A stretch of 56,027 bases of DNA from NCBI GenBank assembly GCA_035651955.1, contig DASRES010000054.1, positions 1 to 56,027 of the forward strand. Reading direction: 5' to 3'. The stretch comes from Acidimicrobiia bacterium (lineage in GTDB: Bacteria; Actinomycetota; Acidimicrobiia; IMCC26256; JAMXLJ01). This document shows, in pieces, positions 1-56,027 of the stretch. Positions within the stretch are counted from its first letter, which is position 1; every line of letters begins with the position of its first letter. The translations under genes were made by a program, and so were the position numbers. Below the pieces are notes generated by a model. It did no database searches. It saw only the letters and a program-made list of their open reading frames with translations, and had not been told where the DNA came from.

Positions 1-1032
1 CTCGTCCGCCAGGCTCGAGACCTGCGCGGCCTCGGCGAGGTCCTGCAGCGCGACACCGTCGACCGGGACGAGCTCGGCTGCCTGCCGGTTCCCGAACGTG
101 ATCGTGCCCGTCTTGTCGAGCAGCAGGGTGGAGCAGTCGCCAGCGGCCTCCACGGCGCGTCCGCTCATCGCGAGCACGTTGCGGCGCACGAGCCGGTCCA
201 TCCCCGCGATGCCGATCGCGGACAGCAGGCCGCCGATCGTCGTCGGGATGAGGCACACGAGGAGCGCGACGAGCGTGATGACCGGCTGCCGCGCGTGCGC
301 GTAGATCGCGAACGGCTGCAACGTGACCGTCGCGAGCAGGAACACGATCGTCAGGCCGGCGAGGAGGATGTTCAGCGCGATCTCGTTCGGCGTCTTCTGG
401 CGGTTGGATCCCTCGACCAGCGCGATCATCCGGTCGACGAACGTCTCGCCGGGGCGCGCGGTGATCCGCACGACGATCTCGTCCGAGAGCACCCGGGTGC
501 CACCCGTGACGGCCGACCGGTCACCGCCCGACTCACGGATGACGGGCGCGGACTCGCCCGTGATCGCGGACTCGTCGATGCTCGCGATCCCCTCGATCAC
601 CTCGCCGTCGCTCGGAATGACCTCGCCCGCCGTGACGACGCACTCGTCGCCGGGCTGCAGCTCGGTGCTCGGACACTCGGTGACCGACCCGTCGGCCCCG
701 CGGCGCCGCGCGACCGTCTCCGTGCGCGTCCGCCGGAGCGTGTCGGCCTGGGCCTTCCCGCGCCCCTCGGCGACGGCCTCGGCGAAGTTGGCGAAGAGGA
801 CGGTGAACCAGAGGAACGCCGCGACCAGACCGGCGAAGACGTTCTCCTGCATCGACGACGAGGGCGCGTCGCGCAGGAACAGGATCGTCGTCAGGACGCT
901 GCCGACCTCGACCACGAACATCACCGGATTGCCGACCATCGTGCGCGGGCTGAGCTTCACGAAGCTGTCGACGATCGCTCGCCGCACCAACGCGGCGTCG
1001 AGCAGCTTCGCCTTCTCACCGGGCTGCGTCAT
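1..1032 (-). CDS. kdpB: K+-transporting P-type ATPase subunit B (KdpB), C-terminus cut by window edge
   Basis: Catalytic subunit of the high-affinity KdpFABC potassium pump in the inner membrane. 344 codons are present and the frame runs open off the window start, so about half the usual ~680 residues is missing. Visible are the first transmembrane helices, the actuator-domain TGES motif near residues 158-161, a further TM pair around residues 222-272, and the phosphorylation motif DKTGT with the aspartate at about 306, matching the family position. The ATG overlaps the kdpA stop as ATGA, so translation is coupled. kdpC would be expected just beyond the window start. Identification is very secure. 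Confidence 0.97.
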
Positions 1033-2735
1033 GCCAACCGCTCCACGATCGGACCCAACGCGAGGGCTGGGAAGTAGGTGAGGCCGACGACGATCAGCAC
1101 GACACCACCGAGCAACCCGGCGAACAGTGGCGTGCCGGTCGGGAACGTGCCGGCCGACGCGGGGACCTTCTGCTTGCGCACGAGCGAGCCCGCGATGCCG
1201 AGCGTCGGCACGATGAGGAAGAACCGGCCGACGAGCATCGCGAGCGCGAGGGTCACCTGGTACCAGGTCGAGGTGACGGTCAGGCCGCCGAACGCGGAGC
1301 CGTTGTTGTTCCCGGCCGACGTGAACGCGTAGACGATCTCCGTGAAGCCATGTTGACCGGGGTTGAGGATCGCGTGCCGCGCGCTGCCGATGACCACCGA
1401 CGCTCCGGCGAAGCCGAGCACGACGAGCGGCACGAACAGGATGTACAGCACGACGAGCTTGACCTCGCCGGCCTGGATCTTCTTGCCGAGGTACTCCGGT
1501 GTCCGGCCGACCATCAAGCCCGCGATGAACACCCCGAGCAGGACGAACACGAGCATCCCGTACAGCCCCGAGCCGACACCGCCCGGGCTGACCTCGCCCA
1601 GCATCATGTTGGCGAGCGGGACCGCACCGCCGAGCGGCGTCATGCTGTCGTGCGCGCAGTCGACGGCTCCCGTCGACGTGCCGGTCGTCGAGGCGGCGTA
1701 CAGGCCGCACCCGGCCGAGCCGAACCGTGTCTCTTTCCCTTCGAGGTTCCCGCCCGGGTTCGTGGCGCTGACGTGTTGCGCGGCACCGGCCGTCGTCAGG
1801 TGCGGATTGCCCGCGGTCTCCTGCGTCATCGCGAACCCCGCCGCGCCGGCCCACAGCACGAACATGACCGCGAACACGACCCAGCCCTGGCGTTGGTCGC
1901 CGGCCATCTTCCCGAACGTGTACGTCAGCGCGAACGGGATGAGGAGCAGCAGGAAGATCTGCAACACGTTCGTGATCGCGTTCGGGTTCTCGAACGGGTG
2001 CGCCGAGTTCGCGTTCAGCGGGCCGCCGCCGTTCGTGCCGATCTCCTTGATCGACTCCTGGCTGGCGAACGGGCCGCCCGGTATGTGCTGCACCTGGTGA
2101 GTGACCGTGTGCGCGGTCGTGAACCCGTGCAGGTTCTGGATCACGCCCTGGCTGACGAAGACGAGCGCGAACACGAAGGAGAGCGGCACGAGGATGCGCA
2201 GCGTGCCGCGCACGAGATCGACCCAGAAGTTCCCGATCGTGCCGCCGCGCGCCCGGACGAGCCCGCGGACGAGCGCGATGGCGACCGCCATGCCGACCGC
2301 GGCAGACGCGAAGTTCTGCACCGCGAGCCCGGCCATCTGCGTGAGATGGCTCATCGTCGACTCGCCCGCGTAGCTCTGCCAGTTGGTGTTGGTCGTGAAG
2401 CTGACCGCGGTGTTGAACGCGACGCTCGGCGACACGCCCTTCACGCCCGTCGGGTCGAGAGGGAGGTGACCCTGCAGACGCTGGAGCAGGTACAGGAGCA
2501 GGACCGACACGACGCTGAACGCGAGCGTCGCGAAGGCGTACGCGCTCCAACGCTGCTCGCGCTCCGGGTCTACGCCGGCGACGCGGTAGACCGCGCGCTC
2601 GACGGGGAGGAACAGCCGGTCGCCGGGCGCGGCTCCGCCGCCGAACACCTTCGCCATGTACGAGCCGAGCAGCGGCGTCGCGACGACGAGTGCGACGGCG
2701 ACGAGCGCGAACTGCCCCCACGCGGGGAACGTCAT
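1029..2735 (-). CDS. kdpA: K+-transporting ATPase subunit A (KdpA), the K+ channel-like subunit
   Basis: 568 residues, the normal length for KdpA, with about ten hydrophobic helices. It selects and binds K+ and resembles a four-repeat K+ channel. The filter loops are visible: TNTNWQSY near residue 115, [18 protein letters not shown] near 235, a GGVGSGLYG loop near 385 and [12 protein letters not shown] near 475. The ATG overlaps the upstream kdpF stop (ATGA) and its own stop overlaps the kdpB ATG, so kdpF-kdpA-kdpB are translationally coupled. The loop between the second and third filter segments carries a longer extracytoplasmic insert with two cysteines (near residues 343 and 359). Confidence 0.97.
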
Positions 2736-2824
2736 CCCAGCCGCTCCGGCAGCAGCAGGGCGATGACGAGGTACACCGCGAGCACGATCGCGACGACCAG
2801 CCCGACGACGTCGTCGATCTTCAC
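2732..2824 (-). CDS. kdpF: KdpF small stabilising subunit
   Basis: A 30-residue single-helix peptide (begins [15 protein letters not shown], ends PERLG) immediately before kdpA. Size, position and the pattern of one helix followed by a Leu-rich end and a short polar tail are those of KdpF, which stabilises the KdpFABC complex. It starts at a GTG that overlaps the stop of the 51-residue peptide upstream (GTGA) and ends overlapping the kdpA ATG. It is too short for normal gene finders. Assignment rests on position and topology; KdpF sequences are poorly conserved. Confidence 0.85.
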
Positions 2825-2976
2825 GCCGCGCGCTCCTCGGGGCTCGTGGGCGTCTCGTCCGCCGTCACGACCGTCTCGTCGGCGCCGATGATCCGGTCGC
2901 ACGCGAACACGAGTGCGACCGCGAGCGCGAAGAACGCGATGACGACCAACGGGTAGACGACGTCAGCGAGCTGCAT
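2821..2976 (-). CDS. 51-residue single-pass membrane peptide in the kdp operon
   Basis: ATG at 2976, one base after the stop of the KdpD-like sensor gene, and a stop that overlaps the kdpF GTG. The sequence has one hydrophobic helix (about residues 7-25, [20 protein letters not shown]...) followed by an acidic, Thr-rich cytosolic tail ([19 protein letters not shown]). I do not recognise a family. The tight coupling to kdpF and the sensor argues that it is real and acts with the Kdp pump, perhaps as a second accessory subunit or a link between sensor and pump. That role is inference. Confidence 0.72.
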
Positions 2977-2977
2977 G

Positions 2978-3718
2978 TCACGCGGTCCCGTTCACGAGGA
3001 GTGAGCCGAGCTGGTCGGCGAGTGCGATCGCGGTCGCGCGGTCGTCGCCCGGGATGAGCATCCCGAAGGTGTCGTACGGGAGGTCGAGAACGAACCGTCC
3101 GATCTGCCGGCCGTCGCCCCACACGGGGAGCTCGAGCCGGCGCGACTCGGCCGGACCGCCGTCGTCCCCGGCGATGCGGACCCGACCGTGCGCGAGCACG
3201 GGAAGCGTGGCGACGAACGGCGGCCGTTCGAACCAGCACGCCTCGAGGTCGAGCAGGTGGGTGAGCTCCGCCTCGACCGCGCGGATCAGCCGGCCCGGCG
3301 GCTCGCCACCGGCCGCGAGCTCGGCGAGCCGCTGGATCCGGTCGAGCTCGTGCTGCTTCTGCAGGGCGTGCATCCGGCTGCGGTACATGCGCACGACGAG
3401 CTCGCCGACGACGAGGCCGACCACGAGCAACAACACCGTCGTCTCGATGTCGTCACGCCCGTTGATCGCGAACGACCCGTACGGCCGGGTGAAGAAGACG
3501 TCGAACGCGACCGCCGACGCGAGCGCGCTCAGCGCGCCGCCCGCGCGGCCGCCGAGGATCGCGGACGCGACCACGACGACGACGAGCACCAGCGCGACGT
3601 TCGACGCCAGCATCTCGGACCGCAGTGGCACCAACGCGGCCGCCACGACGAAGGGCACGCCGACGGCGACCGCCAGACGCCACGGTGTCAGCCGGGGAAA
3701 CGGTTCGACGGGCTTCAC
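2978..3718 (-). CDS. KdpD-like sensor domain protein without a kinase (DUF4118 plus GAF-like)
   Basis: About 246 residues from the GTG at 3718. Four closely packed helices (residues ~10-115) carry the KdpD-type membrane signature around AFDVFFTRPYGSFAI, which is the DUF4118 domain of KdpD. A short coiled linker (RMYRSRMHALQKQHELDRIQ) and a ~110-residue soluble part that looks GAF-like follow. The USP and histidine-kinase domains of a full KdpD (~900 residues) are absent. It is the first gene of the kdp operon, so it probably senses membrane or K+ status or modulates the pump. A longer reading from further upstream exists, but it would add 14 Arg/Cys-rich residues with no support. Confidence 0.82.
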   Translation of the reverse strand: MKPVEPFPRLTPWRLAVAVGVPFVVAAALVPLRSEMLASNVALVLVVVVVASAILGGRAGGALSALASAVAFDVFFTRPYGSFAINGRDDIETTVLLLVVGLVVGELVVRMYRSRMHALQKQHELDRIQRLAELAAGGEPPGRLIRAVEAELTHLLDLEACWFERPPFVATLPVLAHGRVRIAGDDGGPAESRRLELPVWGDGRQIGRFVLDLPYDTFGMLIPGDDRATAIALADQLGSLLVNGTA

Positions 3719-3760
3719 GCACGCCCTTGTACGACACGTGCGGCCGCGCCCGGAACGCAC

Positions 3761-3798
3761 TTGACGGCTTCCTGACGCCCGGCGGACGCCTCTTGACG
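3761..3798. promoter_or_regulatory. Three-box array upstream of the kdp operon (candidate KdpE-type operator)
   Basis: Read on the + strand, TTGACG at 3761, CTGACG at 3772 and TTGACG at 3793 lie at offsets 0, +11 and +32. Direct repeats one helical turn apart are typical of OmpR/KdpE-family response regulators. The array lies between the kimA-like stop and the kdp sensor start, 43 bases from the latter. The same three boxes at the same offsets occur at 5832-5869. A TACAAG hexamer at 3726-3731, 7 bases before the GTG, may be the -10. Naming KdpE as the binder is inference. Confidence 0.6.
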
Positions 3799-3806
3799 AC
3801 CGTCCG

Positions 3807-5780
3807 CTACGCGTCCGCGTGGACGGACGTCTCGCCCATCTTGTACGGGATGATCGTCACGTTCGCGTGCTCGAGCCCGCTGATCGCCTCGGCGATCTCG
3901 TCACCGGTTCGGTCGTGCAGGAAGCGGTGCCACGTGTGGCTGTAGACGCGGTGCGGGAGCACCACGGTCACCTCGGTCTGGCCGTCGGCGAGCTCGGCTG
4001 CGACGTACTCCAGCACGGCGCGCGCGACACGCCGGTCGGGACAGTCGACGAGCTCGAGAGGAACGCGCGCGAGGCCCAGCCGCGCCCATTCGGCGGCGAG
4101 ACGCGCGCCCGCGTCGCGGTCCCACGCGATGTGGACGGCGCGCATCTCGTCGGGAACGAGCGTGCGCGCGTACTGGATCGCACGCGCCGTGCTCTGGTCG
4201 AGCCGCGCGGCGAGGACGAGGACGACATGGCGGCGCAGCACGGGTGCGGTGACGGCTGCGGTCACGTCGTGCTCGAGCTGGTCGGCCTCGGACTCGTACT
4301 GGCGGTTGAGGCGTACGAGCAGCGCGACGAGGACGGGCACGAAGATGATGATCACCCACGCGCCGTGCGTGAACTTCGTGATGCCGATGATGACGTCGAC
4401 GACGGCGGACAGCACGGCGCCGATGCCGTTCACGAACAGGCCCCGCCGCCATCCCGGTTCCTTGCGCGTGACGTGGTGCTTCGCCATGCCGGCCTGCGAC
4501 AGCGTGAACGACGTGAACACGCCGATCGCGTAGAGCGGGATCAGCCGGTCGACCTTCGCGCCCGTCACGACGACGAGCACCGCGGCCGCGAGCGCGAGGG
4601 CGATGATGCCGTTGGAGAACACCAGCCGGTGGCCGCGCTTGGTGAGCTGGCGGGGCATGAAGTTGTCACCCGCGTGGAACGACGCCAGCCGCGGGAAGTC
4701 TGCGAAGCTCGTGTTCGCGGCGAGGACGAGGATCAGCATGGTCCCGACCTGGAGCAGCCCGTAGAGGAGGCCGCCGACCGGGCCCGTCCCGAACACCTGC
4801 TTGCCGACCTGCGAGATGACCGTCGGCGTCCCGGACACGTACGGGATCGGGTGGACACGCGTCGAGAGGACGGACAGCCCCAGGAAGAGCGTCCCGAGCG
4901 TCGCGCCCATGATGATCAGCGTGACGCGCGCGTTCTTCCACTCGGGCTTGCGGAACGCGGTGACGCCGTTGGAGATCGCCTCCACACCGGTCACGGCCGC
5001 GCCACCCGACGCGAACGCGTGCAGCAGCACGTACAGGCCCGCCCCGTACGCGAGGCCGTCGCCCGGGCTGCCGAGCTTCAGCATCCCCTTCTTGCTCACC
5101 GACTGCGGCGCGAGGTGCCCGAACCCCATCTTGTAGAAGCCGACGAGCAGCAGCACGCCCATGATGCCGATGAAGAGGTACGTCGGGACCGCGAAGATCT
5201 TCCCGGACTCACGGACGCCCTTCAGGTTCCCGACCGCGATCACGACGATGAAGAACAGCGAGATCTCGACGGAGTACGGGCGGAGCGACGCGATCGCGGA
5301 CGTCAGCGCGGCGGTGCCCGCCGCCGTCGACACCGCGACGGTGAGCACGTAGTCGGTCAGCAGCGACACCCCCGCGACCTGCGCGGGCAGGAGGCCGAAA
5401 TTGTCGCGCGTGACCATGTACGCGCCACCGGCCGTCGGGTACTCCTTGATCGTCTCGCGGTACGAGAGGATCAGGAAGAACAGCACGACGAGCATCGCGA
5501 TCGTCACGGGGACCACGAGGCTGAACGCCGCGAGGCCCACCGCGATGACGAGGACGCGGAGGATCTCCTCGGTCGCGTACGCCGAGGACGAGATACAGTC
5601 CGACGAGAACACCGCGAGCGCGGTGGGGATCCCGAGGCGCTCGTGCTCGAGCTGGTCCGTGTCGAGCGGCGGACCCAGGAGACGCTTCTTCAACCGGTAG
5701 CGCCGGCTCTCGGGAAGGTTCGGCGCCGCGGTCGGCGGCGGCATCGGAGTGGGCGCCTGACGCGGGGTGACGGTCTCCAT
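3807..5780 (-). CDS. KimA-like K+ uptake permease (APC superfamily), copy 1
   Basis: 657 residues. The N-terminal ~480 residues hold about 12 helices, starting with the LGIPTALAVFSSDCISSSAYATEE segment typical of the KimA/YdaO branch of APC permeases. The last ~170 residues are a soluble alpha/beta domain, as in KimA, a K+/H+ symporter regulated by c-di-AMP in Bacillus. The family is often annotated simply as 'APC family permease' or 'amino acid permease'. The surroundings (kdp, trkA, H+-pyrophosphatase) favour potassium as the substrate. A close paralogue lies at 8817-10826. The ATG at 5780 has no Shine-Dalgarno but has a TAGAAA six bases upstream, so the mRNA may be leaderless. Confidence 0.85.
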   Translation of the reverse strand: METVTPRQAPTPMPPPTAAPNLPESRRYRLKKRLLGPPLDTDQLEHERLGIPTALAVFSSDCISSSAYATEEILRVLVIAVGLAAFSLVVPVTIAMLVVLFFLILSYRETIKEYPTAGGAYMVTRDNFGLLPAQVAGVSLLTDYVLTVAVSTAAGTAALTSAIASLRPYSVEISLFFIVVIAVGNLKGVRESGKIFAVPTYLFIGIMGVLLLVGFYKMGFGHLAPQSVSKKGMLKLGSPGDGLAYGAGLYVLLHAFASGGAAVTGVEAISNGVTAFRKPEWKNARVTLIIMGATLGTLFLGLSVLSTRVHPIPYVSGTPTVISQVGKQVFGTGPVGGLLYGLLQVGTMLILVLAANTSFADFPRLASFHAGDNFMPRQLTKRGHRLVFSNGIIALALAAAVLVVVTGAKVDRLIPLYAIGVFTSFTLSQAGMAKHHVTRKEPGWRRGLFVNGIGAVLSAVVDVIIGITKFTHGAWVIIIFVPVLVALLVRLNRQYESEADQLEHDVTAAVTAPVLRRHVVLVLAARLDQSTARAIQYARTLVPDEMRAVHIAWDRDAGARLAAEWARLGLARVPLELVDCPDRRVARAVLEYVAAELADGQTEVTVVLPHRVYSHTWHRFLHDRTGDEIAEAISGLEHANVTIIPYKMGETSVHADA

Positions 5781-5786
5781 CGCGCG

Positions 5787-5792
5787 TTTCTA
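5787..5792 (-). promoter_or_regulatory. Candidate -10 box of a leaderless promoter for the kimA-like gene
   Basis: TAGAAA on the minus strand ends six bases before the ATG, which would put the transcription start at the start codon. The three-box array lies 40 bases upstream of this hexamer; in the kdp leader the distance is 30, one helical turn less. This is pattern evidence only. Confidence 0.45.
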
Positions 5793-5831
5793 CGGGTCCC
5801 ACCCCGCGCGCCCGCAGCCCGGCCCGGCGTC

Positions 5832-5869
5832 TTGACGCGTTCTTGACGCGGACCGGCCGCGTCCTGATG
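5832..5869. promoter_or_regulatory. Three-box array upstream of the kimA-like gene (candidate KdpE-type operator)
   Basis: On the + strand TTGACG at 5832, TTGACG at 5843 and CTGATG at 5864 sit at offsets 0, +11 and +32, exactly as in the array before the kdp operon (3761-3798). The first two boxes are part of an 11-base tandem repeat, TCTTGACGCG(T/G). The array is 52 bases upstream of the permease ATG. A shared operator for kdp and this K+ permease is the simplest reading. Confidence 0.6.
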
Positions 5870-5878
5870 CGGACGCGA

Positions 5879-5911
5879 CACGGCCCGCCGCTCGATGGAG
5901 GGCGGGCCGTG
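5879..5911 (-). terminator. Hairpin downstream of the H+-pyrophosphatase gene
   Basis: Perfect 11-base inverted repeat (CACGGCCCGCC / GGCGGGCCGTG) with an 11-base loop, starting 32 bases after the hppA stop. There is no T-tract, as is usual for high-GC actinobacterial terminators. Confidence 0.7.
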
Positions 5912-5942
5912 ACAGCGGATGACGCCGTTGCTGCCGTGTGTC

Positions 5943-8300
5943 TTACGGCGCGAGCTGCGCCTCGCGCTCGTGGATCGCCTCCTCGACGATCTCGGACTCC
6001 TCGGCGAACCCGCCGCCCTTGCGCTTCGAGAACGCGATCGCGACGAGCAGGATGACGAGGCTCGCACCCGCGATGCCGAAGCGCGCGGCGTCGTTGTTGC
6101 GGAGGCTGATCACCGCGGGGAGCACGAGGAGCGCGACGAGATTCATCACCTTGATGAGCGGGTTGAGCGCGGGACCCGCGGTGTCCTTGAACGGGTCGCC
6201 GACGGTGTCGCCGATGACGGCGGCCTTGTGTGCCTCGGAGCCCTTGCCGCCCTCGTGACCGTCCTCGATGTACTTCTTCGCGTTGTCCCACGCGCCACCG
6301 GCGTTGTTGAGGAAGTTCGCCATCAACTGACCGGTGAGGATGACGGCGCCGAGGAACGCGCCGAGCGCGAGGTAGCTGACGCCGAACCCGACGATGACGG
6401 GCGACAGCACCGCGAGCAGCGCGGGCGTCGCGAGCTCGCGCAGCGACGCCTTCGTGCAGATGTCGATGACCGGGCCGTAGTCGGGCCGCTTCGTGCCCGC
6501 CATGATCTGACCGTCGGCGAACTGCGAGCGGACCTCCTGCACGACGGTCCCCGCGGTGCGGCCGACGGCGCGGATGGCGAGCGCGCTGAACAGGAACGCG
6601 ATCGAGCCACCGATGAGCAGTCCGATGAACGTCTTCGGCTCGGCGATGTTGATCTGGGTCGCGGTGTCGTGGAAGAGGGCCGAACCGGTCTTGCCGATGT
6701 TGAGCTCGCTGCCGATCGTCTCGATGAACGAGGCGAACAACGCGACGGCCGCGATGACCGCGGAGCCGATCGCGAACCCCTTCGTGACCGCCTTGGTCGT
6801 GTTCCCGACCGCGTCGAGCCCGACCATGATCCGCTCCGGCTCGCCGCCGAACTCGCCCGACATCTCGGCGATGCCCGCCGCGTTGTCGGCGACCGGGCCG
6901 AAGCTGTCCTCGGACACGACGACGCCCGTCGTCGCGAGCATGCCCATGCCGGTCAGCGCGATGAGGTACAGCGAGAACTGGATGTTGCCGCCGCCGAGCC
7001 CGATCGCGACACCGATCGTGATGGCGATGGCGATGATCGCCCACACCGACGACTCGAGACCGCTGCCGATGCCGGCGAGCACCGTCGTGGCCGGGCCGGT
7101 GCGTGTGGCCTCCGCGATCTCGCGGACCGGCTCGCGCTCGGTGGACGTGAAGTGCTCGGTGAGCGCGCTGACGGCCTGGGCGAGGATCAGCCCGACGACG
7201 ACCGCGCCGAACATCTTCCAGCCCTCGTTCTTCGGGCCGTTGCCGACGTACGCGAGCGCGACGACGAGCGTCGCGACGACGGTCAGCACGCCCGCGGTGA
7301 GGAACCCGCGGTTGATCGGTGCCATCGCGGAACGGTCGTTGTCCCTGGCGCGCACGGCGAAGACGCCGCAGATCGACGCGAGCACGCCGAGCGCGCGGAC
7401 GATCAGCGGGAAGATCAGACCGAGCACCCACTTGGTCGGGTCGTGGGGATAGATGGAGCGGAACGCGGCGACGCCCAGGATGATCGACGCCACGAGCGTG
7501 ACCTCGTAGCTCTCGAAGAGGTCGGCCGCCATCCCGGCGCAGTCGCCGACGTTGTCACCGACGTTGTCGGCGATCGTCGCGGGGTTGCGCGGGTCGTCCT
7601 CGGGGATGCCCTGCTCGACCTTGCCGACGAGGTCGGCACCGACGTCGGCCGCCTTCGTGAAGATCCCGCCGCCGACGCGCATGAACAGTGCGAGCAACGA
7701 TCCGCCGAAGCTGAAGCCGACGAGGATCGCGGTCGCGCTGTTCTGGAAGACCATGATGATGATCGTCGCCCCGAGCAGGCCGAGGCCGACGGTGAACATG
7801 CCCGCGATGCCGCCCGTCCGGAAGGCGACGCGAAGCGCACCGGGCAGGGACCCGGTGCGCGCGGCGGCTGCGGTGCGGACGTTCCCGCGTACTGCGAGGC
7901 TCATCCCGATGAACCCGGTGAGCCCGGACAGGAACCCGCCGACGATGAACGCGATCGTGCGGAACGCGCCCGACGCGACGAACGACAGCGCCTCCTCACC
8001 GCCCGGCTTCGCGACGCGCGTCGACGTGAAGAAGACTGCCGCCGCGACGGGCACGAGGATGATGAGGATCGTGCGGAACTGGCGCCGGAGGTACGCCATC
8101 GCGCCCTCCTGGATCGCCTTCGCGATCTCGCGCATCGTCGGCGTGCCCTCGTCCGCCGCGAGGACGCCGCGCATGAGGAACAGGCCGACCAGGATCGCGA
8201 GCAGCGCCGTGGCGATCGAGAACACCAGCCAGAACCACTCCGCGCCGGTGAGCTTGAACTCCTGGTAGCTGCCCTCGGCCGCGAGGATGATGCTCCCCAA
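5943..8300 (-). CDS. hppA: Membrane-bound H+-translocating pyrophosphatase (K+-independent type)
   Basis: Hydrolyses pyrophosphate to pump protons across the membrane. The frame is open to 8423, but the best start is the TTG at 8300, preceded by AAGGAG at an 8-base spacing, which gives 785 residues beginning MGSIILAAEGSYQEF and about 16 helices. The catalytic signature DNVGDNVGDCAGMAADLFE lies near residues 245-262. The ion-class position reads GNTTKA with Lys at about residue 503; in this family Lys marks K+-independent enzymes and Ala marks K+-dependent ones. A TTGACA-18-TACCGT promoter lies upstream and a hairpin downstream. Confidence 0.96.
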   Translation of the reverse strand: MGSIILAAEGSYQEFKLTGAEWFWLVFSIATALLAILVGLFLMRGVLAADEGTPTMREIAKAIQEGAMAYLRRQFRTILIILVPVAAAVFFTSTRVAKPGGEEALSFVASGAFRTIAFIVGGFLSGLTGFIGMSLAVRGNVRTAAAARTGSLPGALRVAFRTGGIAGMFTVGLGLLGATIIIMVFQNSATAILVGFSFGGSLLALFMRVGGGIFTKAADVGADLVGKVEQGIPEDDPRNPATIADNVGDNVGDCAGMAADLFESYEVTLVASIILGVAAFRSIYPHDPTKWVLGLIFPLIVRALGVLASICGVFAVRARDNDRSAMAPINRGFLTAGVLTVVATLVVALAYVGNGPKNEGWKMFGAVVVGLILAQAVSALTEHFTSTEREPVREIAEATRTGPATTVLAGIGSGLESSVWAIIAIAITIGVAIGLGGGNIQFSLYLIALTGMGMLATTGVVVSEDSFGPVADNAAGIAEMSGEFGGEPERIMVGLDAVGNTTKAVTKGFAIGSAVIAAVALFASFIETIGSELNIGKTGSALFHDTATQINIAEPKTFIGLLIGGSIAFLFSALAIRAVGRTAGTVVQEVRSQFADGQIMAGTKRPDYGPVIDICTKASLRELATPALLAVLSPVIVGFGVSYLALGAFLGAVILTGQLMANFLNNAGGAWDNAKKYIEDGHEGGKGSEAHKAAVIGDTVGDPFKDTAGPALNPLIKVMNLVALLVLPAVISLRNNDAARFGIAGASLVILLVAIAFSKRKGGGFAEESEIVEEAIHEREAQLAP

Positions 8301-8421
8301 CTGCGTGACTCCTTGGTCGAGACCCCACCGGTCGCCCTCGGACCGGATGCGTCGCTGACGCGCGAACCGTCGCTCCCCCGGCCCGGCGCGGCGGGTCCCG
8401 GGGGCGAAACTGCGGCGAGAC

Positions 8422-8451
8422 ACGGTACGGGCGCATTTCGGGCAGTGTCAA
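8422..8451 (-). promoter_or_regulatory. hppA promoter (TTGACA, 18-base spacer, TACCGT)
   Basis: Consensus -35 TTGACA at 8446-8451 and TANNNT-type -10 TACCGT at 8422-8427 on the minus strand, giving a leader of about 115 bases before the TTG start at 8300. The Tad operon has the same -10 hexamer and spacing. Confidence 0.6.
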
Positions 8452-8501
8452 TCTGTACGGAACATCACACGCCGGACGCGCGCGCGACCGAGACGGCACG
8501 T

Positions 8502-8517
8502 ACGCCGCCGGCGGCGT
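8502..8517. terminator. Short GC palindrome after the OB-fold gene
   Basis: ACGCCGCC/GGCGGCGT is a perfect 16-base palindrome directly abutting the stop of the OB-fold gene. As RNA it would fold into a short hairpin and could end the kimA2-OB transcript before hppA. Chance GC symmetry cannot be excluded. Confidence 0.35.
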
Positions 8518-8820
8518 TCAGTGGTCGAGCAGCTCGACGACGGGGTTGAGGATCGCGAGGTAGCCGCGGTGCTCCCCGACCATCCCCTCGGCGATGACGT
8601 GCCGGCCGAGCTCGACGCCCGCGATCCTCCGGCGCCCGAGGAAGATGAGCAGCAGCCCGCCGGTGTCGTCGACGACCGTGCACTCGAGCGAACCCACCTC
8701 GGCCCAGGGCTGCACCCGGATCGAGCGGATCCGACCCCGCACGCGCACCCACGTCCGCCACGTCACCTGGCCGATCGGGACGACGGGCAGGCTCCCGGGC
8801 TCGGCGTCCGTCGCGGTCAT
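8518..8820 (-). CDS. OB-fold nucleic-acid-binding-like protein linked to K+ genes
   Basis: 100 residues, all one small domain: a hydrophobic strand pattern with WVRVRGRIRSIRVQPWAE and a VVDDTGGLLLIFLGRR segment typical of a single OB fold of the RecG-wedge or tRNA-anticodon type. The ATG overlaps the stop of the KimA-like gene (ATGA). In mycobacteria an OB-fold gene also sits in the same block as an APC permease and two TrkA genes (the ceoB/ceoC region), so the linkage is ancient. Its function there is not known to me; nucleic-acid binding is inferred from the fold. Confidence 0.8.
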   Translation of the reverse strand: MTATDAEPGSLPVVPIGQVTWRTWVRVRGRIRSIRVQPWAEVGSLECTVVDDTGGLLLIFLGRRRIAGVELGRHVIAEGMVGEHRGYLAILNPVVELLDH

Positions 8821-10826
8821 GCGTGCGGCGAGTCCATGCGCTCGCCGTCCGACTGGACCTGCTCGACCGTCAGCGACGGCGCGCCGAGGTGGTACGGGAT
8901 CTGGGTGACGTTGACATGCTGGAGCTGGCTCATCGCGCGCGCCATCTCGTCCGCGGTGCGGTCGTGCAGCAACCGGTGCCAGAACCGCTTGTACACGCGA
9001 TGGGGCATGACCACGGTGACCTCGGTGTCACCGCCGGCCAGCTCGGCCGCGACGTATTCGAGGGCGGCGCGGGCGATGCGGCGGCTCGGGCAGTCGACGA
9101 GCTCGAGCGGGACGCGCGCGAGACCGAGCCGGCGCCAGTTCGCGGCGAGCTCCTCCGCCGCGTGACGGTCGATGGCGATGTGCACGGCCCGCATCTCGTC
9201 GGGCACGAGGGTCCGTGCGTACTGGATGGCGCGCGCGGCTGCGCGATCGAGGCGCGCGACGAACACGAGCACGACGTGCCGCCGCAGGATCGGCGCGGTC
9301 GCCGCGGTCTCGGCGTCGCGCTCGAGCTCCTCGGCCTCCGCCTCGTACTGGTGGTTCAGGCGGTACAGCAGCGCGACGAAGATCGGGACCAGCACGATGA
9401 TGATCCACGCACCCTCGGTGAACTTCGCGACCGCGAAGATCACGAGGACGATCCCGGACAGCACCGCACCGGTCGCGTTCACGACCAGGCCCCAGCGCCA
9501 CCCGGGCTCCTTCTTCCTGATGTGGTGGCGCGCCATGCCGGACTGCGAGAGCGTGAACGACGTGAACACGCCGATCGCGTAGAGCGGGATGAGGCGGGCG
9601 ACGTTCGCGCCCGTCGCGACCACGAGGACCGCCGCGACCGCGCCGAGGGAGATGATCCCGTTCGAGAACACGAGGCGCTGCCCGCGCTTCGTGAGCTGCT
9701 TCGGCATGAACGCGTCGGCCGCCTGGAACGACGCAAGGCGCGGGAAGTCGGCGAAGCTGGTGTTGGCGGCGAGGACGAGGATCAGCATCGTCCCCGCCTG
9801 CAGGATGTAGTAGAGCGAGTCGCCGAGCGCGCCGCCCCCGAACACCTGCTTGCCGACCTGCGAGATGACGGTCGGCGTGCCGGACGTGAACGGCACCGCG
9901 TGGACCTTGGTCGACAGGACCGACAGTCCCAGGAACGCGGTGCCGAGCGTGACGCCCATGATGATGAGCGTCACCCGGGCGTTCTTCCACTCCGGCTTGC
10001 GGAACGCGCTGACGCCGTTCGAGATCGCCTCGACGCCCGTCATCGCGGAGCCACCCGACGCGAACGCGTGCAGGAACGCGTAGATCCCGATGCCGTAGAG
10101 GAACCCGCTGCCGGCCGTCCCCGCCTTGATCATGCCCTTCTGGTGGATCGACTGCGGGACGAGGTGCCCGAACCCGGCCTTGTACAGGCCGAGCACGATG
10201 ACGAGCCCCATCATGAACATGAAGAGATAGGTCGGGAACGAGAACACCCGTCCCGACTCGCGGACACCACGCAGGTTGCCGAACGCGATCACGACGATGA
10301 AGAAGAGCGAGATCTCGACGGCGTACGGGCGCAACGGTGACGCCGCGGACGTGAGCGCGGCCGTCCCGGCCGAGACCGAGACGGCGACGGTCAGCACGTA
10401 GTCGGTCAGCAGCGAGACACCGGCGACCTGCGCGGGCAGCAGCCCGAAGTTGTCGCGGGTGACCATGTAGGCGCCACCCGCCGTCGGGTACTCCTTGATC
10501 GTCTGCCGGTAGGACAGGATCAGGAAGAAGAGGACGACGAGCATCATCAGCGTCGCCGGCACGACGAGGCTGAAGGCGGCGAGGCCGGCCGCCGGCACGA
10601 GGACGCGCAGGATCTCCTCGGTCGCGTACGCGGAGGACGAGATGCAGTCCGACGAGAACACCGCGAGCGCGGTGGGGATGCCGAGGCGCTCGTGCTCCAG
10701 CGCCTCGGTGTCGAGCGGCGGACCGAGGAGCTTGTGCTTCAGCCGGTAGCCCCGGCTCTCCTTCAGCTCGACCTCGGGCGCGGGCGGCAGCGGCTTCGGC
10801 GTCGCCTGCGTCGGGAACGTCCGCAT
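8817..10826 (-). CDS. KimA-like K+ uptake permease (APC superfamily), copy 2
   Basis: 669 residues, closely similar throughout to the permease at 3807-5780, with the same LGIPTALAVFSSDC start of helix 1, the EYPTAGGAYMVTRDNFG motif and a soluble C-terminal alpha/beta domain. It differs in several loops and in a short extra C-terminus ending QSDGERMDSPHA. It is transcribed away from the two trkA genes, whose products gate K+ transporters by binding nucleotides, and is coupled to the OB-fold gene. The three-box array of copy 1 is absent from its 98-base upstream region, so the two copies are probably regulated differently. Confidence 0.85.
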   Translation of the reverse strand: MRTFPTQATPKPLPPAPEVELKESRGYRLKHKLLGPPLDTEALEHERLGIPTALAVFSSDCISSSAYATEEILRVLVPAAGLAAFSLVVPATLMMLVVLFFLILSYRQTIKEYPTAGGAYMVTRDNFGLLPAQVAGVSLLTDYVLTVAVSVSAGTAALTSAASPLRPYAVEISLFFIVVIAFGNLRGVRESGRVFSFPTYLFMFMMGLVIVLGLYKAGFGHLVPQSIHQKGMIKAGTAGSGFLYGIGIYAFLHAFASGGSAMTGVEAISNGVSAFRKPEWKNARVTLIIMGVTLGTAFLGLSVLSTKVHAVPFTSGTPTVISQVGKQVFGGGALGDSLYYILQAGTMLILVLAANTSFADFPRLASFQAADAFMPKQLTKRGQRLVFSNGIISLGAVAAVLVVATGANVARLIPLYAIGVFTSFTLSQSGMARHHIRKKEPGWRWGLVVNATGAVLSGIVLVIFAVAKFTEGAWIIIVLVPIFVALLYRLNHQYEAEAEELERDAETAATAPILRRHVVLVFVARLDRAAARAIQYARTLVPDEMRAVHIAIDRHAAEELAANWRRLGLARVPLELVDCPSRRIARAALEYVAAELAGGDTEVTVVMPHRVYKRFWHRLLHDRTADEMARAMSQLQHVNVTQIPYHLGAPSLTVEQVQSDGERMDSPHA

Positions 10827-10924
10827 GCGGGACAGTCAACCACGACCCGGACACACCGCTGGATCCGGTGACACCTCGCCCGGCCGGTACCATCTGCGAC
10901 TTCACACGAGCACGGGAGTGCGTG

Positions 10925-11596
10925 GTGCACGTCGTCGTCGTCGGGTGCGGTCGGGTCGGGAGCGAGCTCGCCGGCATGCTCGAGAAGTCCGGTCACACCG
11001 TCGCGGTCGTCGACAAGCGGCGCGAGGCGTTCCGCCGGCTGCCGACCGGCTTCGGGGGCACGACGGTCGTCGGCTTCGGCTTCGACCGCGACACGCTCGC
11101 CGAGGCGGGCATCGAGCGGGCGGGCGCGCTCGCCGCGGTGACGAGCGGCGACAACTCGAACATCATGTCGGCGCGCGTCGCGCGCGAGACGTTCGAGGTC
11201 GAGCGGGTCGTGGCCCGCATCTACGACCCGCGTCGCGCCGTGATCTATCAGCGGCTCGGGATCCCGACCGTGGCCACCGTCTCCTGGACGACCGACCAGG
11301 TGATGCGGCGGTTGCTCCCGGGTGCGCACCCGGCGGACTGGGTCGACGGCAGCGGGCAGGTCGCGCTCGTCGAGCGCGATCTCCCCGCGCACTGGGCGGG
11401 CAAGAAGCTCGCGGAGCTCCAGGAGCCGGGCCGGTTCGTCCTCACCGCGGTCACGCGGCTCGGCGGTGCGCGCGTCTTCGACGGCGATCTCGTCGGCCAG
11501 GAAGGCGACGTGCTGCACTTCGTCGTCGACATGAACGACCTCGACGCGCTGCGCGCGCGATTGCAGGGCGCGGGCGACGAAGGAGGCGGGCACTGA
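10925..11596 (+). CDS. trkA: TrkA/KtrA family K+ channel or transporter regulatory subunit 1
   Basis: 223 residues from the GTG at 10925, chosen because GGGAG lies six bases upstream; an adjacent GTG at 10922 is too close to it. The N-terminal RCK/TrkA-N Rossmann fold has GCGRVG at residues 7-12 and the ribose-binding acidic residue D30. A TrkA-C-like domain follows from about residue 140. Such cytosolic subunits bind NAD(H) or ATP/ADP and gate membrane K+ transporters. It overlaps the next gene by one base (TGATG). The pair corresponds to mycobacterial ceoB and ceoC. Confidence 0.92.
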   Translation: MHVVVVGCGRVGSELAGMLEKSGHTVAVVDKRREAFRRLPTGFGGTTVVGFGFDRDTLAEAGIERAGALAAVTSGDNSNIMSARVARETFEVERVVARIYDPRRAVIYQRLGIPTVATVSWTTDQVMRRLLPGAHPADWVDGSGQVALVERDLPAHWAGKKLAELQEPGRFVLTAVTRLGGARVFDGDLVGQEGDVLHFVVDMNDLDALRARLQGAGDEGGGH

Positions 11597-12258
11597 TGCG
11601 CGTCGCGATCGCGGGGGCGGGCAACGTCGGGACGTTCATCGCGAGCGAGCTCGTCGCGAACGGCCACGCCGTGCTGCTGATCGAGCAGGACCCCGACGTC
11701 GCCGGGAAGGTCCCGACCGCGGCCGGTCTCGACGTGAAGGTCGCCGACGCGTGCGAGGTGTCGTCGCTCAAGGAGGCGGGACTCGACACGTGCGACGTCG
11801 TCGTGGCCGCGACCGGTGACGACGAGGACAACCTCGTCGTCTCGCTGCTCGCGAAGCAGGAGTTCGCGGTGCCCCGCGTCATCGCGCGCGTGAACCACCC
11901 GAAGAACGAGTGGCTCTTCAACGAGTCGTGGGGCGTCGACCTGTCCGTCTCGACGCCGCACCTCATCACCGCGCTCGTCGACGAGGCGGTGAGTGTCGGC
12001 CGGCTCGTGCGGCTGTTCCAGCTCGAGGGTGGCCAGGTGCGCCTCGTCGAGGTCCGGCTGGACGAGCAGTCGACGATCACCGGGAAGGCGATCCGCGAGG
12101 TCGACGTGCCCCGCGACGCGACGTTCGTCGCGATCGTGCGCGACGACCACGTCGTGATGGCGCGCGGTGACACCGTGTTCCACCCCGGCGACGAGGTGCT
12201 CGCGCTCGTGACACCCGACTCGGAGGACGAGGTCCGCAACCTGCTCACAGGGGGCTGA
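11596..12258 (+). CDS. trkA: TrkA/KtrA family K+ channel or transporter regulatory subunit 2
   Basis: 220 residues, ATG overlapping the preceding stop by one base and preceded by a strong AAGGAGG. The Rossmann motif is GAGNVG at residues 7-12 with E30 at the end of strand 2, followed by a TrkA-C domain with QSTITGKAIREVDVP near residue 160. It is paralogous to the upstream subunit, and the two probably form a hetero-oligomeric ring. No TrkH/KtrB membrane partner is in the window; the adjacent KimA-like permease is the obvious candidate, by inference. Confidence 0.92.
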   Translation: MRVAIAGAGNVGTFIASELVANGHAVLLIEQDPDVAGKVPTAAGLDVKVADACEVSSLKEAGLDTCDVVVAATGDDEDNLVVSLLAKQEFAVPRVIARVNHPKNEWLFNESWGVDLSVSTPHLITALVDEAVSVGRLVRLFQLEGGQVRLVEVRLDEQSTITGKAIREVDVPRDATFVAIVRDDHVVMARGDTVFHPGDEVLALVTPDSEDEVRNLLTGG

Positions 12259-12295
12259 TCGCTTCCCCAAGCGTCCACCGCTCGGTGCGCGCGGC

Positions 12296-12955
12296 ATGCC
12301 ATCCTGTCGCCGCTCTATGTCGCCGTCCCGCACCATGGCAACCGTCGTGGCCGTCGCGATGTGCGCGTCCGCGCTGGCCGCGTGCTCGGGCGGATCGTCG
12401 AAGGCACGCTCGTCGAAGGCCGCGCCGATCAACAGCAGCGTCGCGCTCCAGTTGACGACCACGAACGTCGAGAGCGCGGGTCCCGCGGTCGCGTTCCCCG
12501 CGGACGTCCGGGACCAGGCCGCGCAGGTCGTGAACAGCTACGTCGAGGGCGCGGTCGTCACCGCGTTGCGCACGGGCACGAGCGACCCGAGGTTCACCCA
12601 GGTGTTCACGCCCGACGCGGCCGCGAAGGCCACGGGGCCGGACCGCGCCGTCGTCACCGACGACGGCGTCGAGAAGACGACCGGCTCGATCGATCCGTCG
12701 AAGGCGACGGTCGCGCTCACCGCGCTGGCGGACACGGCGGGCCACGTCGTGCTCGTCTCGGCCGCGCTGACGCTCGACCTGCGCGCGCCCGTCGCCGGCG
12801 GGACGCTGCACCTGACCCGTCTCGGTGACCTGGTCCTGGCGCCGTCGGGCGGCGCTTGGCGCGTCGCCGGGTACGACCTCGCGGTCACCCGCGACGGGCC
12901 CGGCGTGACCGCGGCCGCCGCGTCCGGGCGCGCGCACGAAGGGCCGACGGCATGA
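12296..12955 (+). CDS. Hypothetical secreted lipoprotein (Mce-associated/SnoaL-like size)
   Basis: 219 residues with a clear lipoprotein signal: a hydrophobic stretch ending LAAC, then GGSSKARSSK. An in-frame ATG at 12317 would give a more usual n-region and may be the true start. The mature part has no motif I recognise; its length and the ending (GGAWRVAGYDLAV) recall small NTF2-like secreted domains. The stop overlaps the ATG of the LCP gene, so the two are co-translated and the lipoprotein probably works at the cell wall with it. Confidence 0.75.
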   Translation: MPSCRRSMSPSRTMATVVAVAMCASALAACSGGSSKARSSKAAPINSSVALQLTTTNVESAGPAVAFPADVRDQAAQVVNSYVEGAVVTALRTGTSDPRFTQVFTPDAAAKATGPDRAVVTDDGVEKTTGSIDPSKATVALTALADTAGHVVLVSAALTLDLRAPVAGGTLHLTRLGDLVLAPSGGAWRVAGYDLAVTRDGPGVTAAAASGRAHEGPTA

Positions 12956-13875
12956 CACTGCTGCGCCGGCACCCGGTCGTCAGCGCGCTCGTGATCGCAC
13001 CGCTGTGCGCGCTCCTCGCGGTCGCCCTGCTGTTCGCCGCGTGGCTGCACGGGACGCGCATCCCGTTCGCGTCCGGCGCGACGTGGTTCAGCGTCGAGAA
13101 AGTGGGTCAGGCGCACTACAACGGCGAGCCGACACAGCCCGTGTTCTTCCTGATCGTCGGGAACGACTCGCGCGGCGGACCCGGCAACGCGCGTGGTGAC
13201 GCGCTCCACCTCGTCGGTGTGAACCCGGCGCTGCACAAGGCGACGATCCTCGACATCCCGCGCGACACCAGCGCGCAGATCCCCGGACACGGCACCGACA
13301 AGGTCAACGCTGCGCTCGCGTACGGCGGCCTGGCGTTGCAGGCGCAGACCGTCGCGAAGCTCGTCGGCGTCGACGTCCCGTACGCGATGACCACCGACTT
13401 CGACGGGTTCACCGCGCTGATCGACGGCGTCGGCGGCATCGACGTGAACGTGCCGTTCCCGATGCACGACACGTACTCGGGGGCGTACTTCCAGCCCGGC
13501 GTGGTCCACATGAACGGCCAGCAGGCGCTCGCGTTCTGCCGGGACCGTCACGACTTCCCCACCGGCGACCTCCAGCGCAGCGAGGACCAGGGGACGTTCA
13601 TGCTCGCCGCGCTCGCGCAGCTCCGGGCCCAGAACCCGGACGCGACGGGGACGATCCACCTGCTCGCGCTGCTGGGCCGGCACGTCCAGCTCGACGGCAT
13701 CGGCCTCGGCGACCTCTACCGCCTCGTGCGGCTCGGCCTGGCCTTCGACCCCAGCCAGGTCCGCAACGTCCGGGTCCCGGTCACGAACGGCACCGGCACG
13801 AACCTCGCGCTCGGCTCGGACGCGCAGTCCCTCTTCCGCGACTTCGCCGACGACGCAGTGCTCGAGAGTCATTGA
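12952..13875 (+). CDS. LytR-CpsA-Psr (LCP) family cell-wall glycopolymer ligase
   Basis: 307 residues: one N-terminal helix (~9-30), then an extracytoplasmic LCP domain with VFFLIVGNDSRGG, the RGDALHLVGVNP strand, the ILDIPRDT motif, a KVNAALAYGG helix, a GGIDVNVPFPMHD segment and FCRDRHD. These are the signature elements of enzymes that transfer lipid-linked glycopolymers to peptidoglycan. The family residues Arg and Asp around the pyrophosphate site are present. It has no large C-terminal extension. The four-base overlap with the lipoprotein suggests a wall-assembly pair. Confidence 0.9.
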   Translation: MTLLRRHPVVSALVIAPLCALLAVALLFAAWLHGTRIPFASGATWFSVEKVGQAHYNGEPTQPVFFLIVGNDSRGGPGNARGDALHLVGVNPALHKATILDIPRDTSAQIPGHGTDKVNAALAYGGLALQAQTVAKLVGVDVPYAMTTDFDGFTALIDGVGGIDVNVPFPMHDTYSGAYFQPGVVHMNGQQALAFCRDRHDFPTGDLQRSEDQGTFMLAALAQLRAQNPDATGTIHLLALLGRHVQLDGIGLGDLYRLVRLGLAFDPSQVRNVRVPVTNGTGTNLALGSDAQSLFRDFADDAVLESH

Positions 13876-13972
13876 TCGGTCGCGCTCGCAAGCTCGCCGC
13901 TCCCCTGCCAACAGCTCCTTGCGCTGGCCAACGCGATCGACCGCGCCGGTCCGTCTGCGTCACACCTCCACC

Positions 13973-13978
13973 TATCCT
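13973..13978 (+). promoter_or_regulatory. Candidate leaderless -10 for the helicase gene
   Basis: TATCCT ends six bases before the GTG at 13985 and there is no Shine-Dalgarno, so transcription probably starts at the start codon. The same arrangement precedes nadE and, with a 7-base gap, the HAD gene. Confidence 0.45.
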
Positions 13979-13984
13979 CGGGGC

Positions 13985-16261
13985 GTGGACGCGTGCGACA
14001 CCGTCGGCGAGCTCTGCGCGCACCCCGAGCTGTCGGAGCGCGTGGTGTTCCGCGCCACCTTGCCGGCGCGCCCGTCCCGCTTCGCCGAGCCCGAGGTGGA
14101 GCTGCGTCGCGACACGATGGCGCTGCTCGGCCAGCGCAAGATCGACGCGCTCTACACCCACCAGGCGCGCGCGGTGGACGCGCTGCGAGCCGGGCGGAGC
14201 ATCGTCGTGGCGACGGGCACGGCGTCGGGAAAGTCGCTGTGCTACCAGGTGCCAATCCTGGAGTCGGCGCTCGCAGGACGCAGCGACACCGCGCTGCTGC
14301 TGTTCCCGACGAAGGCGCTCGCGCAGGATCAACTCCGCTCGCTCCGGTCGTGGATGATCCCAGGGCTACGCGCGTACGCGTACGACGGTGACTCCTCGCC
14401 CGACGAGCGCGCCGAAGCGCGCAAGCGCGCGACAGTGCTGCTGACGAATCCCGACATGCTCCACGTCGGGATCCTGCCGACACACCAGCGATGGGCGACG
14501 TTCCTGATGCGATTGCGCTACGTCGTCGTCGACGAGCTGCACACGCTGCGCGGGATCTTCGGCAGTCATGTCGCGCATCTCCTCCGTCGGTTGCGACGTC
14601 TCTGCGCGCACTACGGCTCGGACCCGGTCTTCTGCTTCTCCAGCGCGACGATCGGCAACCCGGGTGAGCTGGCGTCGACGTTGTGCGGCCTCCCCGTCGA
14701 GGTGATCGACGACGACGGCGCGCCGCAGGCCGAGCGGTCGTTCGTGTGCTGGCAGCGCCCCGTCGTCGACGAGCGCTCGGGTGCGCGCGCGTCGGGCAAC
14801 GTCGAGACCGGACACCTCCTCGCGCGGTTCGTCGCCGGCGACCACCAGACCCTCGCCTTCACGCGCACGCGCACCAGCACCGAGCTCGTCGCCGCGCACG
14901 CGCGCCGCGCGCTCGAGAGCAGCGCGCCGCAGCTCGCGTCGCGGGTCAACGCGTACCGCGGCGGCTATCTCGCGACGGAGCGGCGCGCGCTGGAGCAGGG
15001 CCTGAACGACCGGGCGCTCCTCGGGGTCGCGGCGACGACCGCACTGGAGCTCGGCGTCGACATCGGGGGGCTCGACGCGATCGTGCTCAACGGGTTTCCC
15101 GGGACGCTCGCGTCGATGTGGCAGCAGGTCGGCCGGGCCGGCCGGTCCGCTCGGCGCGCCGCCGCGGTGCTCGTCGCCGGCGACGACCAGCTCGACCAGT
15201 GGTACGCCGCCCATGCCGACCAGCTCCTCACCCGCCGACCGGAGGCCGCGGTCGTCAACCCGGCCAACCCGTTCGTCGCGGCACCCCACATCGCGTGCGC
15301 AGCACACGAGCTACCGCTCACCCACGACGACGAGCAGTACTTCGGGGACCAGCTCGACGACGTCGTGCGCGATCTCGTCCTGAACGACGAGCTCAAGCCG
15401 CGGGGTGGCCGGATGTTCTGGTCCGGGCGCGATGCGCCGGCCCGGCGGGTCGGGTTGCGGAGCGGATCGTCGGTCGAGTTCCGGCTCGTCGACTGCGGTG
15501 ACGACCGCCTCGTCGGCACGGTCGACGGCGCGCGTGTCTTCAACGTCGCGCACGAGGGCGCGATCTATCTCCACCAGGGCCGGCAGTACCGGGTCGAGCG
15601 ACTCGACCTGCGCGATCACGTCGCGTACCTGGTACCCGCCGACGACGCCGACGAGTACACGCAGACGCGCGACGACACCGACATCGAGGTGCGGGACGTC
15701 ACCGCCTCACGCTCGATCGGCGCGGGCGTGGCCCATCTCGGCGAGGTGGACGTCACGAGCCGCGTGGTCGCGTACCAGCGGACGCGCGCGTCGACGAACG
15801 AGCGGATCGAGGTGGTCGAGCTCGATCTGCCGCCCCAGTCGCTCGTGACGCGGGCGTGCTGGTACACGGTCCCGCACGACGTGCTCGCGCGCGCGGGCGT
15901 CGATCCCAACCGCGTGCTCGGCACGGTGCACGCCGCCGAGCACGCGCTCATCGGGCTGCTCCCACTGTTCGCGATCTGCGACCGCTGGGACGTCGGCGGC
16001 GTGTCGATGGCGTGGCATCCCGTGACGGGTGAGCCGACGATCTTCGTCTACGACGGGTACCCGGGCGGAGCCGGCATCGCCGAGCTCGCGTACGACGCGC
16101 TCGAGAGCCACGTGGCGGCCACGCTCGAGCTCGTGGCCGGCTGCGGATGCGAGGACGGGTGCCCGTCGTGCGTCCAGTCGCCGAAGTGCGGCAACTGGAA
16201 CGAGCACCTCGACAAGAGCGGTGCGATCGCCGTGCTCCGGCTTCTCGCCGGCGGCCGCTGA
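13985..16261 (+). CDS. DEAD/DEAH-box helicase with C-terminal zinc-binding domain (helicase/secretion-neighborhood type)
   Basis: 758 residues from the GTG at 13985. Helicase motif I GTASGKS lies at residues 78-84, motif II DELH at ~183-186, then FSSATI and QQVGRAGRSARR, followed by a C-terminal metal-binding cluster C-x-C-x3-C-x2-C-x5-C near residue 725. This is the MrfA/Hrq1-like superfamily 2 group; in Bacillus, MrfA acts in mitomycin-damage repair. In actinobacteria this gene is a hallmark of the helicase/secretion neighborhood beside the Tad cluster, as it is here. A longer frame from 13919 lacks start support. Confidence 0.94.
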   Translation: MDACDTVGELCAHPELSERVVFRATLPARPSRFAEPEVELRRDTMALLGQRKIDALYTHQARAVDALRAGRSIVVATGTASGKSLCYQVPILESALAGRSDTALLLFPTKALAQDQLRSLRSWMIPGLRAYAYDGDSSPDERAEARKRATVLLTNPDMLHVGILPTHQRWATFLMRLRYVVVDELHTLRGIFGSHVAHLLRRLRRLCAHYGSDPVFCFSSATIGNPGELASTLCGLPVEVIDDDGAPQAERSFVCWQRPVVDERSGARASGNVETGHLLARFVAGDHQTLAFTRTRTSTELVAAHARRALESSAPQLASRVNAYRGGYLATERRALEQGLNDRALLGVAATTALELGVDIGGLDAIVLNGFPGTLASMWQQVGRAGRSARRAAAVLVAGDDQLDQWYAAHADQLLTRRPEAAVVNPANPFVAAPHIACAAHELPLTHDDEQYFGDQLDDVVRDLVLNDELKPRGGRMFWSGRDAPARRVGLRSGSSVEFRLVDCGDDRLVGTVDGARVFNVAHEGAIYLHQGRQYRVERLDLRDHVAYLVPADDADEYTQTRDDTDIEVRDVTASRSIGAGVAHLGEVDVTSRVVAYQRTRASTNERIEVVELDLPPQSLVTRACWYTVPHDVLARAGVDPNRVLGTVHAAEHALIGLLPLFAICDRWDVGGVSMAWHPVTGEPTIFVYDGYPGGAGIAELAYDALESHVAATLELVAGCGCEDGCPSCVQSPKCGNWNEHLDKSGAIAVLRLLAGGR

Positions 16262-16305
16262 CCCCGCCGCTCAGGTCGCGTCCCCGGCGTGCCGATGGGG
16301 ACGCG

Positions 16306-16710
16306 ATGCGAGGGACACGAGCGAGCCTCCTCCTGCTGTCCGCGTGCGCGCTGCTGACGTTGCTCGGTGCGTGCGCCAGCTCGTCGCACACCGCGAAGGG
16401 CACCCCGACGTTCACCGACCCGAAGCAGGCGATCTCGGTGCGTGTCGGCCAGCAGTTCCATGTCGAGCTCGCGGCCACCCCCGGGACGGGGTACTCGTGG
16501 CGGGTCGGTCAGACCCAACCCGAGCTCGTGGTGCAGACCGGTGCCCGCTACGTGCCTCCGAGCACGACACGGGTCGGGGCGGCCGGCCGGCAGGTGTTCG
16601 ACTTCCGCGCGACGCGCAAGGGCGAAGGCGCGCTCGCGCTCGTGTCGGTCGGGCCCGGGACGAACGCGCCCGTCGGCAAGAGCGACGAGTTCCGCATCAC
16701 CGTGCACTGA
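16306..16710 (+). CDS. Chagasin-like protease inhibitor (family I42) lipoprotein
   Basis: 134 residues: a signal peptide ending LLGAC (lipobox), then one immunoglobulin-like domain with the I42 hallmarks ATPGTGYSW (the NPTTGY loop), GAAGRQVFDFRATRKGEGAL and a final strand. I42 proteins inhibit papain-family cysteine proteases. The domain is complete. The third inhibitory loop, usually RPW, reads VGPG, so target affinity may differ. It lies between the helicase and the Tad operon, and its last 14 bases overlap the end of the converging minor-pilin gene. Confidence 0.8.
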   Translation: MRGTRASLLLLSACALLTLLGACASSSHTAKGTPTFTDPKQAISVRVGQQFHVELAATPGTGYSWRVGQTQPELVVQTGARYVPPSTTRVGAAGRQVFDFRATRKGEGALALVSVGPGTNAPVGKSDEFRITVH

Positions 16711-17068
16711 CGCCGGCTTCGGGCCGGACCTCCGCACGGGCGGTCGCCCGCGCGTGCGAGTGACCCGCGAGACCGTGCACCGGGACCTCGACCGTCACCT
16801 GCGCGTCGCGCCCGGTGCAGTCGCACGAGACGAGCGTCCCACCGTTGCGCGCCGCGATCGCGCGCGCCGCTGACACCGCGTCGCGGCGTCCGAGCGCGAG
16901 CGAGTCCGCGGCCGCGAGCGCGGCAGCGTCGGCAACCGTCTCGGCGCGCGCCTTCGCGACGAGCGCCGTTCCGAGACGCGCCGCGCCGACCACGAGACCG
17001 AGCGCAACGACGAACACCGCGATCACGAGCATCGACGCGCCGCCGCGTTCGCCCCGGGCGCGGGTCAT
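16697..17068 (-). CDS. TadE-like minor pilin of the helicase/secretion neighborhood (Rv3654c type)
   Basis: 123 residues. The N-terminus RGERGGASMLVIAVFVVALGLVVGAARLG is a short basic leader followed by a pilin-like helix, and the rest is a small secreted domain with a CDC motif (residues ~81-83). It is the last gene of the Tad operon; the ATG overlaps the stop of the preceding TadE-like gene (ATGA). Position and length match the TadE-like protein that ends this cluster in mycobacteria. Its 3' end overlaps the convergent inhibitor gene by 14 bases. Confidence 0.82.
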   Translation of the reverse strand: MTRARGERGGASMLVIAVFVVALGLVVGAARLGTALVAKARAETVADAAALAAADSLALGRRDAVSAARAIAARNGGTLVSCDCTGRDAQVTVEVPVHGLAGHSHARATARAEVRPEAGVSAR

Positions 17069-17454
17069 CGCTCGACCCGCATCGTCGCGTGCGCGTGCAA
17101 CACCGGATCCGGGAACAGCACGCCGACGAGCGGCAGGTCGGTGATCGATCGGAACGACACGTCGACCGTGATCGGCTCGCCGACGTGGGGCCGCGCGCCG
17201 ACCTTCACCTTCACCCCGTGCAGCACCCGGTTCCCGGCCGCCACGGCGCGAGACGGATCGCGTTCGACGCTCGCGGCGCGGGCAGCCTCACGCGCCGCGT
17301 GGATGACACCGAGCTGGTCACGCACGACGAGACCGACCTGGACGATCGCGAGCAGCGCCATGACGATCAGGGGCAGGACGAGGGCGAGCTCGACCGTGGC
17401 TTGGCCCCGTTGCCGGGGCCAAGCCGTGGCCGAACGTCGCGGCGCGGCGCTCAG
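17065..17454 (-). CDS. TadE-family minor pilin with an apparent CTG start
   Basis: About 129 residues. Prepilin-like site QRG|QATVELALVLPLIV with Glu at +5, then a helix and a ~90-residue secreted domain. The only ATG/GTG/TTG start in frame is at 17517, inside the pilin gene, which would add 21 Arg/His-rich residues. Instead a CTG at 17454 overlaps the pilin stop as CTGA and follows GGGAAGG at about 7 bases, giving a natural 18-residue leader ending in Gly. I prefer the CTG, translated by coupling. A 12-bp RNA hairpin lies at its 5' end. Confidence 0.8.
   Translation of the reverse strand: MSAAPRRSATAWPRQRGQATVELALVLPLIVMALLAIVQVGLVVRDQLGVIHAAREAARAASVERDPSRAVAAGNRVLHGVKVKVGARPHVGEPITVDVSFRSITDLPLVGVLFPDPVLHAHATMRVER
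17398..17425 (-). promoter_or_regulatory. Perfect 12-bp hairpin with GCAA tetraloop after the pilin gene
   Basis: In the mRNA sense GGCTTGGCCCCG and CGGGGCCAAGCC pair perfectly around a GCAA (GNRA-type) loop. It begins 25 bases after the pilin stop and lies inside the start of the TadE-like gene. It could attenuate transcription or stabilise the pilin message, setting a high pilin to minor-pilin ratio. The structure is seen directly; the role is inference. Confidence 0.6.
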
Positions 17455-17681
17455 GGCAGCACCTTCCCGATGACGGTGTCGAACAGCTTCGTGATCGCGT
17501 GGCTGTGCGATGCCCACGTGATGAGCAGCGTCCCGAGCGCGGCCGCGCCGAGGATCACCAGCGCGTACTCGGCGGTCGTCTGACCGGCCTCGGTGGTGAC
17601 GAGGCGCGTGCGAACGGCTGCGAGCCGAGCACGTGCCGCGGCCAGGACGGTGAGGAACGTGTGGACGAGACGTCGGAGCAA
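17451..17681 (-). CDS. Flp/TadA-type pilin (DUF4244-like major pilin)
   Basis: 76 residues from a TTG at 17681, preceded by GGGAG at 7 bases. A long basic leader (about 35 residues) ends at the prepilin peptidase site EAG|QTTAEYALVILGAAALG with Glu at +5 and Tyr at +6, the Flp pilin signature, followed by one hydrophobic helix and a 17-residue tail. It corresponds to Rv3656c in the mycobacterial cluster. It lies 49 bases after tadC, the largest gap within the operon, so it may have extra expression signals of its own. Confidence 0.88.
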   Translation of the reverse strand: MLRRLVHTFLTVLAAARARLAAVRTRLVTTEAGQTTAEYALVILGAAALGTLLITWASHSHAITKLFDTVIGKVLP

Positions 17682-17730
17682 GTTCGGACTCCCTGTTCGT
17701 GGAACGCGATGCGCGGGGAAGCGCGGCCCG

Positions 17731-18411
17731 TCAGGAACGGGCGAACCCGGTCAGGAGCGCCGGCGCGACGGTCAGCAGGCCGAACGCGGGCAGCACGAGG
17801 AACACGAGCGGGAACAGCAGGCGGACGGGGACGGTGCGAGCGCGGGTCTCCGCGCGCCTGCGTGTCGCGGCGCGCGCGTCGTCGGCGAGGCGGGCGAGCA
17901 CCGGCGCGACCGGTGCACCGGTCCGCTCGCACATCTCCATCGACTCGGCGAGCGGACGCAGGACGGGCTCGCGACGGCCCAGGTCTGCGAGCGCGTCGCC
18001 GAAGCCGACGCCCAGCGCGCAGGAGGTGAGCACCGACGTCAGGTGCGCGGCCGTCGGGTCCGGCGCCCATCGCGACGCCGCCTCGACGGCGAGGTACGGG
18101 GTGCAACCGGCGCCGACCGCGACGGTGAGGAGGTCGGCCACGAGTGGCAGCTGTGACGACAGCCGGTCGCGGCCCCGCGCCGCCCGTCGACGCGCGACGG
18201 TGCCGCGCACGACCCGACCGACGACGCCGAACCGGGCGCGCCCGATGACGGCCGCGACGAGGGTGCGCCGCGGTGCGGGGCCGACCGTGCGGGGCGGCGC
18301 GAGATCCCGAGCCCGCGCCGCGAGGACGCTCGCGCGAGCCCGACGGACGATGGGCGTCGCGAGCAACAGTCCCGCGACGACACCGACGAGCCACGCGCCG
18401 AGGGGGCTCAT
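17731..18411 (-). CDS. TadC-like inner-membrane platform protein
   Basis: 226 residues from the ATG at 18411, which overlaps the tadB stop (ATGA). Helices lie at the N-terminus (GAWLVGVVAGLLLATPIV) and at the C-terminus (LLFPLVFLVLPAFGLLTVAPALL), with a type II secretion F-like cytosolic domain between them (LADLLTVAVGAGCTPYLAVE, then a second half ending LARLADDARAATRRR). TadC pairs with TadB as the platform on which the ATPase acts. Longer open frames upstream are antisense artefacts. Confidence 0.88.
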   Translation of the reverse strand: MSPLGAWLVGVVAGLLLATPIVRRARASVLAARARDLAPPRTVGPAPRRTLVAAVIGRARFGVVGRVVRGTVARRRAARGRDRLSSQLPLVADLLTVAVGAGCTPYLAVEAASRWAPDPTAAHLTSVLTSCALGVGFGDALADLGRREPVLRPLAESMEMCERTGAPVAPVLARLADDARAATRRRAETRARTVPVRLLFPLVFLVLPAFGLLTVAPALLTGFARS

Positions 18412-19277
18412 GTCTCGACCGACCGCACGACGTGCCGCATCCAGATCGCGGCGAGGACCTCGAGCCCCAAACCCGCGACGAGACATGCCTGCCCAACCGG
18501 CGTCGTGGCGAGTGTCGCCGTCGACGCGGGGTCGGTCGCCGCCTCGAACGCGAGGAACGCGATCGGCGCGGCGCCCACGACGACGGCGGACAGCCGCGCT
18601 TGGGCCGAGAGGGCACGCGCCTCTGCCGCTGCGCCGTGCTGATCGCGCAGCGAGCGCGCGAGGCCGTCGAGCGCGGGCGCCGATCCACCGCCCACCCCAC
18701 CTGCGACCGCGAGCGCGCCGGCGACCGCACGCACGGTCGGCGTCGACCGTTCGGCGACCCACGCGGTGAGCGCGCCGTCGAGCGACGCACCGAGCTCGAG
18801 GCGGGCCTGCGCGCGACGCAGGTCCGCGCCCACGACGTCGTCGCGCGCCGCGAGCACGTCGATCGCCGTCCGCAACGTGCCTCCCGCGCGGAGCTCTCCC
18901 GTCACGACGTCGAGCGCGTTCGGCAGCGCGGCGTCGAGGGCTCGCGTCCGACGGTTGCCCGCGCTGCGGAGCCAGAGCGGCCCGCCGACGAGGCCACCGA
19001 CCGCCACGAGGGGCGCGAGCGCGGCGGAGAACGCGAACGAGAGCATCGCCGCGACCATGACGACGCCGAGCCACAGCTCGACCGCGCTCTCGGGCGTCGT
19101 GTCGACCGTCGCGTCGTGCAGCGCGCGCTCGACGCGGGGCCGGAACCGTTCGGGGACCCGCCAGCCGCGTTGCGGTGCGAGCGCGCGGAGGCGCTCCCGG
19201 GCGCGTGCGCGCGAGGCCGCGACCGCGAGGCGGACCGCGACGAACGCGCCGGCCACGAGGAGCGGGAGCGCAGTCAT
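18408..19277 (-). CDS. TadB-like inner-membrane platform protein
   Basis: 289 residues: an N-terminal helix, a pair of helices around residues 68-105, a T2SF-like cytosolic domain (residues ~110-225 with LPNALDVVTGELRAGGTLRTAI and a GGSAPALDGLARSLRDQ helix), and C-terminal helices. This is the standard TadB arrangement. It overlaps the tadA stop at its ATG and the tadC ATG at its stop, so tadA-tadB-tadC are translationally coupled. Homologous position: Rv3658c. Confidence 0.88.
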   Translation of the reverse strand: MTALPLLVAGAFVAVRLAVAASRARARERLRALAPQRGWRVPERFRPRVERALHDATVDTTPESAVELWLGVVMVAAMLSFAFSAALAPLVAVGGLVGGPLWLRSAGNRRTRALDAALPNALDVVTGELRAGGTLRTAIDVLAARDDVVGADLRRAQARLELGASLDGALTAWVAERSTPTVRAVAGALAVAGGVGGGSAPALDGLARSLRDQHGAAAEARALSAQARLSAVVVGAAPIAFLAFEAATDPASTATLATTPVGQACLVAGLGLEVLAAIWMRHVVRSVET

Positions 19278-20473
19278 CCGTGTCCCCGTCGAGACGCGCG
19301 CGTCGGCTGACGACTCGACCAGCCGGACCCGTCGGGCCGCCGGACGAGCAAGGGCGCGACGGCGAGGTCGTCGTCATCGCCACGCACCTCCGCGACGCAC
19401 TCGACCCGCCGCGAGCCGTCGGGCGCGCGACGCACCTGCACGACGGCGTCGACGCCGGCGCCGATCTGAGCGCGGACCGCCGTGAGCGGTAGGGCGACGC
19501 CCGAGAACAGGACGAGCGTCTCGAGACGGCGCAACGCGTCGCGAGGCGAGTTCGCGTGGATCGTCGACAGCGACCCGTCGTGCCCGGTGTTCATCGCCTG
19601 CAACATGTCGAGCGCCTCGCCGCCGCGGACCTCGCCGACGACGATGCGATCCGGCCGCATGCGCAGCGCAGCGCGGACGAGCTCCCGGACGGTCACCTCG
19701 CCGGCGCCCTCGGCGTTGGGTCGCCGAGCCTCGAGACGCACGACGTGCGGCTGGCCGAGACGCAGCTCGGCGGTCTCCTCGATCGTCACGATGCGCTCCT
19801 GGGCGGGGATCGCGGCCGAGAGCGCGTTCAGCAGCGTCGTCTTCCCCGCGCTGGTCGCACCGGACACGACGACGTTCCATCCGCCGCGCACCAGCCCACC
19901 CAGCAGCGCGACACCGTCCTCGTCGAGTCCGAACTCCTCGAGCGCGACCGCGCGCGTGCGGAACCGCCTGATCGTGACGCACGGGCCGTCGATCGCGAGC
20001 GGCGGGACGACGGCGTGGAGACGGGAGCCGTCGGCGAGCCGCGCGTCGACCATCGGCGAGGCGCGGTCGAGCCGCAGCCCGAGCGGCGCGATGACGCGAC
20101 CGACGAGACGTACGATCGTCGCGGCGTCGAGTCCCAGCGTGACGGGCTCGAGCCGGCCCTGCCGCTCGACGAACGCGCGACCCGCGCCGTTGAGCATGAT
20201 CTCGGTGACCGACGGGTCATGGAGCAAGGGCTCGAGCGGTCCCAGCCCCGCGACCTCGCGGACGAGCTCGTCGAGCAGGACGTCGTGGTGCGCGGCGCGC
20301 AGGAGCGGTGCTTCGTCGCGGAGCAGGTCGGCGATGCGCGCGCGCAGGTCGTTCGACGCGTCGTCGAACGTGACGCCCGCGCCGACGAGCCGATCGTGCA
20401 CGCGACGCTTCACGGCGTCCGGATCGATGGACGGCGCGACCCGGGGCCGCGCTGCCGGTTGCAGCGCGGTCAT
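19274..20473 (-). CDS. tadA: TadA/CpaF-type secretion ATPase
   Basis: 399 residues from the ATG at 20473, overlapping the CpaE-like gene stop. Walker A GATSAGKTTLLNAL lies near residue 210, an Asp-box region VTIEETAEL follows, then Walker B RIVVGEVRGGEALDML and the His box STIHANSPRDALRRLE. The N-terminal ~150 residues form the PAS-like domain of these ATPases (VTEIMLNGAGRAFVERQGRL). It powers assembly of the Flp-type pilus. The frame stays open to 21619, but that part is antisense to other genes. Confidence 0.95.
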   Translation of the reverse strand: MTALQPAARPRVAPSIDPDAVKRRVHDRLVGAGVTFDDASNDLRARIADLLRDEAPLLRAAHHDVLLDELVREVAGLGPLEPLLHDPSVTEIMLNGAGRAFVERQGRLEPVTLGLDAATIVRLVGRVIAPLGLRLDRASPMVDARLADGSRLHAVVPPLAIDGPCVTIRRFRTRAVALEEFGLDEDGVALLGGLVRGGWNVVVSGATSAGKTTLLNALSAAIPAQERIVTIEETAELRLGQPHVVRLEARRPNAEGAGEVTVRELVRAALRMRPDRIVVGEVRGGEALDMLQAMNTGHDGSLSTIHANSPRDALRRLETLVLFSGVALPLTAVRAQIGAGVDAVVQVRRAPDGSRRVECVAEVRGDDDDLAVAPLLVRRPDGSGWSSRQPTRASRRGHG

Positions 20474-21210
20474 GCCGCGGCTCCACGCCGGCCGCCGGTC
20501 GCGCCGACGGCACGCATCGCATCGCGTGCGGGACGGAGCACGCTGTCGGGCGCACGGCGCGCGAAGACGCCGGCGTCGACAAGACGCGCCGCGCTCGACG
20601 TCCACGGCACGCTCGCGACGGCGGGGATCGCCAGCACCTCCGTGACGTCGCGCGCCAGGAGCGACGACTGGTTCTCGCCGACGACGACCGCGCCCGCCGC
20701 GTGCGCGACGAGCGGCGCGTGCACGGCGCGCCGCAACCCGAGGTAGCAGGCGCGCACGACGACGAGCGAGACGTCCGACACCTCGACCACGGCCCGCGCC
20801 GCAGGGGTGTCGGCCCGGCCGGCGTCGACGATCGTCGGCACCGGACCGTCCCGCAGCGCGACCGCGAGCGCGGCGCCGGCCTCGGCGGCGGCCGGCGGCG
20901 CGAGGACGCCCGACCCCGTCCCGCGTGGGAGCAGGGTCACGCCGGTCGTGACGTCGACCGCGAGACGGTCGAGCGCGTCGCTCGGCGCGTCGGGCCCGGC
21001 CGCGAGCCACTCCGCGACGCCGGTGTCGGGCTCGGACGAGAGGGCGAAGATGGCGGGCTGGTCGCCGTCCAGGTCGACGAGGCGCGCCGCGAGCACGCAG
21101 TCGCGTTCGGCACCGCGACGGGACGCCGGGCGCGCGAGCGCGATCGCACAGGCGGCCGCGAACACCGAGGTGCCGGAACCGCCTTTCGGGGACCACAGCG
21201 TGACGAGCAC
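20470..21210 (-). CDS. CpaE-like MinD/ParA-type localisation ATPase of the Tad cluster
   Basis: About 246 residues from the GTG at 21210, chosen for the GGAGGA 5 bases upstream. It begins almost directly with the deviant Walker A SPKGGSGTS, then VDLDGDQPAIF (A' motif) and TIVDAGRADTP. The mycobacterial equivalent (Rv3660c, Ssd) and CpaE carry an N-terminal receiver-like domain, which is lacking here. An alternative ATG at 21327 would add only 39 Arg/Pro-rich residues. It probably positions the secretion machine at the pole or septum. It is the first gene of the operon. Confidence 0.85.
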   Translation of the reverse strand: MLVTLWSPKGGSGTSVFAAACAIALARPASRRGAERDCVLAARLVDLDGDQPAIFALSSEPDTGVAEWLAAGPDAPSDALDRLAVDVTTGVTLLPRGTGSGVLAPPAAAEAGAALAVALRDGPVPTIVDAGRADTPAARAVVEVSDVSLVVVRACYLGLRRAVHAPLVAHAAGAVVVGENQSSLLARDVTEVLAIPAVASVPWTSSAARLVDAGVFARRAPDSVLRPARDAMRAVGATGGRRGAAA

Positions 21211-21346
21211 GTCTTCCTCCACGTGGAGCACACGGCGCGCGAGCGCGCCGACGACACACGGAGGAAGTCGTGCGGGGAAGCGACGAACGACGGGGCGACG
21301 GACGTCGCCGAGCGCCGGGACCGCCATCGGTCGACCGGGAGCCGGA

Positions 21347-21376
21347 ACGGTAGGGACACGGGCGACCCGGCGTCAA
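21347..21376 (-). promoter_or_regulatory. Tad operon promoter (TTGACG, 18-base spacer, TACCGT)
   Basis: TTGACG at 21371-21376 and TACCGT at 21347-21352 on the minus strand are separated by 18 bases. The -10 hexamer and spacing are identical to those of the hppA promoter. The resulting leader to the GTG at 21210 would be about 130 bases. Confidence 0.55.
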
Positions 21377-21384
21377 GGGGCACG

Positions 21385-21390
21385 TAACCT
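21385..21390 (+). promoter_or_regulatory. Candidate leaderless -10 for the HAD hydrolase gene
   Basis: TAACCT ends seven bases before the GTG at 21398 and no Shine-Dalgarno is present. It overlaps the upstream side of the divergent Tad promoter, so both promoters lie within about 45 bases. Confidence 0.45.
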
Positions 21391-21397
21391 GGCGCCC

Positions 21398-22327
21398 GTG
21401 GAGGCCGCCTTCTTCGACCTCGACAAGACGATCATCGCGAAGAGCTCGGTCCTCGCGTTCGGTCGCCCGTTCTATCGGGAGGGACTGCTGTCGCGCCGCG
21501 CGATCGTGAAGAGCGCGTACGCGCAGGTGGTCTTCATGCTCGTCGGCGCGGACGAGGAGAAGATGGAGAAGCTGCGCGAGGCGATGCTCGGGCTGACGCG
21601 CGGCTGGGACCAGAAGCACGTCGCGCAGATCGTGCGCGAGACGCTCGACGAGGTCGTGTCACCGATCATCTTCGCCGAGGCGCTCGAGCTGTTCGCGCAG
21701 CACCACGAAGCAGGCCGGCAGGTCGTGATCGTGTCGTCCGCGCCGGCCGAGGTCGTCGAGCCGCTCGCCGAGTTCCTCGGTGCCGACCGCGCGATCGCGA
21801 CGCGCGCGCAGATCGACGACGAGGGCCGCTACACCGGTCAGCTCGCGTTCTACGCGTACGGGCCGCACAAGGCCGCCGCGATCCGCGAGCTCGCGTCGCT
21901 CGAGGACGTCGACCTCGAGGCGTCGTACGCGTACAGCGACTCGGTCACCGACCTGCCGATGCTCGAGGCGGTCGGCCACCCGGTCGCGGTGAACCCGGAC
22001 CGTGAGCTCGCGCGGATCGCACGTGAGCGCGGCTGGGAGACGCAGACGTTCCGCCAACCCGTCCGGCTGCGAGACCGCGTCCCCGTTCCCCCCGCCGGGC
22101 CGACGATCGCGGTCAGCGGCGCGCTCGCGGTCGCGGGGATCGGGGTGGCGACGTGGTGGTGGTGGCGCCGTCAGGACCATCGCGCCACGAAGGCGAGTCC
22201 GAACGGCGCCCGGCACGCGCTGCAACGGGCCCGCACCGCGTCGAGCGAGGCGGCGTCGGCGTTGCGTCTCAGCGCGGGCGCCGTCGCGTCGGCTCGACGA
22301 GCCGCGCTGGCGTTGACACGCGATTGA
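21398..22327 (+). CDS. HAD-IB family phosphatase (SerB-like) with C-terminal membrane anchor
   Basis: 309 residues from the GTG at 21398. The HAD nucleophile motif FFDLDKTI lies at residues 5-12, motif II VIVSSAP near 115, the motif III lysine around YGPHK and motif IV YSDSVTDLPML near 185. After the catalytic domain a hydrophobic segment (about residues 230-250, containing WWWW) and a basic/Ala-rich tail suggest membrane attachment. A HAD gene of this type (Rv3661) also flanks the Tad cluster in mycobacteria. The substrate is unknown; phosphoserine-like small molecules or lysophospholipids are possible. Confidence 0.88.
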   Translation: MEAAFFDLDKTIIAKSSVLAFGRPFYREGLLSRRAIVKSAYAQVVFMLVGADEEKMEKLREAMLGLTRGWDQKHVAQIVRETLDEVVSPIIFAEALELFAQHHEAGRQVVIVSSAPAEVVEPLAEFLGADRAIATRAQIDDEGRYTGQLAFYAYGPHKAAAIRELASLEDVDLEASYAYSDSVTDLPMLEAVGHPVAVNPDRELARIARERGWETQTFRQPVRLRDRVPVPPAGPTIAVSGALAVAGIGVATWWWWRRQDHRATKASPNGARHALQRARTASSEAASALRLSAGAVASARRAALALTRD

Positions 22328-22335
22328 CCGCGCGC

Positions 22336-22361
22336 AACGAGCCCGCACCCGCGGGCTCGTT
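22336..22361. terminator. Bidirectional hairpin between HAD gene and small peptide gene
   Basis: Perfect 11-bp stem (AACGAGCCCGC / GCGGGCTCGTT) with a 4-base ACCC loop, starting 9 bases after the HAD stop. There is no T-tract. It can serve both converging transcripts. Confidence 0.75.
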
Positions 22362-22384
22362 GGACGTCGAGTCGTGGTGGTGGA

Positions 22385-22459
22385 TCAGGCCTCGCGGACC
22401 TTCTTCGCGACGACCGCACCGATCGCGACCACGATGAGGAGCAGGAGCAGCTTCTTCAC
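22385..22459 (-). CDS. Possible 24-residue membrane peptide
   Basis: GTG at 22459 with GGGAGA about four bases upstream, encoding MKKLLLLLIVVAIGAVVAKK and VREA. The product is one hydrophobic helix flanked by lysines. Similar short actinobacterial peptides (for example DLW-39-like) exist, but the diagnostic tail is absent. It is convergent with the HAD gene across a shared hairpin. The good ribosome site and the codon pattern support it; the very short length limits confidence. Confidence 0.45.
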   Translation of the reverse strand: MKKLLLLLIVVAIGAVVAKKVREA

Positions 22460-22550
22460 GGATTCTCCCTGGGTCCAGCGACACGCCTACCGGGCGGCCG
22501 AATCCTAACCGCAGGACGGCCGGCGCTCGCGCCGAGCCGTCGAGCGACCG

Positions 22551-23462
22551 TCAACGACGGGCGATGCGAAGCGCACCTGCGGTCGACACGGCGAGACCGG
22601 CGACCATGACGGCCATCGCCACCGCGAGAGGCACGTCGAGTGCCGTTCCCGTCGTCCCCCGAGGCGTGCCGGCGAGGAACCACGGCGCGGACGCCGCCAT
22701 CGCACCCCACCACGTCGCGGTCGCCGCCGTGACGACGACCATGACGACCGCGAGGGCGAGGGCGAGCGCGGCCTCGCAGCGCAGGACCCGCCGGGTCAGG
22801 AGCACGTGGCGGCCGACCGTGACGGCGACGACCGTCCAGGCTGCTAGACAGGTCACCGCGAGCGCGACCCAGGCGAGGAACGCGACCCCGTACCCGACGC
22901 TCCCGCCGTTGCGCGCGTGCGCGGGCAGGTCGTGCGCCCAGAGCACGAGCGGGATCGTGGACGCGACCAACACGACCGTCACGACCACGGCGCGCGTGAC
23001 GTGACCGCGCAGCGACGCCCAGCCCCCGGCTCGCACGAAGCGGACGAACGCGGGACCGGCCAGCAGGGCACCCGTGACGACGAGCAGTCCACCGACGACG
23101 GCCGCGACGGAGACGACGTCGAACGCGGCCCTCGGGAGCGTGCGCGCGCCCGCCGGCAGCGACGCGGCGAAGTGCTCCGACGACTTCGAGAACCCGGCGC
23201 CGCCGATCATGAAGACCGCCCACGCGATCAGCACGAGCAGCGCACCGCCCCGCCAACGCGACTCCTCGGGCACGCCGGGGCCGAGGAGGAACAGCGCACG
23301 GGCCCGCTCGACGAGGCCGTGCCCGGCGAGCGACGCGCGCTCGCGAAGCCTCGGTCCGTCCCCGCCTGCGTGGTCCTCGATCAGCGCGCGCAGCTCGTCG
23401 CCGTACCGGGCGCGCCACGCGGCCGGGTACCACCGGAGCGGATCGCGCCGCGCGCGGGTCAC
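22551..23462 (-). CDS. PadR-linked multi-pass membrane protein of unknown function
   Basis: 303 residues. An N-terminal cytosolic segment holds the motif LRWYPAAWRARYGDELRALIEDH (positions ~9-31), common in actinobacterial membrane proteins encoded next to PadR regulators. About seven hydrophobic helices follow. The GTG overlaps the padR stop (GTGA). It is probably the target of autoregulated PadR control, as in other padR-membrane protein pairs. No catalytic motif is visible and no substrate can be suggested. Confidence 0.8.
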   Translation of the reverse strand: MTRARRDPLRWYPAAWRARYGDELRALIEDHAGGDGPRLRERASLAGHGLVERARALFLLGPGVPEESRWRGGALLVLIAWAVFMIGGAGFSKSSEHFAASLPAGARTLPRAAFDVVSVAAVVGGLLVVTGALLAGPAFVRFVRAGGWASLRGHVTRAVVVTVVLVASTIPLVLWAHDLPAHARNGGSVGYGVAFLAWVALAVTCLAAWTVVAVTVGRHVLLTRRVLRCEAALALALAVVMVVVTAATATWWGAMAASAPWFLAGTPRGTTGTALDVPLAVAMAVMVAGLAVSTAGALRIARR

Positions 23463-23803
23463 GACGCGGCCCCGAGTGCCCGGAGACGCGCCGCGCCGAC
23501 GCGCGACAGCGTCCGCATCTCGTCGACGACCGCGGACAGCGCCTCCGACCCCGCGGCCGTGATCCGGTACGGGCGGCGCCGGTCGTCGGCGGGCAGCGGC
23601 TCGATGAGGCCGCGCTCCTCGAGCCGCGTGATCGCGCCGTACAGCGCGCCCGGCCCGAGCGACACGCCCGCGAACGCCTCGATGTCCTTGGCCAGCGCGT
23701 GACCGTGCTTGGGTCCCCCGGCCAGGCTCGTGAGGATCAGCACCGGCGGGTCGTTGGGCCGGCGCAGACCCGCGGTGCGTGCTCGTCTCCGCATGCCCGG
23801 CAT
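23459..23803 (-). CDS. PadR-family transcriptional regulator
   Basis: About 114 residues from the ATG at 23803 (alternatives: ATG 23794, GTG 23818). Winged-helix domain: VLILTSLAGGPKHGHALAKDI, then SLGPGALYGAITRLEERGLI, then the wing RRRPYRITAAGSEAL, all canonical PadR. The operator and promoter immediately upstream overlap each other, so autorepression is likely. If the -10 TAGTAT is real, the message starts at or beyond the first ATG and translation would use the ATG at 23794 almost without a leader. It is coupled to the membrane protein gene. Confidence 0.92.
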   Translation of the reverse strand: MPGMRRRARTAGLRRPNDPPVLILTSLAGGPKHGHALAKDIEAFAGVSLGPGALYGAITRLEERGLIEPLPADDRRRPYRITAAGSEALSAVVDEMRTLSRVGAARLRALGAAS

Positions 23804-23804
23804 G

Positions 23805-23832
23805 ATACTACGCGGCACGTAGTACTACGCAA
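23805..23832 (-). promoter_or_regulatory. padR promoter overlapped by a TACTACG/CGTAGTA operator
   Basis: Perfect 7-bp arms TACTACG and CGTAGTA (23806-23824, 5-base spacer), with another overlapping TACTACG at 23823-23829. On the minus strand TTGCGT (23827-23832) and TAGTAT (23805-23810), 16 bases apart, form a promoter lying inside the operator, so bound PadR would block it. The tRNA-Sec gene begins 34 bases away on the other side. Confidence 0.65.
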
Positions 23833-23865
23833 GAGGTAGCAGTGTCGTCGTGCCAGACTCTCGCC

Positions 23866-23956
23866 GGAGGTGAACGGGGTCTGGTGGCCCCCCTCGTCTT
23901 CAAAACGAGTGGGACGGGCGATCCCCGTCCGGTGGGTTCGATTCCTGCCACCTCCG
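23866..23956 (+). tRNA. selC: tRNA-Sec (anticodon TCA)
   Basis: Cloverleaf read by eye. The acceptor GGAGGTG (23866-23872) pairs with CACCTCC (23949-23955), with discriminator G. The D-stem has 6 bp, GGGGTC/GGCCCC, with a TGGT loop, a tRNA-Sec hallmark. The anticodon stem is CTCGT/ACGAG with loop CTTCAAA and anticodon TCA at 23900-23902. The long variable arm is GGACGGG/CCCGTCC, and the T-arm GTGGG/CCTGC has loop TTCGATT. No CCA is encoded. The acceptor/T domain counts 7+5 bp, one less than the usual bacterial 8+5. It implies selenocysteine insertion in this organism; selA, selB and selD are not in the window. Confidence 0.92.
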
Positions 23957-23986
23957 CGCAGGGACGGCGCGGTCACCGCCGACCGA

Positions 23987-23992
23987 TAGCCT
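23987..23992 (+). promoter_or_regulatory. Candidate -10 for the alpha/beta hydrolase gene
   Basis: TAGCCT ends eight bases before the ATG at 24001 with no Shine-Dalgarno between, consistent with a leaderless or near-leaderless transcript. Read-through from the tRNA-Sec gene 44 bases upstream is the alternative. Confidence 0.35.
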
Positions 23993-24000
23993 GCCGCGCC

Positions 24001-24900
24001 ATGCCGACGCCCCGCGCGCGTCATTCGCGCGACATCCCGCCGGGTCGCTTCGTCGACGTCGACGGCCCCGTCCACTACCGGGAGTGGCCCGGGCCCGACG
24101 ACCTCACGATCGTGTGCGTGCACGCGCTCGGCCGGAACCACTTGTCGTGGATCGGGCCCGCGCCCGCGCTCGCGAAGCACGGGCGCGTCCTCGCGTTCGA
24201 CATGCCGGGCTACGGGCTCACCCCGCGCGACGGCAGGCGGGGAACCGTGCCCGCGCAGCAGCAGACCCTGAACGGCTTCCTCGACGCGACGACCCACGGG
24301 CCCGTCGTGCTCGTCGGCGAGTCGCTCGGCGGCGCGGTCAGCGCGCGCCAGGCCGGTCAGGATCCGGACCGCGTCGCAGGCGTCGCGCTCGTGAGCGCGT
24401 ACATGCCGCCGGTCTTCGGCGGGTGGCGCGCGCCAGCCGTCGTCAGCGGGCTCCTGCTCGAGCGTCTCGGTGAGCTGGGCCGGATCCTGGTCGACATCCC
24501 GCTCGACCGCATCGTGCCGCGGGTCGGGCGGGTGCCGCTGAGCGACGAGGTGCGGCGCCTCGCCGCGGAGATGCAGCGCGAGGAGCCACGCACCCTGCTC
24601 TCGAACGTGACGGACGCCGAGGCGCTCGCGTCGCTCGTGACGATGTCCGCGCTGACCTCGCGGGCGCACGAGATGTTCGACGCGATCCGCTGCCCGGTCC
24701 TGATCCTGCACGGCGAGGTCGACGCGGAGGTGCCGGCCGTGTGGGCGCGGGCGGCCGCCGCCGACCACCCGGACTGGGAGCTCCACGTGATCCGGGAGGT
24801 CGGCCACATCTGCGATCTCGACGACCCCGGGCTGTGGGCGAGCATCGCGACCCGGTGGATCGAGCAGACGGTGAAGCCGCGAGCGCGTCGCGAGGCCTGA
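24001..24900 (+). CDS. Alpha/beta hydrolase (serine esterase/lipase-like)
   Basis: 299 residues from the ATG at 24001. The oxyanion region VHALGRNHLSW lies near residue 40, the nucleophile elbow GESLGG near 102-107, the acid in LHGEVDAEVP near 240 and the catalytic His in REVGHICD near 267. A cap region of ~90 residues separates core strands. The fold suits esters, epoxides or meta-cleavage products; nothing in the sequence selects between them. It lies directly after tRNA-Sec and converges on the sigma-factor gene across a strong hairpin. Confidence 0.85.
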   Translation: MPTPRARHSRDIPPGRFVDVDGPVHYREWPGPDDLTIVCVHALGRNHLSWIGPAPALAKHGRVLAFDMPGYGLTPRDGRRGTVPAQQQTLNGFLDATTHGPVVLVGESLGGAVSARQAGQDPDRVAGVALVSAYMPPVFGGWRAPAVVSGLLLERLGELGRILVDIPLDRIVPRVGRVPLSDEVRRLAAEMQREEPRTLLSNVTDAEALASLVTMSALTSRAHEMFDAIRCPVLILHGEVDAEVPAVWARAAAADHPDWELHVIREVGHICDLDDPGLWASIATRWIEQTVKPRARREA

Positions 24901-24916
24901 GCGGGAGCCGACGCGC

Positions 24917-24943
24917 CGAGGCCGGGCGCTCGACCCGGCCTCG
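24917..24943. terminator. Bidirectional terminator hairpin between hydrolase and sigma factor
   Basis: Perfect 10-bp stem CGAGGCCGGG / CCCGGCCTCG with a 7-base loop, 16 bases after the hydrolase stop and 32 bases after the sigma-factor stop on the other strand. Confidence 0.8.
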
Positions 24944-24975
24944 TACGAAGACCGCCGTGCGGCGGCAGGAACGGA

Positions 24976-25914
24976 TCAGACTGCGAGCAGGTCGCGCGCG
25001 CCCGTGTCGGCGGACGGGTGACGCAGCTTCGACATCGCCCGGGCCTCGATCTGGCGGATGCGCTCCCGGGTGAGGTTGAAGTACTCGCCGACCTCCTCGA
25101 GCGTCCGGGGCTCACCCCGATCGAGCCCGAAGCGGAGCGCGAGGATCTGGCGCTCCCGCTCGTCGAGCGGCGACAGCAGCTTCTCGATCTCCGCGGGCAA
25201 CAGCGCGGTCGCGGCGACCTCGAACGGCGACTCGGCCGAGCGGTCCTCGACGATGTCGCCGAGCTCGGCGTCCCCGTCCTCGCGCAGCGGCTCCGAGAGG
25301 GAGAGCGGCTCGGCGGCGAAGCGGAGCGCCTCGGTGACCTTGTCCTCGGGCATCTCGACCTCGGCCGAGAGCTCGGCCAGCGTGGCCGGACGACCGAGCT
25401 TCAGCTCGAGGCGCGAACGCGCCTTCTGCAGACGGGCGAGCGTGTCGCCCGCGTGCACGGGGAGCCGGATCGTGCGACCCGTGTTCGCGATGCCGCGGGT
25501 GATCGCCTGGCGGATCCACCACGTCGCGTAGGTCGAGAACTTGAAGCCCTTGCGCCAGTCGAACTTCTCGACCGCGTGCATCAGGCCGAGGTTGCCCTCC
25601 TGGATGAGGTCGAGGAGCGGCAGGCCGGACGCCTGGTACTTCTTCGCGATCGACACGACGAGACGCAGGTTGGACTGGACGAACGTCCGCTGCGCGTCCT
25701 CGCCGTCACGGCCGACGCGGCGCAGCTCGCGCTTCTTCGCGGGGGTCAGGCTCTTCCCGCCGGCCAAGAGCTCTTCGCGCGCAGCGTTGCCGTTCTCGAT
25801 CTGCTGCGCGAGGCGGACCTCGTCGTCCTTCGTGAGCAGCGGGTACTGCCCGATGTCGGTCAGGTACAACCGGACGAGATCTTCCTCGTCCCGCTCGACG
25901 CGCTCCTTGGCCAC
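24976..25914 (-). CDS. Group 1/2 RNA polymerase sigma-70 factor (RpoD/SigA/HrdB-like)
   Basis: 312 residues from the GTG at 25914, preceded by AGAAGGA at 8 bases. The frame extends to a TTG at 26001 that has no ribosome site. Region 1.2 DLVRLYLTDIGQYPLLTKDDEVRLAQ, region 2 (NLRLVVSIAKKY, LDLIQEGNLGLMHAVEKFDW, GFKFSTYATWWIRQAI), region 3 and region 4.2 (TLEEVGEYFNLTRERIRQIE) are all canonical. There is no long region 1.1, so it is either a short primary sigma factor or a HrdB/SigB-type group 2 factor. The upstream region carries DnaA-box-like sites. Confidence 0.94.
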   Translation of the reverse strand: MAKERVERDEEDLVRLYLTDIGQYPLLTKDDEVRLAQQIENGNAAREELLAGGKSLTPAKKRELRRVGRDGEDAQRTFVQSNLRLVVSIAKKYQASGLPLLDLIQEGNLGLMHAVEKFDWRKGFKFSTYATWWIRQAITRGIANTGRTIRLPVHAGDTLARLQKARSRLELKLGRPATLAELSAEVEMPEDKVTEALRFAAEPLSLSEPLREDGDAELGDIVEDRSAESPFEVAATALLPAEIEKLLSPLDERERQILALRFGLDRGEPRTLEEVGEYFNLTRERIRQIEARAMSKLRHPSADTGARDLLAV

Positions 25915-26036
25915 GCTCGCTGTCCTTCTCGTCGGTCGGTCCGGCACTTCGCCGGTCCGACGCGACGGCTCGGTCGACTCTTCCCTGACAGTTTCTGGCA
26001 ACGAGGAAGAGAGCGCGCTCGGCTACATCGGTCGAA

Positions 26037-26145
26037 CGGTCCACAGTCGAGCTGCACTCACCCCGGTACTGAGTACGATACCGGTGCCGTCAAGATTGGT
26101 TGTCCACAGATTTCCCCCCGTCTCTGTGGACAACGGTGTGGACGA
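26037..26145. promoter_or_regulatory. Cluster of four DnaA-box-like sites
   Basis: Two perfect actinobacterial DnaA boxes TTGTCCACA face each other: 26100-26108 on the + strand and 26125-26133 on the - strand. They form an 11-bp inverted repeat, TTGTCCACAGA / TCTGTGGACAA, with a 12-base C-rich spacer. CGGTCCACA (26037-26045, +) and TCGTCCACA (26137-26145, -) are weaker boxes nearby. The cluster lies in the divergent region between the sigma factor and the ABM protein. It may control either gene or titrate DnaA. Confidence 0.6.
26063..26084. promoter_or_regulatory. Inverted repeat CCGGTA...TACCGG upstream of the sigma factor
   Basis: 6-bp arms with a 10-base spacer that itself contains part of a GTAC-TGA-GTAC repeat. 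A TTGACG (26088-26093, minus strand) that could be the -35 of the sigma gene lies next to it, so the repeat would cover the -10 region. The -10 itself is unclear. Confidence 0.35.
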
Positions 26146-26183
26146 CGGGACGGGCGGGCGAGCGGCGCGGGAGGGTGGACGCG

Positions 26184-26504
26184 GTGGCCGACGACGTCGA
26201 GCTGTCGGTGGTCGCCGGCTCCTTCCGGGCCCGGCCCGGCCAGGAGGCGACGCTCGCCGCGCTGCTCGCCAAGTACGTCGTGCTGACCCGGATGCGGCCC
26301 CACTGCCGAAACGTCGACCTCGTCATGTCGGTCACGGAGAGTGGTCGATTCCTCGTGGTCGAGAAGTGGGACGATCCCGATGCCCAGCGGGCCCACCTCG
26401 ATGCCGAGGAGACGGTCGAGATGGCGCGCGCCGCGGTCGAGATCCTCGCGGCGAAGCCCGATCTCGGGCTCTACGAGGTCGTCAGCGCGCACGACCTCGA
26501 CTGA
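26184..26504 (+). CDS. ABM-domain (antibiotic biosynthesis monooxygenase-like) protein
   Basis: 106 residues from the GTG at 26184, with GGGAGG nine bases upstream. The single ferredoxin-like ABM domain shows VVAGSFRARPGQEATLAALL, then a CRNVDLVMSV strand, FLVVEKWDDPDAQRAHL and a final VVSAHDLD strand. Such proteins are heme-free or cofactor-free monooxygenases or stress-related enzymes, and the family alone does not tell which. It is a lone gene, divergent from the sigma factor across the DnaA-box cluster and convergent with the next operon (9-base gap). Confidence 0.8.
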   Translation: MADDVELSVVAGSFRARPGQEATLAALLAKYVVLTRMRPHCRNVDLVMSVTESGRFLVVEKWDDPDAQRAHLDAEETVEMARAAVEILAAKPDLGLYEVVSAHDLD

Positions 26505-26513
26505 CGAACGGCG

Positions 26514-27155
26514 TCAGGCCGGCGTCGCGTCCGGCTTCGGCGCCCGGAGCTGCTCCTTGCGCAGCGCGGTGCGCTTCGGACGTTCCCGCGTGTCGGCCGC
26601 GTCCGTGTCGCGGCAGGCCTGCTCGAGGTCGTCCCACGTCAGCGCGTCCGCGTGCCACAGCCGCTCGAACACCGCGTCGGCGACGTCGTTGAACCCGTGC
26701 TGGAGCCGGTAGTGGTACAGGAGCCGGTCGGGACGGGTCGCGGGGACACCGAGCCGCGCGGCCCGGCCCTCGGTCCAGACGTCCCATGCCGCACGCTGGC
26801 GGTCCGAGAGCTCCTCGTCCGCGGGCGCGTTGCCGAACTCGGGACGCAACCGGTCGCACGCGCGCAGGAACGCCCGGGCGAGCTCGGCTCGGGCGAGCTC
26901 GTGCTGGAACTGCAGCGGCCGCTTCGGATCCTCGAAGTTCGCACCCGACATCCACATGTCGACCCGCGGCGGGTCGCCGAGCACGTCGACGAACGTGCCT
27001 GTGAGGGGATGCGGCAGCACCTCGTCGATCTCGAGCGCGACGTCCACGTCGTCGGGGAAGCCGGTGACGCGCGCCGCGTCGACGGCGAGCCCGTGGACCG
27101 TCGCGGTGTGGTAGGGGACGAGCCGGAACGGGTCGGGCGTGACCGTGATCGTCAC
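26514..27155 (-). CDS. Conserved-looking hypothetical protein in the ferritin-like operon
   Basis: 213 residues from a GTG at 27155, two bases after the stop of the DUF455-like gene. I do not recognise the family. It is soluble, with no signal peptide or helix, many Asp/Arg residues, a HPLTGTFVDVLGDPPRVDMWMSGANFED stretch (residues ~49-76), a Trp-rich middle (AAWDVWTEGR) and a Lys/Arg-rich tail ending KPDATPA. As the last gene of a three-gene operon with two di-iron-type proteins, it may be an accessory or substrate-handling subunit, by inference only. Confidence 0.7.
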   Translation of the reverse strand: MTITVTPDPFRLVPYHTATVHGLAVDAARVTGFPDDVDVALEIDEVLPHPLTGTFVDVLGDPPRVDMWMSGANFEDPKRPLQFQHELARAELARAFLRACDRLRPEFGNAPADEELSDRQRAAWDVWTEGRAARLGVPATRPDRLLYHYRLQHGFNDVADAVFERLWHADALTWDDLEQACRDTDAADTRERPKRTALRKEQLRAPKPDATPA

Positions 27156-27157
27156 CG

Positions 27158-27988
27158 TCAGGCCCCGTACGCCCCACCCTGCTGCGCCGCCGCGGCCATC
27201 GCCTCGGCGTCCGCCTGGGCCTGCTTCGCGATCTCGGCGAGCTCGTCCATCTCGGCGTCGTCGAACCCCGCCATGGCGCGGAACCTGCGCGCGAGGTGGA
27301 TCGGGTTCTCGTCACCCTCGCCGCGGAAGCCGCCGAGGCTGAAGATCTTGTCGACGGTCCGCTGGAACTCGAGCGCCCGGTTCCGGCGCTCCGTGTCCTT
27401 CTCGGTGAGGCGGCGGAGCCAGTCGGAACCCATCTTCACGTGGGTGACCTCGTCGGCGAGCATCCAGTCCTCGCAGAACTCGAGCACCGGGTCGCCCGAC
27501 ACGTCGCCGAACTCCTTCATCGTGTTGAAGACGTCGATCGCGAGGCCTTCGAGCGCACGGTTCACACCGCAGAGACGCAGGACCGGGTCGTCGGCGCACG
27601 CGGCCTCGTAGAGGAACGTCGACTCGGTGAACTCGCCGATCTCGGTCCCCATCCACTCGGAGAGCTTCACCGAGATCTCGACGTGACGCGACTCGTCCCA
27701 GCACTGGCGCGCCATGTCGAGCTTCAACGCGAACGGGGCGTCCTCGTCGTCGAAGTCGAAGCAGGTGCGACCCGCGCCCTCGAGCGCCTGGATCTCGCCG
27801 ACGAAGATGCCGTGCATCAACGAGCGGGCCCGATCCGCCGCCGCCGGGCGGGACGGCTCGAGCTTCGCGGAGCCGAGGTCCCGCTCCATCATCGCCATGT
27901 TGCGCGGGTCGAGGACGCGGTCCTCGATCTTCGTGCGCACGAACCGCTCGTCGCGGGCCAGCTCGTTCGGCGGGAAGATCTTCCTCAC
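27158..27988 (-). CDS. Ferritin-like di-iron protein (DUF455-type)
   Basis: 276 residues, GTG start overlapping the upstream stop (GTGA). Helical throughout. Metal-ligand-like motifs are spaced as in a four-helix di-iron bundle: GEIQALEGAGRTCFDFDD near residue 69, CWDESRHVEI near 96-105 (E..RH), RALEGLAIDVF near 146 and LADEVTHVKMGSDW near 177-190 (E..H). DUF455 proteins are related to the MiaE-type tRNA hydroxylases and ferritin-like oxygenases. The C-terminal Ala/Gln-rich tail looks disordered. Substrate unknown. Confidence 0.82.
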   Translation of the reverse strand: MRKIFPPNELARDERFVRTKIEDRVLDPRNMAMMERDLGSAKLEPSRPAAADRARSLMHGIFVGEIQALEGAGRTCFDFDDEDAPFALKLDMARQCWDESRHVEISVKLSEWMGTEIGEFTESTFLYEAACADDPVLRLCGVNRALEGLAIDVFNTMKEFGDVSGDPVLEFCEDWMLADEVTHVKMGSDWLRRLTEKDTERRNRALEFQRTVDKIFSLGGFRGEGDENPIHLARRFRAMAGFDDAEMDELAEIAKQAQADAEAMAAAAQQGGAYGA

Positions 27989-28647
27989 GCCAGGACCTCC
28001 TCGTTGTGCGTGTCCTGCGCAGTGCCCAGGCTACCGGGGCCCGCGACACCGCCGGCCCGGACCATCAGCTGCTCGAGCTCCGTCTGGCGACGCGACGCCC
28101 GCTCCACCTCTTCGGGCGTCGCGAGCAACGACTGGAGCAGCATCTCGCCGTCGCGCCAGTCGTCGATCTCGTCCTGCAGCGCGAACCGCAACGACCGCAT
28201 CGTCGGCGCGTCCGTGATCGAGCTCGTGGCGTTCAGGTGGTACGTGTACGCGCCGATCAGGCGCGGCTGCAGGACGCGGTAGACGCCGACCAGCTTCTCG
28301 ATGGTCAGCTCGGGCGCCTCGGGCTCGCGCAGCGCGTCGACGAACGCGACCAACTCGTCGTTGGCCGGCACCGTGAGCCGCTCGGGGTTCATCTCGCGCA
28401 GCTCGGGGAGGCGCTTGTGCCAGAGCTCGGCGTGCCAGGCGTGGTGGTAGCACTGCCGGCCGAGGACCATCTTCACGTCGAGCTCGGGGATCGTCGCGAC
28501 CCAGCCGCCCAGCGCCTCGAACAGGCGCATCTCGATCCACTTGTAATTGCCGACGCGGCGGGCGGACTCCGAGACGTCGAACAGGCCGGGCAGCTCCCGG
28601 CGGTCCCACGGCGCGAACGCGGGGCGGGGCTTCGTCGGGTCGGCCAA
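27985..28647 (-). CDS. Second ferritin-like protein, first gene of the operon
   Basis: 220 residues from a TTG at 28647 with GGAGG nine bases upstream. Mostly helical: KWIEMRLFEALGGWVATIPE, then QCYHHAWHAELWHKRLPEL (His/Glu-rich, E..H-like), RLIGAYTYHLNATSSI and LQDEIDDWRDGEMLLQSLL. These resemble the ferritin-like helices of its neighbour, though fewer ligand positions are obvious, so it may be a degenerate or partner subunit. Its stop overlaps the next GTG. A 20-base perfect palindrome lies 44 bases upstream of its start. Confidence 0.75.
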   Translation of the reverse strand: MADPTKPRPAFAPWDRRELPGLFDVSESARRVGNYKWIEMRLFEALGGWVATIPELDVKMVLGRQCYHHAWHAELWHKRLPELREMNPERLTVPANDELVAFVDALREPEAPELTIEKLVGVYRVLQPRLIGAYTYHLNATSSITDAPTMRSLRFALQDEIDDWRDGEMLLQSLLATPEEVERASRRQTELEQLMVRAGGVAGPGSLGTAQDTHNEEVLA

Positions 28648-28690
28648 GGCGGGTGACCTCCAGGTCGGCGGCGCGTGACAGTCTCCGCTG

Positions 28691-28710
28691 CCTTGACCGC
28701 CCGGTCAAGG
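28691..28710. promoter_or_regulatory. Perfect 20-base palindrome, TetR-type operator
   Basis: CCTTGACCGCCCGGTCAAGG: 9-bp arms with a 2-base centre. The TTGACCG-NN-CGGTCAA form is typical of TetR-family operators in actinobacteria, and TTGACC can double as a -35. It lies between the end of the DMT transporter gene and the start of the ferritin-like operon, so it most likely controls the latter. No TetR gene is adjacent. Confidence 0.7.
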
Positions 28711-28724
28711 ACGCTCGACGCGGG

Positions 28725-29588
28725 TCAGCGTTCGGCGACCTCCTCGACGAGGATCGCGGCGAGGATCACCGCCGCGCCCGCCGCGCCGAGGGCACCGAGA
28801 CCGTGACCGGTCGCGTACGCGGTCGCCGTCGCGAAGACGGGCTCGAGCGAGAGGAGCAGCGCACTGCGCGTCGCGGACGCGTGGCGCTGCCCGTAGACCT
28901 GGAGCGTGAACGCGAGCGCCGAGCACGCGAGGCCGGTCACGACGATCGCGGTCCACGCCCGCACCGTCAGCGCGCCGGGGCCGGTGACCGCGAGCGCGGG
29001 CAGCGTGAAGAGCGCGAGCGCTCCCATCTGCGCGGTGTTGAGCACGAACGGATCGAAGTGCGACGACCAGCGACCGAGGATGACGATCTGCACCGCGAAC
29101 GCGACGGCGCACCCGAGCGTCAGCGCGTCGCCGGCACTGACGTGGAGCGTCGCGCCCGTGATGAGGAACAGCCCGAGTACGGCCAGCCCGACGGCCACCA
29201 CCGTCGACCGCCGGAGCGCGTGACGACGCAACGCCACCTCGATGAGGGGCGTGAACACGACGAACAGCCCGGTGATGAACGCCGCGCTCGACGGGTCCGT
29301 GTACTGCAGCCCGACGGTCTGCAGCAGATAGCCGGCGGTGAGCGCGACGCCGAGCGCGACCACGACACCGAGGAACGCGCGGCTGCGCACGCCTTCGATC
29401 GACGACGCGCGCCTTCGCGCCGCGAACGGCGCGAGCGCCGCCGTTCCGATCGCGAACCGCAGCACGATGAACCCGGCCGGGCTCACGTCCTGCAGCGCGT
29501 CCTTCACCATCACGAACGTGACGCCGAAGCACGCGGCCGCGACGACGAGCGCCGCGTCGGGCGCGTCGACCCGGACCCGCGACGTCAG
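28725..29588 (-). CDS. EamA/DMT-family transporter with an apparent CTG start
   Basis: About 287 residues and ten helices, i.e. two EamA repeats (the second begins near DALTLGCAVAFAVQIVILG). The earliest ATG/GTG/TTG in frame is the GTG at 29513, which would delete half of helix 1. The frame upstream encodes DAALVVAAACFGVTFVMVK, a perfect DMT first helix, back to a CTG at 29588 that overlaps the nadE stop as CTGA. So CTG 29588, read by coupling to nadE, is the likely start. DMT exporters carry amino acids, nucleosides or drugs; the cargo is unknown. Confidence 0.85.
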   Translation of the reverse strand: MTSRVRVDAPDAALVVAAACFGVTFVMVKDALQDVSPAGFIVLRFAIGTAALAPFAARRRASSIEGVRSRAFLGVVVALGVALTAGYLLQTVGLQYTDPSSAAFITGLFVVFTPLIEVALRRHALRRSTVVAVGLAVLGLFLITGATLHVSAGDALTLGCAVAFAVQIVILGRWSSHFDPFVLNTAQMGALALFTLPALAVTGPGALTVRAWTAIVVTGLACSALAFTLQVYGQRHASATRSALLLSLEPVFATATAYATGHGLGALGAAGAAVILAAILVEEVAER

Positions 29589-31294
29589 CTGGACCAGCGG
29601 TTCGTGATGGGCAGACGGCGGTCCTTGCCGAACGCCTTCGGCGAGACGCGCACGCCCGGCGGCGCCTGCCGGCGCTTGTACTCGTTGCGGTCGACGAGCG
29701 TCGCGACGCGTCGGACGACGTCACCGTCGAGACCCGTCTGCTCCAGATCGGCGACGGACTGGTCCTCCTCGACGTAGCCCTCGAGGATGTCGTCGAGCAC
29801 GCCGTACGGCGGCAACGAGTCCTCGTCGCGCTGGTCGGGGCGCAGCTCTGCGCTCGGCGGCTTCGTCAGGACCGTCTCGGGGACGATCTCGCGCCCGGCA
29901 CGCTCGTTGCGGTCGACGCACAGCGCGTACACGAGCATCTTCGGCACGTCCTTGATGACCGCGAAGCCACCGGCCATGTCGCCGTAGAGCGTGGAGTAGC
30001 CCGTCGCCATCTCGCTCTTGTTCCCCGTCGTGAGCACGAGCGAGCCGAACTTGTTGCTGATCGACATGAGCAACGTGCCGCGGATGCGGGCCTGCAGGTT
30101 CTCCTCCGCGAGCCCGCTCGCCGTTCCGGCGAACGCGGGCTCGAGCATCTCGAGGAAGGCCGCGTGCGCGGTCTCGATCGGGATGGTGATCGTGCGGATG
30201 CCGAGGTTCGCGGCGAGCCGGTCGGCGTCCGTCACGCTGCCCTCGCTCGAGAACCGCGACGGCATGAGCACGCCGAGCACACGATCGGGGCCGAGCGCGT
30301 CCGCCGCGATCGCGGCGACGAGTGACGAGTCGATCCCCCCGGAGAGGCCGATCACGACGTCGGTGAAGCCATTCTTGCGCACGTAGTCACGCGTGCCGAG
30401 GACGAGCGCCTCGTACACCTCGCGCAGCGGCTCGAGCAGCGGCGTGACGCGGGCCGGCGCGGCGCGCTCGGCGATGCGCGCGTCGTTCACGCGGATCTCG
30501 GGCAGGAGCGGCGCGCTCACACGACCGCGCGGGTCGAGCAGCCGGCGACGGAAGCCCGGACGGACCTCGACGTCGACGACGAGCAGGTCCTCCTCGAACT
30601 GCTTCGCGCGCGCGAGCAGACGACCGCCCTCGTCGAACACCATCGACGCGCCGTCGAAGACGAGCTCGTCCTGGCCGCCGACGAGGTTCACGTACACGAG
30701 CGGGACTGACGCGTCCGCCGCGCGCGTCGCGAGCATCGTCTCGCGCTCACGGATGCGGCCGGCGTAGTAGGGCGACGCGTTGATGTTCACGACGATCTCG
30801 GCACCACCCGCGGCCTGGCTGAGGATGGGGCCCGTCGGGCTCCACGCGTCCTCGCAGACGCTGAGCGCGACCCGCACCCCGTTCACCACGAAGAGCGGAC
30901 CGTCGACGTCGGACGCGACGAAGTAGCGCTGCTCGTCGAACACGCCGTAGTTCGGCAGGAGGTGCTTCCGGTAGACGCCGTGCACCCGACCCTGCGCGCA
31001 CAACGCCGCCGAGTTGTAGAGGTCGCGGCCCGCTTCCGGGTAGCCCACGACCGCCGCGGCGCGGCCGGTGCGCGACGCGAGCTTCTCGAGGCTCGCCGCC
31101 GCCTCGGCGACGAACGCCGGGCGCAGCAACAGGTCCTCGGGCGGGTAGCCCGTGATCGCCAGCTCGGGGAACGCGACGACGTCGCACCCCGCCTCCTCGG
31201 CGGCGTCGTACGCGCTCAGCATGCGCTCGACGTTGCCGTCGAGGTCACCCACGACGAGGTCGAGCTGGGCGGCGGCGATGCGCAGGCGCGGCAC
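29585..31294 (-). CDS. nadE: Glutamine-dependent NAD+ synthetase
   Basis: 569 residues. It amidates nicotinate adenine dinucleotide to NAD using ammonia from glutamine. The N-terminal nitrilase-type glutaminase has the catalytic triad E44 (FPELAITG), K110 (YRKHLLPNYG) and C147 (SVCEDAW). The C-terminal synthetase has the PP-loop SGGIDSS at 318-324 and LTTGNKSE further on. The GTG at 31294 is chosen: a TATCCT -10 ends six bases before it and there is no ribosome site (GTG 31300 is in frame but closer to the -10). The huge open frame further upstream is antisense to glnE. Confidence 0.95.
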   Translation of the reverse strand: MPRLRIAAAQLDLVVGDLDGNVERMLSAYDAAEEAGCDVVAFPELAITGYPPEDLLLRPAFVAEAAASLEKLASRTGRAAAVVGYPEAGRDLYNSAALCAQGRVHGVYRKHLLPNYGVFDEQRYFVASDVDGPLFVVNGVRVALSVCEDAWSPTGPILSQAAGGAEIVVNINASPYYAGRIRERETMLATRAADASVPLVYVNLVGGQDELVFDGASMVFDEGGRLLARAKQFEEDLLVVDVEVRPGFRRRLLDPRGRVSAPLLPEIRVNDARIAERAAPARVTPLLEPLREVYEALVLGTRDYVRKNGFTDVVIGLSGGIDSSLVAAIAADALGPDRVLGVLMPSRFSSEGSVTDADRLAANLGIRTITIPIETAHAAFLEMLEPAFAGTASGLAEENLQARIRGTLLMSISNKFGSLVLTTGNKSEMATGYSTLYGDMAGGFAVIKDVPKMLVYALCVDRNERAGREIVPETVLTKPPSAELRPDQRDEDSLPPYGVLDDILEGYVEEDQSVADLEQTGLDGDVVRRVATLVDRNEYKRRQAPPGVRVSPKAFGKDRRLPITNRWSS

Positions 31295-31300
31295 ACCCAC

Positions 31301-31306
31301 AGGATA
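31301..31306 (-). promoter_or_regulatory. Candidate leaderless -10 for nadE
   Basis: TATCCT on the minus strand ends six bases before the GTG at 31294. The identical hexamer and gap precede the helicase gene. No clear -35 is seen. Confidence 0.45.
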
Positions 31307-31344
31307 CGAGCACGTGCGGGGGCAGCCCTCGCTCGGCATCGTGC

Positions 31345-31356
31345 GACACTGCAGTG
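31345..31356 (+). promoter_or_regulatory. glnE start region: GACACT hexamer and CACTGCAGTG palindrome
   Basis: GACACT (31345-31350) ends seven bases before the GTG at 31358 and could be a leaderless -10. It overlaps a perfect 10-base palindrome, CACTGCAGTG (31347-31356), a possible operator. The whole divergent nadE-glnE region is only 63 bases. Confidence 0.35.
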
Positions 31357-31357
31357 C

Positions 31358-34150
31358 GTGGTGAGCGTGCTCGGACGGCCGTCGATCGTCGACGCGATCG
31401 AGCGTTCCGCCGACCCGATCACGGCGCGCGTCGCGTTGGAGCGGCTGACGGAGGCCCATCCCGGTCTCGACGCGGAGCTGGCCTCGAGCCCCCGGCTCGT
31501 CGACGCGCTCGTCGCGGTGTCGGTCGCGTCGCGGTCCTTGCTCGCCGGGCTGCTCGTCGACGCCGAGATGGTCGACGCGTTGCGCGACGTCGACTCGTTG
31601 GAGCGCGAGCTCGACGTTCAAGCGTTCCGTGACCGTCTCGCGCGTGGCCTTGCGGGCGCGGATGATCCGGCCGCGGCGCTCCGGCGCTGGAAGCGTCGCG
31701 AGCTCGTCCGCGTCGCGGCACGCGACCTGCTCGGCCTCGCCGACCTGCGCGCCGTGGGTGCGGAGCTGGCTGCGCTCGCCGAGGCGGCGCTCCGGGCGGT
31801 GGCAGACCTCGCAGCACCGTCGGGCGGCCTCGCGGTGATCGGCATGGGCAAGCTCGGCGGCTGCGAGCTGAACTACTCGAGCGACGTCGACGTGCTGTTC
31901 GTGCACGAGAACGGGGCGGACGACGCCGAGCGGGCCGCACGCCAGGTCCTCGCGCTGATGGCCCACCCGACCGCCGACGGGATCGTGTTCCGCACCGACG
32001 CCGACCTGCGCCCCGAGGGCCGCGCGGGGCCGCTGACCCGCAGCCTCGACGCCTACCTCGCGTACTACGAGCGCTGGGCGCAGAACTGGGAGTTCCAGGC
32101 GCTGATCAAGGCCCGGCCCGTCGCAGGCGACGGCGACCTGGCGGAGCGGTTCATGACGCGCGTCGCGCCGTTCGTGTGGCCGGCCGTCCTCAACGCCGAC
32201 GCCGTCCGCGAGATCCGTGAGATGAAGGCGCGCGCCGAGCAGGAGACCAGGCGCCGCGGTGTCGGCGACCGGGAGCTGAAGCGCGGACCGGGAGGGATCC
32301 GCGACATCGAGTTCGCCGTGCAGCTCCTCCAGCTCGTGCACGGCCGCCACGACCCGTCGATCCGCTCGCGCAACACGCTCGAAGCGCTCACGCAGCTCGC
32401 GCGCGCGGGGTACGTCGACGACGAGGACGCGCGCCGTCTCGATCGCGCGTACCGCTCCCTGCGTACCGTCGAGCACCGGCTGCAGCTCTGGGACGAGCAG
32501 CAGACCCACACGCTCCCGACCGACGCGTCGGCACGCGCCCGCCTCGCGCGCGTCCTCGGCTACCGCGACCGTGGCAGCGCGTCCGCGTGGGCGCAGTTCG
32601 AGGCGAACCATCGAGCGCAGCAGGCGACGGTCCGGTCGATCCACGAGAAGCTGTTCTTCGCGCCGCTGCTCGAGACGCTCGCCGGAACCGGTCCGCTGTC
32701 GATCGAGGCGGCCGAGGAGCGGCTCGTCGCGTTCGGCTTCACGGACGTCGCGCAGGCGCGTGCCGCGCTGCACGAGCTGACGTCCGGCCTGACCCGCCGT
32801 TCGCAGCTGATGCAGCAGCTCCTCCCGCTCGTCTTGGAGTGGTGCTCCGTCGCGCCCGATCCCGACCTCGCGCTGTTGCAGCTGCGCCGGCTCGTCGAGG
32901 GCCCCGTCCGCTCGACCGCGCTCGCGACCGCGTTCCGCGACGTGCCGGCCACGGCGGAGCGGACGTGCCGGGTGCTCGGGTCGAGCCGCCTGCTCGGGGA
33001 CGCGCTCCGCCGCCACCCGGAGCTCGTCGAGCTGCTCGGCTCGGACGCGCAGCTCGCGGTCGAGAAGTCGCGCGACGAGCTCGTCGACGAGGCGACGCGC
33101 ACGCTCACGTGGCGCCAGGACGCGGAGGGCAGGCGTGAGGGGCTGCGGCGGTTCAAGCGTCGCGAGCTCGTCCGCATCGGCGCGCGCGACCTCCTCGGCT
33201 TCGCCGACACGGAGACGGCGGGTCGTGAGCTCGCCGCGCTCGCGGACGCGTCGGTGCATGCCGCGCTCGAGATGCTGGCACCGCCGTTGCCGTTCGCGGT
33301 GATCGGCATGGGCCGCTTCGGTGGCGCGGACCTGTCGTACGCGTCCGACATCGACGTGCTCTTCGTGTACGAGGGGACGGGCGCGGACGACTTCGCCGAG
33401 GCCGAGCGCGTCGCCGAGGCGCTCATGGTCGAGATCGGCGCGACGACGGCCGAGGGTCAGACGTTCCGCATCGACGCCGCTCTCCGTCCGGAGGGCAAGC
33501 AGGGCCCGCTCGCGCGGTCGCTCGACGGGTACCGCGAGTACTACGAGCGCTGGGCGTTGACGTGGGAGTTCCAGGCGCTCCTCAAGGCGCGGCCGGTCGC
33601 GGGTGACATGGAGCTCGCGGCCCGGTTCTGCGACCTCGTCGAGCCGTTCGTGTACCGCGACCCGTTCCCGGACGACGCGGTGCGCGAGGTGCGGCGGATG
33701 AAGGCGCGCATCGAGCGCGAGCGGATCCCGCCCGGCGAGGACCCGCAGTTCCACCTGAAGCTCGGGCGCGGCTCGCTGTCCGACGTGGAGTTCACGGCAC
33801 AGCTCGTCCAGCTCGAGCACGGCGCGCGCATCCCGTCGCTGCGAACGCCGTCGACCGTCGTCGCGCTGCGCGCGGCCGCGGCCGCCGGCGTCCTCGACCC
33901 GTCCGACGCATTCGCGCTCGAGCAGTCGCACGCGTTCTGCTCACGCGCGCGCGACTACCGGTTCCTGCTCACGGGGAGCCAGCGCGAGTCGCTGCCGCAG
34001 GACTCCGTGGAAGCGCTGCGCCTCGCACGGATGCTCGGCTATCTCGGCCGTCCGCAGGCGTCGTTGCGGGACGACTACCGCCGCATCACGCGCCGCGCCC
34101 GGCGTGTCGTCGAGCGGGTCTTCTACGGCCGCGAGCCCGACGCCCCCTGA
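31358..34150 (+). CDS. glnE: Bifunctional glutamine synthetase adenylyltransferase/deadenylase
   Basis: 930 residues from the first of two adjacent GTGs at 31358. It adenylylates and deadenylylates glutamine synthetase, setting nitrogen assimilation. Two nucleotidyltransferase domains are visible: GMGKLGGCELNYSSDVDVLF near residues 161-185 (deadenylase half) and GMGRFGGADLSYASDIDVLF near 650-672 (adenylyltransferase half), each with G-S/D-x-D metal ligands and followed by the RPEG motif. Helical linkers contain GGIRDIEF and GSLSDVEF, as usual. Length is normal. The open frame begins far upstream (30962), but that part is antisense to nadE. Confidence 0.96.
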   Translation: MVSVLGRPSIVDAIERSADPITARVALERLTEAHPGLDAELASSPRLVDALVAVSVASRSLLAGLLVDAEMVDALRDVDSLERELDVQAFRDRLARGLAGADDPAAALRRWKRRELVRVAARDLLGLADLRAVGAELAALAEAALRAVADLAAPSGGLAVIGMGKLGGCELNYSSDVDVLFVHENGADDAERAARQVLALMAHPTADGIVFRTDADLRPEGRAGPLTRSLDAYLAYYERWAQNWEFQALIKARPVAGDGDLAERFMTRVAPFVWPAVLNADAVREIREMKARAEQETRRRGVGDRELKRGPGGIRDIEFAVQLLQLVHGRHDPSIRSRNTLEALTQLARAGYVDDEDARRLDRAYRSLRTVEHRLQLWDEQQTHTLPTDASARARLARVLGYRDRGSASAWAQFEANHRAQQATVRSIHEKLFFAPLLETLAGTGPLSIEAAEERLVAFGFTDVAQARAALHELTSGLTRRSQLMQQLLPLVLEWCSVAPDPDLALLQLRRLVEGPVRSTALATAFRDVPATAERTCRVLGSSRLLGDALRRHPELVELLGSDAQLAVEKSRDELVDEATRTLTWRQDAEGRREGLRRFKRRELVRIGARDLLGFADTETAGRELAALADASVHAALEMLAPPLPFAVIGMGRFGGADLSYASDIDVLFVYEGTGADDFAEAERVAEALMVEIGATTAEGQTFRIDAALRPEGKQGPLARSLDGYREYYERWALTWEFQALLKARPVAGDMELAARFCDLVEPFVYRDPFPDDAVREVRRMKARIERERIPPGEDPQFHLKLGRGSLSDVEFTAQLVQLEHGARIPSLRTPSTVVALRAAAAAGVLDPSDAFALEQSHAFCSRARDYRFLLTGSQRESLPQDSVEALRLARMLGYLGRPQASLRDDYRRITRRARRVVERVFYGREPDAP

Positions 34151-34153
34151 CCG

Positions 34154-34197
34154 GTTGGTACACGAGTCGCGGTCCTGGGCGCGAGTTGTGTACCAAC
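34154..34197. promoter_or_regulatory. Perfect 10-bp inverted repeat after glnE
   Basis: GTTGGTACAC (34154-34163) and GTGTACCAAC (34188-34197) are separated by 24 bases. It starts four bases after the glnE stop and lies before the DUF3500 gene. It could be a long-loop terminator or, more likely from the AT-rich arms, two half-sites of an operator for the downstream pair. Confidence 0.5.
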
Positions 34198-34292
34198 GCG
34201 GGATGGCGGCGGGACGATCTACCGTCTGTGTCCGTGGCTCCCTCGGCTCCGCCCTCCCGGCCATCCGGCCAGGGCTCCGCCTCGTAGCGCAC

Positions 34293-35246
34293 ATGGACCT
34301 GGCCTCGTCGCTCGCGGACGCCACCGGCACGTTCCTCGGGTCGCTCGACGGCTCGCAGCGCGCGCTGGCGTGCATCCCGTTCGATCACGACGACGAGCGG
34401 CACACGTGGGCGTACTGGCCGACGGAGCGCCGCGGCATGCCGGTGTCGAAGCTCGAGCGCGCGCAGTCGAAGTCGTTGCACCGGCTGCTCGCGACGCTCG
34501 TCCCGCTGCCCGCGTTCGCGCGTGTCGTCACGATCATGGGGCTCGACGAGGTGCTCGACCGGCTGGAGCGCTACGGCAGCGACCGTCGTCACCGTGACGA
34601 CTACTGGCTGACCGTCTTCGGTGAGCCGGGTGCGGACGCGTGGGCGGTGCGCTACGAGGGGCACCACGTCTCCCTGCACGCGACGGTCGTCGACCGCGAG
34701 GTGCGCCTCACGCCGTTGTTCCTCGGCGCGAACCCCGCGTCGGTGCACGACCACGGGATGACGGTCGTGGCACCGCTCGCGGTCGAGGAGCAGCTCGGCT
34801 TCGACCTCCTGCACGCGCTCACGGTCGAGCAACGAGCGTCCGCGGTCGTCGCCGACGTCGCACCCGACGACATCGTGACCCGCAACGACCGGCACGTCGG
34901 CGACTCGATCCCCGACGACGGCGTGCCGATCGCGGCGCTCACGGGCGTGGCCGCGGACACGGCTCGCCGGCTGCTCGACGTGTACCTCGCCCGCTTCCCC
35001 GCCGGTGCACGCGTGCCCGATCCGGATCGGGCCCGCTTCGCGTGGGCGGGCGCGCCGGAGCCGGGCGTCGGGCACTACTACCGCGTCGCGGGCCCCCGGT
35101 TGCTCGTCGAGCTCGACAACACCCAGGACGACGCGAACCACGTCCACACCGTCGTGCGCGAGCCGTCACACGACTTCGGTGAGGACGTGCTCGCGGAGCA
35201 CCACCGTCGCGCGCACGCGCGGGAGGCAAGAGAGGAGCAGGGATGA
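34293..35246 (+). CDS. DUF3500 family protein
   Basis: 317 residues from the ATG at 34293. Recognised from the order of conserved segments: LDGSQRALACIPFDHDDERHTWAYWP, GMPVSKLERAQSKSLHRLL, a DDYWLTVFGEPG strand, VRYEGHHVSLHATVVD, TPLFLGANPA and a C-terminal HYYRVAGPRLLVELDNTQDDANHVH. The family's activity is unknown to me; the clustered His/Asp residues (EGHH, HDHGM, DNTQDDANHVH) look like a metal site. It overlaps the esterase gene by four bases. In-frame ATGs further upstream (34203) exist, but that segment is low-complexity Ser/Arg. Confidence 0.82.
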   Translation: MDLASSLADATGTFLGSLDGSQRALACIPFDHDDERHTWAYWPTERRGMPVSKLERAQSKSLHRLLATLVPLPAFARVVTIMGLDEVLDRLERYGSDRRHRDDYWLTVFGEPGADAWAVRYEGHHVSLHATVVDREVRLTPLFLGANPASVHDHGMTVVAPLAVEEQLGFDLLHALTVEQRASAVVADVAPDDIVTRNDRHVGDSIPDDGVPIAALTGVAADTARRLLDVYLARFPAGARVPDPDRARFAWAGAPEPGVGHYYRVAGPRLLVELDNTQDDANHVHTVVREPSHDFGEDVLAEHHRRAHAREAREEQG

Positions 35247-36163
35247 TGTGGCCCGAGGAGTACGAGGGGCTGCGCGACGAGGCCCGGGCGATGGCGGACG
35301 CGATCCGCGAGCTCATGAGCGCCGACGCCGCGACGATGCCGACCGACACCGCGGGACGCGTCGCGGCCGAGCGCCGGATGATGCAGTCGTTCGAGGTCGA
35401 GTCACCGGACGGCACCGACGAGTCGATCGCCGGCGTGCCCTGCCGCGTGTTCCGCAGCCCGTCGCCGCGAGGGACCTACGTGCACTTCCACGGTGGGGCG
35501 ATGATGCTCGGGAGCCCGCGCATGAACGACGTCGGCAACGCGGAGATCGCGAAGACGCTCGGCGTGGACGTCGTGTCCGTTGACTACCGACTCGCGCCCG
35601 AGTACCCGTTCCCGGCCGGCAGCGACGACTGCCTCGCCGTCACGAAGGCCGTGCTCGACTCGACCGACGGGCCCGTGGTGGTGGGCGGCGAGTCGGCCGG
35701 CGGCTACTACGCGGCCATGACGCTGCTGCGCGTGCGCGACGAGCTGGGTGCGATCGACCGTGTGACCGGCGCGAACCTCGTCTTCGGTGTCTACGACCTG
35801 AGCGGGACGCCGTCGGGTGTCGGGGTGAGGCCGAGCAACGTGGCGGACATGCTCGACCCCGAGCTGAGCGGCTTCGTGCTCGAGTGCTTCCTCCCCGGCG
35901 TGTCGCGTCTCGACTCACGCGCGCCGCAGTACTCGCCGCTGTATGCCGACCTGCGCGACATGCCTCCCGCGCTGTTCACGGTCGGGTCGGCCGACCACCT
36001 GCTCGACGACACGTTGTTCATGGCGGCACGCTGGGAGGCGTGGGGCAACGAAGCCGAGCTGGCGGTGTACCCGGACTGCATCCACGGGTTCGTCGCCTTC
36101 CCGATGGAGCTCGGCAAGCGCGCACGCGAGCGCATCGGCACCTTCCTGGACGGCTGCTTCTGA
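35243..36163 (+). CDS. HSL-family alpha/beta hydrolase (acetyl esterase-like)
   Basis: 306 residues. The HSL oxyanion motif HFHGGAMMLGSP lies near 79-90, VDYRLAPEYPFPAG near 115, the nucleophile GESAGG near 150, the acid in GSADHLLDD near 250 and the catalytic His in CIHGF near 280. All elements of the hormone-sensitive-lipase family are present. ATG at 35243 with GAGGAG upstream; a second ATG follows directly. It is co-translated with the DUF3500 protein, suggesting they act on the same compound. Confidence 0.9.
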   Translation: MMWPEEYEGLRDEARAMADAIRELMSADAATMPTDTAGRVAAERRMMQSFEVESPDGTDESIAGVPCRVFRSPSPRGTYVHFHGGAMMLGSPRMNDVGNAEIAKTLGVDVVSVDYRLAPEYPFPAGSDDCLAVTKAVLDSTDGPVVVGGESAGGYYAAMTLLRVRDELGAIDRVTGANLVFGVYDLSGTPSGVGVRPSNVADMLDPELSGFVLECFLPGVSRLDSRAPQYSPLYADLRDMPPALFTVGSADHLLDDTLFMAARWEAWGNEAELAVYPDCIHGFVAFPMELGKRARERIGTFLDGCF

Positions 36164-36177
36164 CCCCACCGCCGTTG

Positions 36178-36221
36178 TGTGAAGCGTGACCGACGCTCTG
36201 TGTCCGTCACGCTTCCCAAAA
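36178..36221. repeat. 44-base palindromic element, copy A (intergenic)
   Basis: Begins TGTGAAGC and ends CTTCCCAAAA. A perfect 10-bp inverted repeat, GAAGCGTGAC / GTCACGCTTC (36181-36215), has a 15-base loop. Copy B at 38299-38342 has the same length and the same conserved ends, with stem bases changed on both sides. It lies between the esterase stop and the enoyl-CoA hydratase start, where it may end or regulate transcription. Confidence 0.55.
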
Positions 36222-36264
36222 GCGACTAGGACTACGGACCCGACCGCGCGTCCCGGAGGCCGCC

Positions 36265-37128
36265 GTGCAGAGCAGCGTCAGGTACGACCAGTACGACCAC
36301 GTCCTCGTCGACGAGCCCCTGCCGGGTGTGCGGCGGATCACGCTGAACCGGCCCGACAAGCGCAACGCGCTCAACCACCCGCTGCGAGGCCAATTGCTGC
36401 AGGCGCTGCGCGAGGGCGATGCCGACGACGACGTGCGCGTGCAGATCATCCGCGGCGCAGGACCGTCGTTCTCGGCCGGCTACGACCTCGGCGGTGGCAA
36501 CGAGGGTCACGAGATGCCCTTCTACACGCCCGAGGGCGAGGGCCAGTGGCCGCGCCACGTCACCGAGAGCTGGATGAGCATCTGGGATCTCGCCAAGCCG
36601 GTCATCGCGCAGGTGCACGGGTACTGCCTCGCGGGCGGCAGCGAGCTCGCGACCGGATGCGACCTCGTCTACATGGCCGAGGACGCGCAGATGGGCTACC
36701 CGGCGGTTCGCTTCGGCGTTCCCGACATGCACTTCCACGCCTGGTACATCGGACCGCGCAAGGCGATGGAGATGATGCTCACGGGCGACTCCATCTCCGG
36801 CGTCGAGGCCGTGCAGCTGGGCTGGGCGAACGCGGCGTACCCGGTCGAGGAGCTCGAGGAGCGCGTGCTCGAGGTCGCGTCGCGCATCGCGAAGATGCCA
36901 CCCGACATCGTGCGCCTGAACAAGCGCATCGTGCACCGCGGGATGGAGGTCATGGGCCTGCGCACCGCGATCCGGGTCGGCACCGAGCTGTGCGCGCTCG
37001 GAACGCACCAGAAGAGCCTGCACGAGTTCGTCGCCAACACGCAGAAGCGCGGGCTCACCGCCGCGCTCGACGCGCGTGACTCGAAGTTCGGCGACTACCG
37101 CACCGGCGAGCAGCAGCCGAGCGCATAG
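36265..37128 (+). CDS. Enoyl-CoA hydratase/isomerase family protein
   Basis: 287 residues from the GTG at 36265 with GGAGG five bases upstream. Crotonase fold: ITLNRPDKRNALN near 28-40, oxyanion loop GAGPSFSAGYDLGG near 70-83, HGYCLAGGSELATGCDLV near 120-137 (Glu at the hydratase position) and FGVPDMHFHAWYIG. It carries a longer insert (GGGNEGHEMPFYTPEGEG) after the first oxyanion loop than plain hydratases. It converges on the thiolase-fold gene with a 9-base gap. Its substrate is probably a branched or cyclic acyl-CoA, given the neighbours. Confidence 0.88.
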   Translation: MQSSVRYDQYDHVLVDEPLPGVRRITLNRPDKRNALNHPLRGQLLQALREGDADDDVRVQIIRGAGPSFSAGYDLGGGNEGHEMPFYTPEGEGQWPRHVTESWMSIWDLAKPVIAQVHGYCLAGGSELATGCDLVYMAEDAQMGYPAVRFGVPDMHFHAWYIGPRKAMEMMLTGDSISGVEAVQLGWANAAYPVEELEERVLEVASRIAKMPPDIVRLNKRIVHRGMEVMGLRTAIRVGTELCALGTHQKSLHEFVANTQKRGLTAALDARDSKFGDYRTGEQQPSA

Positions 37129-37137
37129 CCGGCCTCC

Positions 37138-38280
37138 TCAGGCGCGTTCGAGGATCAGGCCGCTGCGGCCCGCGGCGACGAGGACGTGCCCGACGTCCGG
37201 GATCTGGTTCGCGGCGCTCCCGCGCACCTGACGCACGCCCTCGATCACGTTGTTGACGCCGTGGATGTAGCCCTCGCCGAGCAGCCCGCCGTTCGGGTTG
37301 ACGGGGAGGGAGCCGTCGAGCTCGATGTTGCCGTCCGCGATGAAGTCGCGCGCCTCACCGCGACCGCAGAACCCGAACGCCTCCAGTTGCAGGAACACGA
37401 TCGGGCTCATGTTCTCGTAGATCATCGCGACGTCGACGTCGCGCGGCGTGATGCCCGCGGCGTCGTAGAGCTGGCGCGCGACGAAGCGCGCCTCGGGGAG
37501 CTCCGCGAGATCGGCGTGGTAGTAGCTGTGCATCACGCTGCCGTCGACCAGGTGCCCGTCGGCCGCGGCGCGGACGCGCACCGCTGGGTTCGGGAGGTCG
37601 CGGCCGCGATCCGCGCGCGTGACCACGAGCGCGGCACCGCCGTCGCTCTCCTGGCACATGTCGAGCAGTCGTAGGACCGGCTCGACGATCCACCGTGACG
37701 CCTGGTGGTCCGCGAGCGTGATCGGACGGCGATGGAACCAGGCGTTCGGGTTCGTCGCCGCGTGCTTGCGCGCGACGACGCTGTAACGCCCGAAGTCCTC
37801 GTTGGTCACGCCGAACTCGTGCATGTAGCGCTGGAACTGCAGCGCGTACGTCTTGCCCGGCGTGTCGAGACCGAAGGGCATGTACCAGTTGAGTCCCGGC
37901 ACGCTCGCGCGCGCGTTCGGCTGACCGAACCGGCGCCCGGACCGCTCGTTGAACGCCCGGTACAGCAGGACCACGTCCGCAACTCCGGCGGTCACCGCCG
38001 CCGCGGCGTGCTGGACCATGGTGTTGGAGCCCGGCCCGCCGTGCGGCGTGCGCGACCAGTACCGAAGCTCGGGGATCCCCAGGCAACGCATCAGCTCGAG
38101 CTCGTCGTTGTCGTCGAGGGTGAACGTGACCATGCCGTCGACGTCGCGCGGCGCGAGACCCGCGTCGTCGATCGCCGCGCTCGCGGCCTCGGCCGCGAGC
38201 TGGAGCGTGCTGCGACCGGAGCACTTCGAGTACTCCGTGTGCCCGATCCCGGCGATGACGACGTCGTCGAAGCGCGCCAT
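37138..38280 (-). CDS. Thiolase-fold protein of the SCP2/Ltp type (probable retro-aldolase)
   Basis: 380 residues from the ATG at 38280 (TGATG overlap with the DUF35 gene). Thiolase-like fold with VVIAGIGHTEYSKCSGRSTLQLAAEA at the N-terminus and the SCP-thiolase end NPNGGLLGEGYIHGVNN near 330-345. The usual N-terminal nucleophile Cys segment reads HGGPGSNTMVQHAAAAV with no Cys, so a Claisen thiolase reaction is unlikely. Ltp2-type proteins of steroid side-chain degradation share this and act as retro-aldolases with a DUF35 partner, which is the adjacent gene here. The role is inferred from family and context. Confidence 0.85.
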   Translation of the reverse strand: MARFDDVVIAGIGHTEYSKCSGRSTLQLAAEAASAAIDDAGLAPRDVDGMVTFTLDDNDELELMRCLGIPELRYWSRTPHGGPGSNTMVQHAAAAVTAGVADVVLLYRAFNERSGRRFGQPNARASVPGLNWYMPFGLDTPGKTYALQFQRYMHEFGVTNEDFGRYSVVARKHAATNPNAWFHRRPITLADHQASRWIVEPVLRLLDMCQESDGGAALVVTRADRGRDLPNPAVRVRAAADGHLVDGSVMHSYYHADLAELPEARFVARQLYDAAGITPRDVDVAMIYENMSPIVFLQLEAFGFCGRGEARDFIADGNIELDGSLPVNPNGGLLGEGYIHGVNNVIEGVRQVRGSAANQIPDVGHVLVAAGRSGLILERA

Positions 38281-38735
38281 CACGCTCCCCCCGCCTTCTG
38301 TGAAGCCTCATGCACACCATGTGTGTCTGAGCCTTCCCAAAACGGGGTCGTGGGGCGGAACTGGGGAAGGACCGTGCCGTCGTGGTCGACGAACACGACC
38401 TCGACCGGCATGTCGTTGTGCACGTCGGCGGGCTCGACGTCCACGAGGTTCGACACGAGGCGCACGCCTTCGTCGAGCTGCACGAGCGCGACGATCCGCG
38501 GCTGCGCGTCCGGCTCGGTCGGGTGGCGCGACACGATCCACGAGTACACGGTGCCGCGCCCCGTCGACTCACGCGCCTCGTGGCGCAACGAGCGACACCG
38601 CGCGCACATCGGAGCCGGCGGGTGTCGCACCGCGCCGCAGTCCGCGCACGCCTGCAGCAACAGCCGGCCCGCGCGCACGCCGTCCCAGAAGAAGGCGTCG
38701 TCGGCGCCGGGGACGGGCGGGATGACCGACGGCAT
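38280..38735 (-). CDS. DUF35 Zn-ribbon/OB-fold partner protein
   Basis: 151 residues. The rubredoxin-like Zn ribbon CADCGAVRHPPAPMCARC (C-x2-C-x10-C-x2-C, residues ~31-48) is followed by an OB fold (GTVYSWIVSRHP..., RIVALVQLDEGVRLVSNLVD). DUF35 proteins dock on thiolase-fold enzymes and stabilise or activate them. Directly upstream of, and overlapping, the thiolase-fold gene. The last ~20 residues (PFWEGSDTHGVHEASQKAGG) are encoded by a palindromic element that also occurs between genes at 36178, so the tail may be an insertion. Confidence 0.88.
   Translation of the reverse strand: MPSVIPPVPGADDAFFWDGVRAGRLLLQACADCGAVRHPPAPMCARCRSLRHEARESTGRGTVYSWIVSRHPTEPDAQPRIVALVQLDEGVRLVSNLVDVEPADVHNDMPVEVVFVDHDGTVLPQFRPTTPFWEGSDTHGVHEASQKAGGA
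38299..38342. repeat. 44-base palindromic element, copy B (inside the DUF35 gene end)
   Basis: TGTGAAGC...CTTCCCAAAA, the same length and ends as copy A (30 of 44 positions identical by hand count). Its arms GAAGCCTCA / TGAGCCTTC pair with one mismatch, and the loop holds a further CACAC-CAT-GTGTG palindrome. On the minus strand it encodes the tail of the DUF35 protein in frame. Confidence 0.55.
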
Positions 38736-38740
38736 GATCG

Positions 38741-41134
38741 CTACCGCGAGCCGTCTCGCACGACACCGTCGTGGACGAGCGCGTCGATCTCGTCGGTCGA
38801 GAGGCCCGCATCAGTGAGGATCTCGCGCGTGTGGTCGCCGACGACGAGCGGCGGGCGGGGGATCGGCGGCTGCGTGTCGGAGAAGTCGACGACGCGGCCG
38901 AACTGCTCCAGCCTCCCGACGAGCGGGTGCGCGTACGTCACGACCCATTCGCGATCGACCAGCTCGGGATCGTCGAACATCTCGACGGCGTACGAGTCGG
39001 ACGAGACCTCGCAGGGCACGCCGTGCCCGTCGAGCAGCTCGAACCACTCACGCGCCGGGCGCGTGCGGAAGACCCGTTCCAGGTGCGCGCCCAGGTCGTC
39101 GCGAAGCGCGGAGCCGAGCGCCTTGGCGAGCCGGTCGCGATGCTCGTCCGTCACCGCGGCTAGACACAGCCAACCGTCGGCCGTCTGGTAGAGCCGGTAG
39201 AGCGGGCCGAGACCGAGCTGCATCTTGTCGAGACGCGGTCGCGGGCCGGGCGTCCCGTCGGCCAACGTCCATGCGTACGACGTGTTCAGCAGGCACGCGT
39301 AGAGGATCGACGTGTCGACGAACTGTCCGACACCGGTCCGCTCGCGGTGGTAGAGCGCCTGGATCACGCCGATGGCGCCGAGGAACCCGTTGCCCGTGTC
39401 CCCCATCGAGGTGAGGCTCCAGATCGGCCTTCCCCCGTCGGCGCAGCCGCCGTCCTCGTACTCGACGCCTGCGAGCGCGGCACCGCTCTGGTCGTTGCCT
39501 GGCAGCCCGTCGCGTGGACCGCGCTCGAACGCACGCGTGTGGCAGTAGACGAGCGCGGGGTTGACGCGCCGCAGCGACTCGTAGTCGACGCCGAGACGCT
39601 CGGCCGCGTCGTACCGCATGTTGTGCATGACGACGTCCGCGTCGCGCACGAGCGCGTGCAGCACGTCGAGGCCGCGCGGGTTCTTCAGGTCGACCGCGAT
39701 GCTGCGCTTGCCGCGGTTGCACGAGTAGGCGATGTGGTTCGCGTGCCACCACTCGTCGTGCAGCGCGTTGACCTTGACGACGTCGGCGCCGAGGTCGGCG
39801 AGGACCTGCGCGCCGAAGGGACCCGCGACGGCGAGGCCGAGATCGAGCACGCGCACGCCGTCGAGCGGACCGCGCAACGGTGCGTCGCGCGCGGCGGGCC
39901 GGTCGCGCAACGGCGCAGTCGCCTCGACACGCACCTCGTCGGTGTGCTCGCCGGCGCGCGGTGCGGCGCGGCGGATCGCGCCGGGCGTCTCGCTCATCCT
40001 GTACGGCAACCCGACGGTCCGGATGCGCCCGACCTCCGGGTCGTCGAGCTCGGTGACGCACCCGTCGGCGAGCAGCGTGGGATCCGCCAGGGCCTCCTCC
40101 GGTGACCGCACCGGTTGCAGCACCACACCCACCTGGGCAGCGACCCGCACCCACTCGTCGGCGGGGAAGCGCCGGAACGCGTCGGCCATCAGCGGGTAGT
40201 AGTGCAGGAGCACGACGAGCTCATCGGGTGCCATGCCGATGCGCGTCGGGTCGTCGCGCGGCGTGGCGGCGTCGTCGGGGACGCGCAACGTCTCACCCGC
40301 CGACGCGCCGAGCACGAAGCGCGGGTTCGGCACCCAGTGGTGCACCCAGCGACCGTCCGCGCACTCGAACAGGCCCTTCGGCGAGCGCGCGTCGGGCACC
40401 CACGACACGAACCCGGGCGCGTCGGGACGTTCGACCCGCTGACGGCTCCCGAGGCCGAGACAGAGCGCGGCCTGCAAGAGCGACGTCTCGACGAGCTGTC
40501 CGCGTCCGGTGATCTCGCGCGCACGCAAGGCGGCGCTGACCGCGCTCGTCGCGATGAAGCACGCCGCGAGGCTCGGCCAGTACGACGCGGGGAACAGCGG
40601 CCCGTCGCGCGGCGCGCCCTGGGGCGCGCCGTCGGGGACGTCGAGGTCGGGGATCGCGGGCTCGTGGCCGGCGAGACGCTCGATCGTCCCGCCCCACCAC
40701 CCGCGCTGCTCCCAGTGCAACCCCGTGCGCGCCGCGACGAGCGCGTCGTACGCGGGACGCTGCGCGTCGCGGGTGTCGCGGCCGTACCCGGTGATCGACC
40801 CGTACACGAGACGCGGATTGCGCGCGTGCACCGTCTCGTAGTCGATGCCGAGCCGCCGCGTGACGCCGGGTGTGAAGCTCTCCACGACCACGTCGGCGCG
40901 ATCCGTCAGCGCGAGGAAGGTCGCACGGTCGTGCGCGTCGCGGAGGTCGAGGACCGCGCTCCGCTTGCCGCGGTGCCAGACCCGCGCGCCCGAGAGCGAT
41001 CGGAACGGGTCACCGCCTGGTGGCTCGACCTTCACCACGTCGGCGCCCTGGTCCGCGAGCAGCATCGTCGTCATCGGGCCGGCGATCCCCCACGAGACGT
41101 CGAGGACGCGCAGCCCGGCGAGCGCCCCGGTCAT
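38741..41134 (-). CDS. Tandem class III (CaiB/BaiF) CoA-transferase, two fused domains
   Basis: 797 residues, about twice a normal CaiB/BaiF protein. The ATG at 41134 overlaps the tetR stop. Domain 1 (~1-380) starts GALAGLRVLDVSWGIAGPMTT; domain 2 (~415-797) starts GPLDGVRVLDLGLAVAGPFGAQ; both have LADLGADVVKV-type segments. Domain 2 keeps the MGDTGNGF motif with the catalytic Asp (near residue 575). The aligned stretch in domain 1 reads WPSLAACF, without that Asp, so the first half is probably inactive or structural. Similar fused proteins exist in mycobacteria. It transfers CoA between carboxylates; the substrate is unknown. Confidence 0.9.
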   Translation of the reverse strand: MTGALAGLRVLDVSWGIAGPMTTMLLADQGADVVKVEPPGGDPFRSLSGARVWHRGKRSAVLDLRDAHDRATFLALTDRADVVVESFTPGVTRRLGIDYETVHARNPRLVYGSITGYGRDTRDAQRPAYDALVAARTGLHWEQRGWWGGTIERLAGHEPAIPDLDVPDGAPQGAPRDGPLFPASYWPSLAACFIATSAVSAALRAREITGRGQLVETSLLQAALCLGLGSRQRVERPDAPGFVSWVPDARSPKGLFECADGRWVHHWVPNPRFVLGASAGETLRVPDDAATPRDDPTRIGMAPDELVVLLHYYPLMADAFRRFPADEWVRVAAQVGVVLQPVRSPEEALADPTLLADGCVTELDDPEVGRIRTVGLPYRMSETPGAIRRAAPRAGEHTDEVRVEATAPLRDRPAARDAPLRGPLDGVRVLDLGLAVAGPFGAQVLADLGADVVKVNALHDEWWHANHIAYSCNRGKRSIAVDLKNPRGLDVLHALVRDADVVMHNMRYDAAERLGVDYESLRRVNPALVYCHTRAFERGPRDGLPGNDQSGAALAGVEYEDGGCADGGRPIWSLTSMGDTGNGFLGAIGVIQALYHRERTGVGQFVDTSILYACLLNTSYAWTLADGTPGPRPRLDKMQLGLGPLYRLYQTADGWLCLAAVTDEHRDRLAKALGSALRDDLGAHLERVFRTRPAREWFELLDGHGVPCEVSSDSYAVEMFDDPELVDREWVVTYAHPLVGRLEQFGRVVDFSDTQPPIPRPPLVVGDHTREILTDAGLSTDEIDALVHDGVVRDGSR

Positions 41135-41751
41135 CGGCGCGTCGTCCTCGTACGCGACGTGCGCGCGGCGCCCGGCCACCGACCGGATGCGAGCATCGTG
41201 CGGAACAGCTCGAGGATCTCGCGGTAGGTCTCGTCGGTGTCGCCGAGGGGCTCGTAGAGGCCGACGCTCTCGCCGACCGAGAACCCGCGCAGGGTCGCGC
41301 TGAAGACGCGGTGCGCGTGCTCGACCTGCGAGTCGTCGAGGCCGTACGAGCGCAACGTCGCGCGCAACGGCTCGCTCATTCGCAACGTCACCGCGACGAA
41401 CTCGGCGTCGTCACGCTGCCGGTACGTCAGGAGCGCCTCGCCGCGCCCCGGGTGCTGGCGGGGGTAGCTGCGGTAGACGTCCGCGATCGCCGCGAGGGCG
41501 TCGTCGCGCGAGCGTCCGAGCGCGGCGGTCCACAGCAGCTCGCCCATCTCCGTCGCGGCGAGCAGTGCGACGTGCCGTCGGAGCGCCTCGAGGCTGTCGA
41601 CGTGCGTGTACATCGACGTGACGTGGCGATGCAGCTCGCGCGCGACCCGCGAGAGCGTGACCGCGGACCAACCCTCGCGGTCGGCGATGTCCGCGGCCGT
41701 CCGCACGACGGTGTCACGGTCGAGCGGCTTCGCGTGACGCTTCGGAGGCAC
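41131..41751 (-). CDS. TetR-family transcriptional regulator (TetR_C33/WHG-like)
   Basis: 206 residues. The N-terminal HTH DRDTVVRTAADIADREGWSAVTLSRVARELHRHVTSMYTHVDSLEALRRHVA is canonical TetR. The C-terminal domain has the WTAALGRSRDDALAAIADVYRSYPRQHPG and HRVFSATLRGFSVGE segments of the WHG/TetR_C33 type. GTG at 41751 follows the amidohydrolase stop with no gap, and its stop overlaps the CoA-transferase ATG. Being inside the operon, it probably autoregulates from the palindrome at 42868-42882. Confidence 0.92.
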   Translation of the reverse strand: MPPKRHAKPLDRDTVVRTAADIADREGWSAVTLSRVARELHRHVTSMYTHVDSLEALRRHVALLAATEMGELLWTAALGRSRDDALAAIADVYRSYPRQHPGRGEALLTYRQRDDAEFVAVTLRMSEPLRATLRSYGLDDSQVEHAHRVFSATLRGFSVGESVGLYEPLGDTDETYREILELFRTMLASGRWPGAARTSRTRTTRR

Positions 41752-42825
41752 TCAGAGGTTCCAGACGCGTGACGCGTTGCCGGAGACGATCAGCTCACGC
41801 TCCTCGGCGGGGATGCCGGCGAACTGCTCGTCGACGATCTCGCGCGAGCGCGGCCAGGTCGACACCGGGTGCGGGTAGTCGGTCGACCACATGATGTTCT
41901 CGACCCCGATGCGGTGACGCAGCAGCTGCAGCCCGTCGGGCTCGTCGATGACCGTCAGCGAGATGTTGCGGTGGAAGTAGAAGCTCGGGAGCTCTCGCAG
42001 CTCGGGGAAGTCGTACTTCTGGCGCGTGGCCATGTCGTCGACGATCCAGAGGTACCACGCCACCCAGCCGAGTCCCGGCTCGACGAACACGAGCTTGAGC
42101 TCGGGGAAGCGCTCGAGGACGCCGGTGAGCATCCACATGCCGAGTGCCTCGCCCGCGCTCAGCCCGGTCATCGGGACCATGACGCCGTTCTGCGGTGTGG
42201 GGTCGCGGCGCGTGAGATCGTCGAGCGCGGTGTTGAGGCCGATGTGGCAGCACATCGGCAACGACGTCTCGCTGATCGCCGACCACAGCGGGTCGTACCG
42301 CTCGTGGAAGTAGTCGGGCTGACCGAGCTCGGTCGGGAAGACGGGGAGCTGCAGCGACTTGCCGCCGAGCGCGGCGACGCGGTGCACCTCGTCGACGGCG
42401 GCGGCGACGTCGTGGATCGGGATCTGATACGAGACGACGAGCCGCTTCGGGTCCGCGCTGGCGAACTCGTGCATCGCGTCGTTGAACGCGCGCGTCGCCT
42501 CGCGCCACCCGTCGCGCAGCAGGTAGAGGTAGCGGTACGCGCTCACCTCGCAGTACACGACCTCCGCGTCGACTCCGTCGGTGTCCATGTCCTCGAGGCG
42601 CGCGTACGGATCGCCGTGACCGGGCCGGTTGAACGCGGGGTGGTCGTAGCGCTGCATCGCCGACGCGTTGGCCTTGCCGGCACCGCTCGCCATGACGCGC
42701 GCGGTGAACTCGTCGACCGCGCGGTCGTACTCGTCGTGGTGCTTCACCGCGAGGTGCGACTTGATCTGGTCGTGCGACAGGCGGACGTGCGAGTCCGCCG
42801 AGACGAGCCGCTCACCGTCCGCCAT
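41752..42825 (-). CDS. Amidohydrolase family protein (COG2159, ACMSD-like)
   Basis: 357 residues. Metal-dependent TIM-barrel hydrolase or decarboxylase: VSADSHVRL at the start (usually D-x-H), then MCCHIGLNT (metal His), LKLVFVEPGLGWVAWYLW and NIMWSTDYPHPVSTWP (the terminal Asp). The H-x-H of classical amidohydrolases is replaced by DSHV, common in this subgroup. It is the first gene of the operon with tetR and the CoA-transferase. It may cleave C-C bonds or decarboxylate a ring-derived acid. The exact reaction cannot be read from the sequence. Confidence 0.85.
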   Translation of the reverse strand: MADGERLVSADSHVRLSHDQIKSHLAVKHHDEYDRAVDEFTARVMASGAGKANASAMQRYDHPAFNRPGHGDPYARLEDMDTDGVDAEVVYCEVSAYRYLYLLRDGWREATRAFNDAMHEFASADPKRLVVSYQIPIHDVAAAVDEVHRVAALGGKSLQLPVFPTELGQPDYFHERYDPLWSAISETSLPMCCHIGLNTALDDLTRRDPTPQNGVMVPMTGLSAGEALGMWMLTGVLERFPELKLVFVEPGLGWVAWYLWIVDDMATRQKYDFPELRELPSFYFHRNISLTVIDEPDGLQLLRHRIGVENIMWSTDYPHPVSTWPRSREIVDEQFAGIPAEERELIVSGNASRVWNL

Positions 42826-42867
42826 GGGCTGGTCCTCCGCTTCGACGCGCCGTCGGGACTCACGGAC

Positions 42868-42882
42868 CCCTAAGGCTTAGGG
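42868..42882. promoter_or_regulatory. CCCTAAG-G-CTTAGGG palindrome upstream of the amidohydrolase operon
   Basis: Perfect 7-bp arms around one base, 43 bases before the amidohydrolase ATG. On the minus strand TATTGT lies just upstream of it and may be the -10, so a bound regulator would block initiation. It is the obvious candidate operator for the TetR protein encoded in the same operon. Confidence 0.55.
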
Positions 42883-42953
42883 ACAATACCCGAGGGCTTC
42901 CGTCATGTCGAGAGGCCGCCATGGCGAGCGGCGCGGGCACGTCCCGCTCGCTG

Positions 42954-44276
42954 CTATCTCGTCAGCGTGAACGCCGGGCCGACGTCGACGAACTGCGGCT
43001 TGCCCGAGCCCTGCTTCCAGGTCGGGTCCAGCTTCTGGAGCTGGAACCGGTCCTGCCCGTCGAACTTGTCCGGTCCGAACGACGCGTCCGGCGCGTCCGG
43101 CAGGTCGATGTGGCTCAGCGTCGCGAGCCCCTTCGCGAACGTCTCGTTGTTCAGGTTCTTCCCCGCGGCCTTCGCCGCCGCGGTGAACAGGTCGAGCGAG
43201 GAGCACGCGATCTGCATCGCGACGTACCCGCTCGACCTGCCCTGCAGGTCTTCCTGCTCGGGGCCGACGATGTCCTTGCCGGTCGCCTGCTTCCACACCT
43301 GGACGCAGCGCTGCATCGCGGGGTCGGAGAGCTCGGCGCCGGGCGCGGCGAGACCGGCGACGAGCGGGAACTTGCCCAGCGGGTTCGTGAAGACGGCGGC
43401 GGCGATGTTGCCGACGGACGTCGAGTACAGCCGCGGGTGGAACCCGGCGGCGTCGAAGTCGGCACCCGGGATGAACTGCCCCACGTCGACGACGGTGTCG
43501 ACCCGCTCGCTCGTCATCCGTTGCGCGATGACCTTGTCCTGCGCGGCCGCGGCCTGCACGTCGTTGTCGGGCGCGTCGTTGAACGCGACGTCCGCGACCT
43601 TGTAGCCGGCGTCCTTCAGCGCCTTCGCGCCGACGTCGAGCAGGGGCTTGTACGCGGCCTGCGCCGCGTACACCGCGATCGTGTGGCCCTTCAGGTCACC
43701 GGCCTCGCCGAGCGCCCGAACGAGCGCGTCGATGGACCGCTCGGCGCTCGGGTCCCACGTCACCCACGGTGCGCGGGCCTGGGCGTGCTGCGCGTCGCTG
43801 GACGTGCCGCCGATCAAGATCGTCTGGTGCTGCTGCACGACGCAGAGGTCGTTGTTGCCGAGGAACCCGTTGAGGACGGCGAAGACCTTGTCGTCCTCGG
43901 TGAACTTCGTGCACGCGGCGAGCTGGTCCGTGTTGCCGATCGCCGAGAACTTGGCCGTCACGAGCTCGACCTGCCGGCCGTTGATCCCGCCCCGCTTGTT
44001 CAGGTCGTCGACGAGCGCGGTGATGATCTGCTCGTACGGGCCGTGGTCGATCTTGATGATCCCCGTCTTGGCGAGCGCCTCGAGGTCGATGTAGGAGAAC
44101 CCGATCTTGATCGTGCCGGCGGTGACGCCCTGGCCGAGCGCCTCACCCTGCGACGACGCGCTCGACCGGCCCGTCGTCTTCGCGGCCTTGTTGCCGCGCG
44201 ACGTCGTGCACGCGGTCGCGACGACGGCGACGATGACCGCCGCGACGCCCCACCTCCGAAGCGCCCCGCCGTTCAT
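42954..44276 (-). CDS. ABC-type branched-chain amino acid/amide-like substrate-binding lipoprotein
   Basis: 440 residues from the ATG at 44276 (GAGGAG upstream). Lipoprotein signal VAAVIVAVVATAC followed by a Ser/Thr linker, then a type I periplasmic-binding fold: TIKIGFSYIDLEALAKTGI, NKRGGINGRQVELV, ACTKFTEDDKVFAVLNGF, TIAVYAAQAAYKPLL. It would deliver hydrophobic or aromatic acids to an ABC importer, but no permease or ATPase genes are in the window. It shares a transcript direction and a 20-base gap with the SnoaL-like gene upstream. Confidence 0.88.
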   Translation of the reverse strand: MNGGALRRWGVAAVIVAVVATACTTSRGNKAAKTTGRSSASSQGEALGQGVTAGTIKIGFSYIDLEALAKTGIIKIDHGPYEQIITALVDDLNKRGGINGRQVELVTAKFSAIGNTDQLAACTKFTEDDKVFAVLNGFLGNNDLCVVQQHQTILIGGTSSDAQHAQARAPWVTWDPSAERSIDALVRALGEAGDLKGHTIAVYAAQAAYKPLLDVGAKALKDAGYKVADVAFNDAPDNDVQAAAAQDKVIAQRMTSERVDTVVDVGQFIPGADFDAAGFHPRLYSTSVGNIAAAVFTNPLGKFPLVAGLAAPGAELSDPAMQRCVQVWKQATGKDIVGPEQEDLQGRSSGYVAMQIACSSLDLFTAAAKAAGKNLNNETFAKGLATLSHIDLPDAPDASFGPDKFDGQDRFQLQKLDPTWKQGSGKPQFVDVGPAFTLTR

Positions 44277-44296
44277 TCGAGCTCCTCGTCCCGTCG

Positions 44297-44725
44297 TCAC
44301 TCGGCCGTCTCCAGGATGCGATGCAGGCGCGTGAGCCGAAGCGTCTTGATGCGCCAGCCGCCGCTCGTCTTCTCGTACGTCTCGTGGTAGTGACCGAACC
44401 CGTGCATCGCGCGCAGCGGCGATCCCTCGGGCCACCAGAGACGGTCGTCGAGTGCCCAGACGCCCGACGCGGTCGTCGGCGACGTCATCGTGATCTCCGG
44501 CATGTGTCCCTGGTGGACGGTCGTGACGTCACCGATCACGCCGCGCAGGAAGGTGACGAACGCGTCCGCGCCGTGCACCACACCGCCACCGTCGACGGAG
44601 GTGTCGACCTCCACGTCGGGCGTGAACACGTCCCGGAACGCGTCCCAGTCCTTCGTGTCCATCAGCCTGAAGTACCGGGCCTTCAGCTGCTTGATCGCCT
44701 CGATCTCGTCGTGCACGTCGCTCAT
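44297..44725 (-). CDS. SnoaL-like (NTF2-fold) protein
   Basis: 142 residues from the ATG at 44725. One NTF2-like domain: IEAIKQLKARYFRLMDTKDWDAFRDVFTPDVEVDTS near residues 8-43, then HGADAFVTFLRGVIGDVTTVHQGHMPEI, GVWALDDRLWW and GHYHETYEKTSGGWRIKTLRLTRLH. The family includes SnoaL-like cyclases, steroid delta-isomerase-like and dehydratase-like enzymes. The Asp/His pattern (D24, H95-type) suits acid-base catalysis. It is probably part of the same catabolic unit as the binding protein downstream. The frame is open much further upstream, but that part is antisense to the dioxygenase. Confidence 0.85.
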   Translation of the reverse strand: MSDVHDEIEAIKQLKARYFRLMDTKDWDAFRDVFTPDVEVDTSVDGGGVVHGADAFVTFLRGVIGDVTTVHQGHMPEITMTSPTTASGVWALDDRLWWPEGSPLRAMHGFGHYHETYEKTSGGWRIKTLRLTRLHRILETAE

Positions 44726-44798
44726 CAGGAGGTGGTCCTTCCGTCGCCGGGCGGAGCGGTCGGGTGGGACGGTACGCGCCCACACCGTTCGGCGACCG

Positions 44799-44836
44799 CT
44801 GACGAGCGACGATCCGTGCTGATATAACAGCGTTAC
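44799..44836 (+). promoter_or_regulatory. Promoter and inverted repeat of the dioxygenase gene
   Basis: CTGACG (44799-44804), an 18-base spacer and TATAAC (44823-44828), one of the best -10 hexamers in the window. The -10 is half of an inverted repeat, ATAAC-AGC-GTTAC (44824-44836), suggesting a repressor site on top of the promoter. Confidence 0.5.
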
Positions 44837-44866
44837 GACCTTTGCGTCGCACGGGAGACGTTGCTC

Positions 44867-45718
44867 GTGAGTGACTACGCGGAACGATTCATACGCGAGG
44901 GAATGGTCGCCGTCGAGGACGCGCTCGACCCCGCGTTCTGCGAGGAGGTCGTGGCGCGCCGTCTCGCGGACATCGGCGTCGACGAGGACGACCGCTCGAC
45001 GTGGCCGACGGGCCCCACCCATCTCGCACCGACGACCGTGTTCGCCCTGGCCGACGTCGCGCCGCGAGCCGCCGACGTCCTGTACGAGCTCGTCGGTGGG
45101 CGCGACGCGCTCGCCTTCAGCGACCTGGCCGACAACCTGATCGTCAACTTCCCGGACCCGGACGTGGCCTGGTGGCCGCCCGAGCAGTGGGACGCACCGA
45201 CGGCCGGCTGGCACAAGGACGGCGACTGGTTCCGGCACTTCCTCGACAGCCCGGAGCAGGGGATCCTCGGCATCGTGTTCTGGCGCGACGTGACCGAACG
45301 GCAGGGCGCGACGTACGCGGTCGCCGACTCGATCGCGCCGATCGCGCGGTTCCTCGACGAGCACCGGGAGGGCGTCGAACCGGGCGGGTTCCCCGTTCGC
45401 GAGATCGTCTCCCGGGCGCGCGACTTCCGCGCCCTGACCGCCCGGCAGGGAACGGTGGTCTGGGCTCATCCGTACGTCGTGCACACCGCATCCGTGAACG
45501 CAACGGACCGTTTGCGGATCATCTCCAACACGACCGCGATGCTGCGCGATCCGCTCGTCCTCTCGGACGCGCGCGAGCACACGCCGGTCGAGCGCGTCGT
45601 CCTCGACGCGCTCGGCGTCGACACGCTGGACTTCCGCCCCACGGGCGAGCGCGCGCGGATCGTCCCGGAGCGCGAGCGTCGGTGGAAGGCCGAGCAGGAG
45701 CGCCGCCCGTCGCGATAG
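44867..45718 (+). CDS. Phytanoyl-CoA dioxygenase-like Fe(II)/2-oxoglutarate oxygenase
   Basis: 283 residues from the GTG at 44867 with GGGAGA eight bases upstream (a TTG at 44861 is in frame). Jelly-roll oxygenase: the facial-triad H-x-D is in GWHKDGDWFRHF near 105-115, and the distal His and 2-oxoglutarate-binding region in AHPYVVHTASVNATDRLRI near 200-218. PhyH-family enzymes hydroxylate lipids, sugars or small secondary metabolites. It is followed after 10 bases by the GH20-like gene, so the substrate may be a sugar or glycolipid. Confidence 0.82.
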   Translation: MSDYAERFIREGMVAVEDALDPAFCEEVVARRLADIGVDEDDRSTWPTGPTHLAPTTVFALADVAPRAADVLYELVGGRDALAFSDLADNLIVNFPDPDVAWWPPEQWDAPTAGWHKDGDWFRHFLDSPEQGILGIVFWRDVTERQGATYAVADSIAPIARFLDEHREGVEPGGFPVREIVSRARDFRALTARQGTVVWAHPYVVHTASVNATDRLRIISNTTAMLRDPLVLSDAREHTPVERVVLDALGVDTLDFRPTGERARIVPERERRWKAEQERRPSR

Positions 45719-45728
45719 ACCGTCGCGC

Positions 45729-47501
45729 GTGAGCGCCGACGACATCGCACTCTTCCCCCGTCCGCGCCATCTCGTCGTCCACGACGGCGCGCACGTCGAT
45801 GTGGCGACGCTCGCCGTCGACCGACGAGTCGACGAGTCGTTGCCGTCCGAGGGGTTCACGCTCGAGGTGCGGTCCGACGGCGTCAGGATCGCGCACGCCG
45901 ACGACGCGGGGGCTCGTCATGCCGAGTCGGTTCGCGCGCAGCTCGCTCGGCGTGGCCACGGCACACCGCCGCTCGATGTGGCCGATCAACCCGCCTTCTC
46001 GGTGCGTGGATACATGCTCGACGTCTCCCGCGACCGCGTCCCGACCCGTGACACGCTCGCGAGGCTCGTCGAGGTGCTCGCGCTGGCGCGCTACAACCAG
46101 CTCCAGCTCTACACCGAGCACACCTTCGCGTACCGCGACCACGAGGTCGTGTGGCGCGACGCGTCGCCGCTCACGCCCGCCGACATCCGGTGGCTCGACG
46201 GAGTCTGCGCGGCCGCGGGCATCGAGCTCGTCCCGAACCAGAACGTCTTCGGCCACTTCGGCCGCTGGCTCGCGCACGACGAGTACCGCGCGCGAGCGGA
46301 GAGCCCGGACGGGTTCGAGATGATGCCGGGGGTCGTGCTGCCGCCGACGGTGCTCGCGCCGACCGAGGACAACGCGCGACTCGCGCTCGACCTGCTCCAC
46401 GAGCTTCTCGCGTGCTTCACGAGTCGGCGCGTGCACATCGGCTGCGACGAGGCGATGGAGCTCGGCCAGGGCGTCAGCCGCGAACGCGCCGAGCAGACGT
46501 CACGCGGCCGGGTCTTCCTCGAGCACGTGCTGCGCATCGCGACGCCGTTGCTCGCAGACGGCTACGAGGTGCAGATGTGGGACGACATGCTGCGTCACGA
46601 GCCGGCGCTGCTGCGCGAGCTCCCGGCTGGCGTCGTCCCGGTGCCCTGGACCTACGAGCAGCCCGGCGCTCCCGTCGCGCGTCCGCTGCCGCCGTGGTTC
46701 GACGACCTGATGGCGCGGCTCGGGTACGCGGAAGGCGACCTCACGGACGGCTTCGCGCACCTGCTCGACCACTACGGCGACGTCGGGCGCCCGTACCTCC
46801 TCGCGCCGGGCACGTCGACGTGGAACTCGCTGGTCGGTCGGGTCGACAACGCGTTCGGGAACATCGACGACGCGGTCCGCACCGGCCTCGACCGGCGCGC
46901 GGACGGAGTCCTCGTGACCGACTGGGGCGACAACGGCCACCTGCAACCACCGGTCGTCAGCCTCCCCGGGATCCTGTTCGGTGGCGCCGCCGCGTGGTGC
47001 GGGGACACGAGCCCCGATGTCGACGTGACGGCCGCGATCGACGACCTCGTGCTGGGCGACTCGACGCGCCGCCTGGGGCGCGTGCTCGACCGCATCGGCC
47101 GGGTGTGGTCGCGCACCGGCCAACACGCGCTGAACGGCAGCCCGTTGCAGGCCGCGCTCGTGCCCGACGCCATGTTCTTCGCGTTCGGCGAACCCGATGC
47201 GGACGCGGTCCGTTCGGTCGTCGACGACCTCGACGCTGCGCTCGACGACATCGCTGCCTCGCAGCCGACGTCGAGCGACGCGGCCGCCGCCACGCTGCAG
47301 CTCACGGCGGCCACGCGGCTGGCGCGTCACGGTGCGTACCGCTTGCTCGCCCGCGCGGGTGCCAAGGCGCCCGATCGTCGGGAGATGGCTGACGACCTGC
47401 GCGAGGCCGTCGAACTCCACCGCGACTCCTGGCTCGCGGTGTCACGGCCCGGCGGCCTGCGCGACAGCATCGGCCCGCTCGAACGTCAGCTCGCGGAGTA
47501 G
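45729..47501 (+). CDS. Beta-N-acetylhexosaminidase-like glycoside hydrolase (GH20-type)
   Basis: 590 residues. The TIM barrel begins around FSVRGYMLDVSRDRVPTRDTL (residue ~90) after a small N-terminal domain. Conserved pieces are LVPNQNVFGHFGRWLAHDEYR, VHIGCDEAMELGQG with the Asp-Glu pair of GH20 near 240, VQMWDDML and VLVTDWGDNGH. There is no signal peptide, so it acts in the cytoplasm on imported saccharides. The C-terminal ~100 residues are a helical extension. It is related to GH20 rather than a textbook member, so hexosaminide specificity is likely but not certain. Confidence 0.82.
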   Translation: MSADDIALFPRPRHLVVHDGAHVDVATLAVDRRVDESLPSEGFTLEVRSDGVRIAHADDAGARHAESVRAQLARRGHGTPPLDVADQPAFSVRGYMLDVSRDRVPTRDTLARLVEVLALARYNQLQLYTEHTFAYRDHEVVWRDASPLTPADIRWLDGVCAAAGIELVPNQNVFGHFGRWLAHDEYRARAESPDGFEMMPGVVLPPTVLAPTEDNARLALDLLHELLACFTSRRVHIGCDEAMELGQGVSRERAEQTSRGRVFLEHVLRIATPLLADGYEVQMWDDMLRHEPALLRELPAGVVPVPWTYEQPGAPVARPLPPWFDDLMARLGYAEGDLTDGFAHLLDHYGDVGRPYLLAPGTSTWNSLVGRVDNAFGNIDDAVRTGLDRRADGVLVTDWGDNGHLQPPVVSLPGILFGGAAAWCGDTSPDVDVTAAIDDLVLGDSTRRLGRVLDRIGRVWSRTGQHALNGSPLQAALVPDAMFFAFGEPDADAVRSVVDDLDAALDDIAASQPTSSDAAAATLQLTAATRLARHGAYRLLARAGAKAPDRREMADDLREAVELHRDSWLAVSRPGGLRDSIGPLERQLAE

Positions 47502-47511
47502 GAGACGCGCG

Positions 47512-48492
47512 CTACTCGCCCGGGTAGACGACGCCCAGCTGCGCGCGCATGGCGTCGAGCGTCGTCATGATGCGCAGCGTCTCGTCGAGCGGCATGATGT
47601 CGCTCTCGGTGCGTCCGTCGCCGATGCAGCGGTGCACCTCGTCGACCTGGAAGCGCAGTCCGTCACCGGCGTACGCGGCATCGATGCGCTCCACCCCACC
47701 GGGACCGCCGACGGTGATCCAGTCCGGGCAGTGCATGAACGCGGGGAGCTCGACCCAGCCGTCCGTCCCCGTGATGCGCGCCGTGCAGCTCAACGACGCG
47801 CGGATCGCGGCCTTCACGACGCCGAGCGATCCATCGGCGTGGTGCAGGACGCCGGCGACCCGCTCGTCGACACCCGTCTCCCCGATCGCGCCGTCGGCGA
47901 CGACGCGGTCGGGAGTGCCGAGCACGAGCGAGCACAGCTGCACGGGGTACACGCCGAGATCCAGGAGCGAGCCGCCGCCGAGGCTCGCGTCGAACAACCG
48001 GTGCTCCGGTACGACCGGCATCCGGAACCCGAAGTCCGCCTCGACGACGAGCGGTGCGCCGATCCGGCCGCGGCCCAGCACGTCGACCAGCGCACGGTAC
48101 GAGGGGAGGAAGCGCGTCCACATCGCCTCCATGAGGAAGACGCCGTGCGCGCGCGCCGCGTCGACCATGCGCTGTGCCTGCCGCGTGTTCAGCGCGAAGG
48201 GCTTCTCGCACAGCACGTGCTTGCCCGCCTCGACGAGCACCACGGTGTCCCGCTCGTGCCGCGAGTGCGGGGTCGCGACGTACACGACGTCGACCTCGGA
48301 GTCCGCGGCGAGGTCCTCGTAGCTCGCATACCTGGTCGCGATGCCGTACTTGTCGCCGTACGCGTTCGCGCGCTCGAGCGCGCGTGACGCGACCGCGGTG
48401 ATCGTGCCGCCGTCGACGAGCGTCATGCCGTCGGCGAACCGCGCGGCGATCGCGCCCGGCCCGACCACGCCCCACCGGAACGTCATCGTCAC
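47512..48492 (-). CDS. Gfo/Idh/MocA-family NAD(P)-dependent oxidoreductase
   Basis: 326 residues. The N-terminal Rossmann fold has WGVVGPGAIAARFADGM (G-x-G-x-x-A type) at 7-23, then VVYVATPHSRHE and the family motif CEKPFALN near 95 (EKP lysine). The C-terminal beta-sheet domain contains SLLDLGVYPVQLC (D-x-G-x-Y). Such enzymes oxidise or epimerise sugars and inositols. The GTG start overlaps the deoR stop. As the last gene of the rhamnose operon it may process a deoxysugar derivative. It converges on the GH20 gene with a 10-base gap. Confidence 0.9.
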   Translation of the reverse strand: MTMTFRWGVVGPGAIAARFADGMTLVDGGTITAVASRALERANAYGDKYGIATRYASYEDLAADSEVDVVYVATPHSRHERDTVVLVEAGKHVLCEKPFALNTRQAQRMVDAARAHGVFLMEAMWTRFLPSYRALVDVLGRGRIGAPLVVEADFGFRMPVVPEHRLFDASLGGGSLLDLGVYPVQLCSLVLGTPDRVVADGAIGETGVDERVAGVLHHADGSLGVVKAAIRASLSCTARITGTDGWVELPAFMHCPDWITVGGPGGVERIDAAYAGDGLRFQVDEVHRCIGDGRTESDIMPLDETLRIMTTLDAMRAQLGVVYPGE

Positions 48493-49235
48493 ACCACCTT
48501 CAAGGTGCGCCGGTACGCGTCGAGGCGCCGGTCCTTCGGATCCAGGTCGGTCACGAGGACGTCGATCCGCTCCACGGGGAGGCAGCGGGCCGACCCGCGC
48601 TGGCCGAGCTTCGTGTGGTCGACGGCGACGACGATCTCGCCGCTGACGTCCGCCAGCGCGAGCTTCACGTCCGCCTCCTCGAGCGTCGTCTCCGTCGTAC
48701 CGCTCGGGTCGATCCCGGCGGCCGAGACGAACAGGCGCCGGAGCGCCACATCACGCGCCGCCCGCGCCGCGAGGGGACCCACGAGACTTCCGGTCCTGCG
48801 GTCGAGCTGCCCGCCCGTCAGCAGCGCGGTGACGCCGGGCCGGTCCTGCAGCGCGGCGAACGCCTCGGGACCGTTCGTCACGACCGTGAGGTCGCGCGCG
48901 CCGTCGATCGAGCGTGCGAGCCGCTGCAACGTCGTCGACGCGTCGACGCCGATCGCCCCCGTCTCGCCCACCAGGACCGCGAGCTTCGCGGCGATGCGAT
49001 CCTTCGCGCGCGTCTGCTGACGGAAGCGGTCGGCGAACAGCTGTGGACCGAGGGCCATCGCACCGCCGCGGACGCGCCGGACCAGGCCTTGCTCCGCGAG
49101 CGTGTCGAGGTCGCGCCGGATGGTCATCTCGGAGACGTCGAGCTCGAGCGCGAGGTCGCTGACGCGCACGCGACCCTCGGCGTCGACGCGCGCGCGGATC
49201 TGCGCCAGGCGGTCGATGGAATTGACGGTCGTCAC
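48489..49235 (-). CDS. DeoR-family regulator of the rhamnose operon
   Basis: 248 residues from the GTG at 49235, which overlaps the rhamnosidase stop (GTGA). The N-terminal HTH has RIRARVDAEGRVRVSDLALELDVSEMTIRRDLDTLAEQGLVRRVRGGAM, the DeoR signature. The sugar-phosphate sensor domain has GETGAIGVDASTTLQRLAR, VVTNGPEAFAAL, LTGGQLDRRTGSLVGPLA and AVDHTKLGQRGSARC. DeoR proteins usually repress sugar operons and respond to a phosphorylated intermediate, here probably rhamnulose-1-phosphate or a product of it. A longer upstream frame is antisense or shadow. Confidence 0.93.
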   Translation of the reverse strand: MTTVNSIDRLAQIRARVDAEGRVRVSDLALELDVSEMTIRRDLDTLAEQGLVRRVRGGAMALGPQLFADRFRQQTRAKDRIAAKLAVLVGETGAIGVDASTTLQRLARSIDGARDLTVVTNGPEAFAALQDRPGVTALLTGGQLDRRTGSLVGPLAARAARDVALRRLFVSAAGIDPSGTTETTLEEADVKLALADVSGEIVVAVDHTKLGQRGSARCLPVERIDVLVTDLDPKDRRLDAYRRTLKVV

Positions 49236-51880
49236 GACGCTATCCGGGCTTCGAAGCGATGACGACCGGGACCGGCCGCGTGCGTTGCGCCGTCGGGCAG
49301 CGTCACCTCCGCCTCGCTGCCGGGCGCGACCTCGACGTCGAGCACGAACGCACCGTGCTCGACCCGCCACGACGACGCGATCGGTCCGTACGGCGTGTCG
49401 AGACGCGCCTCCGCGGACGTGATGCCGCCCCCGGGGCAGGGACGGATCTCGAAGCGGCGGTACGCGGGCACGCCGGGGATCGGGCGGATCCCGGCGACGT
49501 ACTCGTGCAGGAACGAGACCACCGCACCCTTGCTGTAGTGGTTCAGGGACCCGCTGCCGCCCGCGTCGATGCCCTCCCAGTTCTCCCACACGGTCGTGGC
49601 ACCGGCCTCGATCATGGCGAGCCACGACGGGGGCGTCGTCTGCAGCAGGAGCTCGTAGGCGACGTCGAGATGGCCGGTGTCGGCGAGCACGGGCAGCAGG
49701 AACGGTGTCGCGAGGAACCCCGTGCCGAGGTGGGTGCCCGCGGCGCGGATGAGCGCGACGAGATCGTCCGCCACACGCGTGCGGTGCTCGTCGTCGACGA
49801 GCCCGAACGCGAGCGCGCGCACGAGGTTCGCCTGGGTCACGGGCGTCACCTCACCGTCGGCTGCGACGTACTCGGCCTGCCACGCGGCGCGCACCTCGCG
49901 CGCGAGATCGTCGTACCTCGTCGCGTCGTCTGGCTTCCCGACGAGCCGCGCGACCTCGGCGAGCGTCGAGAGCGAACGGAACAGAAACGCGGTCGCGACC
50001 TCGCCGACGTCCCGCTCACCGGTCATGACGGGCATGGTGTCCGCGTCGGGCTCGCACCACTCGCCCCAGTGGAACCCGATGTCCCACAGGTACCGCTCGT
50101 GCGGTGCCGGCTCGGGTCGTGCGGCGACGCGCGACGGGTGCCGGTGCTCGGCCGCGCGCCCCAACGCGAAGTCGACCCACCGCTGCATGGAGGGGTACTG
50201 GCGCTCGAGCACGTGTACGTCGCCGTACGACTGCCACATCTGGAACGGGACGAGCACCGCGGCGTCGCCCCATCCCGCCGAACCGGTGAGGTAGCTCGCG
50301 ATGGCGTTCGTCCGAGCGGCGGGCGGCAACGGCTCCGGGACGAAGTTCGGGACGCGCCCGTCGTCCCACTGGTCCGCCGCGAGATCACGCAGCCACCGTT
50401 CGCTGAAGCCCGCGACGTCGTACAGGAACGACGCCGTCGGGGCGAACAGCTGCCAGTCACCGGTCCAACCGGCGCGCTCGCGCTGCGGGCAGTCCGTCGG
50501 GATCTCGCACGCGTTGTCGCGGAAGCTGAGCACGGTCGCCTCGTGCAGCGCGTTGACGCGTTCGTCGCTGCACCGGAACCGACCCGTCCGGACGAGATCG
50601 GTCTGCACGAGCACGCCGGTGACGTCGACCGTCGTGAGGTCGCGTGCGCCGTCGACACCGACGAACTGGAAGCCGTGCGTGGTGTGGCGCGGCTCGAAGT
50701 CGGGCGCGCCCGCACCGCTGCTCACGACCTCGTCGACCTGTCCGGCTCCGAGCGACGTCCGCGTCACGAAGTCGAACGCTTGGAGGTGACGCACGTCGAC
50801 GTCGCCGTCCTCACCCAGCCGCTCGCCGTGACGAAGGCGAACGACGTTGCCCGCGTCGCCGAGTGCCGCGCCGGCGACGCGCACCCAGCCGTTGATGTTG
50901 GCCCCGAGGTCGACGACCTGACGCCCCGGGTCGAGGCGTGTCACCGACGCGGGTCGGTACTCCTGCACCCGGCGGGTCGGTGGGGCCGGCGACACGGTCA
51001 ACCGGGCATCCGGCGGCGCGACGACGTCCACCCCGGTCCAGCCCGTGACCGGGGGGAACGGGACGCGTTGGTCGACGCGCTCACCTTCCATGAGATCGGC
51101 CGCGACGATCGGCCCGTCGCCGCTGACGTCCCACGACTCGTCGGTCGCGACGACGTGCCGGTTGCCGCGGACGTCGGTGAGCTCGACCTGTGCGAGCAGC
51201 GCGAGTGCCTTGCCGTAGCAGCAGTCCTCACGGGTGAAGCCCACGCTGCCGCGCCACCAGCCGTCGGTCACCGTCGCGACGAGCGTGTGCTCGCCCGGTG
51301 TGAGCAACGGCGTGACGTCGTAGGTCTGCACCTCGAGATGGGACCGGTACGCGGTGAAGCCGGGCGTGAGCTCGAGGTCACCGACCCGGACACCGTCGAG
51401 GTGGAGCTCGTAGATCCCGTGCGCGGTCGCGTAGATGCGCGCGCGCTCGACCGCTTCGTCGACCGCGAACGTGCGCCGGAAGTACAACGCGCCCCGCTCG
51501 CCGCGCGGGTTCAGCGGGTCGACGCCGTCGGGCGCGCCGACGAAGCGCGCGTCCCATTCGTCGAGGTCGAGCAGCCCGGTCTCGAACTCGTCGGGCGCGG
51601 ACCAGTCGGTCCACCCTGCGTCGTCGCGGACCTGGACGCGCCACGAGACCTGCGTGCGTGAGCCGAGCGGGTCGAACGGCCACGGCTGGAGGAAGGGCTC
51701 CTCCGCCTCGATCTCCGCGGTCGTCGTCGCCCGGCCGTCGACGGTCGCCTCGACGCGGTACGCGCGCTGACGGCTCGAGCCCGGCGGCAGCCACCACGAC
51801 AGGCGCGGCCGCGCGAACGCGACACCGAGCGGGCGGGGCCCGTGCTCGATGCGCAGCCGGGTCGGTACGACGTCGGTCAC
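49232..51880 (-). CDS. Alpha-L-rhamnosidase (GH78)
   Basis: 882 residues, without a signal peptide. The fibronectin-type and beta-sandwich domains include RPRLSWWLPPG..., YFRRTF, YELHLDGVRVGDLELTPGFTAYRSHLEVQTYDVT and TDGWWRGSVGFTRED. The (alpha/alpha)6 barrel has EIPTDCPQRERAGWTGDWQ near 455-475 (general acid region) and GATTVWENWEGID near 765. It removes terminal rhamnose from glycosides inside the cell. GTGA overlaps on both sides place it firmly between the lactate dehydrogenase and deoR genes. Its length is typical of the family. Confidence 0.94.
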   Translation of the reverse strand: MTDVVPTRLRIEHGPRPLGVAFARPRLSWWLPPGSSRQRAYRVEATVDGRATTTAEIEAEEPFLQPWPFDPLGSRTQVSWRVQVRDDAGWTDWSAPDEFETGLLDLDEWDARFVGAPDGVDPLNPRGERGALYFRRTFAVDEAVERARIYATAHGIYELHLDGVRVGDLELTPGFTAYRSHLEVQTYDVTPLLTPGEHTLVATVTDGWWRGSVGFTREDCCYGKALALLAQVELTDVRGNRHVVATDESWDVSGDGPIVAADLMEGERVDQRVPFPPVTGWTGVDVVAPPDARLTVSPAPPTRRVQEYRPASVTRLDPGRQVVDLGANINGWVRVAGAALGDAGNVVRLRHGERLGEDGDVDVRHLQAFDFVTRTSLGAGQVDEVVSSGAGAPDFEPRHTTHGFQFVGVDGARDLTTVDVTGVLVQTDLVRTGRFRCSDERVNALHEATVLSFRDNACEIPTDCPQRERAGWTGDWQLFAPTASFLYDVAGFSERWLRDLAADQWDDGRVPNFVPEPLPPAARTNAIASYLTGSAGWGDAAVLVPFQMWQSYGDVHVLERQYPSMQRWVDFALGRAAEHRHPSRVAARPEPAPHERYLWDIGFHWGEWCEPDADTMPVMTGERDVGEVATAFLFRSLSTLAEVARLVGKPDDATRYDDLAREVRAAWQAEYVAADGEVTPVTQANLVRALAFGLVDDEHRTRVADDLVALIRAAGTHLGTGFLATPFLLPVLADTGHLDVAYELLLQTTPPSWLAMIEAGATTVWENWEGIDAGGSGSLNHYSKGAVVSFLHEYVAGIRPIPGVPAYRRFEIRPCPGGGITSAEARLDTPYGPIASSWRVEHGAFVLDVEVAPGSEAEVTLPDGATHAAGPGRHRFEARIAS

Positions 51881-53103
51881 CGTTCTCCCTCCGGAAGGTC
51901 CAGCAACGAGCGATCGAGCTCACCCACGCTCGACACACCGAGCAGCGTCATGACGCGTTCCATGTCGGCGCGGAACCACTGCAGGACGCGGTCGACACCC
52001 CGCTCGCCCGCCGCGCCGAGCGCGTACAGGTACGCGCGCCCGGCCATCGCCGCGTTCGCACCGGCCGCGACCGCCTTCACGATGTCGCTCCCCCGCCGCA
52101 CGCCGCCGTCGCAGATGATCTCGGTCCGGCCGCCAACCGCGTCCGCGACGGGGGCGACGAGCGTGAACGTGGCGGGCGCGCCGTCGAGCTGACGGCCACC
52201 GTGGTTCGACAGCGCGATCGCGTCGACGCCGTTGTCGGCCGCGATCACCGCGTCGGCGACGGTCTGGACACCCTTGAGCACGATCCGCCCGTCCCAGACG
52301 GAGCGCAGCCACTCGACGTCGGCCCACGACAACGTCGGGTCGAACTGCGTGTTGATGTAGTCCGCGAGCGTGACGGGCGACGCGCCGTCGCCGACCTCAC
52401 GTCCGACGACGTTCGCGAACCGAATCGGTTCGCTGCGCACGAACGCCCACGTCCACGCCGGGTGCAGGGCACCGTCGACGAACGTGCCCGGCCCGATCTT
52501 CGGGGGCAGCTCGAACCCGCGTCGGACGTCGCGTTCGCGCCGGCCGTGCACGACCGTGTCGACCGTGAGGACGAGCGCCTCGTAGCGCGCGCCCTTCGCG
52601 CGGTCGATCATCTCCTTCACGAGCGCGCGGTCGCGCCATGCGTAGACCTGGAACCAGAGCCGACCGTCGCTGACCGCGCGGACCTCCTCGATCGACCGTG
52701 TGCTGAGCGTCGACAGCGTGTACGGCAGGCCGGCGCGCTCGGCCGCGCGGGCGACGGCGAGCTCGCCCTGGGGGTCGGCGATGCGCGTGAAGCCGGTCGG
52801 CGCGAGGACGAGCGGGTAGCCGACGGGACGGCCGAGGACGGCCGACGACACGTCGACCTTCGCGACGCCGCGGAGGACGCGGGGACGGAACGTCGTGCTC
52901 GCGTAGGCGGCCTGGTTCGCCGCGAGCGTGCGCTCGTCCTCGGCGCCGCCGTCGATGTAGTCGAACACGCCGCCCGGGAGGCGACGCTTCGCCACGCGGC
53001 GCAGGTCGGCGACCGATGCGGCGCGCCGCAGCCGGCGTTCGACGGGGTCGGTCTCGAGGCGCTCGAGCCGGATGACCGAGCGCAGCGTGCGGTAGGGGTT
53101 CAC
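51877..53103 (-). CDS. lldD: FMN-dependent alpha-hydroxy acid dehydrogenase (L-lactate dehydrogenase-like)
   Basis: 408 residues from the GTG at 53103 (GTGA overlap with the kinase stop). Features of the family are FDYIDGGAEDERTL, PLVLAPTGFTRIADPQGELAVA, VVHGRRERDVRRGF, WADVEWLRSVWDGRIVLKGV, the active-site SNHGGRQLDG (His near 300), IICDGGVRRGSDIVKA and GRAYLYALGAAGERGV. It most likely oxidises L-lactate, the product of lactaldehyde oxidation by the aldolase/dehydrogenase in the same operon, to pyruvate with membrane or O2-linked electron transfer. Confidence 0.92.
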   Translation of the reverse strand: MNPYRTLRSVIRLERLETDPVERRLRRAASVADLRRVAKRRLPGGVFDYIDGGAEDERTLAANQAAYASTTFRPRVLRGVAKVDVSSAVLGRPVGYPLVLAPTGFTRIADPQGELAVARAAERAGLPYTLSTLSTRSIEEVRAVSDGRLWFQVYAWRDRALVKEMIDRAKGARYEALVLTVDTVVHGRRERDVRRGFELPPKIGPGTFVDGALHPAWTWAFVRSEPIRFANVVGREVGDGASPVTLADYINTQFDPTLSWADVEWLRSVWDGRIVLKGVQTVADAVIAADNGVDAIALSNHGGRQLDGAPATFTLVAPVADAVGGRTEIICDGGVRRGSDIVKAVAAGANAAMAGRAYLYALGAAGERGVDRVLQWFRADMERVMTLLGVSSVGELDRSLLDLPEGER

Positions 53104-54521
53104 GACGGGTCGTACCTCCGCAGTCGTGTGGACGGCGAGCGCGCGACGTTCGCGCGCAGCTCCTCGAGCGTCGCCGGTGCGGCGCCGTGCGCGCGCGCCT
53201 GCACGAGCACGTTGCCGAGCGCGGTCGCCTCGACGGGACCGGCGACGACGGGTACCTGCAGCAGCTGGGCCGTCGACCGGCACAGCAGGTCGTTCTGCGA
53301 TCCGCCGCCGACGACGTGGACCACGTCCACCCGTCGTCCCGCGAGCTGCGACGCCCGCCAAATGGTCGCGGCGTACGCGGCCGCGAGCGAGTCGACGACG
53401 CACCGGACCGTCTCGGCCGGGCTCACGAGCTCACGCTTCGCGGCACGTGCGAGGCGCGCCGGCATGTCGCCCGGGGCGACGAGCACGGGATCGTCGACGT
53501 CGACCACCGGACCGCCCGCAGGGAGCGCGGCGGCGGCGTCGAGCAGTGCCGGGAGAACGTGGTCGTGTCCGCGCTCGCGCCACGTGCGGAGCGACTCCTC
53601 GAGCAACCACAGGCCACCGGTGTTGCGCAGGAAGCGTGTGCGGCGGTCCACGCCGAGCTCGTTCGTGAAGTTGGCCTCGCGCACCGCGTCGGTGAGGACG
53701 GGTGCGTCGAGCTCCAGACCGACGAGCGACCACGTACCGCTCGACACGTACGCGAACTCGCCTGTCGTCGCGGGCACGGCGGCCACTGCGGACGCGGTGT
53801 CGTGCGCGCCGACCGTCGTGACGACGGTCGTGGGGCGCAACCCGAGCGCCCGGCACAGGTCCGCGCGCACACGTCCACGCGCGACGCCTGTGGGCTCGAT
53901 CGGCGGCAGCATCTCGTGCGGGATCTCGAGACGGTCGAGCAGCACGGTCGACCACTCGCCGGTACGCACGTCGACGAGGCCCGTCGTCGACGCGATGGTC
54001 GCCTCGGTCCACAGCATGCCGGTCAGCCGGTACGCGAGCAGGTCCGGCAGCAGCACGACGCGCGCCGCCTTCTCCCACCACGGGCCCCGCCGCTCGGCGG
54101 CGAGCTGATAGATGGTGTTGAACGGCAGGAGCTGCAAGCCGGTGATCGCGAACAGCTCGTCGCGCGGAATGCGCGCGTGCACGCTCTCGACCACGGATGC
54201 GGTGCGCTCGTCGCGGTACGCGATCGGCTCCGCGAGCAGGTTGCCCTCGCCGTCGAGCAGGCCGTAGTCCACGCCCCACGTGTCGATCCCGATCGACTCG
54301 ACCTCCGGGTACCGGCCGGCGAGCGCGGCGAGCCCGGCGAGCACCTCGTCGTACAGCGTCGTCAGGTCCCAGCGCAGGTGCCCGACGGCCTCGTGCACGC
54401 CGTTCGGGAACCGGTGCACGGTCTCGAGCCCGATCGCGTCGCCGTCGACGATGCCGGCCACAACCCGTCCGCTCGTCGCACCGAGGTCGACCGCGGCGAA
54501 GACGCGACGTTCCGGGCTCAC
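53100..54521 (-). CDS. rhaB: Rhamnulokinase (FGGY family)
   Basis: 473 residues from the GTG at 54521, overlapping the upstream stop. It phosphorylates L-rhamnulose to rhamnulose-1-phosphate. FGGY kinase features: phosphate loop DLGATSGR at 12-19, SIGIDTWGVDYGLLDGEGNLL near 75-95 (rhamnulokinase-specific, catalytic Asp in the sugar site), VGAHDTASAVAAVP, YVSSGTWSLVGLEL and VVGGGSQNDLLCRSTA. It fits between the aldolase/dehydrogenase and the lactate dehydrogenase. Longer frames upstream are out-of-phase shadows. Confidence 0.95.
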   Translation of the reverse strand: MSPERRVFAAVDLGATSGRVVAGIVDGDAIGLETVHRFPNGVHEAVGHLRWDLTTLYDEVLAGLAALAGRYPEVESIGIDTWGVDYGLLDGEGNLLAEPIAYRDERTASVVESVHARIPRDELFAITGLQLLPFNTIYQLAAERRGPWWEKAARVVLLPDLLAYRLTGMLWTEATIASTTGLVDVRTGEWSTVLLDRLEIPHEMLPPIEPTGVARGRVRADLCRALGLRPTTVVTTVGAHDTASAVAAVPATTGEFAYVSSGTWSLVGLELDAPVLTDAVREANFTNELGVDRRTRFLRNTGGLWLLEESLRTWRERGHDHVLPALLDAAAALPAGGPVVDVDDPVLVAPGDMPARLARAAKRELVSPAETVRCVVDSLAAAYAATIWRASQLAGRRVDVVHVVGGGSQNDLLCRSTAQLLQVPVVAGPVEATALGNVLVQARAHGAAPATLEELRANVARSPSTRLRRYDPS

Positions 54522-56027
54522 CGGACGAACGCCGCCGCGATGCCGGCGTCGACCGGGACGAGCAGTCCGGTCGTGCGACTGAACTCGTCCGACGCGATCG
54601 CGGCGACCACGTCCGCGACGTGCTCGGGGAGCACCTCCCGCTTGAGCAGCGTGCGCTGCGCGTAGAACGCACCGAGCTCGGCCTCGGGGACGCCGTACAC
54701 CGCCGCGCGTTGCGCGCCCCACCCACCCGCGAAGATCCCGCTGCCGCGGACGACGCCGTCCGGGTTGACACCGTTCACGCGGACGCCGTGCGGGCCGAGC
54801 TCCGCGGCGAGCAGGCGGACCTGGTGGGCCTGGTCCGCCTTCGTCGCGCCGTACGCGACGTTGTCCGGGCCGGCGACGAGCGCGTTCTTCGAGACGACGT
54901 AGACGATGTCGCCGCCGACGCCCTGGGCGATCATCGCGCTCGCGGCTGCGCGCGCGACGAGGAAGCTGCCCTTCGCCATCACGTCGTGCTGACGGTCCCA
55001 GTCCGCCTCGGTCGTGTCGAGCAGCGGCTTCGACACCGACAGGCCGGCGTTGTTGACGACGAGGTCGACGCCGCCGAACGCGCGCATCGCGGCATCGAGG
55101 GCCGCCTCGATTTGCGCGGCGTCGGTCACGTCGACCGGTACGCCGAGCGCGACGTCCCGGCCGCCGATGTCGCGCGCGACGTGCCCGGCCTTGTCGCCGT
55201 CCACGTCCGCGACGACCACGCATGCGCCGTCGGCCGCGAGCCGCTGCGCGATCGCCCGGCCGATCCCACTCGCGCCTCCGGTGACGAACGCGATCCGGCC
55301 CGTGTGGCGCTTCGGCTTCGGCAGCCGCTGCAGCTTCGCCTCCTCGAGCGCCCAGTACTCGATGCGGAACTTCTCGTCCTCCGTGATCGGCGCGTACGTC
55401 GACACCGACTCCGCGCCGCGCATCGCGTTGATCGCGTTGACGTAGAACTCGCCTGCCACGCGGGCGGTCTGCTTGTCCTTGCCGAAGGAGAACATGCCCA
55501 CGCCGGGAACGAGCACGATGGCCGGGTCGGCGCCGCGCATCGCGGGCGAGTCCGGGGTGGCGTGCCGGGCGTAGTAGGCGGCGTACTCCTCGCGGTACGC
55601 GGCGTGCAGTTCTTTCAACCGCGCGGCGACCTCGTCCAACGGGGCGGTGGCGGGCAGGTCGAGGACGAGCGGGCGGACCTTGGTGCGCAGGAAGTGGTCG
55701 GGGCAGGAGGTGCCCAGGGCAGCGAGGCGGGGATGCTCGGCGCGGGCGAGGAAGTCCAGCACCACCTCGGCGTCGGTGAAGTGGCCGACCTGCGGCCGGT
55801 CGGTGGAGGCCAGGCCGCGGATCAGCGGCGCCAACGCGGCGGCGCGCGCCCGGCGTTCACCCTCCGGCAGGGCCTGGTACCCGTCCAGCACCGGCCCGAA
55901 CGGCTCGGGTCGGCCGCGTTCGGCGAGGAGGCGCTCGGCGGTGCGGATGATGTGCAGCGAGTTGCGCTCGCACTCCTCCGAGGTGCCGCCCCAGGCGGTG
56001 ATGCCGTGCCCGCCGAGGATGCAGCCG
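54518..56027 (-). CDS. rhaD: Bifunctional rhamnulose-1-phosphate aldolase/short-chain dehydrogenase, N-terminus cut by window edge
   Basis: 503 codons remain, open to the window end; the family is ~680 residues. The first part is a class II aldolase domain with GGHGITAWGG near the edge. The rest is an SDR domain with IAFVTGGASGIGRAIAQRL, VVADVDGDKAGH, DLVVNNAGLSVS and VAYGATKADQ (Tyr-x3-Lys). It splits rhamnulose-1-phosphate to DHAP and lactaldehyde and oxidises the latter to lactate. Codon use changes sharply near 55450: about 22 of 30 Ala codons upstream (aldolase side) are GCC, while the next 11 are all GCG. This suggests a mosaic gene. Confidence 0.93.
   Translation of the reverse strand, partial: GCILGGHGITAWGGTSEECERNSLHIIRTAERLLAERGRPEPFGPVLDGYQALPEGERRARAAALAPLIRGLASTDRPQVGHFTDAEVVLDFLARAEHPRLAALGTSCPDHFLRTKVRPLVLDLPATAPLDEVAARLKELHAAYREEYAAYYARHATPDSPAMRGADPAIVLVPGVGMFSFGKDKQTARVAGEFYVNAINAMRGAESVSTYAPITEDEKFRIEYWALEEAKLQRLPKPKRHTGRIAFVTGGASGIGRAIAQRLAADGACVVVADVDGDKAGHVARDIGGRDVALGVPVDVTDAAQIEAALDAAMRAFGGVDLVVNNAGLSVSKPLLDTTEADWDRQHDVMAKGSFLVARAAASAMIAQGVGGDIVYVVSKNALVAGPDNVAYGATKADQAHQVRLLAAELGPHGVRVNGVNPDGVVRGSGIFAGGWGAQRAAVYGVPEAELGAFYAQRTLLKREVLPEHVADVVAAIASDEFSRTTGLLVPVDAGIAAAFVR

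Follow-up and report, generated by a model that had tools for sequence, protein, structure and literature searches.

Paired three-box arrays upstream of kdp and a kimA-like gene in an Acidimicrobiia genome are predicted KdpE operators of a kind found across much of the Actinomycetota

Two identically spaced arrays of three hexamers, one upstream of the kdp operon and one upstream of the first of two kimA-like genes, are very probably operators of the response regulator KdpE, judging from sequence. An earlier note had proposed an OmpR/KdpE-type operator over kdp and kimA copy 1, and this is supported by the rarity of the array, its conservation, its match to a KdpE site and the presence of an encoded KdpE. 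That the array represents a KdpE-type operator of a known kind, broad in its distribution and partly unrecognised, is well supported, with physical binding predicted. The three-box array reaches far beyond this one genome, across much of the Actinomycetota; in the papers searched, no description was found of the three-box antisense form, of its spread across the phylum or of its use before kimA.

The window, by which we mean the whole 56,027-nucleotide stretch analysed, is the entire contig C54 of a 4.1-Mb assembly in 92 contigs (Table 1). All six boxes were present on the + strand where they had been placed earlier, and the offsets are exactly 0/11/32 at both loci. The genes downstream of both arrays lie on the - strand; in the antisense direction the boxes are therefore YTGAYG, and in the sense direction CGTCAA. 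Assignment of the 3761 array to the kdp operon holds for the kdp locus as a whole, with the precision that the first gene behind it is the DUF4118 gene, not kdpF; two small membrane-protein ORFs (the second being kdpF), kdpA and kdpB follow. The remaining genes, kdpC, kdpD and kdpE, are located on another contig of this genome, C7.

Table 1 Features of the two K+ loci and of the kdpDE genes
Feature	Position	Strand	Basis or remarks
kdpB, 5' part, cut by contig edge	1..1032	-	
kdpA	1029..2735	-	TIGR00680, 778.7 bits
kdpF, 30 aa	2732..2824	-	position and composition; translation
51-aa ORF, putative single-helix membrane protein	2821..2976	-	translation
DUF4118 protein, first kdp-operon gene (KdpD-like membrane domain, no kinase)	2978..3718	-	PF13493, E=2.1e-20; weak KdpD-like match
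Candidate -10 TACAAG (kdp)	3726..3731	-	29 bp from proximal box; 7 bp before GTG
Predicted KdpE-type operator, kdp	3761..3798	+	TTGACG 3761, CTGACG 3772, TTGACG 3793; offsets 0/11/32; antisense to operon
kimA copy 1, KimA/KUP-like APC-superfamily putative K+ importer	3807..5780	-	PF13520; relatives
Candidate -10 TAGAAA (kimA copy 1)	5787..5792	-	39 bp from proximal box; 6 bp before ATG
Predicted KdpE-type operator, kimA copy 1	5832..5869	+	TTGACG 5832, TTGACG 5843, CTGATG 5864; offsets 0/11/32; antisense to gene
kimA copy 2, lacking a comparable array; divergent from trkA genes	8817..10826	-	
KdpE	L136:11147-11833		full OmpR-type regulator
KdpD	L136:11830-14340		

The arrays are rare. With at most one mismatch, the three-box pattern matched twice in the window and never in 100 dinucleotide shuffles, and across the whole 4.1-Mb genome only the arrays at 3761 and 5832 matched; at up to two mismatches there were five genome-wide matches against two for a reversed control pattern. 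The genome-wide scan was done by patterns, not by matrix. A scoring matrix built from the sites of 52 relatives only, with the window left out, gave the 3761 and 5832 arrays 39.6 and 34.2 bits, respectively, ranks 1 and 2 in the window, where the next-best position scored 12.7 bits; the maximum over 60 simulated windows was 14.7 bits. Exact two-box matches occur elsewhere in the genome on contigs C17, C37, C56 and C82, that on C56 beside an NRAMP-like transporter gene and that on C82 between folE- and folP-like genes (named by eye), and none of the queried K+ genes turned up within ~1.5 kb of those on C17 and C37. As none of the four fits the three-box pattern at one mismatch or fewer, they were rejected as extra regulon members and are taken as chance or weak sites.

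Arrays with offsets 0/11/32 stand before kdp in many relatives from the same order, antisense in nearly all clear cases (for example G025, TTGACG/TTGACG/CTGACG; G044, TTGACG/CTAACG/TTGACG; and G007, TTGACG/TTGGCG/TTGACG), and G041 carries one array on each strand before kdp. When 805 three-box spacings were scored with the hexamer of the earlier note, with window regions excluded from both the kdp and the kimA sets, the 11/32 spacing came out on top for kdp, over 25 upstream regions taken mainly from the order and its class (z 5.2), and for kimA, over 19 upstream regions (z 5.5). The antisense 11/32 geometry was likewise first of 805 in 89 Actinomycetota kdpA upstream regions (z 6.8), with 42 of the 89 loci above threshold, compared with an average of 1.1 at the other geometries; in all these sets related genomes are not independent. 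Most of these arrays (38/42) lie at -150 to -400 from kdpA, usually ~300 bp upstream, and the phylum set takes in genomes that we infer to be Streptomyces-like (7-11 Mb) and Mycobacterium-like (5-6 Mb, with a match to the published site). Of the kdpA loci in this set, about half are without a clear antisense array, some being of a sense type and others showing neither at threshold, which counts against the assignment to KdpE. Conservation includes positions outside the scored hexamers, namely TTC before box 2 and TC before box 3. Across 58 genomes of the order, the pattern at one mismatch or fewer gave 10 matches versus 2 for the control, six of them at kdp or kimA, and a further, exact match separates a KdpDE-like pair from a gene similar to the KimA C-terminal domain. 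Two findings could have undone the earlier proposal, occurrence of the pattern at random frequency and loss of the boxes from orthologous promoters; genome-wide, at one mismatch or fewer, the pattern occurs only at the two K+ loci, and the boxes are conserved before kdp in the order and in the phylum, so the proposal came through both.

The best solved matches of the KdpE encoded in this genome are 6lgq and E. coli KdpE 4kny, the latter spanning its length, and the protein keeps the DNA-contact residues equivalent to R193, R200 and T215 (residue roles from PMC3264566). The arrays contain tandem half-sites 11 bp apart that show the KdpE core TTkAYr. E. coli KdpE recognises the half-sites TTTATA-N5-TTTACA (PMC3264566), and its kdpFABC site (PMC3264566, PDB 4KNY) resembles the arrays in its 6-bp direct half-sites 5 bp apart and its TT-AC/AT core, while differing in being AT-rich and on the sense strand, with only boxes 1 and 2 described as half-sites (PMC3264566). 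At Mycobacterium smegmatis PkdpF, the minimal site CCGTAAAGAAACCATCAAGGCC is required for KdpE according to footprint and EMSA (PMC5401905). On its antisense strand this site reads GGCC-TTGATGGTTTC-TTTACGG, which corresponds to boxes 1 and 2, oriented as here, with half-sites TTGATG/TTTACG, 11-bp spacing, the intervening TTC and the orientation to kdp all shared. KdpE binding and activation were demonstrated there by experiment (PMC5401905), whereas the arrays described here are known from sequence. The accessible portions of that report present the site as a 22-bp A-rich mycobacterial motif without noticeable similarity to other KdpE motifs, and name neither an 11-bp repeat nor a +32 box (PMC5401905); here, by contrast, there are three boxes, a wider range of lineages and a second target, kimA. 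A member of the phylum with a near-identical M. smegmatis site does have TTGACG at +32, before kdpA.

Read on the opposite strand, the published M. smegmatis site agrees with the half-sites of E. coli KdpE. The two are thereby joined as one motif read on opposite strands, which gives a concrete KdpE recognition code for the Actinomycetota, where the one proven site had been reported as unlike any other. The arrays are antisense, as in M. smegmatis, and E. coli has the sense orientation; this mismatch with E. coli weighs against KdpE, although orientation is not family-defining, because the proven M. smegmatis site differs from E. coli as well. The position of arrays beside regulator genes also points to KdpE: in L143 an array lies between kdpDE and kimA, and in L141, L142, L162 and L186 it has a kdpDE-like or KdpD-like gene set on one side and a kimA-like gene on the other. 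Full-length KdpD is encoded in 39/39 genomes with the antisense array and in 26/45 without it (Fisher p ~8e-7, confounded by phylogeny).

The main competing explanation is a different OmpR-family regulator (of PhoP, RegX3, MtrA or GlnR type, or a KdpDE-like paralogue) that answers another stress and controls the K+ genes incidentally. Tandem 11-bp half-sites are general to the OmpR family, some 35 receiver domains are encoded in the genome, and KdpDE-like paralogues sit beside kimA arrays in some relatives. We nevertheless consider this improbable, given that the array tracks kdp and kdpDE-linked kimA across the phylum, that it has the sequence of the footprinted KdpE site of M. smegmatis, and that full-length KdpD accompanies it, with the phylogenetic confounding noted above. 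Still further from likely is that the YTGACG boxes are -35-like hexamers or a compositional accident: TTGAC does resemble the -35 consensus and GACG is common in GC-rich genomes, yet the boxes are antisense to the gene and their spacing is conserved across families, and chance, -35 elements and local composition were rejected by the genome scan, the shuffles and the matrix null. KimA-like K+ importers are known elsewhere for control by c-di-AMP, and a c-di-AMP (ydaO-type) riboswitch over kimA or kdp was also considered and rejected, an Rfam search of positions 1-14000 having returned no match at the gathering threshold.

A third alternative concerns the origin of the two arrays and is compatible with KdpE binding, namely that they are one promoter element copied by segmental duplication together with kimA. 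The KimA1 and KimA2 proteins are paralogues (75% identical), kimA1 is placed precisely between hppA and kdp and is flanked by an array on either side, and G007 has the order kimA-OB-hppA-[array]-DUF4118-kdp. The sequence between and around the boxes is, however, unlike by eye, so any duplication would be old, with only the boxes retained, and we regard such an origin as rather unlikely. As for the two kimA copies, the earlier statement that copy 2 lacks the array proved correct: the trkA-linked KimA copy 2 has no comparable array, its best three-box antisense score being 6.7 compared with 16.2 for copy 1. In a tree, KimA1 groups with trkA-linked KimA proteins and other array-bearing KimAs fall in other clades, which needs at least four changes of array label. 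The kimA arrays are antisense in the window, G052 and G006 and sense in G037/G050/G056/G043, G046, G049 and G014/G024. Because of these label changes and of the occurrence of kimA arrays in both orientations, KimA was apparently recruited into the predicted KdpE regulon repeatedly. The arrays place KimA-like proteins as a second class of K+ importer under predicted KdpE control in this lineage. The identity and function of KimA come from family-level matches, a point we count against the KdpE assignment.

The candidate -10 hexamers bear out the observation in the earlier note that the two box-to-(-10) distances (29 versus 39 bp) differ by 10 bp, one helical turn. Most antisense arrays of the order have a TAsAAC-type -10 at 28-29 bp from box 1 and a start codon 6-7 bp later, a spacing which suggests leaderless transcripts, and the kdp array of the window conforms to it. 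The kimA1 distance departs from this kdp rule by 10-11 bp, and this too speaks against KdpE. A second architecture consists of four sense-strand boxes at 0/11/32/43, in which the end of the last box is mostly ~10-12 bp from the -10. It precedes kdp in other lineages of the Actinomycetota and kimA in other families of the order. The E. coli PhoB pho box, the target of another OmpR-family regulator, has head-to-tail 11-bp repeats ~10 bp upstream of the -10; it resembles the sense-type arrays in layout and differs in sequence, and the antisense arrays instead lie ~28 bp from the -10. Many Actinomycetota genomes with kdpA (such as G276, G356 and G485) encode a short KdpD of ~270-430 aa, too short for a kinase, and several of them carry the sense four-box array. 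This rules out that short-KdpD genomes are simply array-less, and the KdpD association therefore concerns architecture.

The E. coli kdp promoter, read from NC_000913 (L156, kdpF promoter, strand -, ~1360-1420), fits the sense four-box architecture, with TTTATA, TTTACA, TTTGCG and TTTGCA at 0/11/32/43 and TACCCT after a further 10 bp, and TTTGCG/TTTGCA at +32/+43 may be a second pair of KdpE half-sites. The promoters in L101 (a planctomycete) and L114 (a melainabacterium) resemble that of E. coli. In a plain four-box test across mixed phyla, +32 was not the winner and 11/22 ranked first; on the sense strand of the other phyla taken together, only the 11-bp pair and the 11/22 tandem stand out. 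Outside the Actinomycetota, support for a universal +32 thus comes only from single promoters. The division into antisense and sense types was recognised post hoc, though its spacings were tested by grid. A wider generalisation, which we hold to be evenly balanced between right and wrong, would be that KdpE operators across bacteria share one grammar of 11-bp half-site pairs, one to two in number and repeated at +32, in two opposite orientations with a fixed -10 distance each. The antisense three-box form at 28-29 bp would belong to Acidimicrobiia and Streptomyces- and Mycobacterium-like genomes, and the sense four-box form at ~10-12 bp to other Actinomycetota, the planctomycete, the melainabacterium and E. 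coli; under this scheme KdpE would use two different contacts to activate RNA polymerase, and KimA would have been captured independently in either orientation. If true, the flipped orientation offers a clean natural test of how far an OmpR-family activator tolerates inversion of its operator.

For the two arrays of the window we propose the following mechanism. Under K+ limitation, the sensor kinase KdpD would phosphorylate KdpE, an OmpR/PhoB-family protein whose gene shares another contig with kdpC and kdpD. KdpE would bind head-to-tail to the 11-bp-spaced half-sites TTGACGnnTTC/YTGACG, and the +32 box, two turns (21 bp) beyond box 2, would be the putative seat of a further protomer, with the stoichiometry equally provisional. 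So placed, KdpE would activate a -10-only promoter ~28 bp downstream, or 39 bp at kimA1 and presumably on the same helix face, and the transcript, from its predicted start, would probably be leaderless. The KdpFABC pump and the KimA-type importer of copy 1 would be co-induced, and the trkA-linked KimA copy 2 would stay outside the regulon.

Several features of gene content were observed alongside the arrays. In L162 (G046, contig C100, ~1501), an exact array has a KdpDE-like two-component system on one side and, on the other, a gene whose product resembles the cytosolic C-terminal domain of KimA; this gene may be an additional, non-transporter member of the regulon. The DUF4118 gene (2978-3718) is kept before kdpA in many relatives despite a full KdpD being encoded downstream, and its product is possibly a K+-sensing partner. 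The order kimA, a gene for an OB-fold-like protein, hppA (membrane pyrophosphatase) and kdp, divergent from two trkA genes, recurs (window 3807-10826; relatives L149 and L153), and this kimA/OB-fold/hppA/kdp/trkA set makes up an Acidimicrobiia island for K+ uptake and ion pumping.
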